A DNA stretch of 64,000 nucleotides, taken from NCBI RefSeq assembly GCF_013409065.1, contig NZ_JACBZP010000001.1:186001-250000 (forward strand). Direction: 5' to 3'. Made by a program: the position numbers and the translations under genes. The notes under the pieces are model-generated. The model did not search any database, had not been told where the DNA came from, and was given only the letters and a program-made list of their open reading frames with translations. This document shows positions 1 to 64,000 of the stretch, in pieces (within the stretch, counting starts at the first letter, position 1; each line of letters starts with the position of its first letter). The stretch is from Spelaeicoccus albus (GTDB lineage: Bacteria > Actinomycetota > Actinomycetes > Actinomycetales > Brevibacteriaceae).

Positions 1-1693
1 CGAGCCGGCGAAATGGCGGTTCATCGGGGCTGTCGTGTTCTCCCTGGTGTCCACCTTGAGCGGGCTCGTGATCCCGCTGGTTACCCAGCACATCATTGAC
101 GGGCCGATCGCGCATCGGCATTTCTCCGCACTCTGGTGGCCGACCTTGCTGGTCTTCGGCCTGGGCGCCCTCGACGCTCTCGGCGTGTGGCTGCGCCGCC
201 TGATCGTGGCCCGGCCGTCCAGCCAGCTCGAGATCACGCTGCGCGCCAAACTGTTCGCCAAACTGCAAAGCCTGTCGATCGGAGTCCACGACGGCTGGGA
301 TTCCGGGCAACTTCTCTCCCGCGCCGTGCAGGACATGTCGACGCTGCGCCGGTTCTCGGCGTTCGCCGCGCCGTTCCTGGTGATCAACACGATCACCATC
401 GCCGTCGGAATCGTCGTGATGCTGTTCTTGTCGTGGCCGCTCGGCCTGGTCGTCGTGATCTGTTCGATACCGGTCTTGTTCATTTGCAAGAACTTTCAGC
501 AGAAATACCGCATCGTGTCCCGACTCGCCCAGGACCAGACCGGCGACGCCGCCACAATCGTCGAGGAGTCGGTGCAGGGAATCCGCATCTTGAAGGCGTT
601 CGGACGCAGCGGTCATCTCGGACGTCGGTTCATCCGTCAGGTGGCGACGCTGCGCGGCACCGAGCTGAAAAAGGTGCACAACGAGGCAACGCTCTGGGCC
701 TTGATCTCCGGTATCCCGGCCATCGCGATAGGTCTCATTCTGGCAATCGGCACCTGGTCGATCACCGCCGACCGGATGACGGCCGGCACCGTCGTTGCCG
801 CGATCACCATGGCCACGTTCTTGCAGTGGCCGACCATTTCACTCGGCTTCCTGCTGGCTGAGCTGAACAATGCCGGCACGGCCGCCGACCGCTATTGGGA
901 GATCATCGATGCGCCGGTCGACATCCAAAATCCGGCCACTCCGCGCACACTTCCGGTGCCGGTGAGCGGCCGGCTGGAATTCCGGGGCACGACCTTCACC
1001 TTCCCCGACGGTTCGGCTCCCGTGCTGCGCGACGTCGCGCTGAGTATCGAACCCGGCGAGACAGTTGCACTTGTCGGAGTCACCGGCTCCGGCAAGACGG
1101 CTCTGACGACGCTGGTGCCGCGCTTGTACGACGTGACGGGCGGCTCGATCGCCATTGACGGCGTCGACATCCGCGATCTCGATCTGACCGAGCTGCGCAG
1201 TGTCGTGACCGTCGCATTCGAAGAGCCGATCTTGTTCTCGGCAAGCGTGCGGGAGAACGTGTCGCTCGGTGCGCCCACTGCCACCGAGTCGGAGATCCGA
1301 CAGGCCCTGGATCTCGCGCAGGCCACCGATTTCGTCGAAGGACTTCCCTGGGGCCTGGACACCCGAGTGGGAGAACAAGGCATGAGCTTGTCCGGCGGGC
1401 AGCGTCAGCGTCTTGCCTTGGCTCGGGCCGTACTCGGGACGCCGCGCATCATGGTCCTCGACGATCCGCTCTCGGCGCTCGACGTCAATACCGAAGCGAA
1501 AGTGCAAGCCGGGTTGAAGGCGGTGCTCCGCGAATCGACGACACTTCTTGTCGCGCATCGGCCCTCGACGGCCGCGCTTGCCGACCGGGTGGCGCTGCTG
1601 GACGGCGGCACGATCGCCGCCGTGGGCACGCACGAGGAACTTCTGGCGTCGTCCGCCCGCTACCGCTACGTGATGGGGTCGGTCCATGTCTGA
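1..1693 (+). CDS. ABC exporter half-transporter A (partial 5' end), degenerate nucleotide-binding site
   Basis: Fused membrane and ATPase half of a type IV ABC exporter. The reading frame is open to the window edge, so the true start lies outside; about 563 residues are visible. The first half is hydrophobic (six-helix exporter fold expected). The ATPase half shows Walker A GVTGSGKT, signature LSGGQRQR and H-loop AHRPS. Two key positions are altered: the residue after Walker B is Asp (VLDDPLSALD) instead of Glu, and the Q-loop reads FEEPILFS where glutamine is expected. This is the pattern of the non-catalytic subunit of heterodimeric exporters of the TmrAB/BmrCD kind. It overlaps the next gene by 8 bp, so both are made together. 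Substrate unknown. Confidence 0.9.
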   Translation, partial: EPAKWRFIGAVVFSLVSTLSGLVIPLVTQHIIDGPIAHRHFSALWWPTLLVFGLGALDALGVWLRRLIVARPSSQLEITLRAKLFAKLQSLSIGVHDGWDSGQLLSRAVQDMSTLRRFSAFAAPFLVINTITIAVGIVVMLFLSWPLGLVVVICSIPVLFICKNFQQKYRIVSRLAQDQTGDAATIVEESVQGIRILKAFGRSGHLGRRFIRQVATLRGTELKKVHNEATLWALISGIPAIAIGLILAIGTWSITADRMTAGTVVAAITMATFLQWPTISLGFLLAELNNAGTAADRYWEIIDAPVDIQNPATPRTLPVPVSGRLEFRGTTFTFPDGSAPVLRDVALSIEPGETVALVGVTGSGKTALTTLVPRLYDVTGGSIAIDGVDIRDLDLTELRSVVTVAFEEPILFSASVRENVSLGAPTATESEIRQALDLAQATDFVEGLPWGLDTRVGEQGMSLSGGQRQRLALARAVLGTPRIMVLDDPLSALDVNTEAKVQAGLKAVLRESTTLLVAHRPSTAALADRVALLDGGTIAAVGTHEELLASSARYRYVMGSVHV

Positions 1694-3587
1694 GCAGCAA
1701 GAAGAGCAGGTCACGAAGCCGGGCGCCCAACCCGAAACAGCGACCCAACCCGAATCGCCCACGCAGACCGGATCGCCGGCCCAGGAATGGCGGGGTGTCG
1801 CCGGCGAGGATGCCGAGGTCACGGCGTCCGGAAATCTGGCCCTGGCGGCGCGCTCCCGGCGCCTGCTTGGATCACTGGTACGTCCGTACCGCGGCAAGGC
1901 GTGGCTGGCGCTGGCGATCATCGTCATCGACAACGTGGCAAATATGGTCGGACCGCTGTTCATCGCCGTTGCGCTGGACGCCGGAGTCAGCTCGGCCGTC
2001 CATTCGGACTTCTCCCCGCTGGTCTGGGCGATAGTCGGCTTCCTGGCGTCGACCTGCGTGGCCGCCGTCACGACATTCACGTTCTTGAAGGTCACTGGCC
2101 GGCTGAGTCAGAACATCATCTTCGACCTGCGCGGGCGCATCTTCCGGCACGTACAACGGCTGAGCATCTCGTTCCACGAACGCTATACGTCCGGGCGGAT
2201 CATCTCGCGGCTGACGTCGGACTTGGAATCGCTGCAGGATCTGCTTGAAAGCGCGTTGAACGATGCGCTCAGCGCAATTTTGTCACTCATCTCGATCGCC
2301 ATCATCATGATCTATCTCGACGTGCCGTTGGCGCTCGTCGTCCTGGCCGGGTTTGTCCCGCTCGTGTTCATCACGCGCTGGGCGCAGCGCCGGCAACGGG
2401 CCGGGTACCGGCGCACGCGCGCGGCCATCGCCAAGGTCATAGTGCATTTCGTCGAGTCGATGGGCGGTATCCGGGCAGTGCAGGCGTTCCGCCGCGAGCC
2501 CCGGAACAGCGAGATTCTGGCCGACGAGGACAGCGAATACCGGGATGCAAACACGTATGCCATGTTCGGCATGTCGCATTACACCGGCTCGCTGCGTTTG
2601 ATCGGCAACACCACGACGGCGGTGATCCTCCTGGTCGGAGGATGGCGCGTGATGCACGGCGACATCAACATCGGCGTGCTTGCGGCGTATCTGCTGTATT
2701 TGCGTCGGTTCTACGGTCCACTCGACGAATTGGCGCAGGTTTTCAACGCCTACCAGTCGGCTGCTGCCGCGCTGGAGAAGATCTCCGGCGTTCTGGAGGA
2801 AGAGCCGGGAGTCGCTGCGCCGGAGCATCCGATCGAGGTGGGCACGTCGTCCGGCGACGTCGAACTCGACGGGGTGCGGTTCGCCTATTCCGAGGACGGG
2901 CCCGATGTGCTGCCGAAGTTCACGCTGGGAATCCCGGCCGGCCAAGTCGTCGCACTGGTCGGCGCGACCGGGGCGGGCAAGTCGTCGCTGGCCAAACTTG
3001 TTGCACGTTTTTACGATCCGAGCGAGGGCGCCGTGACGTTGGACGGCGTCCCGCTGGACCGGATGACGGACGCGGACCTGCGCCGGAACATCGTCATGGT
3101 GACCCAGGAGTCCTACTTGTTCTCGGGGTCGGTGGCCGACAATATCCGGCTCGGTAATCCGCAGGCGACCGATCAGGAAGTCTACGCCGCCGCTCGCGCC
3201 GTCGGGCTGTACGACTTCATTACGGCCTTGCCCGACGGCTTCGAAACCGATGTGCGCAAGCGCGGCGGACGACTGTCGGCCGGCCAGCGGCAACTTGTCG
3301 CGTTTGCACGGGTGTTCCTGGCATCGCCGAGTGTCATAGTGCTGGACGAAGCGACGTCCAGCCTCGACATCCCCAGCGAGCGGCTGGTCCAAGAAGCGCT
3401 CGAAACGGTGCTGCGCGGCAGGACCGCCATCATCATCGCGCACCGGTTGTCGACGGTAGCGATCGCCGACCGTGTTCTCGTGATGGAATCCGGGCAGATC
3501 ATCGAGGACGGCGCGCCCGACGACCTGATTGCGGCGGGCGGAAGGTTCGCCGCGCTGCACGAGGCCTGGGAACAAAGTCTCGTCTAG
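1686..3587 (+). CDS. ABC exporter half-transporter B, canonical ATPase site
   Basis: 633-residue partner of the preceding gene. A hydrophilic Glu/Thr/Pro-rich N-terminus of about 55 residues precedes the transmembrane domain (roughly 60-330). The ATPase domain has Walker A GATGAGKSS, Q-loop VTQESYLFSG, signature LSAGQRQL, Walker B VIVLDEATSS with the catalytic Glu, and H-loop AHRLSTV. With the degenerate partner it should form an asymmetric exporter with one consensus ATP site. Family members export drugs, lipids or peptides; nothing nearby identifies the cargo. The start ATG lies inside the end of the upstream gene. Confidence 0.93.
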   Translation: MSEQQEEQVTKPGAQPETATQPESPTQTGSPAQEWRGVAGEDAEVTASGNLALAARSRRLLGSLVRPYRGKAWLALAIIVIDNVANMVGPLFIAVALDAGVSSAVHSDFSPLVWAIVGFLASTCVAAVTTFTFLKVTGRLSQNIIFDLRGRIFRHVQRLSISFHERYTSGRIISRLTSDLESLQDLLESALNDALSAILSLISIAIIMIYLDVPLALVVLAGFVPLVFITRWAQRRQRAGYRRTRAAIAKVIVHFVESMGGIRAVQAFRREPRNSEILADEDSEYRDANTYAMFGMSHYTGSLRLIGNTTTAVILLVGGWRVMHGDINIGVLAAYLLYLRRFYGPLDELAQVFNAYQSAAAALEKISGVLEEEPGVAAPEHPIEVGTSSGDVELDGVRFAYSEDGPDVLPKFTLGIPAGQVVALVGATGAGKSSLAKLVARFYDPSEGAVTLDGVPLDRMTDADLRRNIVMVTQESYLFSGSVADNIRLGNPQATDQEVYAAARAVGLYDFITALPDGFETDVRKRGGRLSAGQRQLVAFARVFLASPSVIVLDEATSSLDIPSERLVQEALETVLRGRTAIIIAHRLSTVAIADRVLVMESGQIIEDGAPDDLIAAGGRFAALHEAWEQSLV

Positions 3588-3661
3588 CCGGAAGGCTGCC
3601 GCCGGGATACCGTTGAGACAAGCGCAACGGATAGTGCCCCACCGACGTCATGGAGGTTGTT

Positions 3662-4846
3662 ATGCGTGACTACTACGATTATCTGATTGTCGGCGGAGGG
3701 CCCGCGGCCGATGGTGCGGCGCGGGGCATCCGCTCGGTTGATGAGCACGGTTCGATAGGGATCGTCGGCGACGACGTCGATCCGCCGTACGACCGGCCGA
3801 AGCTGTCGAAGGATCTCTGGAACGATCCCGAAGCGTCGTTCAGCGATATCTGGCTGGACACCGAGCAGGCTACCGATGCGCAAGTGCTGACGAAGACCGT
3901 CGTGACAGCGATCGACACGCGAGCACACACCGTGCACAGCGAGCGTGGCCACGCCATCGGGTACGGAAAGCTTTTGCTTGCCACCGGTGGGCATCCGCGC
4001 ACAGTCCCGTCGCTTCCTGCCGGCGACCGGACGATCTATTTCAGGACGGCGGCCGACTACCGCCGGCTCGTCGACGTGGCGGCCCGTCGCGGTCATATCG
4101 CTGTGGTCGGCGCGTCATTCATCGGTACCGAGATCGCAGCGTCACTATCGACCGCGGGCTGTTCGGTGACGTTGATCTTCCCGAACGAGACGATTGGCGA
4201 CAGAGCGTACCCGGAAAGTGTGCGCGAACAAATTGAGAAATCCTTCAGCGACCATGGCGTCGACTTGAAGCGCGGCGTCCGTGTTGACGGCGGCAGCGTC
4301 GGTGAGCAATCGGTGTCGCTGTCACTGTCGGACGGCGCCGAGGTGACCGCGGACGTCGTTGTGCTGGGTCTCGGGATCGCGCCGTCCGTCGAACTTGCCG
4401 AACGTGCCGGTATCGCAGTGGATGACGGCATCGTCGTCGATTCGCAGTTGCGCACGTCGGCGGACGACGTTTTCGCGGCCGGCGACGTGGCGAATTACCC
4501 GGACGCCATCTTGGGCCGTCGCCGCGTCGAGCACATCGACAATGCCGGCGAGATGGGGCAGACGGCGGGAGCGAATCTGGCCGGGAGCCCGAACGACTAT
4601 CTGCACACGCCGTACTTCTGGTCGGACATCTTCGACAGCGGGTATGAAGCAGTTGGCGATTTGGACGCCTCGAAACCAATGGTCGAGGTCGACAAGCCGG
4701 ACGGCGGGAAGGTCGTCTATTACCGCGACGGCGATGGCATCCGCGGCGTCCTGTTGTGGAATCTTTTCGGCAGCACCGATGACGCGCTGGCCGTCATGGC
4801 CGAGGACTCGCGGTTGACTGACGACGATCTGCGCGACCGGATCTAG
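3662..4846 (+). CDS. FAD/NAD(P)-dependent ferredoxin-reductase-like oxidoreductase
   Basis: About 394 residues in the two-dinucleotide-fold reductase family (rhodocoxin or ferredoxin reductase type). The N-terminal FAD fold begins YLIVGGGPAADG, a second nucleotide fold is VVGASFIGTEIAAS (near residue 150), and the FAD ribityl-binding motif is DDVFAAGDVANYP (near 275). An ATG 12 bp upstream is in frame, but GGAGGT at 3652-3657 sits 5 bp before the ATG at 3662, which decides the start. It is convergent with a desaturase and the two stop codons share CTAG (4843-4846). It could feed electrons to that desaturase or to an unseen ferredoxin; this is inference. Confidence 0.9.
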   Translation: MRDYYDYLIVGGGPAADGAARGIRSVDEHGSIGIVGDDVDPPYDRPKLSKDLWNDPEASFSDIWLDTEQATDAQVLTKTVVTAIDTRAHTVHSERGHAIGYGKLLLATGGHPRTVPSLPAGDRTIYFRTAADYRRLVDVAARRGHIAVVGASFIGTEIAASLSTAGCSVTLIFPNETIGDRAYPESVREQIEKSFSDHGVDLKRGVRVDGGSVGEQSVSLSLSDGAEVTADVVVLGLGIAPSVELAERAGIAVDDGIVVDSQLRTSADDVFAAGDVANYPDAILGRRRVEHIDNAGEMGQTAGANLAGSPNDYLHTPYFWSDIFDSGYEAVGDLDASKPMVEVDKPDGGKVVYYRDGDGIRGVLLWNLFGSTDDALAVMAEDSRLTDDDLRDRI

Positions 4847-5946
4847 GCTCGCGGACGCATCTGGGCGATCATCGGGCATTCGAACGGGTCGCGCTGCCCC
4901 AGGCCGACCCGATTGAGGTACGTGACGACTATCGCCCACGATCGGAAGATGCCTACTTCCGTATACGCCACATCACGATCGAGGCAGTACTCGCGCACAA
5001 TGCGTTGAGCCGCGCGTAAGTTCGGCCTGGGCATTGACGGGAACAGATGATGTTCGACCTGAAAGTTCAGGCCGCCCATGAACCAGTCGATAAACCAATT
5101 GCTTCGAATATTGCGTGAGGTGAGAACTTGTCGTTGGAGGAAGTCGACCTTCGTACCCGCCGGAATCAACGGCATTCCCTTGTGGTTGGGTGCGAACGTC
5201 GAGCCCATGTAGAGACCGAAAACTCCGAGCTGGACGCCGAGGAACGCGGTGGCCAGGCCGGGCGACAGGAAGATGAACACAACCGCGGGAACGCCGCATA
5301 GCCGGATGGTGAGAAGCGTCATCTCGGCCCAACGACGACTCAGCTTCTTCCTCCCGAACACGGTGCGCAATGCATCCTTATGCAAGTTGATACCTTCGAG
5401 AAGCAACAGCGGAAAGAAGAAGTAGCCCTGTTTGCCCGAGATCGTTCTGGCAAGGCCATGCCGGCGTTGGGCTTGCTCGGGAGTGAACACAATGACGGCG
5501 TCCACGATGTCGGGGTCTTTACCGATGGTGTTCGGATTGCCGTGGTGCCGATTGTGTTTGTTGTTCCACCAGCCGTAGCTCAGGCCGACGATGAGATTCG
5601 ACAAGACAACGCCGAACCAGTCGTTGAGTCTTCCGGAGCGGAACACTTGCCGGTGCGCTGTTTCGTGTCCGATGAACGCCAACTGGGTGAAGACTACTGC
5701 CAGGGCTCCCGCGACTATCAGCTGGAACCACGTGTTTCCCACGAGGAAGAACGCGAATGCGGTAGCCACGAGGGCGGCGACAGTTCCGACGATCTTCACG
5801 GCATAGTACGAATGCCTGCGCCGTAATAGCCCTGCCTCTTTGATTTGCTGAAGCAGACCGGAATATTCGCTTGTCATCCGGTTCTTACGAATCTTGCCCG
5901 TCGTTTCTTCCGGCGCATTGATGGTCGAGAGGGTTGATGATGCCAT
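4843..5946 (-). CDS. Membrane fatty-acid desaturase
   Basis: 367-residue di-iron membrane desaturase. The three histidine boxes are visible: HETAHRQ (near residue 93), HNRHH (near 130) and QVEHHLFPSMPR (near 296). Hydrophobic stretches lie around 50-85 and 200-235. The family introduces double bonds into acyl-lipid chains and affects membrane fluidity. No ferredoxin or cytochrome b5 domain is fused, so an external electron donor is needed; the convergent FAD reductase is a candidate. The gene ends overlapping the reductase by 4 bp. Confidence 0.93.
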   Translation of the reverse strand: MASSTLSTINAPEETTGKIRKNRMTSEYSGLLQQIKEAGLLRRRHSYYAVKIVGTVAALVATAFAFFLVGNTWFQLIVAGALAVVFTQLAFIGHETAHRQVFRSGRLNDWFGVVLSNLIVGLSYGWWNNKHNRHHGNPNTIGKDPDIVDAVIVFTPEQAQRRHGLARTISGKQGYFFFPLLLLEGINLHKDALRTVFGRKKLSRRWAEMTLLTIRLCGVPAVVFIFLSPGLATAFLGVQLGVFGLYMGSTFAPNHKGMPLIPAGTKVDFLQRQVLTSRNIRSNWFIDWFMGGLNFQVEHHLFPSMPRPNLRAAQRIVREYCLDRDVAYTEVGIFRSWAIVVTYLNRVGLGQRDPFECPMIAQMRPRA

Positions 5947-6129
5947 TGCGCGACTCCTCAGTCGAGACTTCTACGACCGAGCCAGAGTCGTCGCCAAGCC
6001 GGCGTTTATGGCTGCTTGCCACGCTACGCCCGATTGGCCGAGTTGACGAATGGGCAGTCGAGCCGTGTACGCAGTATGTCTAGGGCGTGTCTCCCATATG
6101 TGCGGTGAGGCTCACGGGATGCTGGCTGG

Positions 6130-7046
6130 ATGAGGTCGACGGGATCACGGTACCGGGTGTTCACGGATAGGCAGTGGGAGAGGATCGAGCCGCTGTTGCC
6201 CTCGAACTCGGGGCTCCCTGGTCACCCGTTCGGCGACAACCGTCGCGTCGTGGAGGGCATTGCCTATCGGTTCCGTACCGGGATTCCGTGGCGTGATCTG
6301 CCTCGTGAGCAGTTCGGTCCGTGGCAGACGGTGTGGAAGCGGCACCGCCGATACGCTGGCGACGGCACCTGGGATCGGGTCCTGACGCAGATTCTCGCCG
6401 AGGCCGACACGGCCGGGAAGATCGACTGGGCGGTATCGATCGATGCGACGATCGCGCGTGCTCATCAGCACGCGACGAACACCCCCCCCGTCCTAAGCAG
6501 GACACACGGGGCGGGATCGAATCACAAGAATCTGCCCTGGCACGAGGTTGAGCCGCCCGGCCACGGCATCGGCCGCTCCCGCGGCGGGTTGACCACGAAG
6601 ATCCACCAGGCCGTCGGCGGGAACGGGCGCCCGTTGGGCATGATCGTCACCGGCGGGCAGCGCAACGACGGCGCGATGCTGACCGGGATGCTCGCCCAGA
6701 TCCACGTCCCCGGCTCGGCCGTGGCCGGCCACGCACTCGTCCGGATGCTGTGCTCGCCGACCGCGCCTATTCGACCGGCGTGATTCGCAGCCAGCTGCGG
6801 CGACGGGCAATCAAGGCGGTGATTCCCGACAAGCGAGACCAGGCCGCCGCCCGCAAACGACGCGGCAGTCGAGGTGGACGCCCGTCCGGGCTCGATGCCG
6901 AGGCATACAAGCGAAGGAACGTCGTCGAGCGATTCTTCGCCCTCGCCAAGCAATGGCGTGGCATCGCCACCAGGTTCGACAAACTCGCGATCACCTACCG
7001 CGCCGGCGTCACCCTCTGCGCCATCCTCACCTGGCTACGCGTATGA
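6130..7046 (+). CDS. IS5-family DDE transposase in two frames (frameshift required)
   Basis: Frame 1 runs 6130-6783 and frame 2 ends at 7046. Together they give a complete IS427-type transposase: DUF4096-like N-terminus (FTDRQWERIEPLLP, IPWRDLP), first catalytic Asp in SIDATIARAHQH, second Asp in VLADRAYSTG and Glu in NVVERFF. The conserved stretch GRPRTRPDAVLADRAY is in frame 2 from about 6723, while GRSRGGLTTKIH is in frame 1. The switch therefore falls near 6705-6725 as a -1 shift. A run GTC CCC GGC at 6706-6714 (four Cs) is a plausible slip site. Programmed frameshifting is usual in this group; a disabling mutation cannot be excluded. Confidence 0.85.
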
Positions 7047-7053
7047 CGATCGG

Positions 7054-7392
7054 TCACGCAACAGTAAGGACGCGGTGCGGGATCCATCCCTCACGGCCAC
7101 CAGAGTTCCGACACCAGGACCAGCCGCTCTCGGCATCGTCCTCAATGACATCGACGCTCTCGCCCGCGACAGCCGGCAGCTCGGTCGTGTCGTACGCGAC
7201 GCAACAGGTGCCAACGGAGCCGTCGATATCGAGGTGACGCCCAGGCACCCATCCCGTCCCCCGTGATGCTGTCACGAATACGAAAGCAGGCCACTCTGTG
7301 TCCCAATCTCCGACCTGAACAACATCCCCGGGCTTGATCGCCAACGGTGCGCGGTCTGGGATTTCATGATCTGCCGTCAACACGTATCGCAC
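7054..7392 (-). CDS. SH3-domain protein, passenger inside the IS
   Basis: About 112 residues. Two SH3-like repeats are visible: the first holds GDVVQVGDWDTEWPAFVFVT and GTGWVPGRHLDI, the second holds VDVIEDDAESGWSWCRN and GREGWIPHRVL. A GTG at 7425 is in frame, but GGGAGAA precedes the GTG at 7392 by 8 bp, so the shorter start is preferred. It faces the transposase tail to tail, 7 bp apart, and lies wholly inside the terminal inverted repeats. Similar small SH3 proteins occur in actinobacteria without a known role. Function within the IS is unknown. Confidence 0.65.
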   Translation of the reverse strand: MRYVLTADHEIPDRAPLAIKPGDVVQVGDWDTEWPAFVFVTASRGTGWVPGRHLDIDGSVGTCCVAYDTTELPAVAGESVDVIEDDAESGWSWCRNSGGREGWIPHRVLTVA

Positions 7393-7444
7393 AGCGTCAA
7401 TTCTCCCATCAGCACAGGCCCTCACCGTCTATGGGAGACACGCC

Positions 7445-9373
7445 CTAGTCGCGCGTATACCTCTTGATGGCTTCGACGTGTTCGTTCACGGCGTCCGGAT
7501 CATGGTCATCGATCGTGTCGTAGCTCCGTCCCGTCGGCATTGTCCAGCGGATAATTCGCGGCTCGGTCCTCCAATGACCCAGCCATCTGCGGCGGCGTTC
7601 CGCAGCACTTGGGCGCCTGGGGTGGTCCTCCGACTCATGGTCCGGTCGGGTACCGCTTGGCTTGCCGGGTTCGGGCCGGACAACGTTGGCGGCGAACCTT
7701 TTAGCGGTCTTCGCCTGGTGGTGACGTACGCAGGCTGGCTGGAGGTTGTCGGGGGTGGACAGTCCGCCCGACTCTCCGTCTATCCATGGGTCGATATGGT
7801 CGAGCTGACACAAGCTTGCCGCTCTGCTGCAATCCGGCATTGTGCATTCGGGATTGCGCGAACGGATGAATTCTCTTGCGGCAGTGGAGATCTGGTACTT
7901 CCGACGTTCAGCGTCGATCGGGCGAGCGGTAATCGGATCAACGAGCACACGTTCAATCCATGGCGCTTTAGCCGCCAATAGGCGGGCCATGCGGGCCGGG
8001 ATCGGGCCATAACCGGCCATCTCACCGGGCAGCGGTTCACCCATAAGAGTCATGAGCGGCACTGTGACACCGACTCGAACCTGGGCCGGATTCAATGTGA
8101 CCCCGGCCGGCGTAGCGACATCCGCTCCGGCAAGCAGATCAAAGCGACGCTGTTCGATCGAACGCCCTCGGTGCGCAACGCTTACTTCGACGCCGCTCAC
8201 TCCGGGGTTCAGTTCGTCTGCTGCTCGAAGTTGGTCGGCCAGCCCGCCTCCGGCCGCAGTAGCCTCGTCCATCTGCTCGGCCGACGGCGGATCGTTCTGC
8301 TGACTACGAGCGGTCTGGCTGAGACGCTGATAAAGCCCTTGGAGCGTATCGGCGGGCCCGTACGCACTCAGCCAGGCGCCGCCGTACCGATCGGGCTGGA
8401 AAGTGACGTGCCGATGCTCGACGGCTTGCCGGTAAAGCCGATCCGCTTGCCCCGCCTCGTGTCGCATGAGCCACCGGTCAATCCTCTTGCCGAATGCGGG
8501 AAAGCTGATGCGAGAATCCCAACCGGCGACGGTTGCATCGAGTTCTTGGACGAGGTCGGGCGGAAGAAGCCTGCATTTGAACGTCAGGCAGTGCAGTCGG
8601 CGCCGGGAGAGCAGCCCGGATTTGAAGGCTTTCAAACACCTCGGCAGCAGCGCCACCATGATGAGGGACTCAGTCAAACGCGAACATCCTGTCGACACGG
8701 CCACATCCAATTCACATGCGACTTCGTCGCCTGCCCAACGCTCAAGAGCGTCAGCGAATATTTCGCGCGCCGAGAGCCCTTCCGCAGCGGCCGTGGCATT
8801 GTCGGTCGCTTCAGCAGCCGGAGCGGCGACTTTCGAGGTCGCAGCTGACTTGCCGGGACCGCACCCGGCCATATTCCGGTATTTTCCGGACGTCGACCAA
8901 GGCGCCGGATCGTCGTCCTCATTCGGAGGTGGGCTCGGAGCCGGGTGCGGTTTCGGGTCTGTTGGCGCGGCCGTGTCCGGCGGTGAGTCGCCAACCTGAA
9001 ACTGCCCAGTCGAAGTGAAGACCTTGTCCGGATCGATGCGCGCTCGGCCGAAAGCCGCCAAAAGCTCGGCCTGTCGGCCCTCGACGAACGCCATTATCCG
9101 TGCGCATTGACCAGCTAAGCGCAGGCACTCCCCTGCGTCCAGATTCGATGCTCGAACGCCCGCAAGCTCGGCCAGCGCCGGAAGGTCATCCGATAGCCCG
9201 CCATCGTCACCGGAGGAATCGTCACCGGAGGACCTGAACGCGACGTCGGCAATGATTTGCGGAACAGACTTCAATACCGCGGTGAACACGTCGCAATCGC
9301 CTGGTTCGTCGGTCCGGATCGTCACCTTCCGGCGTCCGTCGGATCCTGTTGACCACTCGCTCGTCGTCTTCAT
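7445..9373 (-). CDS. DUF222/13E12-type protein with C-terminal HNH endonuclease domain
   Basis: 642 residues. The N-terminal two thirds look like the DUF222 region common in actinobacterial repeat proteins, interrupted by a Pro/Ala/Ser-rich stretch (about 125-200). The HNH domain is near residue 520-560: CTMPDCSRAASLCQLDHIDP, then DNLQPACVRHHQAK, with zinc-type cysteines and the catalytic His. These genes are multicopy and considered mobile or homing-like in actinobacteria; targets are unknown. Its TAG stop lies in the CTAG target duplicated by the adjacent IS, so the protein end is preserved. Tandem repeats lie just upstream. Confidence 0.88.
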   Translation of the reverse strand: MKTTSEWSTGSDGRRKVTIRTDEPGDCDVFTAVLKSVPQIIADVAFRSSGDDSSGDDGGLSDDLPALAELAGVRASNLDAGECLRLAGQCARIMAFVEGRQAELLAAFGRARIDPDKVFTSTGQFQVGDSPPDTAAPTDPKPHPAPSPPPNEDDDPAPWSTSGKYRNMAGCGPGKSAATSKVAAPAAEATDNATAAAEGLSAREIFADALERWAGDEVACELDVAVSTGCSRLTESLIMVALLPRCLKAFKSGLLSRRRLHCLTFKCRLLPPDLVQELDATVAGWDSRISFPAFGKRIDRWLMRHEAGQADRLYRQAVEHRHVTFQPDRYGGAWLSAYGPADTLQGLYQRLSQTARSQQNDPPSAEQMDEATAAGGGLADQLRAADELNPGVSGVEVSVAHRGRSIEQRRFDLLAGADVATPAGVTLNPAQVRVGVTVPLMTLMGEPLPGEMAGYGPIPARMARLLAAKAPWIERVLVDPITARPIDAERRKYQISTAAREFIRSRNPECTMPDCSRAASLCQLDHIDPWIDGESGGLSTPDNLQPACVRHHQAKTAKRFAANVVRPEPGKPSGTRPDHESEDHPRRPSAAERRRRWLGHWRTEPRIIRWTMPTGRSYDTIDDHDPDAVNEHVEAIKRYTRD

Positions 9374-9458
9374 GGTTCTACTGTGTCAGGGACCACTGAC
9401 ATTGCCGGTGAGAACGAGCTGCGGCCGAAGTAATGGCCGTCTGACCAGCGGCGGCATA

Positions 9459-9752
9459 TTCCGGGTGTCCGCTCCACGACGGACAGCCCAACCCGCGAAA
9501 TACCCACGCTGCCCACCACTCGCAACCTGTCCCTCCCGGGTGTCCATACCAGGACGGACAGCCCAACTTCGAAACCAGGCAGACCTCAGGCTCATCCACC
9601 GAACCCAGCCCGAAAGCCAAACGGCACCTCCCGGGTGTCCATACCAGGACGGACAGCCCAACTTCGAAACCAGGCAGACCTCAGGCTCACCCACCGAACC
9701 CAGCCCGAAAGCCAAACGGCACCTCCCGGGTGTCCATACCGGGACGGACAGG
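9459..9752. repeat. 95-bp tandem repeats upstream of the HNH gene
   Basis: Two nearly identical 95-bp units (9532-9626 and 9627-9721) are followed by a partial third (9722-9752). A diverged earlier copy of the core sits at about 9459-9492. Each unit begins with CCTCCCGGGTGTCCATACC and contains the interrupted inverted repeat TGTCC-N10-GGACA. No gene is supported in 9374-9802; open frames here are products of the repeat. Confidence 0.9.
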
Positions 9753-9802
9753 ACTACTTCAATTCCCGCGCGTTGGGGTCTGCCGGCGAATCCTTGTTCG
9801 CG

Positions 9803-10648
9803 TCAGGCGGCGTCCAGCTCGGCGACGGAAGCGGCGTCCAGCGTCAATTCGGCCGCGCCCATATTGTCCTCGAGGTGCGGGATCGACGCAGTGCCCGGAA
9901 TCGGAAGCACCATGGGCGAGCGCTGCAACAGCCAAGCGAGCGCCACCTGCGCGCGACTGGCCCCCAAACGAGTGGCAACGGCGTCCACCGCACTGCCGTC
10001 GTCCATCAGTTTTCCGCCGTCGATCGGCGCATAGGGGATGAACGCTATGTCGTTCTTCGTGCAGTAGTCGAGCACGTCGTCGGACTCGCGATCGGCCAGG
10101 TTGTAGCGATTCTGCACCGTGGCGACGGTGAAGTGCTCCCGAGCCGTCTCGATATCGTCGATCGACACCGCCGAAAGACCGAGTGCGCCGACTTTGCCTT
10201 CCTTTTGCAGCTCGGCCATGACGCCGAACTGCTCGGCGGCATCGATTGTCCTGTCGATGCGGTGCAGCTGGAATAGATCGAGTTTGTCCACTCCCAGCCG
10301 GCGCAGGCTGAGCTCGGCCTGCTGCCGCAAGTATTCGGGACGGCCGAGTGGGATCCATTTTCCGGGTCCGGTGCGCACCTGCCCGGCTTTGGTGGCAATA
10401 CGCAGTCCTTGCGGATACGGTTGCAGCGCTTCGGCAATGATCCTCTCGCTCACTTCGGGACCATACGAGTCGGCGGTGTCGATGAAGTCGATTCCAAGCT
10501 CGACGGCCCTGCGGACGACGGCCTTGGCCGAGTCGCGGTCGGCGGGCTCGCCCCAGATCCCCTCCCCCGTGATGCGCATGGCACCGAACCCGAGGCGGCG
10601 CGTCGTTCCGAGGTCTTTGACTGTGATGTTTCCGGCTTGATCGCTCAT
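9803..10648 (-). CDS. Aldo/keto reductase
   Basis: 281 residues, NAD(P)H-dependent oxidoreductase with a TIM-barrel fold. Visible signatures: GFGAMRITGEGIWG near the N-terminus, IDFIDTADSYGPEVSE with the catalytic Tyr and Asp (near 55-65), LDLFQLHRID, and the C-terminal LPIPGTASIPHLEDNM that binds the cofactor phosphate. It resembles the YdbC/pyridoxal-reductase-like bacterial branch; substrate not determinable. GGAGGTAG precedes the ATG by 4-5 bp. Confidence 0.93.
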   Translation of the reverse strand: MSDQAGNITVKDLGTTRRLGFGAMRITGEGIWGEPADRDSAKAVVRRAVELGIDFIDTADSYGPEVSERIIAEALQPYPQGLRIATKAGQVRTGPGKWIPLGRPEYLRQQAELSLRRLGVDKLDLFQLHRIDRTIDAAEQFGVMAELQKEGKVGALGLSAVSIDDIETAREHFTVATVQNRYNLADRESDDVLDYCTKNDIAFIPYAPIDGGKLMDDGSAVDAVATRLGASRAQVALAWLLQRSPMVLPIPGTASIPHLEDNMGAAELTLDAASVAELDAA

Positions 10649-10689
10649 ATCTACCTCCAGCCCTCAACACCGGAGAAATATTCCAGAGC

Positions 10690-11187
10690 CTACCGCTTGC
10701 CGCTTTCGGCATCGGAACGGCCGGCCGTCGACGACGCAATTCGCCTGGTTGGGATCTTGTAGAGCAGGAACTTGTACATGAAGTACCGGAACACGTTTCC
10801 AAGCGCGAGACCGACGAAGTTGGCCGAGACATTGTCGGCGAGCTTCGACGTCAACCCCATCATGTAGTGCGAGACGACAAGGCACAGGGCCGCAATGACG
10901 AACCCGCCGGCATTGATGAGGACGAACCAGAAAAGTTCCGCTGGAGCGGACTTCGCGGCGCCGTCCTTGAATGTCCAATACCGACTTCCGAGCCACGACA
11001 CGATTGTCGAGACCAGAACGGCAAAGACCTTGGCGCCGATCGGATTGTCGTCCATGATCGTGAACGCCAAGGCGTTGTAAACGGCAAGGTCGACAAAGAA
11101 TGCGACAGTGCCGACTGCTCCGAATTTCGCAAGTTCCGTGGCGAGCCGTCCGAGGGTGCCGTGTGTGGATTGGCGCCCTCGTGCCAT
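10690..11187 (-). CDS. GtrA-family membrane protein
   Basis: About 165 residues from the ATG at 11187, preceded by GGGAGG. A longer frame to 11349 exists but its first 54 residues do not look like the family. Four hydrophobic segments are expected (FGAVGTVAFFVDLAVYNAL, FAVLVSTIVSWLGSRYW, FWFVLINAGGFVIAALCLVV, VGLALGNVFRYFMYKFLLY). The central RYWTFKD matches the GtrA signature. Members are thought to flip polyprenyl-linked sugars for cell-envelope glycosylation. No glycosyltransferase is adjacent. Confidence 0.85.
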   Translation of the reverse strand: MARGRQSTHGTLGRLATELAKFGAVGTVAFFVDLAVYNALAFTIMDDNPIGAKVFAVLVSTIVSWLGSRYWTFKDGAAKSAPAELFWFVLINAGGFVIAALCLVVSHYMMGLTSKLADNVSANFVGLALGNVFRYFMYKFLLYKIPTRRIASSTAGRSDAESGKR

Positions 11188-11400
11188 CACAGCCCTCCCA
11201 TCGAGTCTCAGTTCGGCCGGCGCGATAGTACGCACCGGCGCAACCGTCTTATACAACATTGTTGTCCCAACGGCCCCTACTATCCAACCATGTTTTGCAG
11301 TCAGTGCAAGTTTACGCGGTGTGCACTTATTCACACTATGCAAAGTCACGACATCGACATGACCGACGGATGAACATTTGTTTCTTCATAACTTTTTCCA

Positions 11401-11430
11401 TGGACAATCCGTTCATCGACGGATTACAGT
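11401..11430 (+). promoter_or_regulatory. Promoter with embedded inverted repeat ahead of the HAD-phn operon
   Basis: TGGACA (11401-11406) and TACAGT (11425-11430) are spaced 18 bp, with the GTG start 6 bp after the -10, consistent with a leaderless transcript. Between them lies a perfect inverted repeat, AATCCGT (11406-11412) and ACGGATT (11419-11425), separated by 6 bp. Its place inside the promoter suggests a repressor site, most simply for the RpiR-type regulator at the operon's end. The rest of 11188-11400 is AT-richer with no supported gene. Confidence 0.5.
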
Positions 11431-11436
11431 AGCGAT

Positions 11437-12216
11437 GTGCCCTACGCCACACCGCTCCCCGATCGCGACCGCCCGCTTCTCATCCTCGATTTTGACGGGA
11501 CGGTCTGCATCGGCGATGGTCCGGTGTGGGCCTACGCGGACGCCGTCCTGCGCCGAGTCGACGGCGCCGACAAAGACGCCGCGATCCGAGCCCGGCTGGC
11601 CGAGTTCCTGGACGGCTGCACGGACGCTCCCCGCTATAAAGACGGCTATTCTGCGGTCGCCGAACTGACCGCCGACATCGTCGACGCCGATGACCGTCAA
11701 GAGGCCTATCGCGAAAGCCGTGCCGCGTTGGCCACCGGACTGTCGGCCGGAGTATCGGCGCCCGAAGGTCTGCACGAGTTCTTGACCGACGTCGGCGAGC
11801 TCGCCGACCGAGCGTTGGTGACGAACGCGCCGCTGGACGGCGTGAAAGAAACGCTCTCGTCGCTCGGGCTGACCGATGTCATCGACTCGATCCACCCGGA
11901 ATCACACAAGCCCGAGGGCCTGCCGGCACTGCTGTCGGAATTCGCCGGCGACCGAGACCCGGCCTTATTGATGAGCGTCGGCGACGTCTATGACAACGAC
12001 ATCGCGCCGGCGTATGCATTCGGTAGCGCGACGGCCTATATCGACCGCTGGAGTCACCACACCGGGCCGTCCCACCTGCACGCCGCCACATTCACCGATC
12101 TCTATCCGGCCATCCGGTCATGGGCCGAGCACCCGCTCGACTTCCAGTCCGTCGCCGCGAACTCGCACGCGCACACCCGGAATCCACCGAATCACTATCA
12201 AGGGAACCCGTCATGA
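11437..12216 (+). CDS. HAD-superfamily hydrolase (phosphatase)
   Basis: 259 residues. Motif I LLILDFDGTVCIGD (catalytic DxD) is near residue 15, a motif II-like VTNAPLDG is near 130 and a motif IV acidic region SVGDVYDNDIAPA is near 185. It is probably a small-molecule phosphatase. It starts at GTG without a Shine-Dalgarno, directly after a -10-like TACAGT. Its stop overlaps the next start (ATGA), making it the first gene of the phosphonate-type transporter operon. Dephosphorylating the imported compound is a reasonable inference. Confidence 0.8.
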   Translation: MPYATPLPDRDRPLLILDFDGTVCIGDGPVWAYADAVLRRVDGADKDAAIRARLAEFLDGCTDAPRYKDGYSAVAELTADIVDADDRQEAYRESRAALATGLSAGVSAPEGLHEFLTDVGELADRALVTNAPLDGVKETLSSLGLTDVIDSIHPESHKPEGLPALLSEFAGDRDPALLMSVGDVYDNDIAPAYAFGSATAYIDRWSHHTGPSHLHAATFTDLYPAIRSWAEHPLDFQSVAANSHAHTRNPPNHYQGNPS

Positions 12217-13235
12217 AATCGTCCCGAATCGCCGTGGCCGGTCTGGCCGTCGTCAGTCTGGCGGCAAGTCTCACTCTCACCGGATGCGGTGCCCGTGAAA
12301 CGTCCGATGCGTCAGCCACCGGGGCCTCCTCGAAGGTATGCACCGGTAGCAGCGACAAATCGGCCAAAGACCCGAAGAAGCTCACGCTTGCTCTCGTGCC
12401 CTCGGGGGACGCCAAAAAGCTTGTCCAAACCGTCAAGCCGTTGGAAAAGGCGCTCACGAAGCGCTTGGGGATCCCGGTACACGGCGTCATCACGCAGGAC
12501 TACCAAGCCGCAGTCGAAGCGATCGGTGCCGGCCAGGCTCAGATCGGCATGCTGCCGTCGCTCCAAATGAGCCAGGCGTGCGATAAATACGGCGCGGTCC
12601 CCTCGCTGCAGACGGTGCGGAACGGGAAAACGAGCTATGCCGCCCAGTTCTTCACCAACAAGCCCAAGAAGTACTGCGACGACACCCCGAAGAAGGGCCC
12701 GAACGGCTTGATGTACTGCAACGGGACGGCGAGCGGCAACGGCCCGGCAGGCCTCGATTCGCTGACCAAAATGAAGGGTGCGAAGGTCTCCCTCCTCCAG
12801 GCCGCCTCGCCGGCCGGCTACATCTTCCCGGTCGCCGCCATGAAGAAGGCCGGACTCGATGTGAAGAAGGACATCGACACGGTCCAGGTCACCGCCAACG
12901 ATGCCTCCGTGCTCGCCGTCTACAAGGGTGACGCCGAAGTCGGCACTTCCTACTGGGATGCCCGCGAGGTGGTGAAGCCGGATACTCCCGACGTCGGCAA
13001 GAAGGTTGTCGTGTTCGCCCTGACCAAGGAAGTCCCCAATGACGGCGTCTCGATCACCTCGAAGTTGTCACCGTCCTGGCAACAGAAGATCTCGAAAGCC
13101 ATGCTGGACTATTCCACAACGAAAGCCGGCGTGAAGGCGCTGACGGCCATCTATCAGATCACCGGGCTGAAGAAGGCCGATCCGAAGGCGCTGAAGCAAA
13201 CTCAAGACACAGCCAAGTCCATCGGCCTCGGCTGA
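12213..13235 (+). CDS. phnD: Phosphonate/phosphite-type ABC substrate-binding lipoprotein (PhnD-like)
   Basis: 340 residues. Lipoprotein signal ends LTLTGC with lipidated Cys25. The mature protein has the PhnD-like opening LALVPSGDAKKL, then VHGVITQDYQAAVEAIGAGQ and IGMLPSLQM, and later VSLLQAASPAGYIFP, DVKKDI and GTSYWDAREVV. It captures a phosphonate, phosphite or related phosphate-containing ligand outside the cell. AGGGAA precedes the ATG, which overlaps the HAD stop; the longer upstream frame is not the start. Confidence 0.9.
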   Translation: MKSSRIAVAGLAVVSLAASLTLTGCGARETSDASATGASSKVCTGSSDKSAKDPKKLTLALVPSGDAKKLVQTVKPLEKALTKRLGIPVHGVITQDYQAAVEAIGAGQAQIGMLPSLQMSQACDKYGAVPSLQTVRNGKTSYAAQFFTNKPKKYCDDTPKKGPNGLMYCNGTASGNGPAGLDSLTKMKGAKVSLLQAASPAGYIFPVAAMKKAGLDVKKDIDTVQVTANDASVLAVYKGDAEVGTSYWDAREVVKPDTPDVGKKVVVFALTKEVPNDGVSITSKLSPSWQQKISKAMLDYSTTKAGVKALTAIYQITGLKKADPKALKQTQDTAKSIGLG

Positions 13236-13245
13236 GGGCATCGTC

Positions 13246-14061
13246 ATGACCCAGCCAGATATCCGCTTCGACCATGTCGGAGTGACCTACCCGAACGGCT
13301 TCTCCGGCCTGCGCGACATCACCGTCGACATCCCGGCCGGACAAATGATCGGCGTGGTCGGGCTCTCCGGTGCGGGCAAGTCCACTTTCGTTCGCAGCAT
13401 CAACGGCCTTGTCCCGATCACGGACGGCGACATCACGGTGGGTGACAAGTCCCTCCGGGACCTCTCGGGCCGGCGCTTGCGCGAGCTCCGCTCCGGGGTC
13501 GGCATGGTGTTCCAGGGGTTCAACCTCGTCGGGCGCGCGACTGTGTTGAGCAACGTGTTGATGGGCAGGCTCTACCACACGTCGGTGTGGCGCACGCTGC
13601 TCGGCGCATGGAAGAAGGACGACGTCAACCTGGCTCTCGACGCGCTGGCCCGCGTCGAGATTCTGCCCAAAGCGTACGCGCGCGCCTCCGACCTCTCCGG
13701 CGGCCAACAACAGCGCGTGGGAATTGCCCGCACGCTGGCGCAGCGCCCGCAGATCATTCTTGCCGATGAGCCGGTCGCCTCGCTGGATCCGCCTACCTCG
13801 CACGTCGTGATGCGCGATTTGCAAAAGATCAACGCCGAACTCGGCATCACCGTGATCACCAATCTGCACTTTCTGGATCTGGCGCGCCGGTACAGCGACC
13901 GGCTGATCGGTCTGCGGTCCGGCGAGATCGTGTTTGACGGCACCCCGGCAGACGCAGACGACGCCGCCTTCGAAAGCATCTACGGGCGTTCTCTGACCGC
14001 GGACGACGTTCTCGACGCGCCCGGCCATGCGGCAGGGGCGCATTTGGGCCCGGCGTCATGA
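13246..14061 (+). CDS. phnC: Phosphonate-type ABC transporter ATPase (PhnC-like)
   Basis: 271 residues. Walker A GLSGAGKST (near 38-46), Q-loop GMVFQGFNLV, signature LSGGQQQRVGIARTLAQ, Walker B IILADEPVASLD and a switch His in VITNLHFLDLAR. It energises uptake with the two following permeases. It lies 10 bp after phnD and overlaps the next gene by 4 bp (ATGA). Confidence 0.93.
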   Translation: MTQPDIRFDHVGVTYPNGFSGLRDITVDIPAGQMIGVVGLSGAGKSTFVRSINGLVPITDGDITVGDKSLRDLSGRRLRELRSGVGMVFQGFNLVGRATVLSNVLMGRLYHTSVWRTLLGAWKKDDVNLALDALARVEILPKAYARASDLSGGQQQRVGIARTLAQRPQIILADEPVASLDPPTSHVVMRDLQKINAELGITVITNLHFLDLARRYSDRLIGLRSGEIVFDGTPADADDAAFESIYGRSLTADDVLDAPGHAAGAHLGPAS

Positions 14062-14855
14062 GCACGGCCGCGAAATCGGCTCCCCCGGCCAAGCCGCCGA
14101 CACGGTGGAAAACCGCGGCGGTCCTGATAGTCATTGCCGGCATCACCGTCTGGTCGGCATTCGGCGTCCACGTGGATTTCGCAGCAATCGTCGACAACTG
14201 GAACAACGCCAGCGCCACTATCGCCAGCCTGCTGCAGCCCGATTACTGGTTCATCCCGGGAACCGGCCAAGCAGTGCTCGAGACAGTGCAAATGGCAGTC
14301 ATTGCAACTGCCGTGAGCGCAGCCATCTCGCTGCCCGTGGCATTCCTCGCCTCGCGAAGCACGAACCCGAACAACTCGTTGCTTGCCGCAGTCCGGTTCA
14401 TCATGAACATCGTTCGCTCCGTGCCCGATCTCCTGTACGCCGCAGTGCTCGTCAGCGTGGTCGGTACGGGCGCGATCTCCGGCATCTTTGCGCTGATCCT
14501 GTTCGACTTCGGCATCATCGTGAAGCTGGTCTCCGAAGCGATCGATGGGCTGGACGTCGGCCCGCAAGAAGCCGCGCTTTCGGCCGGCGGCAGCTGGTTC
14601 AAGGCCGACCGGGTCGCCATGCTGCCGCAGGTGATGCCGTCGTTCACGTCCCAGGTGCTCTACACGTTCGAGCTCAACATCCGAGCGTCGACGGTGATCG
14701 GCCTGGTTGGCGCGGGCGGACTCGGCATGCTCATCGACCGAGTCCGCACGTTCTACCGCTACCACGACCTCAGCCTGATCATCTTGGAGATCCTGGTGAT
14801 AGTCGTCGTCATCGAGTTCGCCTCGTCACTGCTGCGCAAGAGGTTGGCCCGATGA
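14058..14855 (+). CDS. phnE: Phosphonate-type ABC permease 1 (PhnE-like)
   Basis: 265 residues, about six hydrophobic segments. The cytoplasmic coupling region for the ATPase is EAIDGLDVGPQEAALSAGGS, and the C-terminal TVIGLVGAGGLGMLIDRVR matches the PhnE signature. Start ATG overlaps the phnC stop. It forms a permease pair with the next gene. Confidence 0.92.
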   Translation: MSTAAKSAPPAKPPTRWKTAAVLIVIAGITVWSAFGVHVDFAAIVDNWNNASATIASLLQPDYWFIPGTGQAVLETVQMAVIATAVSAAISLPVAFLASRSTNPNNSLLAAVRFIMNIVRSVPDLLYAAVLVSVVGTGAISGIFALILFDFGIIVKLVSEAIDGLDVGPQEAALSAGGSWFKADRVAMLPQVMPSFTSQVLYTFELNIRASTVIGLVGAGGLGMLIDRVRTFYRYHDLSLIILEILVIVVVIEFASSLLRKRLAR

Positions 14856-15757
14856 GCGCCGTCACGCGTCAAGCGCCGCAGGCGGCGCCGCCGGGCCCGG
14901 CCGGCCCCGGTCGTCGACCCCGCCGGGTCGCCGCCAAGATCGTCTGGCTCGTCATCACGGCACTGGTCGTCGCCGCGGTCTGGAGCGTCGACATCAAATG
15001 GTCGGAGCTTGCCGATTTTCCGGCGAACCTGTGGAAATATCTGACGCTCATGTTCGGCCCGCCCGACCTCGGCAAACTGCCGGAGGCGTTCAGCGCGACG
15101 ATCTTGTCCGTGCAAATGGCGTGGCTGGGCACGGTGATCGGCATCATCGTGTCGTTCCCCTTGAGTTTCCTGGCGGCGCGCGGCGTCGCTCCGGCGGCCG
15201 TCCGGTGGCCGATGCGCGGGCTCTTTGCGCTGATCCGCGCAGTGCCCGAAGTGGTGATCGCCGTGCTCATCCTGTCCGTGACCGGGCTGACGGCGTTCAC
15301 CGGCGCGTTGGCGCTCGCGGTCGGCTCGATCGGCACGCTCGGCAAATGGGGGTATGAGAGCTTTGAATCGATAGATTCCGGCCCTCTCGAGGCCACCGCC
15401 TCGGTCGGCGGCAGTCCCGTCGCACAAATGCGATGGGGCGTGTGGCCGCAAGCACAGCCGGAGGTCTTCGCGTTCTGGCTGTACAGGTTCGAGATCAATG
15501 TGCGTGCGTCGGCCATTCTCGGCCTGATCGGCGCCGGCGGTATCGGCAAGATGCTGACCGACAATGTGCAGTACCGGATCTGGGACGGCGTCGGCATGCT
15601 CCTCATCGTCGTCATCGTCGTGACGATGGCGATCGACCAACTCTCGGGGATGGTGCGCCATCGCATCATTGACGGCACCTGGAAACTGCCGTTGCTCGGA
15701 CGCCGCTCGCCCACTCCCGAGGCCAAAGACACGATGGTAGTTTCCGATAATGACTGA
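14852..15757 (+). CDS. phnE: Phosphonate-type ABC permease 2 (PhnE-like)
   Basis: 301 residues from the ATG at 14852, which overlaps the preceding stop. A Pro/Ala/Arg-rich head (1-28) precedes the transmembrane part. PhnE signatures: ESFESIDSGPLEATASVGGS and ILGLIGAGGIGKMLTDNVQY. Two dissimilar PhnE copies are common in such operons. It overlaps the downstream regulator by 8 bp, so regulator synthesis is coupled to the transporter. Confidence 0.92.
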   Translation: MSAVTRQAPQAAPPGPAGPGRRPRRVAAKIVWLVITALVVAAVWSVDIKWSELADFPANLWKYLTLMFGPPDLGKLPEAFSATILSVQMAWLGTVIGIIVSFPLSFLAARGVAPAAVRWPMRGLFALIRAVPEVVIAVLILSVTGLTAFTGALALAVGSIGTLGKWGYESFESIDSGPLEATASVGGSPVAQMRWGVWPQAQPEVFAFWLYRFEINVRASAILGLIGAGGIGKMLTDNVQYRIWDGVGMLLIVVIVVTMAIDQLSGMVRHRIIDGTWKLPLLGRRSPTPEAKDTMVVSDND

Positions 15758-16619
15758 ACGCTCACATCCGCGGCCGGGCGGCGTGATTGCCGCCATCCGC
15801 TCGCAAGCACCCTCGTTGCTGCCGGCCGAACAGGCTGTGGCCGGCGTCCTGCTGGGCCGCAGCTCCGACATCGTCGAGATGACGTCGACCCAGGTCGCCG
15901 ACCTGGCCGGCGCCTCGAGGGCCACGGTCGTGCGCACCTGCCAGGCGCTCGGGTTCTCCGGCTACCAGCAGTTGCGGGTGATGTTGGCCCGAGACGCGGC
16001 GTTCACCGTTCCGGCCGGGGCCGCGGACGGCGACGGCGAGGGCCCCGGCGCGATAGTTGCCCGAACGTTTTCTCAGGTCGGGTCCGCGGTCGACGCCATG
16101 ACTGCGATCCTCGATCCGGACGCCGTCGCCGCAGCCGTGGCACTGTTGGCGAGCGCTCGCCGGGTCGTCGTCGTCGGCAACGGCCTGTCCGCCACGCTGG
16201 CAGCCGATGCAGCAGGCAGGCTGACGTCGATCGGACGGGACGCGCAGGCTCCGAGCGATGCGATTGCTCAACAGGTCGCGGCCAGGCTACTGGGCACGGG
16301 CGATCTACTCCTGGTCATCAGCGGGAGCGGATCGTCGACCCTGTCCCTGCAATCCGTGCGGGCAGCGGCTTCGGCGGGCGCCGGGGTGGTGGCCGTCACG
16401 GCGTTCTCGCACTCGCCGATCGCCACGGCAGCCGATATCGCCTTGATTGTCGGCATGCCCGATTTGTCGTTCGCCAGCGAGTTGACGGCAACGACACGGA
16501 TCCCGCAGGCCATCCTCATCGAGGGGCTCATTGCGGCGACCACGCACGACCTCGGGGACGACGCGGCCCGGGCCAAGGCGATCGCGCTCGAAGTCGTCGG
16601 CGATAGTCTGGCCGAATGA
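15750..16619 (+). CDS. MurR/RpiR-family transcriptional regulator with SIS domain
   Basis: 289 residues. N-terminal HTH (about 15-85): LPAEQAVAGVLLGR, then VADLAGASRATVVRTCQALG. The C-terminal SIS sugar-phosphate-binding domain (about 125-260) has VVVVGNGLSATLAADAA and LLVISGSGSSTLS. The family usually senses phosphorylated sugars. Here it ends a phosphonate-type uptake operon, so the imported compound or its product may be a phosphorylated sugar-like molecule (inference). The gene end carries a 14-bp tandem duplication. Confidence 0.9.
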   Translation: MTERSHPRPGGVIAAIRSQAPSLLPAEQAVAGVLLGRSSDIVEMTSTQVADLAGASRATVVRTCQALGFSGYQQLRVMLARDAAFTVPAGAADGDGEGPGAIVARTFSQVGSAVDAMTAILDPDAVAAAVALLASARRVVVVGNGLSATLAADAAGRLTSIGRDAQAPSDAIAQQVAARLLGTGDLLLVISGSGSSTLSLQSVRAAASAGAGVVAVTAFSHSPIATAADIALIVGMPDLSFASELTATTRIPQAILIEGLIAATTHDLGDDAARAKAIALEVVGDSLAE

Positions 16620-16632
16620 GTCTGGCCGAATG
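16605..16632 (+). repeat. 14-bp tandem duplication at the rpiR-like gene end
   Basis: AGTCTGGCCGAATG occurs twice head to tail (16605-16618 and 16619-16632), the first copy carrying the TG of the TGA stop. It looks like a recent slippage event; losing one copy would extend the reading frame. Confidence 0.85.
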
Positions 16633-16741
16633 GACGCGGGAGCATGCGAGCGCCTATCCGGCGGTCACGGGTACGCGCTACGATCATCGGTAGGCGGCCA
16701 GCGTTCGCCCCAGCACCTGTCACCTTCAGATTGGACGTCAC

Positions 16742-17167
16742 ATGAAACTCAGCCATCTGCCACTCCGTCTGGCCTCGGGCGCTTTTATCCTCAACTCCGG
16801 CGTCGGCAAGCTTTCCGCCGACGAGGGCACCGCCGCGTGGCTGCAAGAAAGTGCGACGCGCGTCCTCCCGCGACTCGGCGATCTCCCGGCCGAACAGTTC
16901 GCCAAACTGCTCGCCGCCGGTGAGATCACCCTGGGGTCCACGCTGATTGCCCCGTTCATCCCCAGCCGGCTGGCGGGCCTCGGCTTGGCGGCATTTTCCG
17001 GCTGCCTGCTGACCATGTATTTCCGGACGCCGGAGGCCACTCAAGAAGACGGCATCCGGCCGTCGGCCAGCGGAACGGCACTGGCCAAGGATTCGTGGCT
17101 GGTCGCCATCGCATTGGCCCTGCTCATCGACGGCAGCGGCAAGAAGAAGAAAAAGAAGAAGAACTAA
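16742..17167 (+). CDS. DoxX-like small membrane protein
   Basis: 141 residues with hydrophobic segments near 5-20, 55-75, 78-95 and 115-130, and the DoxX-like opening LRLASGAFILNSGVGKL. It ends in a tail of seven lysines and Asn, probably cytoplasmic. A TACGAT -10-like hexamer lies at 16679-16684. Its stop overlaps the convergent hydrolase stop by 4 bp. Function unknown; DoxX-like proteins are often linked to redox or thiol stress. Confidence 0.75.
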   Translation: MKLSHLPLRLASGAFILNSGVGKLSADEGTAAWLQESATRVLPRLGDLPAEQFAKLLAAGEITLGSTLIAPFIPSRLAGLGLAAFSGCLLTMYFRTPEATQEDGIRPSASGTALAKDSWLVAIALALLIDGSGKKKKKKKN

Positions 17168-17892
17168 ATAGCCGTGCCGAGGAAGTCCAGCGTTCGCCGC
17201 CATGCGTCGTTCGCGGCTTCCTCGGCGTACGCGTGCCGGTTCGTGTCGTTGAAGAACGCGTGCCCGGCCCCCGGGTACGTGTGGGCTCTGAAGTCGACGC
17301 CGGCGGCGTGCATCGAATCGGTCAGCTCGGGCAGTGACGCCATCAGATTTGCGTCGTCCTCGCCGTAGAACGCCAGCACGGGGCACTTGATTGCCCCAAG
17401 TTCATCGCGGCCGTAATCCGCATGCCCGTAGTACGGCACCGCGGCGCGCAATCGCGGCTCGGCCACGGCCAGCGCAAACGCGTACGTGCCGCCGAAACAA
17501 TAGCCGACCACGCCAACGCGTCCGCCCGTCTCGGAGAGCCCGGCCAAATGGTCGAAGGCCTGCTGGACCCGTTCGGTCGTCTGCCTGCCGAACTCGGGCG
17601 ACTGCATGGGAGCCATCAATTGACGCAGGCGCGGCTGGGCGGCGTTGCGCTTTTCCGGATCGAACAGATCGGCCTGCAATTCGGCCGCCTCGGCCGGGTC
17701 GATACCCACACCGCTCAACAGGTCCGGCGCCAGCGTCACATACCCTTCGGCAGCGAACCGGCCGGCGACATCCTTGATGTGATCGGTCAGTCCCCAGACC
17801 TCATGAATCACCACGAGACCGCCCTTTGGCGTCCCCGTGGCCGCCGTGAAAAATCCAGTCTGACCGTCACCGTATTCGACATTTAATCCCAT
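17164..17892 (-). CDS. Dienelactone hydrolase family protein
   Basis: 242-residue alpha/beta hydrolase. The Cys-Asp-His triad typical of dienelactone hydrolase is visible: nucleophile in GVVGYCFGGTYAF (near 130), Asp in FYGEDDANL (near 182) and His in YPGAGHAFF (near 213). EVWGL near residue 30 matches the substrate-site glutamate region. Classical members open dienelactone in chloroaromatic breakdown, but many genomic copies have unknown ester substrates. No catabolic neighbours. Confidence 0.9.
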   Translation of the reverse strand: MGLNVEYGDGQTGFFTAATGTPKGGLVVIHEVWGLTDHIKDVAGRFAAEGYVTLAPDLLSGVGIDPAEAAELQADLFDPEKRNAAQPRLRQLMAPMQSPEFGRQTTERVQQAFDHLAGLSETGGRVGVVGYCFGGTYAFALAVAEPRLRAAVPYYGHADYGRDELGAIKCPVLAFYGEDDANLMASLPELTDSMHAAGVDFRAHTYPGAGHAFFNDTNRHAYAEEAANDAWRRTLDFLGTAI

Positions 17893-18009
17893 AGTGGAAC
17901 TCTACGTCTGGCTCGGCGACGTCGACCGGCTGGACCAATACGTCGTCCATGGTCGACGAAGCCGGTGGGCGGCAGGAACCGACCCGGATCCCGGTCAAGT
18001 TTGCCTGTT

Positions 18010-18031
18010 GTTCACCTTGACGTCACCCTCC
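18010..18031 (+). promoter_or_regulatory. PHO box (PhoP-type operator) upstream of pit
   Basis: Two direct 11-bp units, GTTCACCTTGA (18010-18020) and CGTCACCCTCC (18021-18031), match the GTTCACC repeat recognised by actinobacterial PhoP. A third weaker unit may follow. The site lies 64 bp before the phosphate transporter start, in the otherwise empty 17893-18094 gap, and implies control by phosphate supply. Confidence 0.65.
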
Positions 18032-18094
18032 GCTCGTTTCGCCCTGCTACCTATGGGGGTGTAGCACGAATCCTCAATTGCGAAACGGACGATA

Positions 18095-19327
18095 ATGACC
18101 GAAGCTCTCTTCGTCGTGATAGCCGTGATCGTCGTGGCCTTGGCCTTCGACTTCACCAACGGGTTTCACGACAGCGCCAACGCCATGGCGACGTCGGTGG
18201 CCACCGGCGCGTTGAAGCCCCGCGTCGCGGTGCTGTTGGCCGCCGTGTTGAACGTCGTCGGTGCGTTCATCGCCACCGAGGTGGCCAAGACGATCTCCGG
18301 CGGCCTGATCGGCGACGAGTCCCTGATCTCCCCGGGGATAGTACTGGCCGGCTTGGCCGGCGCGATCGTGTGGAACCTCGTGACATGGTTGTTCGGCTTG
18401 CCGTCCAGTTCATCGCACGCCCTGTTCGGCGGCCTGATCGGCGCCGTGATCGTCGGGGCCGGCATGCATGCCGTCGATTTCGGCGTCGTCATGTCGAAGG
18501 TTCTCCTGCCGGCCCTCATCGCGCCGGTCGTGGCGGCGGTTGCGGCCACGGCAGCGACAGTGCTGGCGTACCGGATCACTGCCAAGAGCCGCGGCGGGCG
18601 GACCTCGGGGTTCAAGCACGGCCAGACAGTGACGGCGTCACTCGTCGCATTGGCGCACGGCACGTCCGACGGCCAGAAGACCATGGGCGTGATCACGTTG
18701 GTGCTGATCGCGGCAAACTTCCAACCGTCCGGCTCCGGTCCCGAGCTGTGGGTGGTGCTGGCCGCCGGCTTGGCCATGGGCCTGGGGACGTACTCGGGCG
18801 GCTGGCGCATCATGCGCACCATGGGCAAGGGCATCGTCGAAATCGAAGCGCCCCAGGGATTCGCGGCCGAAGCGTCATCGACGGCGGCGATCCTCGCGTC
18901 ATCGCATTTGGGCTTCGGTCTGTCCACCACCCACGTGTGCACGGGTTCGATCATCGGTTCGGGGATCGGCCGACGCGGCTCGAAGATCCGCTGGAGCGTC
19001 GTACGCACGATGCTCGCGGCCTGGGTCATCACGCTGCCGGCTGCCGCGATCATCGGCGGACTCGCCGCTTTGGCCGTGAGACTCGATTTCATCGGCATCG
19101 TCATCCTGCTGGCCACGTTGGCCGTGCTGTCGGCTTGGATCTGGTTGATGTCGAAGCGCAACGCCGTTTCGCATCAGAACGTCAACGATTCCGACCGCGT
19201 CGTCGTGCTGGCGCAGGCTGCCGAGGCCGAGCGCAAGGCCCGGATCGCGGCGATTCACGACGACGGGACGCTCTCGGTCGATGCCATCCGGGCGGAACGT
19301 CGCAATTCGAGAAAGGCTGACGTATGA
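18095..19327 (+). CDS. pit: Low-affinity inorganic phosphate transporter, Pit family
   Basis: 410 residues. The duplicated Pit signature is visible: FDFTNGFHDSANAMATSV near 13-30 and later LVALAHGTSDGQKTMGVI near 185-202. About ten hydrophobic segments; charged cytoplasmic tail from about 350. It imports metal phosphate by proton symport. Upstream PHO box suggests PhoP control. It overlaps the next small gene by 4 bp. Confidence 0.93.
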   Translation: MTEALFVVIAVIVVALAFDFTNGFHDSANAMATSVATGALKPRVAVLLAAVLNVVGAFIATEVAKTISGGLIGDESLISPGIVLAGLAGAIVWNLVTWLFGLPSSSSHALFGGLIGAVIVGAGMHAVDFGVVMSKVLLPALIAPVVAAVAATAATVLAYRITAKSRGGRTSGFKHGQTVTASLVALAHGTSDGQKTMGVITLVLIAANFQPSGSGPELWVVLAAGLAMGLGTYSGGWRIMRTMGKGIVEIEAPQGFAAEASSTAAILASSHLGFGLSTTHVCTGSIIGSGIGRRGSKIRWSVVRTMLAAWVITLPAAAIIGGLAALAVRLDFIGIVILLATLAVLSAWIWLMSKRNAVSHQNVNDSDRVVVLAQAAEAERKARIAAIHDDGTLSVDAIRAERRNSRKADV

Positions 19328-19557
19328 ATATCGATTGGGCGGCGCTCGGGCTTGTCGCCGTCGTCACGATCATCGGAGCTCTCGTACTCGTCGCAGCGCT
19401 GTCCGCGGGATTCGCGGCAATGGCCACGGCTGCCGAACGACGCCAGTCGGGCACCAACGCGGCATTGCCCACGGCGTTCGGCGGGTTCTTCCTGGTGTTC
19501 TCGGCGGCCCTCGTCCTCTACGGCCTGTACTTGATAATTCCTGCCTTGCACGGCTGA
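19324..19557 (+). CDS. Small membrane protein coupled to pit
   Basis: 77 residues with two hydrophobic helices (about 7-33 and 48-72) joined by a short basic loop ERRQSG. The ATG overlaps the pit stop (ATGA). Co-translation suggests an accessory subunit of the phosphate transporter. No recognised domain. Confidence 0.8.
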   Translation: MNIDWAALGLVAVVTIIGALVLVAALSAGFAAMATAAERRQSGTNAALPTAFGGFFLVFSAALVLYGLYLIIPALHG

Positions 19558-19577
19558 CGCCGGCCGGATCGCCCGCG

Positions 19578-19988
19578 TCAGGCCAGCGCCAGCGAAATCA
19601 GCTCGAGCACGGCCGCCGCGTACGCGTCGTCCGCCGTTTCGGCCTCGAACCGCCGCTGCCGGCCCAAGATCGTCGCATCCACCCGGTAGCCGGCCTGTAC
19701 AGCTTCCAGCCGGATGAAGCCGGCACCGAGCAGTTCTCGCAGCTGGTCTTCGCGCGGCAACCACAGCGCATCCATGAGTTCCACGGAATCGAGAGCCCAT
19801 TCGGTCGTCCCGTTGAAGCCGAGCACCGTGCCCGTTTCGAAGCGGTGCACGTCGACCGTCATATCGGACACCGTGAAGACGTCGCTTCCCAGGTCGGCGC
19901 CGACATCGAGGATGAACCTGTCGCCGGACGCCGGGGTCCAGCGAAGTCCTGCTTCCTTGAGCCGGCGAGCAAGGTCGTGACCGATCAT
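19578..19988 (-). CDS. Hypothetical protein
   Basis: 136 residues, soluble, acidic, no domain I can name. It opens MIGHDLARRLKEAGLRWTPA and has FILDVGADL, FNGTTEWALDSVELMDALWL and LPREDQLRELLGAG. It lies 17 bp after the last ABC permease gene on the same strand and may be the distal gene of that operon. Confidence 0.65.
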   Translation of the reverse strand: MIGHDLARRLKEAGLRWTPASGDRFILDVGADLGSDVFTVSDMTVDVHRFETGTVLGFNGTTEWALDSVELMDALWLPREDQLRELLGAGFIRLEAVQAGYRVDATILGRQRRFEAETADDAYAAAVLELISLALA

Positions 19989-20005
19989 GCTCCCAGGCTA
20001 GGCCG

Positions 20006-20875
20006 TTACTTGACGGCGCCGAGCGAGAGCCCTTGCACCAGTTTGTCCTGCGCCGCGAATCCTGCCACGAGGACCGGGATCGAGATGGCCACCGACGCAG
20101 CACACACCTTGGCCAGGAACAGCCCCTGGCTCGTCACGAATCCGGTCAGGAACACCGGCGCCGTGCTTGCCGCGGTCGAGGTGAGCACATTGGCGAAAAG
20201 GAGTTCGTTCCAACTGAAGATGAAGCAGATCAGCGACGTCGCGGCGATACCGGGGCCGGCCATCGGAATGATGACACGGCGGAATGTGGTGAAGAGCCCC
20301 GCACCGTCGATCGACGCGGCTTCGAGGATCTCGACCGGGATTTCCGCCAAGAACGAGCGCATCATCCACAACGCGATCGGCAGGTTCATCGACGTGTAAA
20401 GGATGACCATCAACAGCACGCTGTCGAGCAGACCGAGCTTTTGCGCGATCAAATACACCGGAAGCAGCGCAGCGACCATTGGCAGCATCTTGGTGGTCAG
20501 GAAGAAAAAGAGCACGTCCGACCATTTGCGTACCGGCCGGATCGACAAGGCGTAGGCGGCCGGGATTGCCAGGCACAAGACGACGATCGTGGAAAAGATG
20601 CTGGCCATCGCCGAATTGATCAGAGACGGAATCGGGCTGGTGCCGGAGTTCGATCCGAAGAAGTTCTCATAGCCCTGCAACGTCAGCGGGGCGAACAACG
20701 ACGGCGGGTTGGTCGCGGCGTCCGCTTCGCTGTGCAGCGACGTGAGAACCATCCAGAGGATCGGCATCACGAAGATCAGCCCGATGATCCAGGCCACGAC
20801 ACCGAGATACGCGCCCTTGCGGCGGGTCTTCTTCTGTCCGGCCCGTAAGGCCGGAGCTACAACCTGTGCGGTCAT
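20006..20875 (-). CDS. Carbohydrate ABC permease (MalG/CUT1 type)
   Basis: 289 residues, six hydrophobic segments. The EAA coupling loop reads EILEAASIDGAGLFTTFRRV followed by PMAGPG (near 185-215). Inner-membrane partner of the upstream permease, whose stop it overlaps by 4 bp. No ATPase gene is in this locus, so a shared ATPase encoded elsewhere is expected. Confidence 0.92.
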   Translation of the reverse strand: MTAQVVAPALRAGQKKTRRKGAYLGVVAWIIGLIFVMPILWMVLTSLHSEADAATNPPSLFAPLTLQGYENFFGSNSGTSPIPSLINSAMASIFSTIVVLCLAIPAAYALSIRPVRKWSDVLFFFLTTKMLPMVAALLPVYLIAQKLGLLDSVLLMVILYTSMNLPIALWMMRSFLAEIPVEILEAASIDGAGLFTTFRRVIIPMAGPGIAATSLICFIFSWNELLFANVLTSTAASTAPVFLTGFVTSQGLFLAKVCAASVAISIPVLVAGFAAQDKLVQGLSLGAVK

Positions 20876-21831
20876 CGGTTTTCTTCTTTCAACAGTGACG
20901 ACACGCTGCGCAGCGCGAACGTGGCGACGAGGATGGAGCCGATCACGACCAGGACGCCGGACGCGGACGCGGCACCGTAATCATGGGCTTCGAAGAATTG
21001 CTGATAGATCGTGTACGGAAGGTTCGCCGTGCCGAGCCCGCCCGATGTGATGGTGTAGACGGCGTCGAACACTTGCACGATGTAGATGCAGCCCAGCATG
21101 GCGGCCAGTTCCAGGTACCGGCGCATATGCGGCAGCGTCATGAACCGGAACACCTGCCACGCCGAGGCCCCGTCGATACGCGCAGCCTCGATCACGTCGA
21201 GCGGTCGGCTTTGCAGACCGGCCAGCAGGATCAGCATCATGAACGGCGTCCATTGCCAGATCAGTGCTGCCTCGATCGACATCAACGGCCAGTTCGAGAT
21301 CCAGTCGGGTTGCGGCGCTTCGGCGCCGAACAGCCCCCAGATCCAGTTCAGGATGCCGTTGAGCAAGCCGTATTCGGGGTTGAGGATGGCGTGCTTCCAC
21401 ACGAGCGCCGCAGCGACCGGCACTATCAGGAACGGTGCGATCATCAGCGTTCGCACTATGCCGCGGCCGAAGAACTTCCGATCGAGCAGGATGGCGATGG
21501 CAAGTCCGAGCGCCAGACTGATCAGGACGACCACGACGGTGAGCACGATGGTTGTGACGACCGAGTCGCGCAGGCTGGTGGTGGAGAAGATCTCGACGTA
21601 GTTGTCGAACCCGGCGAAATGAATGTCGTTCGGGTACAGCGCGTTCCAATGGATGAACGACACGATGACGGTGATCGCCATCGGAATCTGCGTGACGATG
21701 ATCAAGAAGATGAGAGCCGGAAGCATGGGGCCGCGGCGCGTCCAGCGCCGTGCCCGTTCCAGGTGTTGTTCGTCGCGGAAGGGGTCGCGGTTTCGCTTCT
21801 CCTGCGCCTTTGCCGTGTCCGTGACGGTCAT
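20872..21831 (-). CDS. Carbohydrate ABC permease (MalF/CUT1 type)
   Basis: 319 residues; charged N-terminus of about 35 residues, then six hydrophobic segments. The EAA loop is DVIEAARIDGASAWQVFRFM with TLPHMRR (near 210-235). It follows the binding-protein gene across an 89-bp gap containing a strong stem-loop. Confidence 0.92.
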   Translation of the reverse strand: MTVTDTAKAQEKRNRDPFRDEQHLERARRWTRRGPMLPALIFLIIVTQIPMAITVIVSFIHWNALYPNDIHFAGFDNYVEIFSTTSLRDSVVTTIVLTVVVVLISLALGLAIAILLDRKFFGRGIVRTLMIAPFLIVPVAAALVWKHAILNPEYGLLNGILNWIWGLFGAEAPQPDWISNWPLMSIEAALIWQWTPFMMLILLAGLQSRPLDVIEAARIDGASAWQVFRFMTLPHMRRYLELAAMLGCIYIVQVFDAVYTITSGGLGTANLPYTIYQQFFEAHDYGAASASGVLVVIGSILVATFALRSVSSLLKEENR

Positions 21832-21884
21832 GACTTATCCATTTCGACGTTGATCGTTAGCGAACCTGATGGGCAGCCGGTGGG

Positions 21885-21913
21885 TTGCCGGGGAGGCGGC
21901 GCCTCCCCGGCAA
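21885..21913 (-). other. Intergenic stem-loop between binding-protein and permease genes
   Basis: Perfect 13-bp stem (arms 21885-21897 and 21901-21913, arm TTGCCGGGGAGGC) with a GGC loop. No T-run follows, so it is more likely an mRNA-stabilising or attenuating hairpin than a full terminator. Such hairpins after binding-protein genes raise binding protein over permease levels. Confidence 0.75.
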
Positions 21914-21920
21914 CTATCGG

Positions 21921-23285
21921 CTACTTGTTCTTGTCGCGATACTTCTTTGCGACTTTGGCGGCAAGCTTCTGCCCCTTGTTCAAGGCGGAAGTCACCGACT
22001 GCTTCCCCGCGATCGCGGCGCTGACCTCTTGAGACACCTTGGTGCCCATATCCGCAAATTCGGGAATTGCCACGAACTGGATCCCCGGAGCCGGCCGCGG
22101 CTGCACGCCGGGATCGTCCGGCTTGGCCGACTGGATAGCCGTCTCGGTCTGCTTGTAGAACGCGGCAGCTGCCTTTTGGTACTTCGGGTTCTCGTACGTG
22201 GAGGCTCGCTTACCGGCCGGAACGCGCGACCAACCGAGCTTCTTGCCGACCAGGTTCTCGTACTTCTTGCTCGAGGCCCATTCAATGAACTTCTCGGCCG
22301 CATCGGCGTGCGGAGCATTCTTTTCAATGGCGAACGCCCAGGTGTACAGCCAGCCCGAGTTGTCGGTCTTCACGACCGGAGCGGGCGCATACCCGATCTT
22401 CCCGGCGACCGGCGATCCCTTGGCCTCCAGCGATCCGGCAGCGGAGGTCGCGTCGTACCACATGGCCGACTTGCCTTGCGTCAAATCGTTCAGGCACTCG
22501 GTGAAGCCGGACTGCGCTGCGCCGGATTCGCCGTGCTTGCGCACCAGATTGACGTAGAACTTGGTCGCCTTGGTGAATGCCGGAGCGTTGACTTTGGCGT
22601 GCCAGTCCTTGGTGAACCAGGTGCCGCCGAACGTATTGACCACGGTGGTGAGAGGCGCGAACAACTCGCCCCAGCCGACCTGTCCGCGTAGGCAGATTCC
22701 GCTCATGCCCTTTTTCGCGCCGTCCGCCTTGGCCGCGAGCGTGGCGACTTGCTGCCAGGTCGGGTGGGCGGGCATCGTCAGATGCTTTTCTTTGAAGATG
22801 TCCTTGCGGTACATGAGGAATGACGACTCGCCGTAGAACGGTTCGGCGTAGACGTGCCCGTCCTCGCCGGTGACCGATTTGGCGATCGGTTTCAAGATGT
22901 CGCCTTGGTCGAAATCCTTGTCGGCCGCGACGTTGTCGTCCAGGGACAACAACCAGCCGTTCCGGGCGTAGGTCGGGACCTGGTAGTTGCTCAGCGACGC
23001 CACATCGTATTGACCGGCCTGGCTCGAGAACTCCTGGCTGATCTTGGCACGGACGTCGTTTTCCGGGAGCACCGTGTACTTGACCTTGATTCCGGTCTCT
23101 TTGGTGAAGTTCTTGGCCGTGAGCTTTTGCAGATCGACCATTTGCGGGTTGTTGACCATCAAGACGTTGACGGTCTTACTGCTTCCGCCGCCGGACCCGC
23201 CCGCTCCACCGCAGCCGGCCAGCGCCATGGCCCCGACCATTCCGATGGAGAGGGCCGTCATCATTTTTCGAGTGCGTCTTTGCAT
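21921..23285 (-). CDS. Extracellular sugar-binding lipoprotein of ABC transporter (CUT1)
   Basis: 454 residues. Lipoprotein signal with lipobox LAGC (Cys25), then a Gly/Ser linker. The remainder fits the family 1 solute-binding fold: VKYTVLPENDVRAKISQEFS, GQYDVASLSNYQVPTYARNG and YGESSFLMYRKDIF. Likely ligand is a sugar or sugar alcohol, judged from the adjacent dehydrogenase. It is encoded between the dehydrogenase and the permeases. Confidence 0.92.
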   Translation of the reverse strand: MQRRTRKMMTALSIGMVGAMALAGCGGAGGSGGGSSKTVNVLMVNNPQMVDLQKLTAKNFTKETGIKVKYTVLPENDVRAKISQEFSSQAGQYDVASLSNYQVPTYARNGWLLSLDDNVAADKDFDQGDILKPIAKSVTGEDGHVYAEPFYGESSFLMYRKDIFKEKHLTMPAHPTWQQVATLAAKADGAKKGMSGICLRGQVGWGELFAPLTTVVNTFGGTWFTKDWHAKVNAPAFTKATKFYVNLVRKHGESGAAQSGFTECLNDLTQGKSAMWYDATSAAGSLEAKGSPVAGKIGYAPAPVVKTDNSGWLYTWAFAIEKNAPHADAAEKFIEWASSKKYENLVGKKLGWSRVPAGKRASTYENPKYQKAAAAFYKQTETAIQSAKPDDPGVQPRPAPGIQFVAIPEFADMGTKVSQEVSAAIAGKQSVTSALNKGQKLAAKVAKKYRDKNK

Positions 23286-23336
23286 TGTCTCGCGATTCCT
23301 TTCGTATGCTGATGCCCGATTGAGCTCATACTCGAT

Positions 23337-24332
23337 CTATTGCCGTGTATCGATCTGTACCTTGAGCGATCCTCCGCTCTTCACCATGTCGATAGCCTCG
23401 GCGAATTCCCCGAGGCCGAACGTGTGCGACAAGATCGCGTCGGCGTCCACCACTCGGCGCGCGACGAGATCGAGTGCCGGCGCGAAACTGTTGAGCACCG
23501 CCATGGTGCCGACGATCGTGATCTCGTCGTTGTAGATTCGGAACGGCGACAGCTCAATACGCGATTCGGCCGGAGCGACTCCAAATATCTGCAGCCGACC
23601 GCCGCGCCCCAACGCGTCGAACGCATCGTGAACGGCCGGTACCGCACCGGTCACGTCGACGGCCGCATCGAAGCCCAGACGCGACAATCCGGAAGTGCTT
23701 GTCGCGGTTTCGACGGCGCCGAGCTTTTCGGCGGTCGTGAGCTTGTCGGCGACCATGTCGACAACCGTCACCTGAGCGCCCGCCGCGTTCAGCAATTGTG
23801 TGAGGACCAGGCCCATCGAGCCGGCTCCGAGAATGAGGATCCGCTCCCCCGCTTCGACCCCGAGCCGGCGGACTCCGTGCACCGCACAGGAGACGGGTTC
23901 GACGAAAGCGCCCTGCGCAAACGACATCCCGTCCGGCATGACATAGCAATTGTCGGCCGGTACGCTCACGTATTGAGCAAAGGCCCCGTCGACGGTGTCG
24001 CCGACGGCGTTCCAGTTTTCGCAGAGATTGCCGCGCCCGGCACGGCAGTAAGCGCAGTGCCCGCAGTACAAGGACGGGTCGACCGCCACGCGCGTGCCGT
24101 CGGCCAGGTCGGCCGGCACTTCCGATCCGCGGGCGACAACCGTTCCGGAAAACTCGTGCCCGGGAATGATCGGGTACGGTGTCGGCGCGAATTCGCCGGC
24201 GAGGATGTGAATATCCGTTCCGCAGATACCCGTTCGCGCTACTTCCACGACGACTTCATGCGGCAAGGGCTTCGGATCGGGCACATCGGAGATCGTGATT
24301 TCTCCCGGCGTCGGAATCTGGGCTGCCCGCAT
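23337..24332 (-). CDS. Zinc-dependent alcohol/polyol dehydrogenase (MDR family)
   Basis: 331 residues. Catalytic zinc ligands in ARTGICGTDIHI (Cys near 37) and PGHEFSGTV (His-Glu near 60). Structural zinc cysteines are in CGHCAYCRAGRGNLC (near 88-102). The nucleotide fold is RILILGAGSMGLVL. Resembles sorbitol/threonine dehydrogenase-like enzymes that oxidise polyols with NAD. First gene of the minus-strand sugar-transport operon. Confidence 0.92.
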   Translation of the reverse strand: MRAAQIPTPGEITISDVPDPKPLPHEVVVEVARTGICGTDIHILAGEFAPTPYPIIPGHEFSGTVVARGSEVPADLADGTRVAVDPSLYCGHCAYCRAGRGNLCENWNAVGDTVDGAFAQYVSVPADNCYVMPDGMSFAQGAFVEPVSCAVHGVRRLGVEAGERILILGAGSMGLVLTQLLNAAGAQVTVVDMVADKLTTAEKLGAVETATSTSGLSRLGFDAAVDVTGAVPAVHDAFDALGRGGRLQIFGVAPAESRIELSPFRIYNDEITIVGTMAVLNSFAPALDLVARRVVDADAILSHTFGLGEFAEAIDMVKSGGSLKVQIDTRQ

Positions 24333-24361
24333 AACGCACCAATCTCTCGTTTGATTACAGC

Positions 24362-24408
24362 TTGCTCGTTTGAGAAGTGACTATACTCACAAGTGATCAC
24401 ATGAGCAA
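24362..24408. promoter_or_regulatory. Putative operator between the dehydrogenase operon and its regulator
   Basis: The 107-bp divergent gap holds TTGCTC (24362-24367) facing GAGCAA (24403-24408) and an 8-bp palindrome GTGATCAC (24393-24400). The gap is AT-richer than its surroundings. Binding by the adjacent SorC-type regulator is inferred. Confidence 0.4.
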
Positions 24409-24439
24409 TAGCAACACAAATGAGATTCCAGGAGGAGCC

Positions 24440-25420
24440 GTGAGCAAACAACCGGCACGACACGACACGGCGGCTCTCACCGCCCAGCTCGACGACTCCG
24501 ACCTCGATGCACTGGTGGCAATCGCCACCGCTTACTACCGCGACGGAAAGTCCAAGGTCGAGATCGCGGCGGATCGCGGCATCAGTCGATTCCAGGTCGC
24601 CCGAATGCTCAGCGACGCCGCCCGGCTCGGAATCGTCGAGATACAGATCCACGATCCGCGTTCGTATTCATCGAGCCTGGGCGATGCGGTAGCCGACGCG
24701 TTGGGATTGCGCCGCGCCGTCGTCGTCCAGCCGCCGTCCGATCCGGCGCACCTGATCGACCGGCTGGGACAGGCGTCGATGGAGCTACTGGCGTCGCTGG
24801 CGACGCCGCACATGACCATCGGCCTGTCGTGGTCACGGACGCTGGACGCCGCCGCACGATATCTGCCGAGCCTGGCCCCCTGCACGGTGGTCCAGTTGGT
24901 GGGGGCATTGCAGTTGCGCGGCTCGCAGCACCTTCTGCAGGTTCTGGCTCGGCTCGACGGGACGCCCGGCACTCATACGTGGCCGCTGTATACGCCGCTG
25001 GTGGTCGACGAGTCGTCCACGGCCATCGATCTACGCCGACAGCCGGAGATCGCCGAAACACTTGCCCACGCCGATCAGCTCGACCTGGCAATGGTCGCGA
25101 TCGGCGCATGGACCCAAGGCGAGTCGACGGTGTGGGCAAAAGTGGACGAGAACGTGCGCCGGGCAGCCGGGAAGGCCGGAGCCATTGCGGAGATCTCGGG
25201 GCGGCTGCTCGATCGCGACGGCAAGCCGGTCCACACCGATCTGGACAAGCGCACGATCGGCGTGAGCGTCGAGCAGCTCGTACAGACTCCCGAGGTGATA
25301 GCCGTGGCGCGCGGTGCCTCCCGGGCGGACGCCGTCCGGGCCGCCGTCCGTTCGGGGATCGTCACGAGTCTCGTGATTGACAGCGCGCTCGCCGAAGCAA
25401 TTCTGGCTTCGGAAAGCTGA
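24440..25420 (+). CDS. SorC/DeoR-type sugar-binding transcriptional regulator
   Basis: 326 residues. N-terminal HTH (about 25-65): YYRDGKSKVEIAADRGISRF then QVARMLSDAARLGIV. The C-terminal sugar-phosphate-binding domain has MTIGLSWSRTLDAAARYL, VVQLVGAL, TIGVSVEQLV and a late GASRADAVRAAVRSGIV. GGAGG at 24431-24435 places the start at GTG 24440 rather than the in-frame GTG at 24377. Divergent from the dehydrogenase/ABC operon, which it probably controls. Its 3' end overlaps the convergent kinase gene by 59 bp. Confidence 0.9.
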   Translation: MSKQPARHDTAALTAQLDDSDLDALVAIATAYYRDGKSKVEIAADRGISRFQVARMLSDAARLGIVEIQIHDPRSYSSSLGDAVADALGLRRAVVVQPPSDPAHLIDRLGQASMELLASLATPHMTIGLSWSRTLDAAARYLPSLAPCTVVQLVGALQLRGSQHLLQVLARLDGTPGTHTWPLYTPLVVDESSTAIDLRRQPEIAETLAHADQLDLAMVAIGAWTQGESTVWAKVDENVRRAAGKAGAIAEISGRLLDRDGKPVHTDLDKRTIGVSVEQLVQTPEVIAVARGASRADAVRAAVRSGIVTSLVIDSALAEAILASES

Positions 25421-25943
25421 CGTCCCGCGGGAGGTGTTGCTCGGCGACGATTTCCCCCTCACCGGCCGGCGGCTCGAACCGCTGCCCGTAGCCGGCCAAG
25501 AGTTCCGAGCCGATTTCAAAGGCGGCGTTCGCATCGAACCGTTTTTTCCGCCGCTCGAGTCTTTTCCGGAGCAGACCGAAGTCCGCCTTGAGATACACGA
25601 GTGCCCAGTCGGCACCGGCGGCCCCGATCAGAGCTTTGTAGCCGTCCCGTATCTCACGACTCAAAAATCCGTAATCGACGACGGTGTCCCGTCCGGCCGC
25701 GAGGTTGGCCCGAAGTGCGGCTCGGAGCCGGACATCCGCCTCGGCCGATACCGCGGCATAGTCCTCGGCAGGGTAATCGATACCGAACCGCCCGAACGAC
25801 GCCCAGATCTCCTCATCGATGGACAGCCGTACATATCCGTCCGATTGCAACGCCTGCGCGTACGTCGTCTTGCCGGCGCCCGGGAGGCCGCACAACATGA
25901 CGACGAGCGGCCGCGAAGAACTCACGCCTTCAGTATCGCGCAC
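25362..25943 (-). CDS. P-loop kinase-like ATPase
   Basis: 193 residues. Walker A CGLPGAGKTT near residue 18-27, a lid-like basic stretch LLRKRLERRKKRFD near 130, and a substrate acid in SIDEEIW. Fits the AAA_33/gluconokinase-like group of small-molecule or RNA-end kinases; substrate unknown. Convergent 59-bp overlap with the SorC regulator; the overlapped C-terminus has no recognised motif. Confidence 0.8.
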   Translation of the reverse strand: MRDTEGVSSSRPLVVMLCGLPGAGKTTYAQALQSDGYVRLSIDEEIWASFGRFGIDYPAEDYAAVSAEADVRLRAALRANLAAGRDTVVDYGFLSREIRDGYKALIGAAGADWALVYLKADFGLLRKRLERRKKRFDANAAFEIGSELLAGYGQRFEPPAGEGEIVAEQHLPRDVSFPKPELLRRARCQSRDS

Positions 25944-25945
25944 GA

Positions 25946-26314
25946 CTAACCGGAAGGTTTCACCACAACTGCGCCGCGCATGGACGGATGGATGCTGCAG
26001 TTGTACCGATAGGTGCCGGCCTTCGCGAATTTGTGCGTGTAATGCCCGCTGACGGCCGCCTTGCTGGCGAACGACTTGTCGTCGGCCGTCACGTCGTGAC
26101 GAATATCGCCGTCATCGAATTTCCACGTCACCGATTGGCCGGCTTTGATACTCACTTTCTTCGGCGTGAACTTCATATTCTTCACGACGACGGTGGCGCT
26201 CGCCGTGGAGGGGTCGCCGCCTTGATCGGTAGTGAGCGGCTTCTCCGAACAGCCGGCGATCCCCGACAGTCCGACAACGAGCATTGCGGCCGCGATGGGC
26301 TTTGAAAACCTCAT
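25946..26314 (-). CDS. Cupredoxin-type copper-binding lipoprotein
   Basis: 122 residues. Lipobox IAGC (Cys22). Blue-copper fold: VVVKNMKFTPKKVSIKAGQS, first His ligand in GDIRHDV (near 75), then YNCSIHPSMRG with Cys, His and Met ligands near 107-114. Acts outside the membrane in electron transfer or copper handling. Only 2 bp separate its stop from the kinase start. Confidence 0.92.
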   Translation of the reverse strand: MRFSKPIAAAMLVVGLSGIAGCSEKPLTTDQGGDPSTASATVVVKNMKFTPKKVSIKAGQSVTWKFDDGDIRHDVTADDKSFASKAAVSGHYTHKFAKAGTYRYNCSIHPSMRGAVVVKPSG

Positions 26315-26425
26315 ATATGCGTTCTATCAGTTTGGAGGCCACTCCAGGACGCCGCGACGACATCCGGGCCGAGGACGACGGCGCGACGGTACGATTCGCC
26401 GATCCGCGGGATACCCCGATCGAGG

Positions 26426-27025
26426 TCACCCCGCAGCCAGCCGCTGCATGAAACGCCAACCGCCGTCCGGCGACCCTTCCATGACGACTATCTCGGTGTT
26501 GCGCAAGGGTTCGGCTTCGACGTCGTCGACCCGCACGTTGATGCCTCGGGACGCCGTCCAGAGCCTGATTGCCGCGCCGTGGCTGACCACGGCGGCGCAC
26601 GACCGGTCGGTGGCCGCGATCTCGTCGATGACACTGTCGAACCGTCGCAGCGCCTCGACCCCCGATTCGCCGCCGGGAATTCGAGCCTCGACATCGCCCC
26701 GGGCCCACGCGAACACTGTCGACACGTAGGCGTTGATCGAGCCGCTGTCACCGCGCATGGCCAGCTCGCCCGCCTCGATCTCGCGTACGCCGTCCCGGAC
26801 GGCCACGGGCAGGCCGAGACGCTTTGCCAGCGGGGCGGCGGTCTGTTGCGTGCGGAGCAACGGTGAGGCGTACAGTTCGTCGATGCTCTCGCCGGCCAGC
26901 CGGTCCGGCAGTGCGGCGGCCTGGCGCGTGCCGAGCTCGGTCAACCCGGGTCCGGGCACGGCGGTATCGAGCAATCCGGCCACGTTCGAGGGAGTTTGGC
27001 CGTGTCGGATGAGAAGCAAGCGCAT
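26426..27025 (-). CDS. Histidine phosphatase family protein (phosphoglycerate-mutase-like)
   Basis: 199 residues from ATG 27025. Opens MRLLLIRHGQTPSNV with the catalytic RHG. The second acidic/His core is seen in EIEAGELAMRG (near 85) and VVSHGAAIRLW (near 150). Broad phosphatase; substrate unknown. The frame continues upstream to 27127 but the extra residues do not belong to the family. Confidence 0.88.
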   Translation of the reverse strand: MRLLLIRHGQTPSNVAGLLDTAVPGPGLTELGTRQAAALPDRLAGESIDELYASPLLRTQQTAAPLAKRLGLPVAVRDGVREIEAGELAMRGDSGSINAYVSTVFAWARGDVEARIPGGESGVEALRRFDSVIDEIAATDRSCAAVVSHGAAIRLWTASRGINVRVDDVEAEPLRNTEIVVMEGSPDGGWRFMQRLAAG

Positions 27026-27107
27026 GGCCCCATTCTCGCCCACCGGATCCGGCAATCGATTCGGGGCCGTGCAGGGACGGCACGGGAATGCGGCGCTTAT
27101 TCCCAAT

Positions 27108-27300
27108 ATGGACAAAACCGCAATCACCGGGTCGACCGGTCAAATCGGAAACATTGTCGCGAGCCGGAGTGGCACATATCGTCTACACGTCGTTCTTCCG
27201 AGCCGATCCGGATTCCGACGGGGTCATCAAGCGCCCGGACCTTCGAGGACGCGCTGGCAGGTCGGTTCCCGCACTATTTCATTCGGATCGCCGTGCGGCC
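27108..27300 (+). pseudogene. Remnant of an NmrA/QorB-like NAD(P)-binding gene
   Basis: ATG at 27108 opens MDKTAITGSTGQIGNIV, the Rossmann start of NmrA-type quinone reductase-like proteins. About 50 bp later, in another frame, comes AGVAHIVYTSFFRADPDSDG (from about 27168), the family's mid-protein motif. Roughly 80 or more residues between the two are missing, so an internal deletion and frame change destroyed the gene. The region ends before hemerythrin. Confidence 0.6.
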
Positions 27301-27381
27301 GCGCCATCTGTCCGTTTTAGCGGCACGATGGGAGAGAAGCGCCGAACTGCGGCGGAACGGAGAACCCGGGAGAATTTGCCG

Positions 27382-27864
27382 ATGACCGAGCAGATGACAT
27401 TGCAAGCAGCGCTGGAACGCGAGCACCGCGACATCGATGGCGGCATTGAGGCCTATACGGCCGGTCTGGCGAGCGGCGATTCGGATCCGGACCCGCTGAT
27501 CCGAGCGATGAACGGGCTGCGCCGGCACATCTATCTGGAAGAGGAATTCTTGTTCCCGCCGCTGAAGGCCGCGGGGATGGTGATGCCGATCTTCGTCATG
27601 CTGCGCGAACACGGCGGGCTGTGGGACAGGATGGACGCGCTGGACGACGCGCTGGCCCGAGCCGCCGACGCCGGCGCCATGGAAGAAGCATGCACCGAAT
27701 TGCTGCGCCTGTTGGACGAGCACAATTCGAAAGAAGAACCCATCATCTACACGCAGGCCGACGAGACCCTCGACGGCGAAGCCGGCGAAGAACTGAAGGC
27801 GTTCTTGGAAAGCGGAACGATGCCCGACGGCTGGGTGTGCGAGCGGGCAAGCGGCGCTGCGTGA
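27382..27864 (+). CDS. Hemerythrin HHE-domain protein
   Basis: 160 residues; four-helix di-iron fold. Candidate iron ligands: His in EREHRDID (near 15), His and Glu in LRRHIYLEEEFLFP (near 48-53), His in MLREHGGLWD (near 75) and His/Glu in LLDEHNSKEEPIIY (near 115-120). Members bind oxygen or NO, or protect iron-sulfur proteins. Start ATG follows GGGAGAA; the frame extends upstream through the relic but without homology. Confidence 0.85.
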   Translation: MTEQMTLQAALEREHRDIDGGIEAYTAGLASGDSDPDPLIRAMNGLRRHIYLEEEFLFPPLKAAGMVMPIFVMLREHGGLWDRMDALDDALARAADAGAMEEACTELLRLLDEHNSKEEPIIYTQADETLDGEAGEELKAFLESGTMPDGWVCERASGAA

Positions 27865-27900
27865 GCGCCGAGTGGCGGCGAACGGTAATCGACCGGCGCT

Positions 27901-27955
27901 GAGTGGCGGCGAATGGCTGCGAAATCGGCGATTTCGCAGCCATTCGCCGCCACTC
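27901..27955. repeat. Perfect 26-bp inverted repeat (3-bp loop)
   Basis: Arms 27901-27926 and 27930-27955 are exact reverse complements, beginning GAGTGGCGGCGAATGGCTGC. Part of the arm, GAGTGGCGGCGAA, recurs directly at 27870-27882. It lies between hemerythrin and tRNA-Ala (convergent 3' ends). It could terminate transcription from both sides, but no T-run follows. Confidence 0.9.
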
Positions 27956-27973
27956 GGCGAGGCCGGACCAACT

Positions 27974-28049
27974 TGGTGGAGCTAGGGGGATTCGAACCCC
28001 CGACCTTCTCATTGCGAACGAGACGCGCTACCAACTGCGCCATAGCCCC
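27974..28049 (-). tRNA. tRNA-Ala (anticodon CGC)
   Basis: Full cloverleaf with encoded CCA on the minus strand. Acceptor GGGGCTA pairs with TAGCTCC (one G-T), D-arm GCGCAGTTGGTAGCGC, anticodon loop TTCGCAA, T-arm GGGGGTTCGAATCCCCC. CGC reads GCG. The gap to 28164 shows nothing further. Confidence 0.95.
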
Positions 28050-28164
28050 TTGCTATTTTCTACTCGGCAAAAGCCGCTCCACTAGGCTAGCACCGCACCC
28101 GTGCCCCATAGAAATCGGGCCGACGAAATCGGGCCCGCAACGCGGCGACGGGCGCGACGGCTGC

Positions 28165-29472
28165 TTATTCGCCGGCAGCGCGGCGGCGCTGGAGCACATC
28201 GTCCAGGCGTCCCACCTGGGCCGCCGTCTTGTTCACGGTCAGCGGCTGCGCGTCCTCGACCTCGGGGCGACGTCCGGGCTCTTCAACCCACTGCCGGGCG
28301 GCCGATTCCTTCGCTTCCGACTCGCTGAGCGAGGCCGCGGTGTCTTCGGCCGGCTGCTCGACTTTATCGTGCACGGATGCGTCCACGACCAGCGGACGCG
28401 GCTCGGCCCGCTCGACCTTGGGCGCGTCCAAGTACTTGGGCCGCGGCACCGGCACCGGCGACCAGGACACCGAGCTGGTGGCCGTCTTGGCAGCCTGCGC
28501 AGGACGCTTCCGAACGACGCTGGACTCGCTGATGTGCAGTTCCTGCGTCGGCTCGTCCTCGGTGGACGTTGCGCGTGCGGCCGTGCGACCGGACGCCGCG
28601 AACGTTCCGGCTTCCGGGAAGGCATTGGCCGCCATCGACACCGACGAGCGCGTCTTTGCCCGCTGATCCGAATCAGCTTGATCCGAACCGTGCTGGTCTG
28701 CTTCGCGTGAACTCGCCACGCGTCGCACTTGCCCGCGCCCACGCACTGCACGGACGGCGTCCTCGCCCTTGGCTTCCGGGCCGGCGGCGGGCTTGGCCTG
28801 CGGCTTCGCGTCGGCCGTACGCTCAGCTGCCGCAGTCGGCTTCGCTTTCTGCTTCGACGACTCTTGCTCGGGCTTTCCGGCGTGCACGGCCCGCAAGACG
28901 AACAGGTCGACGACGGCGAGCACCAGGGCGGCTAGCGGGATACCCCACGTCACTACCGAGAACAACGCCAGAACCGCCGAGACAACCGTGATGGCTGCCA
29001 AACCGACGAATCCGACGCCGAGGCGGCGAATACGTACGCGTTTCGCCTTGGCCGCGGCTCTCGCTGCAGCACGCTCTTCCGATAGCGCGCGGGCATCCGC
29101 CTTCGACGTCGGGGTACCGGATCGGGGTGCACCGGTCCGTCGAACCGGGCGCGCCGGACGTGCCGGCGTGGCGTTCGCGTTGAGGGTGTCCACCTGGTTC
29201 CCGTCCATAGGTCTCACGTCCTTATTCGCGGCAGTCCGCGCTGCTGCAGTCGGCAGTATCGCAGCCGTCGATCGAGTCCCACCGATCCTATCGTGCGGAT
29301 CGCACCCCACGACCCGCGCGGTCTCCGGCAGCCGGTCGACTCGAACCGAATCGGCGATCTGCGTTCTCCGGCGCACGAGGTGCGGCAACAATCCGGCCAG
29401 CCACAAGCCGAGTATCGCGATGAAAATCAAGCTGGCGGCCACATACCCAGGGTATTGGCCGCGGCGCGACAC
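28165..29472 (-). CDS. glpR: GlpR/SepX-like divisome membrane protein
   Basis: 435 residues. One N-terminal transmembrane helix (about 10-33), a basic Ala/Arg-rich linker (about 85-150), two further helices (about 152-195), then a long Ala/Lys/Glu-rich cytoplasmic tail. The architecture and the place after galU-moeA-rimJ match the actinobacterial GlpR (receptor of the gephyrin-like Glp) and Streptomyces SepX, which help organise FtsZ. Identity rests on synteny and topology, since sequence conservation is low. The first codon is GTG; alternatives downstream are possible. Confidence 0.65.
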   Translation of the reverse strand: MSRRGQYPGYVAASLIFIAILGLWLAGLLPHLVRRRTQIADSVRVDRLPETARVVGCDPHDRIGGTRSTAAILPTAAARTAANKDVRPMDGNQVDTLNANATPARPARPVRRTGAPRSGTPTSKADARALSEERAAARAAAKAKRVRIRRLGVGFVGLAAITVVSAVLALFSVVTWGIPLAALVLAVVDLFVLRAVHAGKPEQESSKQKAKPTAAAERTADAKPQAKPAAGPEAKGEDAVRAVRGRGQVRRVASSREADQHGSDQADSDQRAKTRSSVSMAANAFPEAGTFAASGRTAARATSTEDEPTQELHISESSVVRKRPAQAAKTATSSVSWSPVPVPRPKYLDAPKVERAEPRPLVVDASVHDKVEQPAEDTAASLSESEAKESAARQWVEEPGRRPEVEDAQPLTVNKTAAQVGRLDDVLQRRRAAGE

Positions 29473-29504
29473 GGAGCGTATTGGCCCTGGTGTGTCGGCC
29501 GACT

Positions 29505-30113
29505 TCAGGCGGTGGCGCGCACGCGTTTCCAGTAATTGAGCAAACCGCCGGGCACGTCGTCCGACACCAGCGCAAATGTGCGATGGTCGCGCCAGTCGCC
29601 GGCGATGTGCAAGTACTGCACGCGCACGCCTTCGTCACGGAACCCGAGCTTTTCCACGACCCGTAAACTCGGGGCGTTTTCCGGCCGGATGTTGATCTCA
29701 ACGCGGTGCAGCCCGAGCGAAAAGAACAAGTAGTCGGTGGCCATGGCGACTGCCGTCGGCGTCAATCCGCGGCCGGCGTACCGCTCATCGATCCAGTACC
29801 CGATCGATGCGGATTTCAGCGACCCCCAACTGATGCCGCTGACGGTCAACTGCCCGGCGAATCGCCCGTCCACTTCGATGGCGAACGGCAACGCCGATCC
29901 ACGCCGGGCCTGCGCCGTCAGGGAGCGGATCATCTGCCGATACGTCGGCAGCGTGTCGGTCGGCTCGGGCGCCGTCGCCTCCCACTGCGACAGCCATCGG
30001 CTGTTTTCCGACCGTACCTGACGCCACGCCCGTGCGTCCTTTGTGGTCAGCGGCCGCAAAATGAGAGTTCCGGGTGCTTCGGCTTCTTCGAGCACCACCG
30101 GCCAGTGGCTCAC
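29505..30113 (-). CDS. rimJ: GNAT acetyltransferase, RimJ/RimL type
   Basis: 202 residues. RimJ-like features: LILRPLTTKDARAWRQVRSE near 16-35, acetyl-CoA loop GYWIDERYAGRGLTPTAV near 108-125 and LHRVEINIRPENAPSLRVVE near 137-156. Likely acetylates protein N-termini; substrate unproven. GTG start overlaps the mogA stop (GTGA). Member of the galU-glpR operon. Confidence 0.88.
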   Translation of the reverse strand: MSHWPVVLEEAEAPGTLILRPLTTKDARAWRQVRSENSRWLSQWEATAPEPTDTLPTYRQMIRSLTAQARRGSALPFAIEVDGRFAGQLTVSGISWGSLKSASIGYWIDERYAGRGLTPTAVAMATDYLFFSLGLHRVEINIRPENAPSLRVVEKLGFRDEGVRVQYLHIAGDWRDHRTFALVSDDVPGGLLNYWKRVRATA

Positions 30114-30607
30114 TCCTCACCGCGCGGATGGTCGCCGCCGGCCACCTGCTCGACGGCATGCCGGACAACGTCGCCGAGTACTTCGACGGCGTCCTTGACC
30201 GCACCCTTCGAACCGGGAAGATTGATGATCAACGCGCCGCCGGACACTCCGGCCAGTCCGCGGCTGAGTGCCGACGTGGGCACGCCCTTCGACACGCCGT
30301 AGGCGCGGAGCATCTCCGGAATCCCCGGAATCTCGCGGTCGAGCAGCGGCCGGGTCATTTCCGGGGTCACGTCGGTCGGCGACACTCCCGTGCCGCCCGA
30401 TGTGACGATGAGATCGTATTGGGCCACCGCCCGGACCAGCGCGTGCCGCACCGGCTCGCCGTCCGCAACCACTTGCGGCCCGCTCACGGTAAATCCCCAC
30501 CGGGCAATGCCTTCGGTCAGGATCGGCCCGGCCGTATCCTCGTACACGCCTTGGGACGCCCTGGTCGACGCAATCACGATCAGCGCCTTCCGTATGTCAT
30601 CGCTCAT
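30110..30607 (-). CDS. mogA: Molybdopterin adenylyltransferase (MogA/MoaB family)
   Basis: 165 residues. Motifs ALIVIASTRAS at the start, [19 protein letters not shown] (near 75) and LIINLPGSKGAVKDAVEVL (near 130) define the MogA/MoaB/CinA-like fold. It adenylates molybdopterin before molybdenum insertion by MoeA. The ATG at 30607 overlaps the moaC stop (ATGA), favoured over the codon 12 bp upstream. Confidence 0.9.
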   Translation of the reverse strand: MSDDIRKALIVIASTRASQGVYEDTAGPILTEGIARWGFTVSGPQVVADGEPVRHALVRAVAQYDLIVTSGGTGVSPTDVTPEMTRPLLDREIPGIPEMLRAYGVSKGVPTSALSRGLAGVSGGALIINLPGSKGAVKDAVEVLGDVVRHAVEQVAGGDHPRGEE

Positions 30608-31077
30608 TTCCGCGTCCACTCCCCTGACCGTCCGCCTGCCTTGTGCTCGACCCGAACATATTCAATGGTCGCGCCCCGATCAACCGCTTTGATCATGTCG
30701 ATCATGGCCAGCCCCGCCACGGCGACCGAGGTGAGGGCCTCCATCTCGATTCCGGTCCGATCCGCGGTACGCACTTCCGCCCGGATCGCAACGCCTTCGT
30801 CCTGAACCGTGACATCGACGTCGACGGCATGAATGGCGATGGGATGGGCCAACGGGATCAGGTCGGGGGTCCGCTTGGCCGCTTGGATGCCTGCCAGCCG
30901 GGCCACGGCAAGAGCATCTCCCTTGGGCACGCCGTCCCCGCGCAACAAGGCGACTACTTCGGCGGTAGTGCGCACCAGGCCGGACGCCGTGGCAGTGCGT
31001 ACCGTGACGTCCTTGGCGGACACGTCGACCATATGCGCTGCGCCGGCCTCGTCGACGTGCGTGAGTTTGTCGGTCAT
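30604..31077 (-). CDS. moaC: Cyclic pyranopterin monophosphate synthase MoaC
   Basis: 157 residues, the normal size. MoaC motifs: [33 protein letters not shown] (near 75) and [20 protein letters not shown] then KAVDR (near 115-140). Catalyses an early step of molybdenum cofactor synthesis after MoaA, which is not in the window. Overlaps moeA by 4 bp. Confidence 0.94.
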
Positions 31078-32366
31078 TTCGAGCCTCCCGGCAGGGTTGA
31101 CAGCATCACGCAGTCCAGCTCGTCGCCGGCCTCGACCCGCACGGTGTCGGCGGGCACGGGCATCAGCGCATTCGCCCGCGCCAGGCTGGTCAGCAGGTGC
31201 GAACCGTGGCCGCCCAGCATGCTGACCGTCGGAACGCCGTCCGGCTCGGCCCGCACGACGGCCCGCACGATCTGAGTCTTGCCGCGGACCGAATCGAATC
31301 CTTCCGCAACTCGTGCCCGTATGACTGCGCGGTCGAGGTCGGAACGGCCCGTCATGGCCAGCACTGCCGGCCGGATGAACAGCTCGAACGACACGAACGT
31401 GGACACCGGATTACCCGGCAGACACAGGACCGGCACGGCGCGGCCGGCCGCATCGATGGTGCCGGCGCCTTGCGGTCCGCCCGGCTGCATGGCAATGTGC
31501 CCGAACCACATGCCGTCGCCGCGCCGGAGCACATCCTTGACCACGTCGTAGGCTCCGGCGGACACCCCGCCGCTCGTCACGATGAGGTCGGCGCGGGACG
31601 CCGCCTGGCCCAGGATGCGGCGCAACTCGTCGGCATCGTCGCTGACGGCCGCGACGAGTTCGGCGTCGATGCCGATCTCGGCGAACGCCGCCACGAGCAT
31701 CTGGCCGTTGGATTCGAAGATCTGGCCGGGCTCGAGCCGGCTGCCCGGGGCCACGAGCTCGGTTCCGGTGGCCATCACCACCACGCGGGGTCGCCGGAAT
31801 ACCGGCACCCTGTCGTAGCCCAGCGCGGCAAGCATGCCGATGGCGCGCGCGTCCAGCACGCTTCCGCGCTCGAGCACGGTTTCGTCGGCCCGCACATCGG
31901 CTCCGACCGAGCGTATGTAGAGTCCCGGCGTGACAGTGGTGCCGTCCGGCACCGTGGCCCGGACGTCGTCCGGCGCCGACGACGATCCGCGCGGCGCATC
32001 CGTCCACTCGACCGGGACCACCGCGTCGGCGCCGTCCGGGATCGGTGCCCCCGTCATGATTCGAATTGCCGTTCCGGGCTCGACGGCGGCATCCGGGGCG
32101 GAACCGGCGGCAATGTCGCCCACTACCGTCAACCGGCTGCCCGGAGCCCCCACGCCGGTCACGTCGGCGACGCGCACGGCGAACCCGTCCATTTGCGAGT
32201 TGTCGAATATCGGCAGGTCGCGTCCGGCCGCAATGGTCTCCGCAACCGCCGACCCGAGCGCTCCGGTCAACTGCATCAGTTCGGGCGCGAGCGCCGGGAG
32301 CAGGGCCCCGACACGCTCGCGGTGGTCGGCCACCGACGGCGGTCCGACCCGGTTGTCATCAGTCAT
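31074..32366 (-). CDS. moeA: Molybdopterin molybdenumtransferase MoeA / gephyrin-like Glp
   Basis: 430 residues. Motifs: [15 protein letters not shown] near 57, [15 protein letters not shown] near 105, [20 protein letters not shown] near 250-270 and [15 protein letters not shown] near 310. It inserts molybdate into the cofactor; in corynebacteria a syntenic homologue (Glp) also binds FtsZ and GlpR. Here moaC and mogA sit in the same coupled operon as glpR, so both roles are possible. ATG 32366 overlaps the galU stop. Confidence 0.92.
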
Positions 32367-33277
32367 GGGAGACTCGCGCCGAAATCTTTCAGCCATGCCG
32401 AGAACTCGGGACCGAGGTCCTCGCGTCCTGCAGCGAGTTGCACGACAGCTTTCAAGTAGTCGACCTTATCGCCGGTGTCGTAACGCCGGCCTCGGAAGAC
32501 GACGCCGTACACGCCGTGCGAGTCGGGGTCGCCGGCAAGCGCCTGCAAGGCATCGGTCAGCTGAATCTCGTTGCCCCTGCCGAACCCGGTGTGCCGCAGC
32601 ACTTCGAAGATCTCGGGGGCCAGCACGTATCGGCCGATGATCGCCAGATTGCTCGGAGCCTTGTCGACGTCCGGCTTTTCAACGAGTGCGTTGACCCGCA
32701 CGACGTCCTGCTCGTCGGTCTCGGTCACGGCGGCGCACCCGTACAAGTCGATGTGTTCCGGGTCGACCTCCATCAGTCCGATCACCGAACCGCCGGTGCG
32801 CTGCTGCACGTCGATCATCGTCGTCAGCAGCGGATCGCGCTCGTCGATCAGGTCGTCGCCGAGCAGCACCGCGAACGGCTCGCGGCCGACGTGACCGGCC
32901 GCCTTCAAGACGGCGTGCCCGAGCCCCAGCGGATCTCCCTGGCGGACAAAGTGGATGTCGGCGAGTTCCGATGTGTGCTTCACCAAATCGAGCTTCGTCT
33001 CGTCGCCCTTTGCCGCAAGCGCCGCTTCGAGACCGTCGACGCGGTCGAAATGGTCTTCCACGGCGCGCTTGCTGCGTCCGGTGATCATGAGGACGTCGAC
33101 AAGTCCGGCTGCAACCGCTTCTTCGACGACGTATTGGATCGCCGGTTTGTCCACGACCGGAAGCATCTCTTTCGGTGTCGCCTTCGTCACCGGTAGGAAT
33201 CGGGTGCCAAGTCCCGCGACGGGAATGACGGCCTTACGGACTTTCTGCCCGTCCAAGTTCTCGATATTTTCGGTCAT
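32363..33277 (-). CDS. galU: UTP-glucose-1-phosphate uridylyltransferase
   Basis: 304 residues from ATG 33277. The nucleotide-binding signature GLGTRFLPVTKATPKEMLP (near 18-36) is followed by VDKPAIQYVVEEA, LLGDDLIDE (near 118) and VNALVEKPD (near 175). Makes UDP-glucose for envelope sugars. The frame extends to 33388 but the added residues are unrelated to the family. First gene of the operon, divergent from the folate gene. Confidence 0.94.
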   Translation of the reverse strand: MTENIENLDGQKVRKAVIPVAGLGTRFLPVTKATPKEMLPVVDKPAIQYVVEEAVAAGLVDVLMITGRSKRAVEDHFDRVDGLEAALAAKGDETKLDLVKHTSELADIHFVRQGDPLGLGHAVLKAAGHVGREPFAVLLGDDLIDERDPLLTTMIDVQQRTGGSVIGLMEVDPEHIDLYGCAAVTETDEQDVVRVNALVEKPDVDKAPSNLAIIGRYVLAPEIFEVLRHTGFGRGNEIQLTDALQALAGDPDSHGVYGVVFRGRRYDTGDKVDYLKAVVQLAAGREDLGPEFSAWLKDFGASLP

Positions 33278-33340
33278 ACCGGCAAGATTATCGTGTACGC
33301 CGAATTTTGCAGCCGGATGGCAGAAAATTACCGGTACGCT

Positions 33341-33994
33341 ATGCGCGTGAGCACAGAAAAGTCGCTGCTTCGGGCGGAAATCAGGCAAGCCCGACGCGAG
33401 AAGTCAGCTGCCGAGAGGCTCCACGCCAAGCAGCGGTTTTCGGTGCCGGGGTTTGAAATCGTGATGCGACAGCTCGACCTCATGGCACCGGGCGGCCCGC
33501 ATTCAGTCGCCGGCTATTCGCCCTTGCTCGGCGAGCCCGACGTGCGCGGCCTGCTGAATCGGCTGATTGCGGTCGGCGTCGAGGTGTACCTGCCGGTGTC
33601 GACCCCGCAGCGCCCGCTCGAGTGGGCGGCGGACGACGGCCGGTATCGGCCCAGCAGCGTCGGCGGCGGCCCCGAGCCGGTCGGGCCGGTGATCACGTCG
33701 GCCGAACTCATCGATCGTGCCGGAGTCGTCATAGTTCCGGCGTTGGCGGTCGATCGGCGCGGTGCCCGCTTGGGTCAGGGCGGAGGCTTCTACGACCGCA
33801 GCTTCACCGAACTCCGCACTGTCACGGGCTCCGAAACGTGTACGTTCTGGGCGGCCGTGTATGACGACGAGGTGTTGCCGGCCCGTGCCGTCCCCACGCT
33901 GCCGCACGATCTCCGTGTCGATGCCGCACTCACGCCGTCCGGCCTTGACGTCTTCCGCAAAACGCGGCGCGGCGTCGGGAACGCGTCGTCATGA
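33341..33994 (+). CDS. 5-formyltetrahydrofolate cyclo-ligase
   Basis: 217 residues. Opening KSLLRAEIRQARR, then VAGYSPLLGEPDVRGLL and VYLPVS, and the conserved phosphate/folate loop GARLGQGGGFYDRSF (near 142-156). Converts 5-formyl-THF to 5,10-methenyl-THF using ATP. Divergent from galU, as usual in actinobacteria. The last 13 codons and stop are supplied by an intergenic palindromic repeat, giving an extra tail FRKTRRGVGNASS. An alternative GTG start lies 6 bp downstream. Confidence 0.9.
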   Translation: MRVSTEKSLLRAEIRQARREKSAAERLHAKQRFSVPGFEIVMRQLDLMAPGGPHSVAGYSPLLGEPDVRGLLNRLIAVGVEVYLPVSTPQRPLEWAADDGRYRPSSVGGGPEPVGPVITSAELIDRAGVVIVPALAVDRRGARLGQGGGFYDRSFTELRTVTGSETCTFWAAVYDDEVLPARAVPTLPHDLRVDAALTPSGLDVFRKTRRGVGNASS

Positions 33995-34028
33995 CGACGC
34001 GTTCCCGACGAGCCGCCGCGTTTTGCCG
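33955..34028. repeat. Palindromic repeat, copy 1, overlapping the folate gene end
   Basis: Core 33974-34009 is a perfect 36-bp palindrome centred on TCATGA (half-site GTCGGGAACGCGTCGTCA). Imperfect outer arms follow: CCGCAAAACGCGGCGCGG on the left and GCCGCCGCGTTTTGCC on the right. A related copy is at 63480-63553. The TGA stop of the upstream gene is at the palindrome centre. Confidence 0.9.
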
Positions 34029-34049
34029 GCCGGGAGGCGGCAGTTTCCG

Positions 34050-36740
34050 TCAGCTGCCGTCCGGTTTCAGCGTCAACGTGTCGGTGGCGGCATCGTCGAC
34101 CGCCGGCTTCGTGAACGGCCAGGAATACGTCGTGCCTTTCAACCACCGCGGCAATTGATCGAGGTAGTGGGCACTGAACGGATGGCCCGAGTTGCCGGTG
34201 AGATTGACCCAGGTCGACCGATTCAGGTTGTCGAAATCGAGCACCATGCGCATCGAGGGGCCGGAGGTGACCGTGTAGTTGCCGCTTGCCGCATCCCAAC
34301 TCGTCGCATCGACGACGGCTGTCGTGCCGCCGACGTCGTGGGATCCTCCGTTGAATGCCCACCGCACGATGCCGGGCGCCGATTCGCCGCCCAACGGGCT
34401 TTCCTTCAGCTCAAGCTTGTGCAGTCTTCCCCATTGCCAGTCGTCCGGGTCCTTGCCGAGGCTCGCGGTGAGCTCCTTGCGCGCATCGGAAAGCGCATGT
34501 TCGAGCACTTCGTCGCGGGTTTCGACGACGTTCGGCGTCAGCCGGTCGTCCCACCACGAGTTATCCGGATGCTTCAACAGCCGTGCGACGGCACCCATCC
34601 ACCGGTCCGAGCCGTTCGGCGTGGCCGGTTCGGGCACTTCTCCCCCGAATGCATGCTTCAACACGCTCGCCCAGACCGCATTGAAATAAGCGGCAGCCGC
34701 CGAATCGGGCGACTCGGTGTAATCCCAGTTCCGCAGCAGGTCCACCGCCTCGCCGGTGAACTTATCGGTCTCGACCTTCAACAGATGTTTCACCAGCGTG
34801 CGGGCGAACTCGTTCGACGTCGACATTTGGATGGCACTCATATCCGCCCGCGTGAGCTTCTTGTGGTGCCCGATAGCGTTCTGGAGCTTGTCCCGAATGG
34901 CCTGCGACCGGTAACCGTAGTCGAAGTCCGAGCCGAGGTAGTTCGGATAGCCGGCACCGGCGACCTTTTGATTAGCAGTGGCGATGAACCCTTGTTTGGG
35001 GTCGAGCGAACTGGGCAGCTGGTCGAACGGGATGTATCCCTGCCAGTCGAAATCACTGTCCCATCCGGGAACCGGCCAGGTTCCGTTCGACGGAACCGGC
35101 CCGCCGACCACCGTGTTCCTGATCGGCACCTTGCCGGGGGTCTGGTACCCGATATGGCCGGCGGTGTCGGCGTACACGATATTTTGCGCCGGCACGGCGA
35201 ACGAGCGGGCCGCACTGCGCATATCCGAAAAATCTTTTGCAGTGTCCATGGCGAAAATAGCGTCGGCCGTTCGGCCCGGCTGCAGGGCAGTCCACGCCAA
35301 AGACACGGCGAATTGCGGCTGACGTGCCGGGACGTCGTGCGCGTGCCGCGGCGTCTCGGCGTCCGTCTTCTTCGGCCTTGCCAACCGAGTGTCGGCGAGC
35401 ACGTCCGAAACGATCGGGCCGTGGTCGGTTGACCGGACGTTGATCGTCACGGTGTTCGCGTCGGCCACCTTGATGTGCTCGGTACGTTGTTTCAACGGCA
35501 CGTTCTTGCCGTCCAAGCGATAGCTCGACCCGTCGATCTTCTCCAAGTAGAAGTCGGTGACGTCGGCGCCCATATTGGTGAACCCCCAGCCGATATTCCG
35601 GTTGTGGCCGATGAAGACGCCGGGCATGCCGGAAAACCCGAATCCGGAGACGTCGAACGGGCAGTCCTTGTTCACGGTGGTGCAGTGCAGTCCGGCTTGA
35701 TACCAGATTCCCGGTACCGTGAGCGCCAGATGCGGATCGTTGGCCAGCAGCGGTTTGCCGGACGCCGTGTATTTGCCGGACACGACCCACGAGTTCGAGC
35801 CGATGCCGTCGCCGCGGCCCAGGAGCTGGGGTACGGCGTTCAATGCGGCGCCGGCCGTCTTCAAAGCCGCGCCGGCCGTGCCCGCAGCTTCGGTCGTATC
35901 GTGGCCGCGTGGCGTGTCGGTGTGCGCCGGCGACCCTTCGAGGGCGGTCGCCCACTCCTTTGCTTCCTTCTTGCCGATCCGAATCTTCGACGCGACCCGT
36001 GATCCCGGCGGCAGGGTCGACTTGTTCATCTGACCGCGCGTCACGATCGGCCGGTGCGACTTCGGTGTGTCCGGGAACAATTCGTCGACCTTTGCCACAC
36101 TGGGCACGACAGTGTGGATCTGGGCCCGCTCGAGTTCGGAGTCGTAATTGGTCTTCAAATCCCACGCCATGGCCTTGAGCCACGCCAGCGAATCGACCGG
36201 CGTCCAGCTCTCGATATCCTCGAGATGCACCGTGCTGCCCAAAATGGTGTACGCAAGTCCCAGGTCGGACGGCGATTTGTCGGCCAAGTAGGCGTTGACG
36301 CCGTCCGCGTACGCCTTCAGATACGCGCGCGTCGACTTCGACAGCAGCGGCAGTTCCTGCTTGGCAACGCGGCGCCACCCCAGCGTACGAATGACCTTGT
36401 CGGCGGTCAGCGCCTCCGAGTTCGTCCCGACAAGTTCGGACAGACGGCCGGCCGTGACGTGACGGCGATAGTCCATTTCGAAAAATCGGTCTTGAGCGTG
36501 CACGTAGCCCTGCGCGTAGAACAAGTCGTGCGAGGAGTCCGCATAGATATTCGGGACGCCGGTGTCACCGCGTTTGATGACGACGTCGTGGCCGAGGCCC
36601 GGCACGGATTCGGTGCCCGAATAGTCCGGCAACGAGTGCCGCACGACCGTGACGGCCGCGATGGCGATCACCAGGGCCAACGCTATGACGGCGGCAATCA
36701 CAATCGTGCTGATGCGCGTCAATTTCTTCCCACCCACCAC
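34050..36740 (-). CDS. Penicillin acylase family (Ntn-hydrolase) protein, membrane-anchored
   Basis: About 896 residues. One transmembrane anchor (about 10-32) leads to an extracellular enzyme. The alpha-chain region has GVPNIYADSSHDLFYAQGYV and AQDRFFEMDYRR. The autocleavage site with catalytic Ser is GIGSNSWVVSG (GSNSW, near 340), giving a beta chain. Later ANDPHLALTVPGIWYQAGLH, GHNRNIGWGFTN and TDHGPIV are typical. Hydrolyses amide bonds such as acyl-homoserine lactones or beta-lactam side chains; substrate unknown. The frame opens at TTG 36788; a GTG near 36740 just before the anchor is preferred because the longer form would enter the CIRCE/promoter region. Confidence 0.88.
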   Translation of the reverse strand: MVGGKKLTRISTIVIAAVIALALVIAIAAVTVVRHSLPDYSGTESVPGLGHDVVIKRGDTGVPNIYADSSHDLFYAQGYVHAQDRFFEMDYRRHVTAGRLSELVGTNSEALTADKVIRTLGWRRVAKQELPLLSKSTRAYLKAYADGVNAYLADKSPSDLGLAYTILGSTVHLEDIESWTPVDSLAWLKAMAWDLKTNYDSELERAQIHTVVPSVAKVDELFPDTPKSHRPIVTRGQMNKSTLPPGSRVASKIRIGKKEAKEWATALEGSPAHTDTPRGHDTTEAAGTAGAALKTAGAALNAVPQLLGRGDGIGSNSWVVSGKYTASGKPLLANDPHLALTVPGIWYQAGLHCTTVNKDCPFDVSGFGFSGMPGVFIGHNRNIGWGFTNMGADVTDFYLEKIDGSSYRLDGKNVPLKQRTEHIKVADANTVTINVRSTDHGPIVSDVLADTRLARPKKTDAETPRHAHDVPARQPQFAVSLAWTALQPGRTADAIFAMDTAKDFSDMRSAARSFAVPAQNIVYADTAGHIGYQTPGKVPIRNTVVGGPVPSNGTWPVPGWDSDFDWQGYIPFDQLPSSLDPKQGFIATANQKVAGAGYPNYLGSDFDYGYRSQAIRDKLQNAIGHHKKLTRADMSAIQMSTSNEFARTLVKHLLKVETDKFTGEAVDLLRNWDYTESPDSAAAAYFNAVWASVLKHAFGGEVPEPATPNGSDRWMGAVARLLKHPDNSWWDDRLTPNVVETRDEVLEHALSDARKELTASLGKDPDDWQWGRLHKLELKESPLGGESAPGIVRWAFNGGSHDVGGTTAVVDATSWDAASGNYTVTSGPSMRMVLDFDNLNRSTWVNLTGNSGHPFSAHYLDQLPRWLKGTTYSWPFTKPAVDDAATDTLTLKPDGS

Positions 36741-36759
36741 GATGCCTAAAACTAGCACG

Positions 36760-36815
36760 TTCGCATGCGCGGACACTGCGGCGTACAATTAGCACTCGGG
36801 ACCCGTGAGTGCCAA
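36760..36815 (+). promoter_or_regulatory. CIRCE operator (HrcA site) and promoter upstream of fmdB
   Basis: TTAGCACTC (36789-36797), exactly 9 bp, then GAGTGCCAA (36807-36815): the CIRCE consensus with one mismatch. A -10 hexamer TACAAT (36784-36789) abuts it and TTCGCA (36760-36765) is an 18-bp-spaced -35. The site covers the transcription start, the expected position for HrcA repression. Confidence 0.8.
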
Positions 36816-36833
36816 ATTCTTGAGGAGGACAAC

Positions 36834-37229
36834 GTGCCAAAGTACGCATATGCGTGCACCGAGTGCGGTCACAGTTTTGATATCCACCAGTCGTTCAGCG
36901 ACGAGACGCTGACAATCTGCCCGGAGTGCGAGGGCAAGCTTCGCAAGGTGTTCGGCGCCGTCGGCGTCGTGTTCAAGGGCTCGGGGTTCTACCGCACCGA
37001 TTCACGTTCGTCCTCGTCCAACGGGACGTCGGGCGGCTCTTCCAAATCGGACGGCAACGGCTCCTCGAACGGTACCGCCGACAAGTCCTCCGACTCGTCG
37101 AGCGACAAGTCCTCCGGCTCGTCGAACAAGTCGTCCACGTCGGACAGTTCCTCCGGCGGCTCATCCAACGGAAGCTCGCCCGCCGCCAAGGCCGACTCCG
37201 GCAAGAAGGCGGCAGCGTCGGCGTCCTGA
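36834..37229 (+). CDS. fmdB: FmdB-family zinc-ribbon protein with serine-rich tail
   Basis: 131 residues from GTG 36834 after GAGGAG. The zinc ribbon (1-42) reads PKYAYACTECGHSF then LTICPECEGKLRKVFG, with two CxxC pairs. From about residue 57 the rest is almost only Ser, Gly, Lys, Asp and Asn, ending AAASAS, and is probably disordered. FmdB proteins are regulators or small zinc proteins of unclear role. The CIRCE operator upstream links it to heat or misfolding stress. Confidence 0.88.
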   Translation: MPKYAYACTECGHSFDIHQSFSDETLTICPECEGKLRKVFGAVGVVFKGSGFYRTDSRSSSSNGTSGGSSKSDGNGSSNGTADKSSDSSSDKSSGSSNKSSTSDSSSGGSSNGSSPAAKADSGKKAAASAS

Positions 37230-37339
37230 AACGCTGACCGGGCGGACTGTCGTCCACAAGCAGACATCCGGCTGCACGTTTTCCACAGATCGACCGAATC
37301 GCCGACGGGTGCGGGGCTCCTCGTCCTAGCCTTGCACGC

Positions 37340-37942
37340 ATGGCTCACGAATTGCTATTCCGATTGCGCCGGTACCGGCGGGCGGCCGCCGCCGTGGCTT
37401 TGGGGCTGGCCGCTATGCTTGCCGCGTCTCGTTTGATCCCGGTGGGCGACACCGAAGTCGTCGTCACGCATCGCGACGTCACGGCGGGGCAGCCGTTGAC
37501 GGCGCGGGACGTGACAGTGGCGCATTACCCGAAATCACTTGTCCCCGCGGACGGTTTCACGGACCCGGACGACGTCGTCGGCGCCTTGCCTCGGACCGAT
37601 TTCACCACCGGCACTCCCGTCACCGCGGCAATGCTGCGTCCCGCGGCGTCAGTGCCGTCGCGTGCCTCCAGCGTCGCTTTCCCGTTGCACGTGGCCGATG
37701 CCGAAGCCGTGAAACTCCTGCACCCCGGCGATCACATCATGGTGTTTCGACGGGCTCCCGACACGGGGGCGGCCGAAGTGGCGGCGGACGACGTGGTCGT
37801 GTTGAGTATCCGTCACTCCCACGCGGCTGCCCTGTCCGGAAGCGAAACCGGCGCGCTCATCACCGTTGATGTCGGAAAACACACTGCTCGCCTGCTCGCC
37901 GGCACCGATTCCGCATATACGTTCGCGTTACTGGGCGGGTGA
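37340..37942 (+). CDS. SAF-domain membrane-anchored protein (CpaB-like)
   Basis: 200 residues. Basic N-terminus and one helix (about 17-34) form a signal anchor. The SAF domain (about 45-110) shows VVVTHRDVTAGQPLTARDVT and FTTGTPVTAAMLRP, followed by a CpaB/RcpC-like part (VKLLHPGDHIMVF). No pilus genes are adjacent. Common downstream of fmdB in actinobacteria with unknown function. The 110-bp gap before it shows nothing. Confidence 0.82.
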   Translation: MAHELLFRLRRYRRAAAAVALGLAAMLAASRLIPVGDTEVVVTHRDVTAGQPLTARDVTVAHYPKSLVPADGFTDPDDVVGALPRTDFTTGTPVTAAMLRPAASVPSRASSVAFPLHVADAEAVKLLHPGDHIMVFRRAPDTGAAEVAADDVVVLSIRHSHAAALSGSETGALITVDVGKHTARLLAGTDSAYTFALLGG

Positions 37943-37976
37943 CGGCGTTCTTCGGTGGCTGCCGTCGACCGAAGCT

Positions 37977-40900
37977 CTACTGCCAGTGCGGCGGCCGCTC
38001 GGACAAGAGTCGCTCATCGTTGCTGTCCGTGCCGTCGCCCCATTCACGGTCGTCGTCGGACGGCGCGCGGCGCGGCACTATCGGGTCGGGCGCTCCACGC
38101 CGATTCTGATCGCGTGCTAATTTCGGCTGGGTCTGCTTGGAATCCGTCGTTTCGCCGGTCGTGGTGTTCTCCTTTGAGGGTTCGGGGGCGTCGTTTTCGT
38201 GCCGTTCGCCCGCCGGTCTTGCGGCGGATTTCGCCCGCAGGCCGGCTCGGTAGCGTTTCACGGCCGTGACGAGCGCGGTGTCCGTGATTCGGCTCCGGCG
38301 CTTTTGAGCCAGCGCGGTGCGAAGCAATTCGACGAGATCGGCATCGCTTCTCTCGACGCCGTCGGACCGGATCCATTCGAGCATGGCGTCGAGGTCGTCG
38401 TCCGAATAAGCGGTCATCGGCAGGCCCGGGGTCAGTCTCGGTCGCTCGCCCTTGCGTCGGAATACTTCGGCGGCGGCGCGCGCAGCGCCAAGCACGGCTT
38501 GCGCCGACAAATCCTCGACGGCTTCCTGCCACGCGTCAAAGATCCGGTCCGCCTCGGCCTGCGGGTCGGCAAAGACGTCGGTCGTCCATACCCGGACGTA
38601 TCGCCATCCGCGCCGGGCCAGGTCCTCGGGACGCATGCGTTCACGCTGCCTGATGCTGCGGATCTGGCGATATCGCACGCCGTCGCTTTCAACGGCGACC
38701 ACCATGCCGGTATCCGATTCCAGTCCCGCCACGGCGAGGTCGAGTTCACCGGCGTAATTCACGCGTGCGTAGAGGCCGCGCCGCAGTAGTCGATCGGCCA
38801 GATCCGACAAGAGCGGGTCGGGTTCGCCGACGGGCCCATCGGCCTGTTCACCGTCGTCCCGCCGGTCGTCCTCCGCATCGATTTCGGCTCCCGCGGCCGA
38901 TGGTTCCGCCGTGTCCGGTTCGTCGTCCGCGAGACTCTCACCGGCGACGTCCGCCAGCAGCAGCGGCAGGAGCGCCGCGCCGTGAGCCAGCTTGTTGTTC
39001 TCGAAGTCGTGCGCGGTAAAGCAGGACACGACAGTCGTGCGGCTGCGCGCTCGAGTGATCGCGGCAGCCAGATACCGCTCGCCGCCCGGGCTCGACAGCT
39101 TCCCCATCCGGTGCAGGGTGCGGCCGTGCGGCGTCCGGCCGAAGCCGAGCGAGAAAATTATCGCGTCGCGGGTCAACCCGTGCAAGTGCTCGCAATCGAG
39201 CACCGTGAACGGTTCGGACACGCGGTCGGAGAAGAACGACCCGACGTAGGGATGTTCAAGCAGTGTGCGCTGCAGCAGATCATTCACTCGTTCGGCGTGC
39301 ACGGCGGACAGTGTGACGACTGCAAGGGATTCACGCGGATGGTTGCGGGCGTGTTCGAGCACCAGCTGGACGACGCGCCGCACCTCGGCATCGACGCTTT
39401 CGACTTGGTCGGTAGCCGGGTCGGGCGCGCCGGTGCCGTCGGCGACGTGCGCGAATTTCAGGCCCGACTCGTCGCCGGGCCAAGCCGCCGGCATCGATCG
39501 GATAGTCGACTCATAAAAATGCCGGTTGGCGAATTGCACAAGTTTGTCCGGACCGTTGCGGTAGCTGTTGTGCAGCCGACGGGTCGGAATGAGACCGTCG
39601 AGTTCGGAAAACAGCGACCCGGCCACCGGTTCGGCTCCCCCGCTCGGCGCAAAGCGGCGATCGGCCCCGACAGTGAACGTCGAGGGTCCGAGCAGTCGAT
39701 CGTCGCCGAGTACGACGACCTGTCGGGCACGCGAGATGGCCGGGAGGGCTTCGGCGACGGACAATCGGCCGGCGTCGCCAATGATGACGGTGTCGAAGAA
39801 CTCGCCCGGCGGCAGTTCCGCCGGCACGTGCAGCGGGCTCATCAGCCATACCGGCGCGAGCGCGCCGGTGACGTCCGGTGCCCGGCGCACCAGGGAGTCG
39901 AGTTCGGCAGTCTTCGAGCGCAGTGATTCACGCACGATTCCGGCCTGATCGGGATGCGCGGCGATCGCGCCCTTCCAGGCGCCGGCCAGGCTCCACCGGA
40001 CGCGATCCGAGCCGAGATCGAGATGACGACGGTCCGCTATCCGGAACTCCCCGGCGATACGGCGCATATGGTCGCCGTCGTGGCCGCCGACCGCGGGATC
40101 GGCACCGGCCATCTCCTGCAGCACCGATGCCCACCAGGCGAGTTCGAACTCGTTGCCGACGACGGCGTGCTCCACGCGTCGCGAGCGCAAGTCGTCGACA
40201 AGATCCGCCAGACCCGCGGTGCGCAGCTTGCCGTCCAGTTCGGTGCGCTCGGGCAGGTCGGTGAGAGCGTCCTCGTCGTCACGGAGCGCTTCGAGACGTG
40301 CAGCCAGCTCGTCGATACGCATCTCCGACAAGTTGCCGCCGTCCGGCGTCGGCTCGAGGACCGGTTCCAGGCGGTCGAGCGCCGCGCTCAGCTTGTCGTA
40401 TCGTTCGCGCAGGTCGAGAAGGCCGCGCGGGACCTTCGGAGTGCCGTCGTGCGCGGACAAGCGCAGCCAGTCGGCGCGCTGCGACCGCGCTTCGACAAGA
40501 GCCTTGTGCAAATTGTCGACCTGGACGCCGGGTCGGACGAATTCGCGTGCCAGCTTCTTCAGGCGCCGGCGCGTCATCGACCCCATCGGGGCTCCGATTT
40601 CGCTGCGGTAGCCGGACGTCCCGGTGGCCGCGATCATGTCGCCGAGCGGCTGGTCGAACACGTCCGGGGTCAGCTTGTCGAGCGTTTCGCGAATGCCGAG
40701 CAGCACGGCAATCTGTTTTCCCCACGCGTCGGTCGTGACGGCCGGGCGAAGATCGGCGCGGTCGGCCAACGTCGTCATATCGGTACGCAGCGAAGGCAAT
40801 AATTCATCGGCGACTTCCCGCGCAGTGGTTTGCGCGGCTGCCGCATCGGCGTCCGAGGGCAGGTACGCGCCGAACCAGGCAGTGTCCTCGACATCGAGGG

Positions 40901-42551
40901 TGAAGGCGCCGAGTTCGGACAACCGGTCGAGATCGCGCAGGATCCGGTGACGTTTGCCATCGGCCATCGTGAGCATGTCGGAATCCAGCCGGACCCGGGT
41001 CGACGGGGCCGGCTTGGCGGACGTCAGCTGCGCCAAATGCTCCATGGCCTCATAAGCCGACACTCCCCACGGATCGCGCCGGCGGTGCAGTGCGTGGCTG
41101 TGCGCATCGAGCTCGTGCCGATACTGGCGCAGGGTTTCGATCACTTCGTCGCGATCGGGCCGGGTGGCTTGTTCGTCGGCGCTGATCATGGCGATGAGGC
41201 TGCGTTGCCTGTCGCGGCGCGATCCGCGTGCGTCGAGGACGAAATCGCTCAATCCGGCGTCGCGGCTCCGGGCAATGAAATCGTCAAGGGAGTCGGCGTT
41301 TTCCGAAACGTACAACACGCGTTTGCCCTCGTGGGCCAGTGCGGCAGTCATATTGACGCTGGTCTGCGTTGCGCCCGTGCCGGGCGGCGTATCGAGGCGC
41401 AGGTGGGCCCCCGACAGCACGATGTCGATGGCTGCCTGCTGGTCGCCGTCCGCATCGACGACGAGGAGTTCGGACTCCGGGTCGCGGTCCCTGAGCGGCA
41501 CCGCCTCGTTCAAGTCCGCCTCGGCGATATCGGCCCGGGCAACATCGTCGCGCAGCTGCGCGACGGTGTCGGGCTCACCGGACAGCCCCGCGATCACCGG
41601 GTGCGTGCGATCGATGGTCTCGCCTTCGAACGGGCCGCGCACGTCGGCGAACGTTGACACGATGAGCCGCTGGACGACGGTGAAGCCGGGCAGCCGGCGC
41701 ACGAGTTTCCGCAACCGGTCGAGCACCGGAGCCGGGTCGAAGCTCCCCGGGCGGTTCGCCAGGGCGTTCCATTCATCCACGGGAATGTGGACATCGTGCA
41801 CGGTGGCCAGGAACCGGACAAGGGCCGGGTTCACGACGGCTTCATCGGCGAGCGTGACTTCGATGTCCTTCAGCCGATGCCCACGCGGGTGCAGCATGAT
41901 GGGGCGCAACAACACCGGTGCGCAGATGTCGTGCGTCATACCGCCCTGGGCGCCGTTCCAATTCGCCAACCCGATTGCCAGGTATGCGGCCGAGAGGCCG
42001 CGCTCGGCCCGGAGCTGCTCGGTTTTCGCGCGGAGGGTCTTGGCGCGGCGGCGAGCGTCCGAAAGCATCTCATGGTCGCGGATCAGGCTGGAGAGTCTGG
42101 TAGCGCGGCCGGCCAGCAGCTGGGCGACGCCCGATGGATGAGCGCCGGTGAAGTCGATTGATCCATCGCGCGAATCACGGTAGTTCAGCAGCGTGTCGCG
42201 GCCGCCGATCGTGGCCATGTGCTCGACCCACTCATCGAGTTTTGCCGCGACCGGGTCGACCGGGTCGGAAGGGGCGTCAGCGCCGGCCAAGTCGCCGGCC
42301 GGCAAGTCCTCTCGGGCCGGAACGTTCTCGATCGATTCGTCCCGGGCCGAATCATCGTGGGTCGATTCATCGTCCGCTGCGGATTCCGGCGCAGCGACCG
42401 GCGAATCGGCGTCGACCCGGCCACCGGCTGCGTAGTCACGCTGTTGCGGGTCGTTGTGCTCGTCCGGGCCGGGCGGCGTTGATTCCGTCCGGTCCTGCGA
42501 GTTGGATGCATCAGACACATCTTCGAGGTTATCGAAGCTGGAGGCATTCAT
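37977..42551 (-). CDS. Giant SF1-helicase-like protein with C-terminal Vsr/MTES_1575-type nuclease domain
   Basis: About 1524 residues from ATG 42551. An acidic low-complexity head (1-100) is followed by a DUF4011-like region (about 105-230), then an interrupted helicase core. The Walker A-like loop is DTPPGTGATQTSV (near 387), lacking the usual GKT lysine. The Walker B-like strand is TVIIGDAGRLSVAEALP (near 919), lacking the DE pair. Helicase C-terminal motifs are RLHNSYRNGPDKLV and GERYLAAAITRARSRTTVV. A nuclease-like fold near 1255-1345 has NYAGELDLAVAG and AVESDGVRYR, then RRGWRYVRVWTTD. The tail is hydrophilic. Role in repair or defence is inferred; ATPase activity is doubtful. Confidence 0.8.
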   Translation of the reverse strand: MNASSFDNLEDVSDASNSQDRTESTPPGPDEHNDPQQRDYAAGGRVDADSPVAAPESAADDESTHDDSARDESIENVPAREDLPAGDLAGADAPSDPVDPVAAKLDEWVEHMATIGGRDTLLNYRDSRDGSIDFTGAHPSGVAQLLAGRATRLSSLIRDHEMLSDARRRAKTLRAKTEQLRAERGLSAAYLAIGLANWNGAQGGMTHDICAPVLLRPIMLHPRGHRLKDIEVTLADEAVVNPALVRFLATVHDVHIPVDEWNALANRPGSFDPAPVLDRLRKLVRRLPGFTVVQRLIVSTFADVRGPFEGETIDRTHPVIAGLSGEPDTVAQLRDDVARADIAEADLNEAVPLRDRDPESELLVVDADGDQQAAIDIVLSGAHLRLDTPPGTGATQTSVNMTAALAHEGKRVLYVSENADSLDDFIARSRDAGLSDFVLDARGSRRDRQRSLIAMISADEQATRPDRDEVIETLRQYRHELDAHSHALHRRRDPWGVSAYEAMEHLAQLTSAKPAPSTRVRLDSDMLTMADGKRHRILRDLDRLSELGAFTLDVEDTAWFGAYLPSDADAAAAQTTAREVADELLPSLRTDMTTLADRADLRPAVTTDAWGKQIAVLLGIRETLDKLTPDVFDQPLGDMIAATGTSGYRSEIGAPMGSMTRRRLKKLAREFVRPGVQVDNLHKALVEARSQRADWLRLSAHDGTPKVPRGLLDLRERYDKLSAALDRLEPVLEPTPDGGNLSEMRIDELAARLEALRDDEDALTDLPERTELDGKLRTAGLADLVDDLRSRRVEHAVVGNEFELAWWASVLQEMAGADPAVGGHDGDHMRRIAGEFRIADRRHLDLGSDRVRWSLAGAWKGAIAAHPDQAGIVRESLRSKTAELDSLVRRAPDVTGALAPVWLMSPLHVPAELPPGEFFDTVIIGDAGRLSVAEALPAISRARQVVVLGDDRLLGPSTFTVGADRRFAPSGGAEPVAGSLFSELDGLIPTRRLHNSYRNGPDKLVQFANRHFYESTIRSMPAAWPGDESGLKFAHVADGTGAPDPATDQVESVDAEVRRVVQLVLEHARNHPRESLAVVTLSAVHAERVNDLLQRTLLEHPYVGSFFSDRVSEPFTVLDCEHLHGLTRDAIIFSLGFGRTPHGRTLHRMGKLSSPGGERYLAAAITRARSRTTVVSCFTAHDFENNKLAHGAALLPLLLADVAGESLADDEPDTAEPSAAGAEIDAEDDRRDDGEQADGPVGEPDPLLSDLADRLLRRGLYARVNYAGELDLAVAGLESDTGMVVAVESDGVRYRQIRSIRQRERMRPEDLARRGWRYVRVWTTDVFADPQAEADRIFDAWQEAVEDLSAQAVLGAARAAAEVFRRKGERPRLTPGLPMTAYSDDDLDAMLEWIRSDGVERSDADLVELLRTALAQKRRSRITDTALVTAVKRYRAGLRAKSAARPAGERHENDAPEPSKENTTTGETTDSKQTQPKLARDQNRRGAPDPIVPRRAPSDDDREWGDGTDSNDERLLSERPPHWQ

Positions 42552-42675
42552 CACTTGCACCACGCACGCGGAAGCCGTATTTCGTGAACGAACCGGCAAA
42601 TGAACGCCCGCGATGTGCGCCCGAACACGCCGCTGACCTACACTTGTCAATTGTCTGCCGCTTGTTCCGGCGCAT

Positions 42676-42748
42676 GCCCTCGTAGCTCAGGGGATAGAGC
42701 ACCGCTCTCCTAAAGCGGGTGTCGCAGGTTCGAATCCTGCCGGGGGCG
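42676..42748 (+). tRNA. tRNA-Arg (anticodon CCT)
   Basis: Acceptor GCCCTCG pairs with CGGGGGC (one T-G), D-arm AGCTCAGGGGATAGAGC, anticodon loop CTCCTAA, T-arm GCAGGTTCGAATCCTGC. CCT reads AGG. The CCA end is not encoded. The 42749-42877 gap holds no supported gene. Confidence 0.95.
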
Positions 42749-42877
42749 CCGACGGGGACATGACCACTCGAAACGGCATTATCGACGCAGGGCATCGAGC
42801 CATCGAGCACCCGCCGGCGACGGCGGATTATTTGGCTGTCCCCTGGCCCGTCCTGTTCGCACGAACGCCGGGATCGG

Positions 42878-43714
42878 TCAGCCTTCAACGAGGTTCGAGA
42901 TGGCCCGCTTCTGCCAGGCGCCGGCGTAAAGCCCCGTACCGTGTCGGAAGAATGCGGAGAATCCGGAAGCGTCCGGGAAGCCGAGCTCGCTCGCACAGCG
43001 CGCCGCGGTGAAGCGATCGTGAGCAAGCATCCGCTTGGCCTCCAACAGCACTCGTTCGACGATATAGGCTTTCGCCGTCCGCCCGGTAGCCTTTTGCACC
43101 GCCCGCGAGAGAGTACGGGGAGAATAGCCGAGAACGCGCGCGTAGAAGCCGGTGTCGCGATGCCCCCGGAAGTGTGCCTCCAGTTCTCTTCGGAACGCAA
43201 CGAACAGCGAGTCGTTCGCGTAACGAGCTTCCGCCGCTCGGGGCACGCGCGCGAGGAACGCCGACAGCAGCAGCCCGGGGATCTCTGCAGGCGTGCCGGC
43301 TCCCGCTGCGCGGAGTTCAAGTTCGAGGTGGTCGAGGGCAGCAGAGACGAGTTCCGCGTCGGCGACCGGTTCGCAGACTCCGGGAATGTCAATGGGCGCG
43401 GCGCGGGCTCGCGTCGCCGGCGTGGCGGGCGCGGTAGGGAGAAACAGCACCAGGCTCCCGTCGACCGAAACCATGTCGTCCCAGCGATGCACGGCACCAG
43501 GCGGAATCCGCACGATCGAGCCCGGTGCAAGCGGGTACCGGTCGAAGTCGATTGACACCTCACCGACACCTTCGTCGACGACTGCGACGACATAGAAGTC
43601 CGCGCGCTGGGTCTCGTGGTCGTCAAGCTCCCGCAAGCGGGCGAAGCTCAACACCTCGACACCGCCGGCTGAACTGTCGCGCGGCTGGTAACGGAGTTGC
43701 CGGACATTGCTCAT
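42878..43714 (-). CDS. AraC-family transcriptional regulator
   Basis: About 278 residues from ATG 43714 (in-frame starts up to 43765 lack a clear Shine-Dalgarno). N-terminal cupin-like sensing domain (VDEGVGEVSIDFDRYPLAPG, IPPGAVHRW). C-terminal double HTH: FYARVLGYSPRTLSRAVQKA and ARCASELGFPDASGFSAFFR. Divergent from an alpha/beta hydrolase across 119 bp, which it probably controls. Confidence 0.88.
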   Translation of the reverse strand: MSNVRQLRYQPRDSSAGGVEVLSFARLRELDDHETQRADFYVVAVVDEGVGEVSIDFDRYPLAPGSIVRIPPGAVHRWDDMVSVDGSLVLFLPTAPATPATRARAAPIDIPGVCEPVADAELVSAALDHLELELRAAGAGTPAEIPGLLLSAFLARVPRAAEARYANDSLFVAFRRELEAHFRGHRDTGFYARVLGYSPRTLSRAVQKATGRTAKAYIVERVLLEAKRMLAHDRFTAARCASELGFPDASGFSAFFRHGTGLYAGAWQKRAISNLVEG

Positions 43715-43833
43715 TTGTCCATTTTTCACCATTTGCAGGTCGATTTCACCATGGCCCCGTCCCACGAGCTACTGGTGGAATGGAAAGACGGTTCCGCCGA
43801 AAACGGCGGTCTTTGACAGGAGGAATATTGACC

Positions 43834-44631
43834 ATGAGTGACCAATTACCGCACCACACGCGCCGACACGGAATCGGCCCCGTGCTGGTGTTCCTGCACT
43901 ACTGGGGCGGGTCCGCGCGCACGTGGGCACCCGTGATTTCGAAACTGCCCGAACGCGACGTCCTTACTCTTGACTTCCGTGGGTGGGGGCGTTCGCGGAC
44001 TCTGCCCGGGCCGTACGGACTACACCAGCTCGCGTCGGACACCCGCGCAATACTCGGCGCCTCCGGCGTCTCGGACTATGTCCTCGTCGGACACTCGATG
44101 GGAGGTAAGGTCGCCCAACTTGTCGCCGGAGCCGAGCCGGACGGGCTCCGCGGCATCATCCTGATCGCCCCGGCGCCGGCGGTGCCTGCGGCGTCCGTCG
44201 ATGCGGAGCACCAGACGAGCCTCGCCCACGCGTACGACTCCGCCGAATCGGTTGCTCGCGCCCGCAATGACGTCCTCACGGCGACCGAGTTGTCCGTCGC
44301 AGACAAGGTGCAGGTCGTCGAGGACTCGCTCGCGAGCACTCCCGACGCACTCGTCGAGTGGCCTCTGCGGGGTATCGCGGAAGACATCTCGGCCGACACT
44401 CGTCGTATCAAGGTGCCGGCCCTCGTCGTCGCCGGCGGGAACGACGTCGTCGAGCCGGCCGAGGTGCTGCGCGCAAATCTCCTTCCACACCTGATTCGGC
44501 CCGACTTCACCGTGGTCCCCGATGCAGGCCACCTTCTTCCGTTGGAGGCGCCCGACGCCGTTGCCGCGCTCATCTCCGGTTTCGCTCCGGACTCGTCACT
44601 GCTCACGGCGACGTCAGCGACGGCTCAATAG
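43834..44631 (+). CDS. Alpha/beta hydrolase
   Basis: 265 residues from ATG 43834 after AGGAGGA. Oxyanion region VFLHYWGGSARTWAPV, nucleophile elbow LVGHSMGGKVAQL (Ser near 88), Asp in VVAGGNDVVEPAEV (near 208) and His in PDAGHLLPLEAP (near 235). Substrate unknown; haloperoxidase/esterase-like. Likely regulated by the divergent AraC protein. Confidence 0.9.
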   Translation: MSDQLPHHTRRHGIGPVLVFLHYWGGSARTWAPVISKLPERDVLTLDFRGWGRSRTLPGPYGLHQLASDTRAILGASGVSDYVLVGHSMGGKVAQLVAGAEPDGLRGIILIAPAPAVPAASVDAEHQTSLAHAYDSAESVARARNDVLTATELSVADKVQVVEDSLASTPDALVEWPLRGIAEDISADTRRIKVPALVVAGGNDVVEPAEVLRANLLPHLIRPDFTVVPDAGHLLPLEAPDAVAALISGFAPDSSLLTATSATAQ

Positions 44632-44645
44632 CCGCCGGCTGGGCA

Positions 44646-45584
44646 CTATTTGACGGTGGACCGATCCTTCTTGTTCACGCGCACCACCATGACCGGGCAT
44701 TTGGCGTGGTGCAGCACCGCCTGGCTCGTGGACCCGAGCAACAAACCGGCAAATCCGCCGCGTCCACGCGATCCGACGACCAGCTGATCGGCCGTGTGGG
44801 ACGCTCGAATGAGCATCTCGGCCGGCGACCCTTCGAAAAGTTCCCACTCGACGTCGAGCGAGGGGTACTTCTCGTTCAGCGCATCGACGCATGCACCGAG
44901 ACTGGCCTTGGCTTCTTCTTGATAGCGCTCCATGTCGATGCCCGCCGGCAACCATTCCGGGCCGACCACCATCAGGCTCATGACGCCCACGATGCTCAAC
45001 GGCTTGTTCTTCCGGACTGCGGATTCCGCTGCGGCCCACAGCGCCGGGTTCGTCTTCCCCAAGGCATCGATCCCCGTGACGATTCGACCGGTGAAGTCCA
45101 TGTCCTCGTCGTCGCCCTCGGCGGTTTCCGCCGCCGGCTGCCGGCCCTCGGCCCAACAGATCGGCACGATCACGGTGGGACATTCCGAGTGCGCCGGCAG
45201 GGCCGACGACACGGTGCCGAGGAACCGGCCGGCAAATCCGCCCTTCCCGCGCGAGCCCACGACTGCCAGACCGCTTTGCTTGGATTCCTCGACCAGCACA
45301 CCGGCCGCGTCTCCGACCTCGACGAGCCCCTCGGCCTCGAGACCTTCCGAGCGCGCTTTCGCCAAGGCGTCGTCGACGACGGCTCGGACGCCGTCCCGGA
45401 TCGATTCGTCGTCCATCGGCACGTAGGACACGTCTATGCCGGTCGTTGCCACGTTCGGCACCGAATAAGCACCGACCAGGCGCATCGGCCAGCCCAATGA
45501 TTTCGCTTCCCGAATGGCCCATTCCAAGGCGCACTGCCCGGTATCCGAACCATCGATGCCTACAAGCACCACGTTCTCTGTCAT
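44646..45584 (-). CDS. Universal stress protein with two Usp domains
   Basis: 312 residues from ATG 45584 (CTGGAGG upstream). Domain 1 opens VVLVGIDGSDTGQCALEWAI and ends VVGSRGKGGFAGRFLGTVS; domain 2 opens IVTGIDALGKTNPALWAAAE and ends VVGSRGRGGFAGLLLGSTSQ. The G-2x-G-9x-G(S/T) ATP-binding pattern is present in both. Cytoplasmic stress or dormancy protein. A long acidic insert EGRQPAAETAEGDDEDMDF joins the domains. Confidence 0.92.
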   Translation of the reverse strand: MTENVVLVGIDGSDTGQCALEWAIREAKSLGWPMRLVGAYSVPNVATTGIDVSYVPMDDESIRDGVRAVVDDALAKARSEGLEAEGLVEVGDAAGVLVEESKQSGLAVVGSRGKGGFAGRFLGTVSSALPAHSECPTVIVPICWAEGRQPAAETAEGDDEDMDFTGRIVTGIDALGKTNPALWAAAESAVRKNKPLSIVGVMSLMVVGPEWLPAGIDMERYQEEAKASLGACVDALNEKYPSLDVEWELFEGSPAEMLIRASHTADQLVVGSRGRGGFAGLLLGSTSQAVLHHAKCPVMVVRVNKKDRSTVK

Positions 45585-45681
45585 TGTGCCGGCCTCCAGA
45601 CGTAAGTCGGTTTGTTGCACCGAGCCTAATACGCGGCCGCCGCGATCGGCTAGATGCTAGGCCGGGCGCGCCGACCCGCGC

Positions 45682-46182
45682 TCACGCCGCACGGGCGTAC
45701 GCCAGGTATTCCTCCCACTGCGGACGCCCGCGCTCGATGCCCCGGACGAACCAGCTGCCCGCCGAGGGTGCCGTCGGAGTGAACGGCAACGTCCATCCCA
45801 TTTCGCCCGGAGTTTTGGCGCCCTTGAGGTTATTGCATTTGAGGCAGCAGGCGACGAGATTTTCCCAGCTGTCCGCGCCGCCGCGTGAGCGCGGCACCAC
45901 GTGGTCGATCGTTGCGGCCGAGCGCGAACAATACGCGCACCGGTGTGCGTCGCGGCGCAGCACACTGCGACGTGAGAGCGGCATCACGCGCGATCGGGGC
46001 ATCTTGACGTAGCGGCGCAGCAAGATCACTGCCGGCCTGGCCAGCGTCGCGGACGGCGAGTGAACGGGCACTTCGTCGTCGGCCAGCACCGTGGCCTTTC
46101 CGGCGAGCACCAGCACTATCGCGCGTCGGAACGACACGACGGACAACGGTTCATACCCCGCGTTGAGGACCAACGTTCGCAT
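45682..46182 (-). CDS. HNH endonuclease
   Basis: 166 residues from ATG 46182 (GGAGG upstream). Opens RTLVLNAGYEPLSVVSFRRA. The HNH module is CAYCSRSAATIDHVVPRSRG then ENLVACCLKCNNLKG, with two CxxC zinc pairs. A short, widely conserved actinobacterial HNH protein of unknown target. The 428-bp gap upstream holds two stem-loops. Confidence 0.9.
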   Translation of the reverse strand: MRTLVLNAGYEPLSVVSFRRAIVLVLAGKATVLADDEVPVHSPSATLARPAVILLRRYVKMPRSRVMPLSRRSVLRRDAHRCAYCSRSAATIDHVVPRSRGGADSWENLVACCLKCNNLKGAKTPGEMGWTLPFTPTAPSAGSWFVRGIERGRPQWEEYLAYARAA

Positions 46183-46268
46183 AGGGAATACCTCCAGTTC
46201 GCAGGCGCACCGACGGATTCGGCAGCCTTGGAGTCGAGCAGGCAAGACCGGCCGGGCCCGAACACACG

Positions 46269-46298
46269 AAAAAAAGCGCCGCCATCGGCGACGCTTTG
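46269..46298 (-). terminator. Rho-independent terminator
   Basis: On the minus strand AAGCG-C-GCC pairs across a short loop with one mismatch (46273-46296) and is followed by seven Ts (46269-46275 as A on plus). It would stop transcription coming from the NlpC/P60 gene before the HNH gene. Confidence 0.8.
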
Positions 46299-46504
46299 GT
46301 CAGCGGCCGGCCCGATGGGCGGCCGTGCATTCCGTGTATCCGGTGTTCCCGCGCACGCCGGGATATCAGGCCGCACCTGGTCTGGTTGGCTGAAATCACG
46401 CGCATGGGTGTCCCTTTGTCGGCAATGTCCGTAACCAGCGTATGCTTTTCCGCCGTCGATTTCAGCCAAATACCGGGGCGACGGAAACTTTTCGGCACGC
46501 GCAA

Positions 46505-46533
46505 GGGCCCCGGCACGCTATGTGCCGGGGCCC
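46505..46533. other. Strong GC stem-loop downstream of the NlpC/P60 gene
   Basis: 12-bp perfect stem GGGCCCCGGCAC (46505-46516) with its complement at 46522-46533 and a 5-base loop. It lies 78 bp after the NlpC stop with no T-run, so it may protect the 3' end rather than terminate alone. No gene is supported between 46299 and 46500. Confidence 0.7.
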
Positions 46534-46610
46534 CGATCCGTCATCCGCTGTGTCGGCCGGTCGTCGGACCCGCCCGGATTCCGGTGCTATCGCTGGCTGA
46601 GCCGAACTGC

Positions 46611-47462
46611 TCAGAAGCGCAGGAAGGTGACGCTGCCCATCCACGAGTACGAACGGTGCGACGTGTCGGAGCTCGGGCTGCCGGCGTCGTACATCATGCC
46701 GTTGCCGGCGTAGATGCCCACGTGGCCCGGGTGCCAGATGATGTCGCCGGGGCGAGCTTCGGAAGCCGACACGACGGTGCCGGCCGAGCGGATCGCGCTG
46801 GACGAGCGCGGAATGCTGATGCCGGCCTGCTGGTACACGTAGCTGACATATCCCGAGCAGTCCCAGCCGCTCGGCGTCGTACCACCGTACACGTACGGCA
46901 CACCGACGTAGCGAGCCGCGATCGACACGATCGAGCCGCCCTTGGCGGAGCTCGGCGCGCTGGACGACGAGGCACTGGACGACGCCGTGCTCGCGGTCGA
47001 AGCAGTCGACGACGAATCCGAGTCCGAGTGGTGAGTGGTGGACGGCGTCGTGTCGTCATCGGCCGTCGTGGTCGTTGTAGTGGTGGTGGTGGTTTCGGGC
47101 TCGGGCTCCGGAGCGGGCTCGGGCGCTGCTTCGGCCGAGAACTTCAAGGTCGTCGCGCTCGCCACCGTCGAGTCGGACTTCGCGGCCTTGGCCTTCGGGA
47201 CGTTCAATGCGGCGTTTTCGGCCACAACCTGCTTTGCAGCGGAATTCGTTGCGTGATGATCCTTGACCGGTGCATTGTCATGCGCTTCGGTAGCCGACGC
47301 CGGCAGACCCATCGTGACGATCAGGCCACCGGTGGCGGCGATCACTGCACCGCGGCGGCCGATCGTGCCGGCGTTGGCACTGACCGCGTCCGAAAGGTGC
47401 GATAACGGCGTTTTAGCTGGAATGTCCGCGCGATGACGGCTCGTCGTGACGGCTTTCGACAC
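46611..47462 (-). CDS. NlpC/P60 cell-wall peptidase, secreted
   Basis: 283 residues. Signal-like region near 35-58 (GAVIAATGGLIVTMGLPASA), then a long low-complexity linker (Pro/Glu, Thr run, Ser/Ala) to about 175. C-terminal NlpC/P60 domain: Cys in GWDCSGYVSYVYQQAG (near 200), His in IIWHPGHVGIYAGNGMM (near 248). Cleaves gamma-D-Glu-diaminopimelate bonds in peptidoglycan. GTG start with GGAGAGG just after a c-di-AMP riboswitch, so expression should respond to c-di-AMP. Confidence 0.92.
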   Translation of the reverse strand: MSKAVTTSRHRADIPAKTPLSHLSDAVSANAGTIGRRGAVIAATGGLIVTMGLPASATEAHDNAPVKDHHATNSAAKQVVAENAALNVPKAKAAKSDSTVASATTLKFSAEAAPEPAPEPEPETTTTTTTTTTADDDTTPSTTHHSDSDSSSTASTASTASSSASSSSAPSSAKGGSIVSIAARYVGVPYVYGGTTPSGWDCSGYVSYVYQQAGISIPRSSSAIRSAGTVVSASEARPGDIIWHPGHVGIYAGNGMMYDAGSPSSDTSHRSYSWMGSVTFLRF

Positions 47463-47470
47463 AGAATTTA

Positions 47471-47603
47471 CCTCTCCACAGCCTGCGAAGTGAGCTGTCG
47501 GGTTCGGACTGGAGTTTGTCCGGCACAGGGGTTTTCACCCCGCACTTCACCCCTAGACCGTTTTGTGAACGGTCAAGATCTTGGGTTCCCCGCCGCTGCC
47601 TGA
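47471..47603 (-). promoter_or_regulatory. c-di-AMP riboswitch (ydaO-yuaA type)
   Basis: Leader of the NlpC/P60 gene. On the minus strand it reads GGCGGGGAACCCA, then TAGGGGTGAAGTGC, GGGGTGAAAACCCC, CCGAACCCGACAGCTCAC and TTCGCAGGCTGTGG, in the order and wording of the ydaO aptamer. The end runs into the Shine-Dalgarno GGAGAGG, suggesting control of translation. The upstream 47604-47792 stretch, before the DtxR-type gene end, should hold the promoter. Confidence 0.88.
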
Positions 47604-47792
47604 ATGTCGTCTTCCCAATCTCCGGCGGCAGCGCTCGGCTATCCGGCTTGGGGCTCCGGATCCTTGAATAATTCGGAGCGGTGTCAATGCTAACGAATAT
47701 GTATCCGAATGTCACGCGGAGGTCACGGATTGATGCAACCGATCAACCCGTCTCAGACATCATCCCAGGTCAGAGCGCATATTCGTCGTTAT

Positions 47793-48482
47793 TTATCGAG
47801 CGATAAAAATGTGCGCAGCGACTTCGAGCGGGAGCTCCAAGGCCTCGTTTGACTGATCCGAGAGCGAACTGACGGTGACGAATGACCCCGAACGTTCGGC
47901 CCGCAGCTCACTCCCGGGGACGACCAGGCAGTCCTTCAACTGCCCCAGCAATTCCGGGTCGACCTGGATCGGCTCGCCGATCCAGCCAACCGTCACGTCC
48001 GTCTGTCCGCCGTCGTCCAGCGTCTCGACGAGACTTTGCACGTTCGGTGTCGGCGCGGCGTCCAGACCCAGGCGCGCCAGACCCGGGATCGGGTTGCCGT
48101 ACGGGCCCGTCGCGAGGTTTGTCAGGATGCGCACCAGCCGCAGCTCGACCTGCTCGCTCATCACGTGTTCCCAGCGGCAGGCTTCTTCATGGACGAGCTC
48201 CCAATCGAGACCTATCACGTCGTTGAGCAGGCGCTCGGCAAGTCGATGCTTTCTCATGACTTCGATGGCATGCTCGCGGCCGGCGTCGGTGAACTCGAGA
48301 TGGCGATCCCCCGACACGATCAGCAAGCCGTCGCGTTCCATCCGCGCAACGGTCTGCGAAACTGTCGGCCCGCTGTGCCCGAGACGCTCGGCGATCCGTG
48401 CCCGAAGCGGGACGACGCCTTCTTCTTCGAGCTCGAGTACCGTTTTGAGGTACATCTCGGTCGTATCGATCAGGTCATTCAC
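47793..48482 (-). CDS. DtxR/IdeR-type metal-dependent repressor
   Basis: 229 residues. Opens NDLIDTTEMYLKTVLELEEE. HTH region LRARIAERLGHSGPTVSQTV. Metal-site residues appear in LLNDVIGLDWELVHEEACRW and EHVMSEQVE. The C-terminus has an SH3-like FeoA domain. AAGGAG 10 bp upstream supports GTG 48482; the frame continues to 48515 without a Shine-Dalgarno. Regulates iron or manganese genes by metal-dependent binding. Confidence 0.9.
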   Translation of the reverse strand: MNDLIDTTEMYLKTVLELEEEGVVPLRARIAERLGHSGPTVSQTVARMERDGLLIVSGDRHLEFTDAGREHAIEVMRKHRLAERLLNDVIGLDWELVHEEACRWEHVMSEQVELRLVRILTNLATGPYGNPIPGLARLGLDAAPTPNVQSLVETLDDGGQTDVTVGWIGEPIQVDPELLGQLKDCLVVPGSELRAERSGSFVTVSSLSDQSNEALELPLEVAAHIFIAR

Positions 48483-48655
48483 GGTGGGCAAGTCTCCTTG
48501 GGTAAAGATCGGCACATTAAAGACTAGTAGGTCTACCCGACATCCATAACCGTTGCGGGCCCCGCTTCATGCCCGAATGGCGCGCAGCGGGCGTCAGCCG
48601 GCAGCGAAAATCAATGGCGTGGTCCAATCTGCCGGGGCTACGCTGTAAGGACACG

Positions 48656-48671
48656 AGAAAGGAGGTGGTCC
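48656..48671 (+). promoter_or_regulatory. Extended Shine-Dalgarno complementary to the 16S rRNA 3' tail
   Basis: AGAAAGGAGGTGGTCC pairs with the whole standard 16S tail GGAUCACCUCCUUUCU as 15 Watson-Crick pairs plus one G-U. The next A also pairs. The GGAGG core is 13 bp from the ATG at 48679, longer than the usual 5-9. TACGCT (48639-48644) could be the -10 of this unit. Confidence 0.75.
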
Positions 48672-48678
48672 ACAAATA

Positions 48679-48717
48679 ATGCATTCTTTGAGGACTCGTG
48701 AGGTGGTTGCCGGTTAG
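48679..48717 (+). CDS. 12-residue mini-ORF
   Basis: Encodes MHSLRTREVVAG. Preceded by the extended Shine-Dalgarno and followed at once by a GGCAGC-TT-GCTGCC hairpin (48717-48730) and a terminator. This makes a free-standing unit of about 160 nt rather than a leader for pdxH, which lies on the other strand. It may be a peptide gene, or the RNA may act by binding ribosomes. Function unknown. Confidence 0.55.
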   Translation: MHSLRTREVVAG

Positions 48718-48752
48718 GCAGCTTGCTGCCGGACAATCTACGGCAGCCACCG

Positions 48753-48810
48753 CGGCCCGTGGGGGTCGAGCCCAGTCCAGCTCGACGACATCAACCCCAC
48801 GGGCCGTTTC
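48753..48810 (+). terminator. Rho-independent terminator of the mini-ORF unit
   Basis: 12-bp perfect outer stem CGGCCCGTGGGG (48753-48764) with CCCCACGGGCCG (48795-48806) and an inner TCGAG/CTCGA pairing, followed by TTTCTCT. Oriented for plus-strand transcripts; the minus side lacks a T-run. Confidence 0.8.
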
Positions 48811-48831
48811 TCTGCCCGGACGACCCCGTAC

Positions 48832-49527
48832 TTACGGATAGCGGCGCTCGACCCGCCAGTCCGGCGCGGCAGCCAGGTCCGCCGGACGGCCGTCCACGGC
48901 GAGATACACCAACCGGTCGTGAAAGCGATCATGGCGTCCGGCCCAGAATTCGACTTCGAACGGCCGAATCAAATACCCGCCCCAAAATGGCGGGCGCGGC
49001 ACGTCGCCGCCTGCGAATCTGGATTCGACCTCGGCCAGGCGCTCGTCCATCACTTGCCGTGACCCGACGGGTTCGGACTGCGCCGACGCCCAGGCGCTGA
49101 GCTGCGAGCCGCGCGATCTGCTTGCGAAATACGCGTCGGACGTCGCGTCGTCCACCTTTTCGGCAATGCCGCGCACGCGCACCTGTCGGAAGATGGGATG
49201 CCAGGGAAAGAGCAGCGCCACCTGGGGATTCTCGCCGATTGACCTGGCCTTGCGCGACGAGTAATTCGTGTAGACGACGAAGCCATCGCCACCGAAGTCC
49301 TTCAGCAGAACCGCGCGCGCGGCCGGTCCGTCGTCGCCGGCCGTGGCAAGCACGACGGCATTGGGCTCGGGTAGCGTCCGCTCGGCATCGTGGAACCAGG
49401 CGACGAACTGATCGGCGGGTGTTTCGGCCAGCTCGTCTTCGCTGAGCCCCTCGCTGACGTAGTCGATTCGTTCCCCGGCGGCTTCAGGCAGTCGAGACGA
49501 ACTGTGAGGCAACGGATTCTCCATCAT
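48832..49527 (-). CDS. pdxH: Pyridoxamine 5'-phosphate oxidase
   Basis: About 231 residues. FMN and substrate motifs: ARAVLLKDFGGDGFVVYTNY, SRKARSIGENPQVALLF, HPIFRQVRVRG, SQLSAWASAQSEPV and the C-terminal FWAGRHDRFHDRLVY, WRVERRYP. Oxidises PNP/PMP to pyridoxal phosphate. Start among GTG 49536 and ATGs 49527/49524; GGAG favours the ATGs. Only about 24 bp separate it from divergent serC. Confidence 0.93.
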   Translation of the reverse strand: MMENPLPHSSSRLPEAAGERIDYVSEGLSEDELAETPADQFVAWFHDAERTLPEPNAVVLATAGDDGPAARAVLLKDFGGDGFVVYTNYSSRKARSIGENPQVALLFPWHPIFRQVRVRGIAEKVDDATSDAYFASRSRGSQLSAWASAQSEPVGSRQVMDERLAEVESRFAGGDVPRPPFWGGYLIRPFEVEFWAGRHDRFHDRLVYLAVDGRPADLAAAPDWRVERRYP

Positions 49528-49551
49528 GTACTCCACGGTAGAGTGTCGAGC

Positions 49552-50676
49552 GTGACGACTGACTCATTCACGCTCACCATTCCCGACGATTTGCTCCCGG
49601 CCGACGGCCGGTTCGGCGCCGGGCCGTCGAAGATCCGCCCGGCGCAGGTCGACGCACTCGCCGCGGCCGGTACGAGCCTGCTCGGCACCTCGCATCGACA
49701 GTCGCCCGTGAAGAACCTGGTCGGGCGCGTTCGCACCGGCGTGACCGAGCTTTTCAATCTGCCTTCCGGGTATCACGTCGTGCTCGGGAACGGCGGGTCG
49801 ACGGCGTTTTGGGACGCCGCAGCGTTCGGTCTCGTGCGGAACAAGGCGCAGCACCTGGCGTTTGGCGAGTTCGGCTCGAAATTCGCTTCCGTGACCGACA
49901 CGGCGCCGTTCCTCGACCCGTCGTCCATGATTTCGGCAGAGCCCGGCGACGGCGCGCAGCCGACGGCCGAGGCCGGCGTCGACGTATACGCGTGGCCGCA
50001 CAATGAGACGTCGACGGGCGTCGCGGTTCCGGTAAGCAGGGTCGGCGGAGCCGACGATCTGGTGGTCGTCGACGCGACGTCGGCAGCCGGCGGATTGGCA
50101 GTCGACGTGACCGAAACCGACGTCTATTACTTTGCGCCGCAAAAGAATATGGGGTCGGACGGCGGCCTGTGGATCGCCGCCATGAGCGACAAGGCGCTTG
50201 CCCGGGCCGACGAGATCGCAGGGTCGGGCCGCTGGATCCCCGAGTCGCTCAGCCTCACTACGGCAATCGCGAATTCGGCAAAGAATCAGACGTACAACAC
50301 GCCGTCCGTTTCCACCTTGCTGATGCTTGCCGAGCAACTCGACTGGATCAACGGCAACGGGGGTCTCGACTGGGCGGCGGCCCGCACCAAAGAATCGGCG
50401 AAGATTCTTTACAAGTGGGCAAAGCGATCCGACGTGGCAGAGCCGTTCGTGGCCGATAAGAATTACCGGTCGAACGTCGTCGTCACAATCGATTTCGATG
50501 CGTCGGTCGATGCGGCGGCCATTGCCTCGGTTCTCCGTGCCAATGGCGTCGTGGACGTTGAACCGTATCGCAAGCTCGGCCGCAATCAGCTGCGGATCGC
50601 CACTTTCGTCAGCGTGGACCCCGCCGACGTCGAAGCACTCACGCATTGCCTGGATTTCGTGCTCGACGCCATCTAG
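49552..50676 (+). CDS. serC: Phosphoserine aminotransferase
   Basis: 374 residues, the long actinobacterial type. FGAGPSKIRPAQVDAL near 20, GTSHRQSPVKNLVG near 46, then VVVDATSAAGGLAVD and the PLP lysine in YYFAPQKNMGSDGGLWIA (near 198). Converts 3-phosphohydroxypyruvate to phosphoserine using PLP, which the divergent pdxH supplies. GTG start with TAGAGT 8 bp upstream suggests a leaderless mRNA. Confidence 0.95.
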   Translation: MTTDSFTLTIPDDLLPADGRFGAGPSKIRPAQVDALAAAGTSLLGTSHRQSPVKNLVGRVRTGVTELFNLPSGYHVVLGNGGSTAFWDAAAFGLVRNKAQHLAFGEFGSKFASVTDTAPFLDPSSMISAEPGDGAQPTAEAGVDVYAWPHNETSTGVAVPVSRVGGADDLVVVDATSAAGGLAVDVTETDVYYFAPQKNMGSDGGLWIAAMSDKALARADEIAGSGRWIPESLSLTTAIANSAKNQTYNTPSVSTLLMLAEQLDWINGNGGLDWAAARTKESAKILYKWAKRSDVAEPFVADKNYRSNVVVTIDFDASVDAAAIASVLRANGVVDVEPYRKLGRNQLRIATFVSVDPADVEALTHCLDFVLDAI

Positions 50677-50690
50677 TCGGAACCACCGCG

Positions 50691-52022
50691 TCACGTTCGC
50701 CGCGAGGTCGTCTCCTGAATGGCCAGTTGATCGGTCGCGGCCTGCCGTTCCTGCGAGTCCGGGTCGGGGGTCCGCTGCAATGCCAGCCGCGGCCGGACGC
50801 CGGTGCGGTAGCGGATGTGGATGTGTTGGTGTTTGAACACGAAGACGACGCCCACGACCGCGGCAACGATGCCGGCGGCAGCACCCACGCCAAGCGCCCA
50901 GCGCGGGCCGAAGGCATTGGCCACCCAGCCGACGATTGGCGCGCCGATCGGCGTCCCGCCCATGAATATCGCCATATAGAGCGCCATGACACGCCCGCGC
51001 ATGGCGGGCTCGGTGGTCATTTGCACCGTGGCGTTGGCGCTCGTGGTCAAGGTGATCGCGCTCATGCCGATCAAGACCAGGGACGCCGCAAAAGTCCAGT
51101 AATTCGGCATGAACGCCGCTATCGCGCATGCCACCCCGAACCCCGCGGCCGCGCCGAAGACGAGCCGGAGCCGCGGCCGCTCGCGCCTGGCCGCCCAGAG
51201 CGCGCCGATGACGGAGCCGATCGCCATCACGGACGACAGCAGCCCGTAGGCACCCGCGCCCTTGTGGAATTCGGTGCTGGCCATTGTGGAGGTGAAGATC
51301 GGGAAGTTGAGTCCGAACGTGCCGACCAGAAAAATGACTACCAGGATGATGAGGATGTCCGGCCGCTTGGCCACGTAACGGAATCCCTCGAGCACCTCGC
51401 CGTGACCGCGCTGCGCGCGCTTCATTTGATGCAGCTCGGACATTCGCAGGAATCGAAGCGAGGTCAGCACCGCCAGGAAGCTGACCGCGTTGATGATGAA
51501 CACCCACCCGGCGCCGATGACGGCCATCAGGCCGCCGGCGACGGCCGGCCCCATCATGCGGGCGGCGTTGAACGAAGCCGAGTTCAGGGCGACGGCGTTT
51601 GTGAGGTTCTCGCGTTCGACGAGTTCGGAGACGAACGTTTGCCGGGCCGGGCTGTCCACTGCGGAGACAAAGCCGAGCAGCAGGGCGAAGATGTAGACGT
51701 GCCAAAGCTGTGCGTGACCGGAGAGTATGAGAGCACCGAGCCCGAGGCCGAGCACCCCCATCGATCCCTGGGTGGTCATCAACAGCTTGCGGAGGTTGAA
51801 TCGGTCGGCAATGAATCCGGTCCACGGCACCATGAGCAGCGGGGGCCCGAGCTGAAGCGCCATCGTGACGCCGACGGCGGCGGCGTCGTTGTCCGTGAGC
51901 ACCGTGAGGACTATCCAATCCTGCGCGGTGCGTTGCATCCACGTGCCGATATTGGACACAATGGCGCCCGAGAACCAGAGCCGGTAGTTGAAGAAGGCAA
52001 GCGAACGGAACATGCTGTTCAC
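50691..52022 (-). CDS. MFS transporter (DHA3/EntS-like)
   Basis: 443 residues, 12 predicted helices. The first loop and helix-2 region reads WFSGAIVSNIGTWMQRTAQDW, the loop after helix 2 FIADRFNLRKLLM, and helix 4-6 includes DSPARQTFVSELVERENL. Typical of multidrug or siderophore exporters. Its GTG start overlaps the MarR stop (GTGA), so MarR controls it. Confidence 0.9.
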   Translation of the reverse strand: MNSMFRSLAFFNYRLWFSGAIVSNIGTWMQRTAQDWIVLTVLTDNDAAAVGVTMALQLGPPLLMVPWTGFIADRFNLRKLLMTTQGSMGVLGLGLGALILSGHAQLWHVYIFALLLGFVSAVDSPARQTFVSELVERENLTNAVALNSASFNAARMMGPAVAGGLMAVIGAGWVFIINAVSFLAVLTSLRFLRMSELHQMKRAQRGHGEVLEGFRYVAKRPDILIILVVIFLVGTFGLNFPIFTSTMASTEFHKGAGAYGLLSSVMAIGSVIGALWAARRERPRLRLVFGAAAGFGVACAIAAFMPNYWTFAASLVLIGMSAITLTTSANATVQMTTEPAMRGRVMALYMAIFMGGTPIGAPIVGWVANAFGPRWALGVGAAAGIVAAVVGVVFVFKHQHIHIRYRTGVRPRLALQRTPDPDSQERQAATDQLAIQETTSRRT

Positions 52023-52462
52023 TTCGCGGCCACCTCTTTCAAGATCGCGGCGGCCTCGGCCAGGGTCCTGCGCTGATCGGCGTCCAGGCGGCGCACTTGA
52101 GTAGCCAGCCAGGCATCGCGCCGGCGCCGGGTGTCCCTGACGATGTCCGCGCCCGGCGCGGTGAGCGTGATGCGCACTTGGCGGCCGTCGTCCGGATCCG
52201 GGTCGCGCACGGCGTACCCGGCGTCGACAAGACAGTTCACGGTGCGGTTCATGGACGGCGGCTTGACGCCTTCGTATTCGCTGAGCGACGTGAGAGTTTG
52301 CGGACCGCGGCGATCGATGAATGCCAGGACTGCGTACTGGCCGTCAGTGACTTCGTGGTCCGCCTTTTCCGTACGCAAACGCCGGACCAGCCGGTTCGAG
52401 GCGATGCGTAGTTCGTTCGCCAGCTGGATGGCGCTGAGTTTTCGAGGAGAAGGATCATTCAT
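52019..52462 (-). CDS. MarR-family transcriptional regulator
   Basis: 147 residues. Winged helix: YAVLAFIDRRGPQTLTSLSE then YEGVKPPSMNRTVNCLVDAG and the wing DPDDGRQVRITLT. Represses itself and the coupled MFS exporter in typical cases. An inverted-repeat operator lies directly upstream. Confidence 0.93.
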   Translation of the reverse strand: MNDPSPRKLSAIQLANELRIASNRLVRRLRTEKADHEVTDGQYAVLAFIDRRGPQTLTSLSEYEGVKPPSMNRTVNCLVDAGYAVRDPDPDDGRQVRITLTAPGADIVRDTRRRRDAWLATQVRRLDADQRRTLAEAAAILKEVAAK

Positions 52463-52470
52463 CGGTAATT

Positions 52471-52496
52471 AGCATAACTCATTAGCCATGCTAACT
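52471..52496. promoter_or_regulatory. MarR operator candidate
   Basis: TTAGCAT (52471-52477) faces ATGCTAA (52490-52496); within it TTAGC-CAT-GCTAA (52484-52496) is a second, tighter palindrome. It starts 9 bp before the regulator start, fitting autorepression. Confidence 0.6.
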
Positions 52497-52599
52497 ACAG
52501 ACTTGTGAGACCGAAGTAACGGCGCCGTCCGGCCGGTGGTCATCGCGCGCGAGAGCCGGGTGTCGGTGCTCCCTGAGAGGATTGCGGCAATGGGAGGGG

Positions 52600-52788
52600 A
52601 TGGCCTTTTCGATGAAGTTCGCACCGAGCAACGCACGCATGTCGACCATACCGGCGCCACCCCGGCCGGCAATACCGGCTCGGCCGCGGCGGCCGCGGAA
52701 GTACGACTGGGTCAGCAACAGCTATTTCGATCAGCTGCGTCAAGCGCGCGAGGCCGCCGCGGACGTTCTCCGCCGCACGGAGGAGTGA
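52600..52788 (+). CDS. Small hypothetical protein
   Basis: About 62 residues. GGGAGG lies directly before ATG 52600. Pro/Arg-rich first half (STIPAPPRPAIPARPRRPRK), then a helical acidic end YDWVSNSYFDQLRQAREAAA with RRTEE. No known domain. Divergent from the MarR gene. An opposite-strand frame covers the same DNA, but the ribosome site favours this one. Confidence 0.45.
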   Translation: MAFSMKFAPSNARMSTIPAPPRPAIPARPRRPRKYDWVSNSYFDQLRQAREAAADVLRRTEE

Positions 52789-52827
52789 GCGCGTCCGTGC
52801 GTCGCTGCCGCTGCGGCCCCCTCGAAG

Positions 52828-54297
52828 TCAGTGTGCGAACGCGTCCTTGATCGGCCCGGACACGAAGTAGAAGATGAAGAGTGCTGCAGTGAGCCACATC
52901 AGCGGATGCACGTCGCGCGGCTTCCGGCGGGCGACTTTGAGCACCACGTGCATGATGAAGCCGGCACCGATGCCGACGGTTATCGAATAGGCGAACGGCA
53001 TCAGCATGATTGTCACAAATGCCGGAATCGCGATTTCGACGTCGGTCCAGTCGATAGATTTGACCTGCTGCATCATCAAAAAGCCGACGAGGACGAGAGC
53101 GGGGGCCGCCGCCTCATACGGCACCATTGCGGCGATCGGCGCCAGGAAGACCGCCAAGAGCATGCCAATGCCCGTCACGACATTGGCCAGACCGGTCCGC
53201 GCACCCTCGCCGACGCCGACGGTCGACTCAACGAAACCGCTGTTGTTCGATACCGACCCGAGGCCGCCGGCGATCGCACCGATCGAGTCCGCCACCAGGA
53301 TGCGACGGGAGCCGATCACGTTCTTGTCTTTGTCGAGCATGTCGCCCTCGGCGCCAATGGCAGTCATGGTGCCGAGGGCGTCGAAGAAGTTCGTGATCAG
53401 CATCGTGAAGACCGCGAGAATGCTCGTGACGACGCCGACGTCCGTCCACGACCCGAGCAGGTTGAATTGGCCCAGCAGCGACAGGTCGGGAAGCTGCGCC
53501 CATGATTTCGGCAATTCGGGCACGCTGAGCTGCCAGCCCGCGTCGTTGACGACCTTGCCGGCGGCGTTGGTACTCGACCCGATATGCAGCGTGGCCTGGA
53601 GGATGACGGCAAGGATCGTCGAGCCGATGATGGCGTACAGGATCGCGCCCTTGACCTTCAGCGTGTGCAGCACGAAGAGGGTGACAAGTCCGATGACGAA
53701 CACCAGCGTCGGCCAGCCCACCAGCCATCCGCCGACGCCCAGCTCCACCGGCGTACCGGAGCCGCTGCGCACGAATCCGGCATTGACCAGACCGATCAGT
53801 GCAATGAACAAGCCGATCCCGACCGTGATGGCGACCTTCAATTGTGCCGGCACCGCCCGGAAAATTGCCTCCCGGAATCCGGTGAGCACGAGAATGAGCA
53901 GGATGACGCCTTCGATCACGACGAGTCCCATGGCATCGGCCCAGGTCATGCCCGGCAATGCCGCAATGCCGAACGTGATGAGCGCGGAGAGTCCCAACCC
54001 CGCCGAAATCGCCATCGGGAAGTTCGCCATCACGCCCATCAGGATGCACATGAGACCGCCGATGAACGCCGTCGCCGCGGCGACTGCGGCAATATCGGGC
54101 GAGGAGCCGCCGCCCAGGAATTTTCCGGTGCCGTCGGTCGCAGTGCCGATGATCAGCGGGTTCAGCACAATGATGTACGCCATGGCAAAGAAAGTCGCCA
54201 GGCCGCCACGCACCTCCCGGCCGATCGTCGATCCGCGTTCGGAGATCTTGAAGAAGCGGTTGATGGCCGAGGGTTGTTTTTCGGCTGTGATGGGCAT
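52828..54297 (-). CDS. NCS2-family purine permease (AzgA/GhxP-like)
   Basis: 489 residues. Opens INRFFKISERGSTIGREVRG, then LATFFAMAYIIVLNPLIIG and MGVMANFPMAISAGLGLSAL, and later DALGTMTAIGAEG and SNNSGFVESTVGVGEGARTG, typical of the adenine/guanine/hypoxanthine branch. AAAGGAAA precedes the ATG. No riboswitch or purine gene seen nearby. Confidence 0.92.
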   Translation of the reverse strand: MPITAEKQPSAINRFFKISERGSTIGREVRGGLATFFAMAYIIVLNPLIIGTATDGTGKFLGGGSSPDIAAVAAATAFIGGLMCILMGVMANFPMAISAGLGLSALITFGIAALPGMTWADAMGLVVIEGVILLILVLTGFREAIFRAVPAQLKVAITVGIGLFIALIGLVNAGFVRSGSGTPVELGVGGWLVGWPTLVFVIGLVTLFVLHTLKVKGAILYAIIGSTILAVILQATLHIGSSTNAAGKVVNDAGWQLSVPELPKSWAQLPDLSLLGQFNLLGSWTDVGVVTSILAVFTMLITNFFDALGTMTAIGAEGDMLDKDKNVIGSRRILVADSIGAIAGGLGSVSNNSGFVESTVGVGEGARTGLANVVTGIGMLLAVFLAPIAAMVPYEAAAPALVLVGFLMMQQVKSIDWTDVEIAIPAFVTIMLMPFAYSITVGIGAGFIMHVVLKVARRKPRDVHPLMWLTAALFIFYFVSGPIKDAFAH

Positions 54298-54384
54298 CCG
54301 GTTTCCTTTGAGAAGGTAGTGCTGTTCCCGGCGGCCGTACCCGCGCGGACTTACCCATTCTGCCCTATCTCCGGCTGCGGGCGG

Positions 54385-57300
54385 CTACCCCATTTCGCCG
54401 AGCACGTCCGGCACCGTCTGATCGCCGGTGGCAACGGCGAACAGCGCATCGCGCACTTCCCAGCGGCCGGTCGCCCAGGCGAGCGCCCGCGAAAGTCCGA
54501 AGATCGTGGCGGCGTGGATCGTGTCGTGGTCGATCCACCAATCGACCGGCCGGCCATCCACGCGCAAATCGTCGTGCTCTCGGTAGGCCGGCAGCGACGT
54601 CAGTCCGAGCGCCTCGCATAGTTTGCTCACGGCGCGGGGGTATTCGGCCCGGTGTCCGGCCGGCAGCACTTGATCGGCAAGTTCGCTGCCAAGTCCCGCA
54701 TCGAGCGCACTCGCCAAGTCGTCGGCAAGTTCCGGCCGAGCCCACGATGCCCTGACGGCTCTGCCGAGGTCGCTGCGCGCCAGCCAGTACGGCGCTTCGG
54801 CCACGAACACGTTCGCCGAGGACGACCGGACGGCGCGCCCCGATTCCGGGTCGATCGCAGCAAGCTCGGACGGCGCCGGGTCGAGTTCGATGCCGGCTTC
54901 GGCAAGAGCCGTCCACACGGGCACGCATTCGGCGATTCCGGCGCCGTCCAGTCGGTCCAGGACGGCCTGCCAGCCATCGGCGTCAAGGTCGCCCGGGGCC
55001 GTTGCCAATAGCGCGTGCCGGACTTCGGAGCTCAGGTCGGCCATCCAGTCGGGTGCTGCCCGGCCGGGTGACATGCCTGCCGGGCCGGCCACGTCGGAGT
55101 GTTGTCCCAGGGGAAGACCGTCCACGTCGACATGGCCGGCGATCCACGCCGCGGCCGGTCCGCGAACGTCGTGCCGGTCGCCGTCGACCATGACCGGCAC
55201 GCGCCCGGTCAGTGCGGCGCGCAGCCCGGCATCGCCGTCCATGAGTGCCAACGCCGATGGCCAGTCGGCAATGAGATCGAGACCGAGGATCGTCGTCACG
55301 TCCGGCACGTACACGGGCCCGTCGAATCGGCGCTCCAGATCTTCCAGCCACCAGGCGGTGGGGTCATCGACGGCGTCCAGTCCCGCCTCGCCGTCACCGA
55401 CCGAGTCGGAAGCCAAATCGGCGGCCCGAACGACGACCGGGCCGGTCCGCACGCCGATCGCCGCAAGGACACTCGCCGGGTAGTCCCGCGCGATCTTTTC
55501 GTCGAGCGGATACTCCTCGCCGGCGTCGTTGAGCGATTCGGCCGCGCTGCCGGGCAGATAAAGGTCGGCAGCCGGCGTCGGCTCGCCGTCCGAATCGAGT
55601 AGCGGGACCTCGGCCAGCCACGGATGGCGTACAAAAGTCGCGGCGTCGGCCGGATCGGCGGAGGTTTCCACCGCAGCAGTCACGACCGCCAGAATCTCGC
55701 GCCGGACGCGCGCGGCCTGCCGCCATGCGCCCTCGTCGCCGTCCACGAGGCCGAGGCCGAACGATTCGCCAAGCAGTTCCAGCACTCGTCCGGGCTCCGG
55801 CGGCGCAGCGCCAAGACGTTCGAGGACGCCGGCCGCTCCATCGACCATCGCGTCGGGGTGCACGGTCGGAAGGCCGAGGGCGGCGAGGTCGCCGGCGTGG
55901 AAGCCGCCGGGCATCAGCAACCCGCGAGCGCCGCGACGCCATTGAACCGGCCGACCGTCCCCGCCGTCCGGTTCGGCAGCGGTCAGCAGCGGCACGGGCA
56001 CCAGCGCGGCCGCCTCGGCGACGGCGGAGTCGCCGATTTCGCCCGAGAGAATGGTGAGCAGCTCCGCTGCGTCCTGCGGAGTGTTGCACGGATAGGCCTC
56101 GATCACCTCGTCGAGGCCGACGCCGCGCACGCCGAGTTCGCGCAATTCCGCGCGCAGCTCGGGATCCGGCGGACAAATCAGCAGTTCGGGCATCCGCGCG
56201 GACAAATCCGCGGCCAGCGCCGCGCCGGGCCCTTCAAGGATCCGCACGTCGGGCGGGGCTGCCGCCGTGCCGTCGGACCGGCGAAGCCAGCGGCGGCGAG
56301 TCAACGATTCGCTGGCCGCCTCCCGCACCCGCGAATCGGCGGGTGAGGCCGGGAGGCCGCCGGGCAACAGCCGGGTGACGGCGGTCAGGTCGTGGTCGCC
56401 GGCATAGTCCGCGACGAGCCGGGCATACAAGGTTCCGGCTTCCGCGCACAACGAGGCCGTGGCCGCCGTGTCGGCAAGTCGCCGCCGGTCGGGCTCGACG
56501 GGGAATGATCCGAGCAGGAGTGCGGGCAGTCCGATCGCCTCGGTACTGGGCGTGGGTGCGTGGATGACCGGTTCGGTGAGCATCGAGGCTTCGGCCGGCA
56601 ATGCCCAAGCCAGCCACCAGTGCGGGTCGGCGCCGGGCGGAAGGGCGGCCCGGTCGTCGTCCGTGAATGTGCCGGCGGCGCGCACGACCTGCCATCGGGA
56701 CGCCGCATCGGCGCAGCGACGCTCGTTGCCGTCCACCTTGACCGTGAGGTCGCCAAGAGCGTCCAGCGCCAACAACGCCGGGTCACCGAGTTGCGCCAGC
56801 TGCTCGCGGGCGCCGCCGACGGCTTCGGAGCGCAACGGCAGCCGGATAACCGTGTCGAAACCGCGATCCAACAGTTCGCTCGCATGACCGGTCGGTTCGG
56901 CCGGGAACGGCAAGCGCAGGATCGGCAGCGTCCCGGGGCGTCCGGGGCGGTCGTCGAGCTCGCGACGCACTGCTTCGAGCGCGGGGTCGGCGTCGATCAG
57001 CGCGCGGGTCTCGTCCGGCGTGAACCGGACTCCCCCGGTTTTGGTGAACAACGACGGCGCGGCAGTCAGTTCGAGAACTGCGGTGAAGCCCAGTCCGAAC
57101 CGGCCGATGGCGGCGGTGTCGCGTTTGCCGGAAGCTCGCAACGACGCCACCCCCGAGACCCCTTCCGCGTCAAGCGGTGCACCGGTATTGGCCGCGTACA
57201 GTACGGCGGCGTCGGCCTCGCGGATGAGATCGAAGAGCACACTTCCGGCAACGCCTGCTTGAGCAGCGGCGTCGGCGGCGTTCTGGGCAAGCTCGTATGC

Positions 57301-57447
57301 GGCGCGGCCGCGGTATCCGCCGCGGACCAATTCGTCTTCCGCTGCGGCGTCCTCGCGGAACCGCAAGATGGTTGCCCGCCACGCGGCGACTGTCGCACGG
57401 CGCACTCCCGCCGTGTCGAACGGGTCGGACGGCGCCGGCTCGGGCAT
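54385..57447 (-). CDS. Sacsin-like protein with Hsp90-type (GHKL) ATPase domain
   Basis: 1020 residues. N-terminal GHKL ATP site: N-box YELAQNAADAAAQ (near 51-63), a G1-like ANTGAPLDAEGV (near 86) where the usual DNG is altered, and G2-like IGRFGLGFTAVL (near 113-124). This is the sacsin N-repeat pattern. The remaining 850 residues are Ala/Asp-rich with no named domain. May be a chaperone-like or nucleic-acid-linked ATPase; role unknown. It lies 15 bp after DUF3027 on the same strand. Confidence 0.82.
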   Translation of the reverse strand: MPEPAPSDPFDTAGVRRATVAAWRATILRFREDAAAEDELVRGGYRGRAAYELAQNAADAAAQAGVAGSVLFDLIREADAAVLYAANTGAPLDAEGVSGVASLRASGKRDTAAIGRFGLGFTAVLELTAAPSLFTKTGGVRFTPDETRALIDADPALEAVRRELDDRPGRPGTLPILRLPFPAEPTGHASELLDRGFDTVIRLPLRSEAVGGAREQLAQLGDPALLALDALGDLTVKVDGNERRCADAASRWQVVRAAGTFTDDDRAALPPGADPHWWLAWALPAEASMLTEPVIHAPTPSTEAIGLPALLLGSFPVEPDRRRLADTAATASLCAEAGTLYARLVADYAGDHDLTAVTRLLPGGLPASPADSRVREAASESLTRRRWLRRSDGTAAAPPDVRILEGPGAALAADLSARMPELLICPPDPELRAELRELGVRGVGLDEVIEAYPCNTPQDAAELLTILSGEIGDSAVAEAAALVPVPLLTAAEPDGGDGRPVQWRRGARGLLMPGGFHAGDLAALGLPTVHPDAMVDGAAGVLERLGAAPPEPGRVLELLGESFGLGLVDGDEGAWRQAARVRREILAVVTAAVETSADPADAATFVRHPWLAEVPLLDSDGEPTPAADLYLPGSAAESLNDAGEEYPLDEKIARDYPASVLAAIGVRTGPVVVRAADLASDSVGDGEAGLDAVDDPTAWWLEDLERRFDGPVYVPDVTTILGLDLIADWPSALALMDGDAGLRAALTGRVPVMVDGDRHDVRGPAAAWIAGHVDVDGLPLGQHSDVAGPAGMSPGRAAPDWMADLSSEVRHALLATAPGDLDADGWQAVLDRLDGAGIAECVPVWTALAEAGIELDPAPSELAAIDPESGRAVRSSSANVFVAEAPYWLARSDLGRAVRASWARPELADDLASALDAGLGSELADQVLPAGHRAEYPRAVSKLCEALGLTSLPAYREHDDLRVDGRPVDWWIDHDTIHAATIFGLSRALAWATGRWEVRDALFAVATGDQTVPDVLGEMG

Positions 57448-57462
57448 GGGGTTACCGGCGGG

Positions 57463-58500
57463 TCATTGCGGCGACGAGGCGAGGTCGAACGCCATTTCAT
57501 CGACGACCGGCGGCGCTACCTCGGGGCGGGAGTCCGTCGCGCGGGTCTCCGAATGCGCGCCGCATCCGTGATCGAGCGACACGACCTGACCGTCCTGCGG
57601 CGACCACGCATTGGCGCACACTCCGAATTGGCGGCGCAGGCTGCCGGCCAACAGCATGAGATACCCGCAGCTGGAGCACTTCATGTCGGAATTACGCGCA
57701 GTTTCGCTGTTCGGGCCGTTTTCGCCGGCCTCCCACCGTTCGGCCGCGCTTTGCCGGCCTTCGGGCGACAGCACGCGTTCACGACCCAGCCCGAGCTCGT
57801 ACAGCGCAAGTCGATCGGAGTCGTCATCGTTCGTCTCTTCGTATCCGGGCTCAAGATTGGGGTCGTCGTCCAGATACGGCAGGACGTCGCGCGGGCCGAC
57901 GTCGCCGGGCTTGAGACGTTCGTCCCACGGCAGCCACTCGGGAGCGGTGAGCGCGTCGTCGCCCGGGAGCAGTGCCGTTTCGCACACGGTGACCTTCTTC
58001 GAGCGGGGCACGCGCGTCAGTACGGCGATCCAGTACCACCCGCGGTACCCCTTCGCGGTGCACACGAAGGAATGGGTGACCAACCGGTCGCCTTCCATGC
58101 TGGCGCCGATGTGGTCGCCGACCTCGCCATCGGCGGCGACCTCCAAAATCGCCTGCCGTGCAATATCCACGGCGGCAATCAGGATGGCGTCCGATGCGGG
58201 CTTTCGTTTACGGGGGGCTGTCGACGTCGCTGGACTCGTTGACGGGCTCACGGTATCTATTGTCTCTCTTTCACCGGTCCCCTGCCCAATCGGACGCGCG
58301 GAACCCTCCTGATCGTCGGTATCCGCACTGCCGTCGGCGCTGGTGTCATAGTCGTCGTCCGGCCGTTCGTCGCCACCGTCTGCCGACCGATCGGCTGTCT
58401 CGGCGGCGTCGCTCGTCACCCGTTCGACCTTGTCGTCCGTCTGTTCGGCAGGTCGTCCCCACAGCCTGGCCCAAAAGTCTCGGAACCCGGAACGACCCAT
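57463..58500 (-). CDS. DUF3027 protein
   Basis: 345 residues from ATG 58500. The first 105 residues are acidic and disordered-looking. The core has ILIAAVDIARQAILEVA, VCTAKGYRGWYWIAVLTRV and LLPGDDALTAPEWLPWDERL. A C-terminal zinc-ribbon-like segment MKCSSCGYLMLLAGSLRRQF then GVCANAWSPQDGQVV resembles RNA-polymerase-linked or metal-binding modules. Widespread beside cold-shock genes in actinobacteria, function unknown. Its start abuts the csp stop. Confidence 0.82.
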   Translation of the reverse strand: MGRSGFRDFWARLWGRPAEQTDDKVERVTSDAAETADRSADGGDERPDDDYDTSADGSADTDDQEGSARPIGQGTGERETIDTVSPSTSPATSTAPRKRKPASDAILIAAVDIARQAILEVAADGEVGDHIGASMEGDRLVTHSFVCTAKGYRGWYWIAVLTRVPRSKKVTVCETALLPGDDALTAPEWLPWDERLKPGDVGPRDVLPYLDDDPNLEPGYEETNDDDSDRLALYELGLGRERVLSPEGRQSAAERWEAGENGPNSETARNSDMKCSSCGYLMLLAGSLRRQFGVCANAWSPQDGQVVSLDHGCGAHSETRATDSRPEVAPPVVDEMAFDLASSPQ

Positions 58501-58501
58501 T

Positions 58502-58885
58502 TCAGCCCTCCAGATCGTCGGCGACTGCCCGCAACAACGATGCCACTTTCGCCCCGTGTGCCCGGTCGGGGTACTTGCCGCGCCGCAGCTGCTGGCCGGC
58601 GTCGTCCAGCAGTTTGATGACGTCTTCAACGATAGTCGCCATGTCATCGGCGGGCTTGCGGGCGGCCTTGACGGCGGACGGCGGCGCGTCGAGGATCCGG
58701 GCCGACAACGCTTGCCTGCCCTTGCGACCGTCCACTACCCCGAAGTCGACACGGGTGCCGGGCTTGACCTCGTCCACCCCTGCCGGAAGGGCCGAGGCGT
58801 GCAGGAACACCTGCTCACCATCGTCTCCGGTGATGAAGCCGAACCCTTTGGCCGTGTCGAACCATTTGACCTTGCCTGTAGGCAC
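58502..58885 (-). CDS. Cold-shock domain protein with C-terminal extension
   Basis: 127 residues against about 67 for a plain CspA. Cold-shock domain 1-65: GKVKWFDTAKGFGFI with RNP1 KGFGFI, RNP2-like VFLHASAL. Extension 66-127 is helical and charged (KAARKPADDMATIVEDVIKL). Binds single-stranded RNA or DNA. AAGGGG precedes the GTG start. Heads the csp-DUF3027-sacsin transcription unit. Confidence 0.92.
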   Translation of the reverse strand: MPTGKVKWFDTAKGFGFITGDDGEQVFLHASALPAGVDEVKPGTRVDFGVVDGRKGRQALSARILDAPPSAVKAARKPADDMATIVEDVIKLLDDAGQQLRRGKYPDRAHGAKVASLLRAVADDLEG

Positions 58886-58932
58886 TATTACCCCTTAGAG
58901 AATGATTGAAGAAAAGAACTGTCGAAGTGGAG

Positions 58933-59154
58933 TCAGAGCGTTTTACGGCGTTTGATCGCTGCCAGGATCAACCCGGCGAACGCCACGAACGCGATCGGCA
59001 AGCCGATCATCGGTATCCAGGCCAGCCACGGCACGAACGGCTGCCCTCCGGCCAGGGAGGGCGCGATATCGAGTACCAGCGCCACGAAGGACACGGCGGC
59101 GACCACGATCATGATCGATTGCAGCGACCGCGAGGCGCGGTGCGGTTCGGGCAT
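58933..59154 (-). CDS. Small two-helix membrane protein
   Basis: 73 residues, hydrophobic segments near 14-34 and 42-66, basic end AIKRRKTL. AAGGAGGTGCC gives it a very strong ribosome site. Divergent from the helicase pair. Function unknown. Confidence 0.7.
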   Translation of the reverse strand: MPEPHRASRSLQSIMIVVAAVSFVALVLDIAPSLAGGQPFVPWLAWIPMIGLPIAFVAFAGLILAAIKRRKTL

Positions 59155-59212
59155 GACGTCGGCACCTCCTTCGGCGAGCTCTACGGCAATTTTTTACACG
59201 GCCTACGAAAAT

Positions 59213-59233
59213 CGCAGCCATCCGATGGCTGCG
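59213..59233. other. 9-bp stem-loop in the divergent gap
   Basis: CGCAGCCAT (59213-59221), CCG loop, ATGGCTGCG (59225-59233). It sits between divergent genes, so it may be a regulatory-protein site or 5' UTR hairpin rather than a terminator. Confidence 0.5.
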
Positions 59234-59320
59234 TTCTGCACACCAGTATATCCATTGACGCAAAGTCGACGTCGGTCTTCGCTTCGCCGTCGGGATCGGC
59301 GGAGACGTAAAGTGGTGAGG

Positions 59321-61726
59321 ATGCCTACCGGACAGCACAGCTTCGTCGAATGGCTCGTGCGCCAAAGCCCTTCCTTCATCGGCGAGATGCTCAGGCGGCG
59401 GGCGGATCTGGCGGTGCCGCGGCCGCGCGATCTGACCGGATTAGCGGCCCGCGCCTCCACTCGGACCAGCGTGGCGCGAGCCATCGACAACTTGGATATG
59501 CCGCATCTTCAAGTACTGACCGCGGCGGTGGTGCTTGCCGGTCCTCCGTTCGACGCCGCAACGGTATCGGCCGCGTCGGTACGCGACCGTTTCGGTTCCG
59601 GGCACGGCACAGCCCCGACGATCAAGGAAATCACCGCGCTGCTGCGCGATTTGAATGCGGCGGGCCTGCTGTGGGGGCCGTCCGGCGACCTGCGCATCAT
59701 CGGCCCCGCCGCCGACGTTCTCGGTCCGCATCCGGCCGGGCTCGGGCCGTCGTTCACTGCCGCGTTGTCCGGCGCCGATCTCGAGAAGGTGTGCAATGCG
59801 CTCGGTGCGGACGACGCGCCGTCCGCCGCACGGGCCCTGTCCGATCCCGATGTCCTCACCGAGATTCTCGCCGGCTTGCCCGGCACCGCCGGCGAGGTCA
59901 TCGGGAAACTCGACGACGGCAATCCGACCGGCACGCATGAGCAGGACCTGCGGGTCGTCCCGGCCGGCAAGGCCCGCGGTGTGCTGGAACAACTAGTCGC
60001 GCGGGGTATTTTGATCGCCACGCCGCCGCAGCGTCTGACGCTCAGCCGAGAGGCCGGCATCGCCTACCGGGGCGGCGCCGTGTTCCGGCGACTCGACTCC
60101 TCGCCGCCCCGTCCCGGCGACCCGGAAGACGGCGCTCGGCCCCTGGATCAATCGCTCGTCGACTCCCTGGCGGCCGGTGCCGCTCACGACGTCCTGCGCC
60201 TCGTCGACGAGATGCTTGCGGAGTTCGAGGCCCGTGAATTCTCCCGGCTGCGCGCCGGAGGGCTCGGCGTTCGCGACCAACGAAAGCTCGCGCATGCCGT
60301 TGACCTGAGCATGTCCGATGCGGCACGTCTGCTCGAGCTCGCCTACGCCGCCGGTCTACTCGGCACGACGGACGAGGAGCGCCCGGTGTGGTTGCCGACG
60401 CCGGCAGCCGACGACTGGCGCGCTGCCGAACCCGGCGTCCAGTGGCAACGGCTGGCGACCGCATGGTTCGCGGCGTCCCGTGCCGCACTCTTCATCGGAC
60501 GGCGGGACGCAAGTGGGTCGACGCCGGTCGCGCTCGGCCCCGGGCTTGACCGGACGGCGCTGCAGATGGCCAAACGCGAGGTCTTCGGCTTGCTTGCGAG
60601 ATCGTCGGGCATCGACTCGGCCGGTGTCCGGAGCCTGCTGGAATGGCGCCTGCCCCGTGCCGGCGCTGAATTCGCCGAGCTTGCCGCCTCGGTCATGAGC
60701 GACGCGTTGTGGCTCGGTCTACTTGGATCGGTACGACCCGGAAGCGGGGTGGCTGCACTGTGCACGGCGGGGCGGGCAATCGTGACGGGGCACGACGATA
60801 CTGCGGCCGAGCAAATGTCGAGAGCGCTTCCGGCCCGGCTCGACCACGTCATCCTGCAAGCCGATCTGACGGCCGTCGCCCCCGGCCCGCTGGCGCCCGA
60901 TCTGGCGGACACCCTGGCGAAACTGGCAACTGTCGAGGGGCGCGGCCAAGGAACGGTGTACCGGTTCAGCGACGAATCGGTGAAATCAGCGATGCGCCGC
61001 GGGTGGGACGCCGGCCGGATCCTGTCGTTCCTGGACGAACATTCCGAAGGCAGGCTTCCGCAACCGCTGGAATACCTCGTGCACGATGTGGCCCGGCGCT
61101 TCGGTCGGCTCCGGCTCGGTGCGGCCCGCAGCTATGTGCGTAGCGAGTCGGCGCACCTGCTGGACGAGCTGATGGCCGCGGCCGAGCATCCGTCGGCGCC
61201 GGCCGTGCTCGACGGCCTACGGCGTATCGCCGACACGGTAGTCGTCTCGCCGTCCGACCCCACTATGCTCGCCGACGCCTTGGCCCAGGCGGGGGTCGCA
61301 GTCGTCGCGGAGGCGGCCGACGGGCAGGTCCTGGTGCAATCGATAGCCCACCCGCGCGCCGAACAGGCTCCACCCCGCCCGGTTCGCGCGCCGACTATGG
61401 AAATGCCGGCCGGCGACGCATCGGAGTTGGCTGCCGAACTGCACGAGGCCGAAAAATCACGGTCGTCGACAAGTTCGGCCAGCACTGCGGAAGAACCGGC
61501 GGTGTCCTTTGCGTTACTGAGAGAGGCGATCAACGACAAACGGCGCGTGTGGCTCGGCGTGAGTGATCAGTCCGGGCACATTCGGCACATATTGGCGCAA
61601 CCGCTGACGCTCGTCGGCGGGCGGCTACACGTCCACGACGTCGCCCAGGGCAATGATTTGACGATCGTCGCCCACCGGCTGACCGGGGTCTCACCGGTCA
61701 CGCCGTCCACGGATGAAGGAGAGTGA
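59321..61726 (+). CDS. Helicase-associated (XPB/Ssl2-like) domain protein
   Basis: 801 residues from ATG 59321; no P-loop or DEAD-type motif. Opens HSFVEWLVRQSPSFIGEMLR. A segment near 620-690 (DHVILQADLTAVAPGPLAPD, YRFSDESVKSAMRRGWDAGR) matches the XPB/Ssl2-like helicase-associated domain. The C-terminal part (LLREAINDKRRVWLGVSDQS, RHILAQPLTLVGGRLHVHDV) resembles a WYL-type fold. Three bases before the XPB helicase gene; likely its partner in repair or transcription. Confidence 0.8.
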   Translation: MPTGQHSFVEWLVRQSPSFIGEMLRRRADLAVPRPRDLTGLAARASTRTSVARAIDNLDMPHLQVLTAAVVLAGPPFDAATVSAASVRDRFGSGHGTAPTIKEITALLRDLNAAGLLWGPSGDLRIIGPAADVLGPHPAGLGPSFTAALSGADLEKVCNALGADDAPSAARALSDPDVLTEILAGLPGTAGEVIGKLDDGNPTGTHEQDLRVVPAGKARGVLEQLVARGILIATPPQRLTLSREAGIAYRGGAVFRRLDSSPPRPGDPEDGARPLDQSLVDSLAAGAAHDVLRLVDEMLAEFEAREFSRLRAGGLGVRDQRKLAHAVDLSMSDAARLLELAYAAGLLGTTDEERPVWLPTPAADDWRAAEPGVQWQRLATAWFAASRAALFIGRRDASGSTPVALGPGLDRTALQMAKREVFGLLARSSGIDSAGVRSLLEWRLPRAGAEFAELAASVMSDALWLGLLGSVRPGSGVAALCTAGRAIVTGHDDTAAEQMSRALPARLDHVILQADLTAVAPGPLAPDLADTLAKLATVEGRGQGTVYRFSDESVKSAMRRGWDAGRILSFLDEHSEGRLPQPLEYLVHDVARRFGRLRLGAARSYVRSESAHLLDELMAAAEHPSAPAVLDGLRRIADTVVVSPSDPTMLADALAQAGVAVVAEAADGQVLVQSIAHPRAEQAPPRPVRAPTMEMPAGDASELAAELHEAEKSRSSTSSASTAEEPAVSFALLREAINDKRRVWLGVSDQSGHIRHILAQPLTLVGGRLHVHDVAQGNDLTIVAHRLTGVSPVTPSTDEGE

Positions 61727-61729
61727 CGA

Positions 61730-63364
61730 GTGCCTGACGGCCCACTCATAGTACAAAGCGATAAAACACTGCTGCTCGAAGTCGGTCACGAGCAGGCGAC
61801 CGAGGCCCGCAAGGCGATCGCCCCGTTTGCCGAGCTCGAGCGGGCGCCCGAGCATATGCATTCCTATCGGCTCACGCCGCTCGGCCTCTGGAACGCGCGA
61901 GCGGCAGGGCACGATGCCGAGCAGGTCGTCGACGTCCTGCTGAAGTATTCACGCTATCCGGTGCCGAACAATCTCCTTGTCGATATCGCCGACACGATGG
62001 ACAGGTACGGACGGCTGACGCTCCGGTCCGATCCGGCGCACGGGCTGGTCCTGGTGTCGAAAGACCTGCCGGTGCTCGAAGAAGTGCTGCATTCGAAGAA
62101 AGTCGCCGGCATGCTGGGCGAGCGCATCGACGAGGACACAGTGGTCGTGCACCCTTCCGAACGCGGCAGTTTGAAACAGCAGCTGCTGAAGTTGGGGTGG
62201 CCGGCGGAGGACACTGCCGGCTATGTCGACGGCGAAGCGCACTCGATCGAGCTCAACACCGCCGATTGGAGCATGCGGGCGTATCAACAAGAAGCAGTCG
62301 ACGGGTTCTTCCACGGCGGCTCGGGGGTCGTCGTGCTGCCGTGCGGCGCCGGTAAGACCCTTGTCGGCGCCGGCGCGATGGCTGCGGCAGGTACCACCAC
62401 GTTGATCCTCGTGACGAACACCGTCGCGGCCCGGCAGTGGCGCGCCGAACTTCTCCACCGCACGTCGTTGACGGACGAGGAAATCGGCGAGTACTCCGGC
62501 ACGACCAAGGACATCCGACCCGTCACGATTGCGACGTATCAGGTGCTGACGGCCCGTCGTAAAGGCGTCTACACGAACTTGGAGTTGTTCGATGCACGCG
62601 ATTGGGGCCTCATCGTGTATGACGAGGTGCACCTGCTGCCGGCGCCGATCTTCCGGATGACCGCCGATCTGCAGGCCCGTAGGCGGCTCGGGTTGACCGC
62701 CACGTTGCTGCGCGAAGACGGCCGCGAAGGTGAAGTGTTCAGTTTGATCGGGCCGAAACGGTACGACGCGCCGTGGAAGGACATCGAAGCACAGGGGTAT
62801 ATCGCGCCGGCCGAGTGCATCGAAGTGCGCGTCGAGCTGGGCACTGCCGAAAGAATCACGTATGCCGGCGCCGAGCCGGACGACAAGTATCGATTGTGTG
62901 CGACGTCGCCGGTGAAGCTGGACGTCGTGCAAAAGCTTGTGCAGCAGAATCCAGGCGAACAGATTCTCGTGATCGGCCAATACCTCGACCAGCTGGACGA
63001 ACTGTCCGAGCGCTTGGACGCGCCAATCATCACGGGCAAGACCCGGGTGGCCGAACGTCAGGAGCTGTTCGAGAAGTTCCGCACCGGTGAGATCTCGACG
63101 CTCGTGGTGTCGAAGGTGGCGAATTTCTCCATCGATCTGCCCGAGGCATCGGTGGCGATTCAGGTGTCCGGCGCGTTCGGGTCGCGCCAGGAAGAGGCTC
63201 AGCGTCTGGGTCGGCTGTTGCGGCCGAAACACGACGGTCGCAGCGCCAAGTTCTACTCGGTCGTCGCCCGCGACACGCTGGACCAGGATTTCGCGGCGCA
63301 CCGGCAACGGTTCTTGGCCGAGCAGGGGTACGCCTACATCATCAAGGACGCCGACGACGTGTGA
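61730..63364 (+). CDS. DNA repair helicase XPB (SF2)
   Basis: 544 residues. N-terminal helicase-associated part (1-170), Q/motif I LPCGAGKTLVGAG (near 204-216), motif II VYDEVHLLPAPIF (DEVH, near 297), motif III LGLTATLLREDGREGE, motif VI RQEEAQRLGRLLRP (near 485). Archaeal/eukaryal XPB-like 3'-5' helicases in actinobacteria unwind DNA in repair. The last codons (ADDV-stop) are part of a 52-bp tandem repeat. Confidence 0.94.
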   Translation: MPDGPLIVQSDKTLLLEVGHEQATEARKAIAPFAELERAPEHMHSYRLTPLGLWNARAAGHDAEQVVDVLLKYSRYPVPNNLLVDIADTMDRYGRLTLRSDPAHGLVLVSKDLPVLEEVLHSKKVAGMLGERIDEDTVVVHPSERGSLKQQLLKLGWPAEDTAGYVDGEAHSIELNTADWSMRAYQQEAVDGFFHGGSGVVVLPCGAGKTLVGAGAMAAAGTTTLILVTNTVAARQWRAELLHRTSLTDEEIGEYSGTTKDIRPVTIATYQVLTARRKGVYTNLELFDARDWGLIVYDEVHLLPAPIFRMTADLQARRRLGLTATLLREDGREGEVFSLIGPKRYDAPWKDIEAQGYIAPAECIEVRVELGTAERITYAGAEPDDKYRLCATSPVKLDVVQKLVQQNPGEQILVIGQYLDQLDELSERLDAPIITGKTRVAERQELFEKFRTGEISTLVVSKVANFSIDLPEASVAIQVSGAFGSRQEEAQRLGRLLRPKHDGRSAKFYSVVARDTLDQDFAAHRQRFLAEQGYAYIIKDADDV

Positions 63365-63469
63365 GCTTGCGAGCCCGGGGAGGCGGCCAATCAAACACAG
63401 CGCCGACGACGTGTGAGCTTGCGAGCCCGGGGAGGCGGCCAATCAAACACAGCGCCGACGACGTGTGAG
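63349..63469 (+). repeat. 52-bp tandem duplication at the XPB gene end
   Basis: Unit starting CGCCGACGACGTGTGAGC at 63349, repeated at 63401 and partly at 63453. Each unit holds a copy of the last codons and TGA of the helicase gene. Confidence 0.9.
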
Positions 63470-63479
63470 CGCCATTCCC

Positions 63480-63553
63480 CCGCAAAACGCGGCAGCGCGT
63501 CAGGAACGCGCCGTCATGACGGCGCGTTCTATACCGCGCGGCGCGTTTCGCGG
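63480..63553. repeat. Palindromic repeat, copy 2
   Basis: Core 63504-63529 is a perfect 26-bp palindrome centred on TCATGA (GAACGCGCCGTCA half). Outer arms CGCAAAACGCGGC and GCGCGGCGCGTTTCGCGG resemble the copy at 33955-34028. Between the XPB gene and a convergent gene; no CDS supported in 63365-63592. Confidence 0.85.
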
Positions 63554-63592
63554 AAGTGGGGTGGAAGTGCGGTGGGGTGGAAGTGCGGCGGG

Positions 63593-64000
63593 CTAGCGAG
63601 TCACGGGGCCGGGAGATTCATGTGTCGGAGCGTGCACGATCTTCCGGTTTCCGATCGGCCGGCGCAGCTGGACGTACCCCTTCTTCGGGCGCACATAGTC
63701 CGGGCACATCTTGTTCTTTGGCCGTGGACTGCCGATGACCGTGACGGTGATTGTTGCCGTGGTCCGGACGGCGCGCACCCGGATGGGCAGATTGCAGGCC
63801 TTGACCTCGGTGGCCAGATAGATCCGATTGCGTGCCGTGTCGACCTTGGTCAATCGCCACGGTAACGAAACTTTCACCCGCGCGCTCGAGCGATCACGCG
63901 GCAATGCACCGGCCGGCGAGGGCGCCGACGACGACGGCCCGGCCGGCGAGGGCGCCGACGACGTGGCAGCAGGCGGAAAAGAAGACGACGCACCAGGAGA
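63593..64000 (-). CDS. Partial gene, probable secreted or surface hypothetical protein
   Basis: Frame is open to the window edge; about 135 residues visible. The visible N-terminal part is a Ser/Ala/Pro linker with a repeated SSAPSPAG. The C-terminal part (VKVSLPWRLTKVDTARNRIY, CNLPIRVRAVRTTATITVTV, MCPDYVRPKKGYVQLRRP) looks like a beta-rich extracellular domain with two cysteines. No family recognised. Confidence 0.6.
   Translation of the reverse strand, partial: SPGASSSFPPAATSSAPSPAGPSSSAPSPAGALPRDRSSARVKVSLPWRLTKVDTARNRIYLATEVKACNLPIRVRAVRTTATITVTVIGSPRPKNKMCPDYVRPKKGYVQLRRPIGNRKIVHAPTHESPGPVTR

What the first reader, a model, noticed from the sequence alone, without database searches (positions are those of the whole stretch)
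36760..36834. CIRCE/HrcA operator controls fmdB rather than a chaperone gene
Seen: TTAGCACTC-N9-GAGTGCCAA immediately after a TACAAT -10 and before the fmdB Shine-Dalgarno. Known: CIRCE is bound by HrcA and normally precedes groE or dnaK. Inference: this small zinc-ribbon protein with a disordered serine tail belongs to the heat-shock regulon and may act in proteostasis.
Basis: partly seen in the sequence, partly recalled or inferred. Interest (0 to 1): 0.62.

Follow-up and report, generated by a model that had tools for sequence, protein, structure and literature searches.

The report
Heat-shock switch before a chaperone gene
The DNA switch that normally turns on the GroEL chaperones under heat also sits in front of a small zinc-ribbon protein gene here; the matching protein in the tuberculosis bacterium is already known to be a chaperone under the same switch, so this is a well-conserved but essentially known arrangement.

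Summary
A CIRCE operator (17 of 18 consensus bases, N9 spacer) lies at 36789-36815, overlapping a TACAAT -10 and ending 18 nt before the GTG start of an FmdB-type zinc-ribbon gene (36834-37229); none is expected by chance. The genome has one hrcA. Its five CIRCE sites within 3 mismatches are two before groES-groEL, two before a second groEL, and this one; a weaker copy precedes hrcA-dnaJ. That is the HrcA regulon published for Mycobacterium tuberculosis, whose fourth target, rv0991c (Ruc), is a zinc-ribbon protein shown to be a redox-activated chaperone. The window protein has its four cysteines at the same positions and a long Ser-rich tail; no Hsp33 was found in the genome. Of 52 fmdB genes examined in the order, the window's included, 29 have CIRCE (15 or more of 18 positions); the other 23 score 10 or less. 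It is a new member of a known kind. Two side observations that I did not find reported: a SigR/SigH-like promoter running into CIRCE in 49 of 101 named relatives but not here, and two CIRCE-linked relatives without any cysteine.

The parts
36760..36765 (+). -35-like hexamer TTCGCA (4 of 6)
   Evidence: consensus match only
36784..36789 (+). -10 hexamer TACAAT (5 of 6), last T shared with CIRCE
36789..36815 (+). CIRCE operator TTAGCACTC-N9-GAGTGCCAA, predicted HrcA site
36822..36829 (+). Shine-Dalgarno-like GAGGAGGA
   Evidence: read directly
36834..37229 (+). fmdB/ruc: 131-aa zinc-ribbon protein, Cys 8, 11, 29, 32, with Ser-rich hydrophilic tail (residues 52-131)
33293..33994 (+). 5-formyltetrahydrofolate cyclo-ligase, conserved upstream neighbour (context, not part of the switch)
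32363..33388 (-). galU, conserved neighbour (context)
34050..36788 (-). penicillin amidase family protein, divergent neighbour (context; longest ORF, real start probably further in)
37340..37942 (+). SAF-domain / CpaB-like protein downstream (context)

Best explanation
This is the HrcA-repressed heat-shock promoter of the local orthologue of Ruc (M. tuberculosis Rv0991c). Shown here by sequence: the operator, the hrcA gene, the same operators at groES-groEL, a second groEL and (weaker) hrcA-dnaJ, and conservation of the operator at fmdB in many actinomycetes. Inferred: at normal temperature HrcA binds CIRCE across the -10 and start site and blocks a housekeeping-type promoter; heat or misfolded protein inactivates HrcA and the gene is induced together with GroES/GroEL. 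Inferred from the M. tuberculosis experiments: the four cysteines hold zinc when reduced, oxidation turns the protein into a holdase, and its disordered tail helps hold unfolded proteins for the DnaK system. No Hsp33 was found in this genome, and this protein may fill that role.
For: Operator 17 of 18 with 0 expected. Five sites in the genome at three loci: two before Cpn10-Cpn60 genes, two before a second Cpn60 gene, one before fmdB (families); a core GCACTC-N9-GAGTGC also precedes hrcA, followed by a dnaJ gene. hrcA E 6e-57, one copy; one Zn_ribbon_8 gene; no Hsp33, while the same search rings in 8 of 14 control genomes. Of 52 order-level fmdB genes, the window's included, 29 have CIRCE at 15 or more of 18 and 23 score at most 10; for each of the 29, 0 of 100 shuffles of its upstream DNA reached the score. 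In the class 84 of 394 genomes, the window's included, have the exact core 8-38 nt before an MPxxY start, against 1 of 394 in the control columns as I read them; of the 30 loci fetched from the 84, 28 (the window's included) are four-cysteine FmdB. The regulon published for M. tuberculosis is the same four operons, and Ruc is HrcA-repressed, heat-induced and a chaperone. The cysteines mutated there are 8, 11, 29, 32 by primer name, the same positions as here. Matches to GalU and 5-FTHF cyclo-ligase lie near CIRCE-fmdB in 36 and 46 of 101 named loci, lower bounds.
Against: No binding or expression data for this organism. The operator is missing at fmdB in 23 of 52 order genomes, 22 of which have hrcA, among them the four other genomes of the window's own family; in families f49 and f50 it is present at 9 of 18 and 0 of 30 loci read. 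So the control is dispensable. The SigH-type element that helps induce ruc in M. tuberculosis is absent here. Chaperone activity is carried over from one orthologue, and 2 CIRCE-linked family members lack all cysteines.
Confidence: 0.86

Rival explanations
1. The operator serves the divergent penicillin amidase gene, or both genes, and fmdB is a bystander.
For: The amidase gene is divergent and its longest ORF begins at 36788, at the edge of the operator. In L024, L121 and L127 the amidase match also ends only 137-251 nt upstream of fmdB.
Against: CIRCE stays with fmdB when the amidase is elsewhere: in Streptomyces loci with a match it ends about 1.8-4.4 kb upstream of fmdB, and 70 of 101 loci show no amidase match in the stretch held. 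The operator overlaps the + strand -10, on the fmdB side.
Confidence: 0.06
2. FmdB is a transcription regulator (as its database name, from the formamidase operon, suggests) that happens to be HrcA-controlled.
For: Zinc ribbons occur in nucleic-acid-binding proteins, and the family bears a regulator-like name (both recalled, from no call).
Against: The orthologue Ruc is a chaperone in vitro; the long Ser-rich tail has 2 of 80 residues in VILMFWYC. The search of solved structures was uninformative: best E 0.024, to a zinc-finger protein by its name.
Confidence: 0.05
3. The operator is a decaying relic without effect.
For: It is missing in the four other genomes of the same family.
Against: 17 of 18 consensus positions, the joint best match in the genome. 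Scores in the order are 15 or more, or 10 or less, with none between.
Confidence: 0.03

Closest known systems
Ruc (Rv0991c) of Mycobacterium tuberculosis, HrcA/SigH-controlled redox chaperone (PMC7448276)
   Same: Zinc-ribbon N-terminus with cysteines at 8, 11, 29, 32; hydrophilic tail; HrcA control; HrcA regulon otherwise groES-groEL1, groEL2, hrcA-dnaJ2
   Different: No SigH-like GGAAY-N17-19-GTT running into the operator here; a sigma-70-like promoter instead. The tail of about 80 residues exceeds the approximately 7-61 that the paper gives for homologues. The gene downstream is SAF/CpaB-like; it was not compared with rv0990c.
CIRCE/HrcA control of groESL
   Same: Same operator, N9 spacer, at the promoter
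   Different: A single site before a zinc-ribbon gene; the two groE loci here have two sites each
Hsp33 (redox-activated holdase)
   Same: Ruc is proposed to play the same part in lineages where Hsp33 is rare (PMC7448276, passages)
   Different: Dissimilar sequence according to that paper; not found in this genome

Membership tests
HrcA/CIRCE regulon | Operator TTAGCACTC-N9-GAGTGCTAA at the promoter | tested here: met
   17 of 18, 0 expected; overlaps the -10
HrcA/CIRCE regulon | hrcA gene in the genome | tested here: met
   E 6e-57
HrcA/CIRCE regulon | Same operator at groES/groEL in the same genome | tested here: met
HrcA/CIRCE regulon | HrcA binding and heat induction | not testable with these tools
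   needs bench work
Ruc (FmdB-type) family | N-terminal zinc ribbon with four cysteines at conserved positions | tested here: met
   positions compared with the mutant primers named
Ruc (FmdB-type) family | Hydrophilic C-terminal tail without predicted structure | tested here: met
   33 Ser and 2 of VILMFWYC in 80 residues; disorder inferred from composition, no structure was predicted
Ruc (FmdB-type) family | Zinc binding and oxidation-activated chaperone activity | not testable with these tools
   known to me for the M. tuberculosis protein only
M. tuberculosis-type double control of ruc (an attribute of that species, not a defining feature of the family) | SigH-type promoter overlapping the HrcA site | tested here: not met
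   no GGAAY-N17-19-GTT at the operator in the window; 49 of 101 named relatives have one

The most novel reading that the evidence does not exclude
The conserved job of the Ruc family in the HrcA regulon is not the zinc/redox switch but the VGxxFKGSGFYxTDSR segment plus disordered tail, acting as a heat-induced holdase or co-chaperone. In a few lineages the redox switch was lost (cysteine-less relatives under CIRCE in a Bifidobacterium and a Solirubrobacteraceae assembly); in others it was reinforced by a SigR/SigH-like promoter fused to the operator. I lowered this from 0.15 to 0.12 on rechecking, because all 48 further relatives read keep four cysteines.
Probability: 0.12. Interest if true: 0.5.

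Novelty: new member of a known kind. Interest (0 to 1): 0.22.

Why it matters
It suggests that the HrcA control of a Ruc-type chaperone, worked out in M. tuberculosis, is widespread in actinomycetes and occurs also in a Dehalococcoidia and an Eremiobacterota assembly. Harmless species could then be used to study it. The two promoter forms (HrcA with a SigR/SigH-like element, HrcA with a housekeeping-like one) and the cysteine-less relatives are natural variants that could separate heat control from redox control.

Tried and rejected
Counting relatives with an exact CIRCE core and a short gap understates the link: in the scored order survey 17 of the 29 operators lie farther from the start than that pattern allowed. 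Of 53 order genomes with a TIGR02605 match I used the best match of each; one (G414, L211) was dropped because my start rule found none. Of the 120, classed 94 as four-cysteine FmdB, 7 as FmdB-like and 19 as other; by eye one of the 19 (L098) is a further FmdB variant and L050 looks like one cut by the locus end. The 101 loci were chosen by a slightly different motif (L105 out, L098 in, judged from the outputs). Of the 30 loci fetched, L134 and L154 are not FmdB; the other 54 of its 84 hits were not fetched. The neighbour counts (5-FTHF cyclo-ligase 46, GalU 36, amidase 31, SAF 6, of 101) are lower bounds, because many stretches end too soon.

I looked for more cysteine-less relatives with the Bifidobacterium protein: family f49, 18 of 41 genomes match; family f50, 48 of 61 match. 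Searches read one strand only and missed loci given on the other strand. The two-strand repeat read 18 of 18 loci of f49 and 30 of the 48 matches of f50 (those with loci): all 48 loci read have four cysteines in the first 60 residues, and CIRCE at 15 or more of 18 stands at 9 of 18 and 0 of 30. I found no handle for the Bifidobacterium family, so the cysteine-less case rests on two assemblies. A study of stress genes in bifidobacteria (PMC9004370, passages) lists HrcA sites in B. breve at groEL, groES and hrcA only and no such gene; 'fmdb' and 'zinc' do not occur in its main text.

Longer proteins go with CIRCE in the order survey (median 121 against 95 residues, 29 against 23 genes, rank test p 0.0006), but relatedness is not corrected for, so I draw nothing from it. 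Searches FmdB+HrcA and FmdB+CIRCE gave 0 papers; the tuberculosis work uses the names Rv0991c and Ruc. Searches showed 20 of 24, 20 of 3,922, 20 of 390 and 15 of 100 papers; in these listings (titles and starts of abstracts) I saw nothing on CIRCE before this gene in other actinomycetes. With the passages named in this report, that is the whole basis for saying I did not find it reported. No structure was predicted.

Full report
What is there. The window holds a CIRCE operator, TTAGCACTC-GGGACCCGT-GAGTGCCAA, at 36789-36815 on the + strand: one mismatch, none expected. TACAAT at 36784-36789 shares its last base with the operator, and TTCGCA lies before it with an 18-nt spacer. GAGGAGGA at 36822-36829 precedes a GTG start at 36834. 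The gene, 36834-37229, encodes 131 residues with a zinc ribbon of the FmdB family. Its last 80 residues hold 33 serines and 2 residues of the set VILMFWYC.

The regulon in this genome. The window lies in a 4.03-Mb single-contig genome. CIRCE with up to 3 mismatches occurs at five places, the reversed control at none. In the surrounding DNA two sites precede a Cpn10-Cpn60 pair (groES-groEL), two precede a second Cpn60 gene, and one precedes fmdB; the chaperonin families were confirmed. A sixth, weaker site with the core GCACTC-N9-GAGTGC intact lies just before hrcA, which is followed by a dnaJ gene. There is one hrcA, one Zn_ribbon_8 gene and no Hsp33 match.

What is known. In M. tuberculosis HrcA directly regulates groEL2, groES-groEL1, rv0991c-rv0990c and hrcA-dnaJ2 (PMC8557902, passages). 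Rv0991c, named Ruc, is low at 37 degrees mainly because of HrcA, rises at 45 degrees, has a zinc ribbon and a disordered tail, prevents aggregation when oxidised and promotes the Hsp70 system; the authors note that Hsp33 is rare in several lineages where Ruc is common (PMC7448276; abstract and outline, passages, not the whole text). SigH also drives ruc, and rv0991c is in the table of SigH-dependent genes of PMC4803200 (passages). The regulon of the window's genome is thus the same set. The cysteines mutated in that work, 8, 11, 29 and 32, are at the same positions in the window protein. The name FmdB hides the link: FmdB with HrcA or with CIRCE finds no paper in the library.

Conservation. 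In an order-level sample 53 of 59 genomes have the FmdB family and 57 of 59 have HrcA. Upstream of 52 fmdB genes, the window's included, 29 carry an operator at 15 or more of 18 positions and 23 score at most 10. Absence is not explained by loss of the repressor: 22 of the 23 have hrcA. The split largely follows families, but the four other genomes of the window's own family lack the operator. In a class-level sample 84 of 394 genomes have the exact core 8-38 nt before an MPxxY start, against 1 of 394 in the control columns as I read them. In two further families the operator stands at 9 of 18 and 0 of 30 loci read. Among named genomes the four-cysteine hits include Streptomyces, Kitasatospora, Micromonospora, Amycolatopsis, Lentzea, Cellulomonas and Isoptericola, and reach a Dehalococcoidia and an Eremiobacterota assembly. 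GalU and 5-FTHF cyclo-ligase matches lie near 36 and 46 of 101 CIRCE-fmdB loci, as in the window. From memory, the same two genes neighbour rv0991c in M. tuberculosis; I did not test that.

Promoter forms. In 49 of 101 named CIRCE-fmdB loci a SigR/SigH-like GGAAY-N17-19-GTT runs into the first bases of CIRCE, against 0.29 on average and 3 at most in 200 rounds with the upstream DNA shuffled. A consensus GGAAYR-N17-GTT for SigH is given in PMC4803200 (passages). These loci are mostly Streptomyces, so they are not independent, but Amycolatopsis and Prauserella loci also have it. This matches the overlap reported for M. tuberculosis. The window lacks it and has a housekeeping-like -10 at that place, so oxidative induction at the promoter is not expected here; redox control would be left to the protein. 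That is inference.

How it most likely works. HrcA sits across the -10 and the start site and blocks transcription; under heat it is released and fmdB is made together with GroES/GroEL. The protein then acts as a holdase, activated by oxidation. The first part is inferred from the operator, the hrcA gene and the M. tuberculosis data; the second from the M. tuberculosis protein alone. Against a simple redox story, two CIRCE-linked FmdB-like proteins have no cysteine, in a Bifidobacterium (L027) and a Solirubrobacteraceae (L040) assembly; in L027 a GalU match ends 58 nt upstream of fmdB, so the place is the same. Such cases look rare: 94 of 120 pattern loci are four-cysteine FmdB, and all 48 further loci read keep four.

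Verdict.

Noticed in passing
L027 (pattern match 7534-7583, -), L040 (4825-4893, +): FmdB-like proteins with no cysteine at all, still directly under a CIRCE operator, in a Bifidobacterium and a Solirubrobacteraceae assembly. None in 48 further relatives of two other families.
   Followed up: partly
49 of 101 named loci among L010-L129, e.g. L014, L019: A SigR/SigH-like promoter whose GTT runs into the first bases of CIRCE before fmdB, in Streptomyces and some Pseudonocardiaceae; absent in the window.
   Followed up: partly
L118, L062: CIRCE directly before a four-cysteine FmdB gene in an Eremiobacterota and a Dehalococcoidia assembly, outside Actinomycetota.
   Followed up: no
L007 2493-3776 and 3875-5047, - strand (G000 C1:175492-176775 and 176874-178046, outside the window): Two neighbouring, partly identical genes beside groES, each with three DUF348 stretches, a G5 domain and a transglycosylase-like domain; they look like a tandem duplication of a cell-wall (Rpf-like, recalled) protein.
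   Followed up: partly
window 37977-42650, - strand: A 1557-residue open frame with DUF4011, a weak AAA_11 match below cut-off and a C-terminal MTES_1575 REase domain, next to the SAF-domain gene.
   Followed up: partly
G221, G407, G421, G434 (loci L209, L174, L175, L166): The four other genomes of the window's family have fmdB and hrcA but no CIRCE before fmdB, so the control was perhaps lost there.
   Followed up: no
G344 (locus L172): The one order genome that has fmdB but no HrcA match also lacks CIRCE before fmdB, while the three others of its family have it.
   Followed up: no
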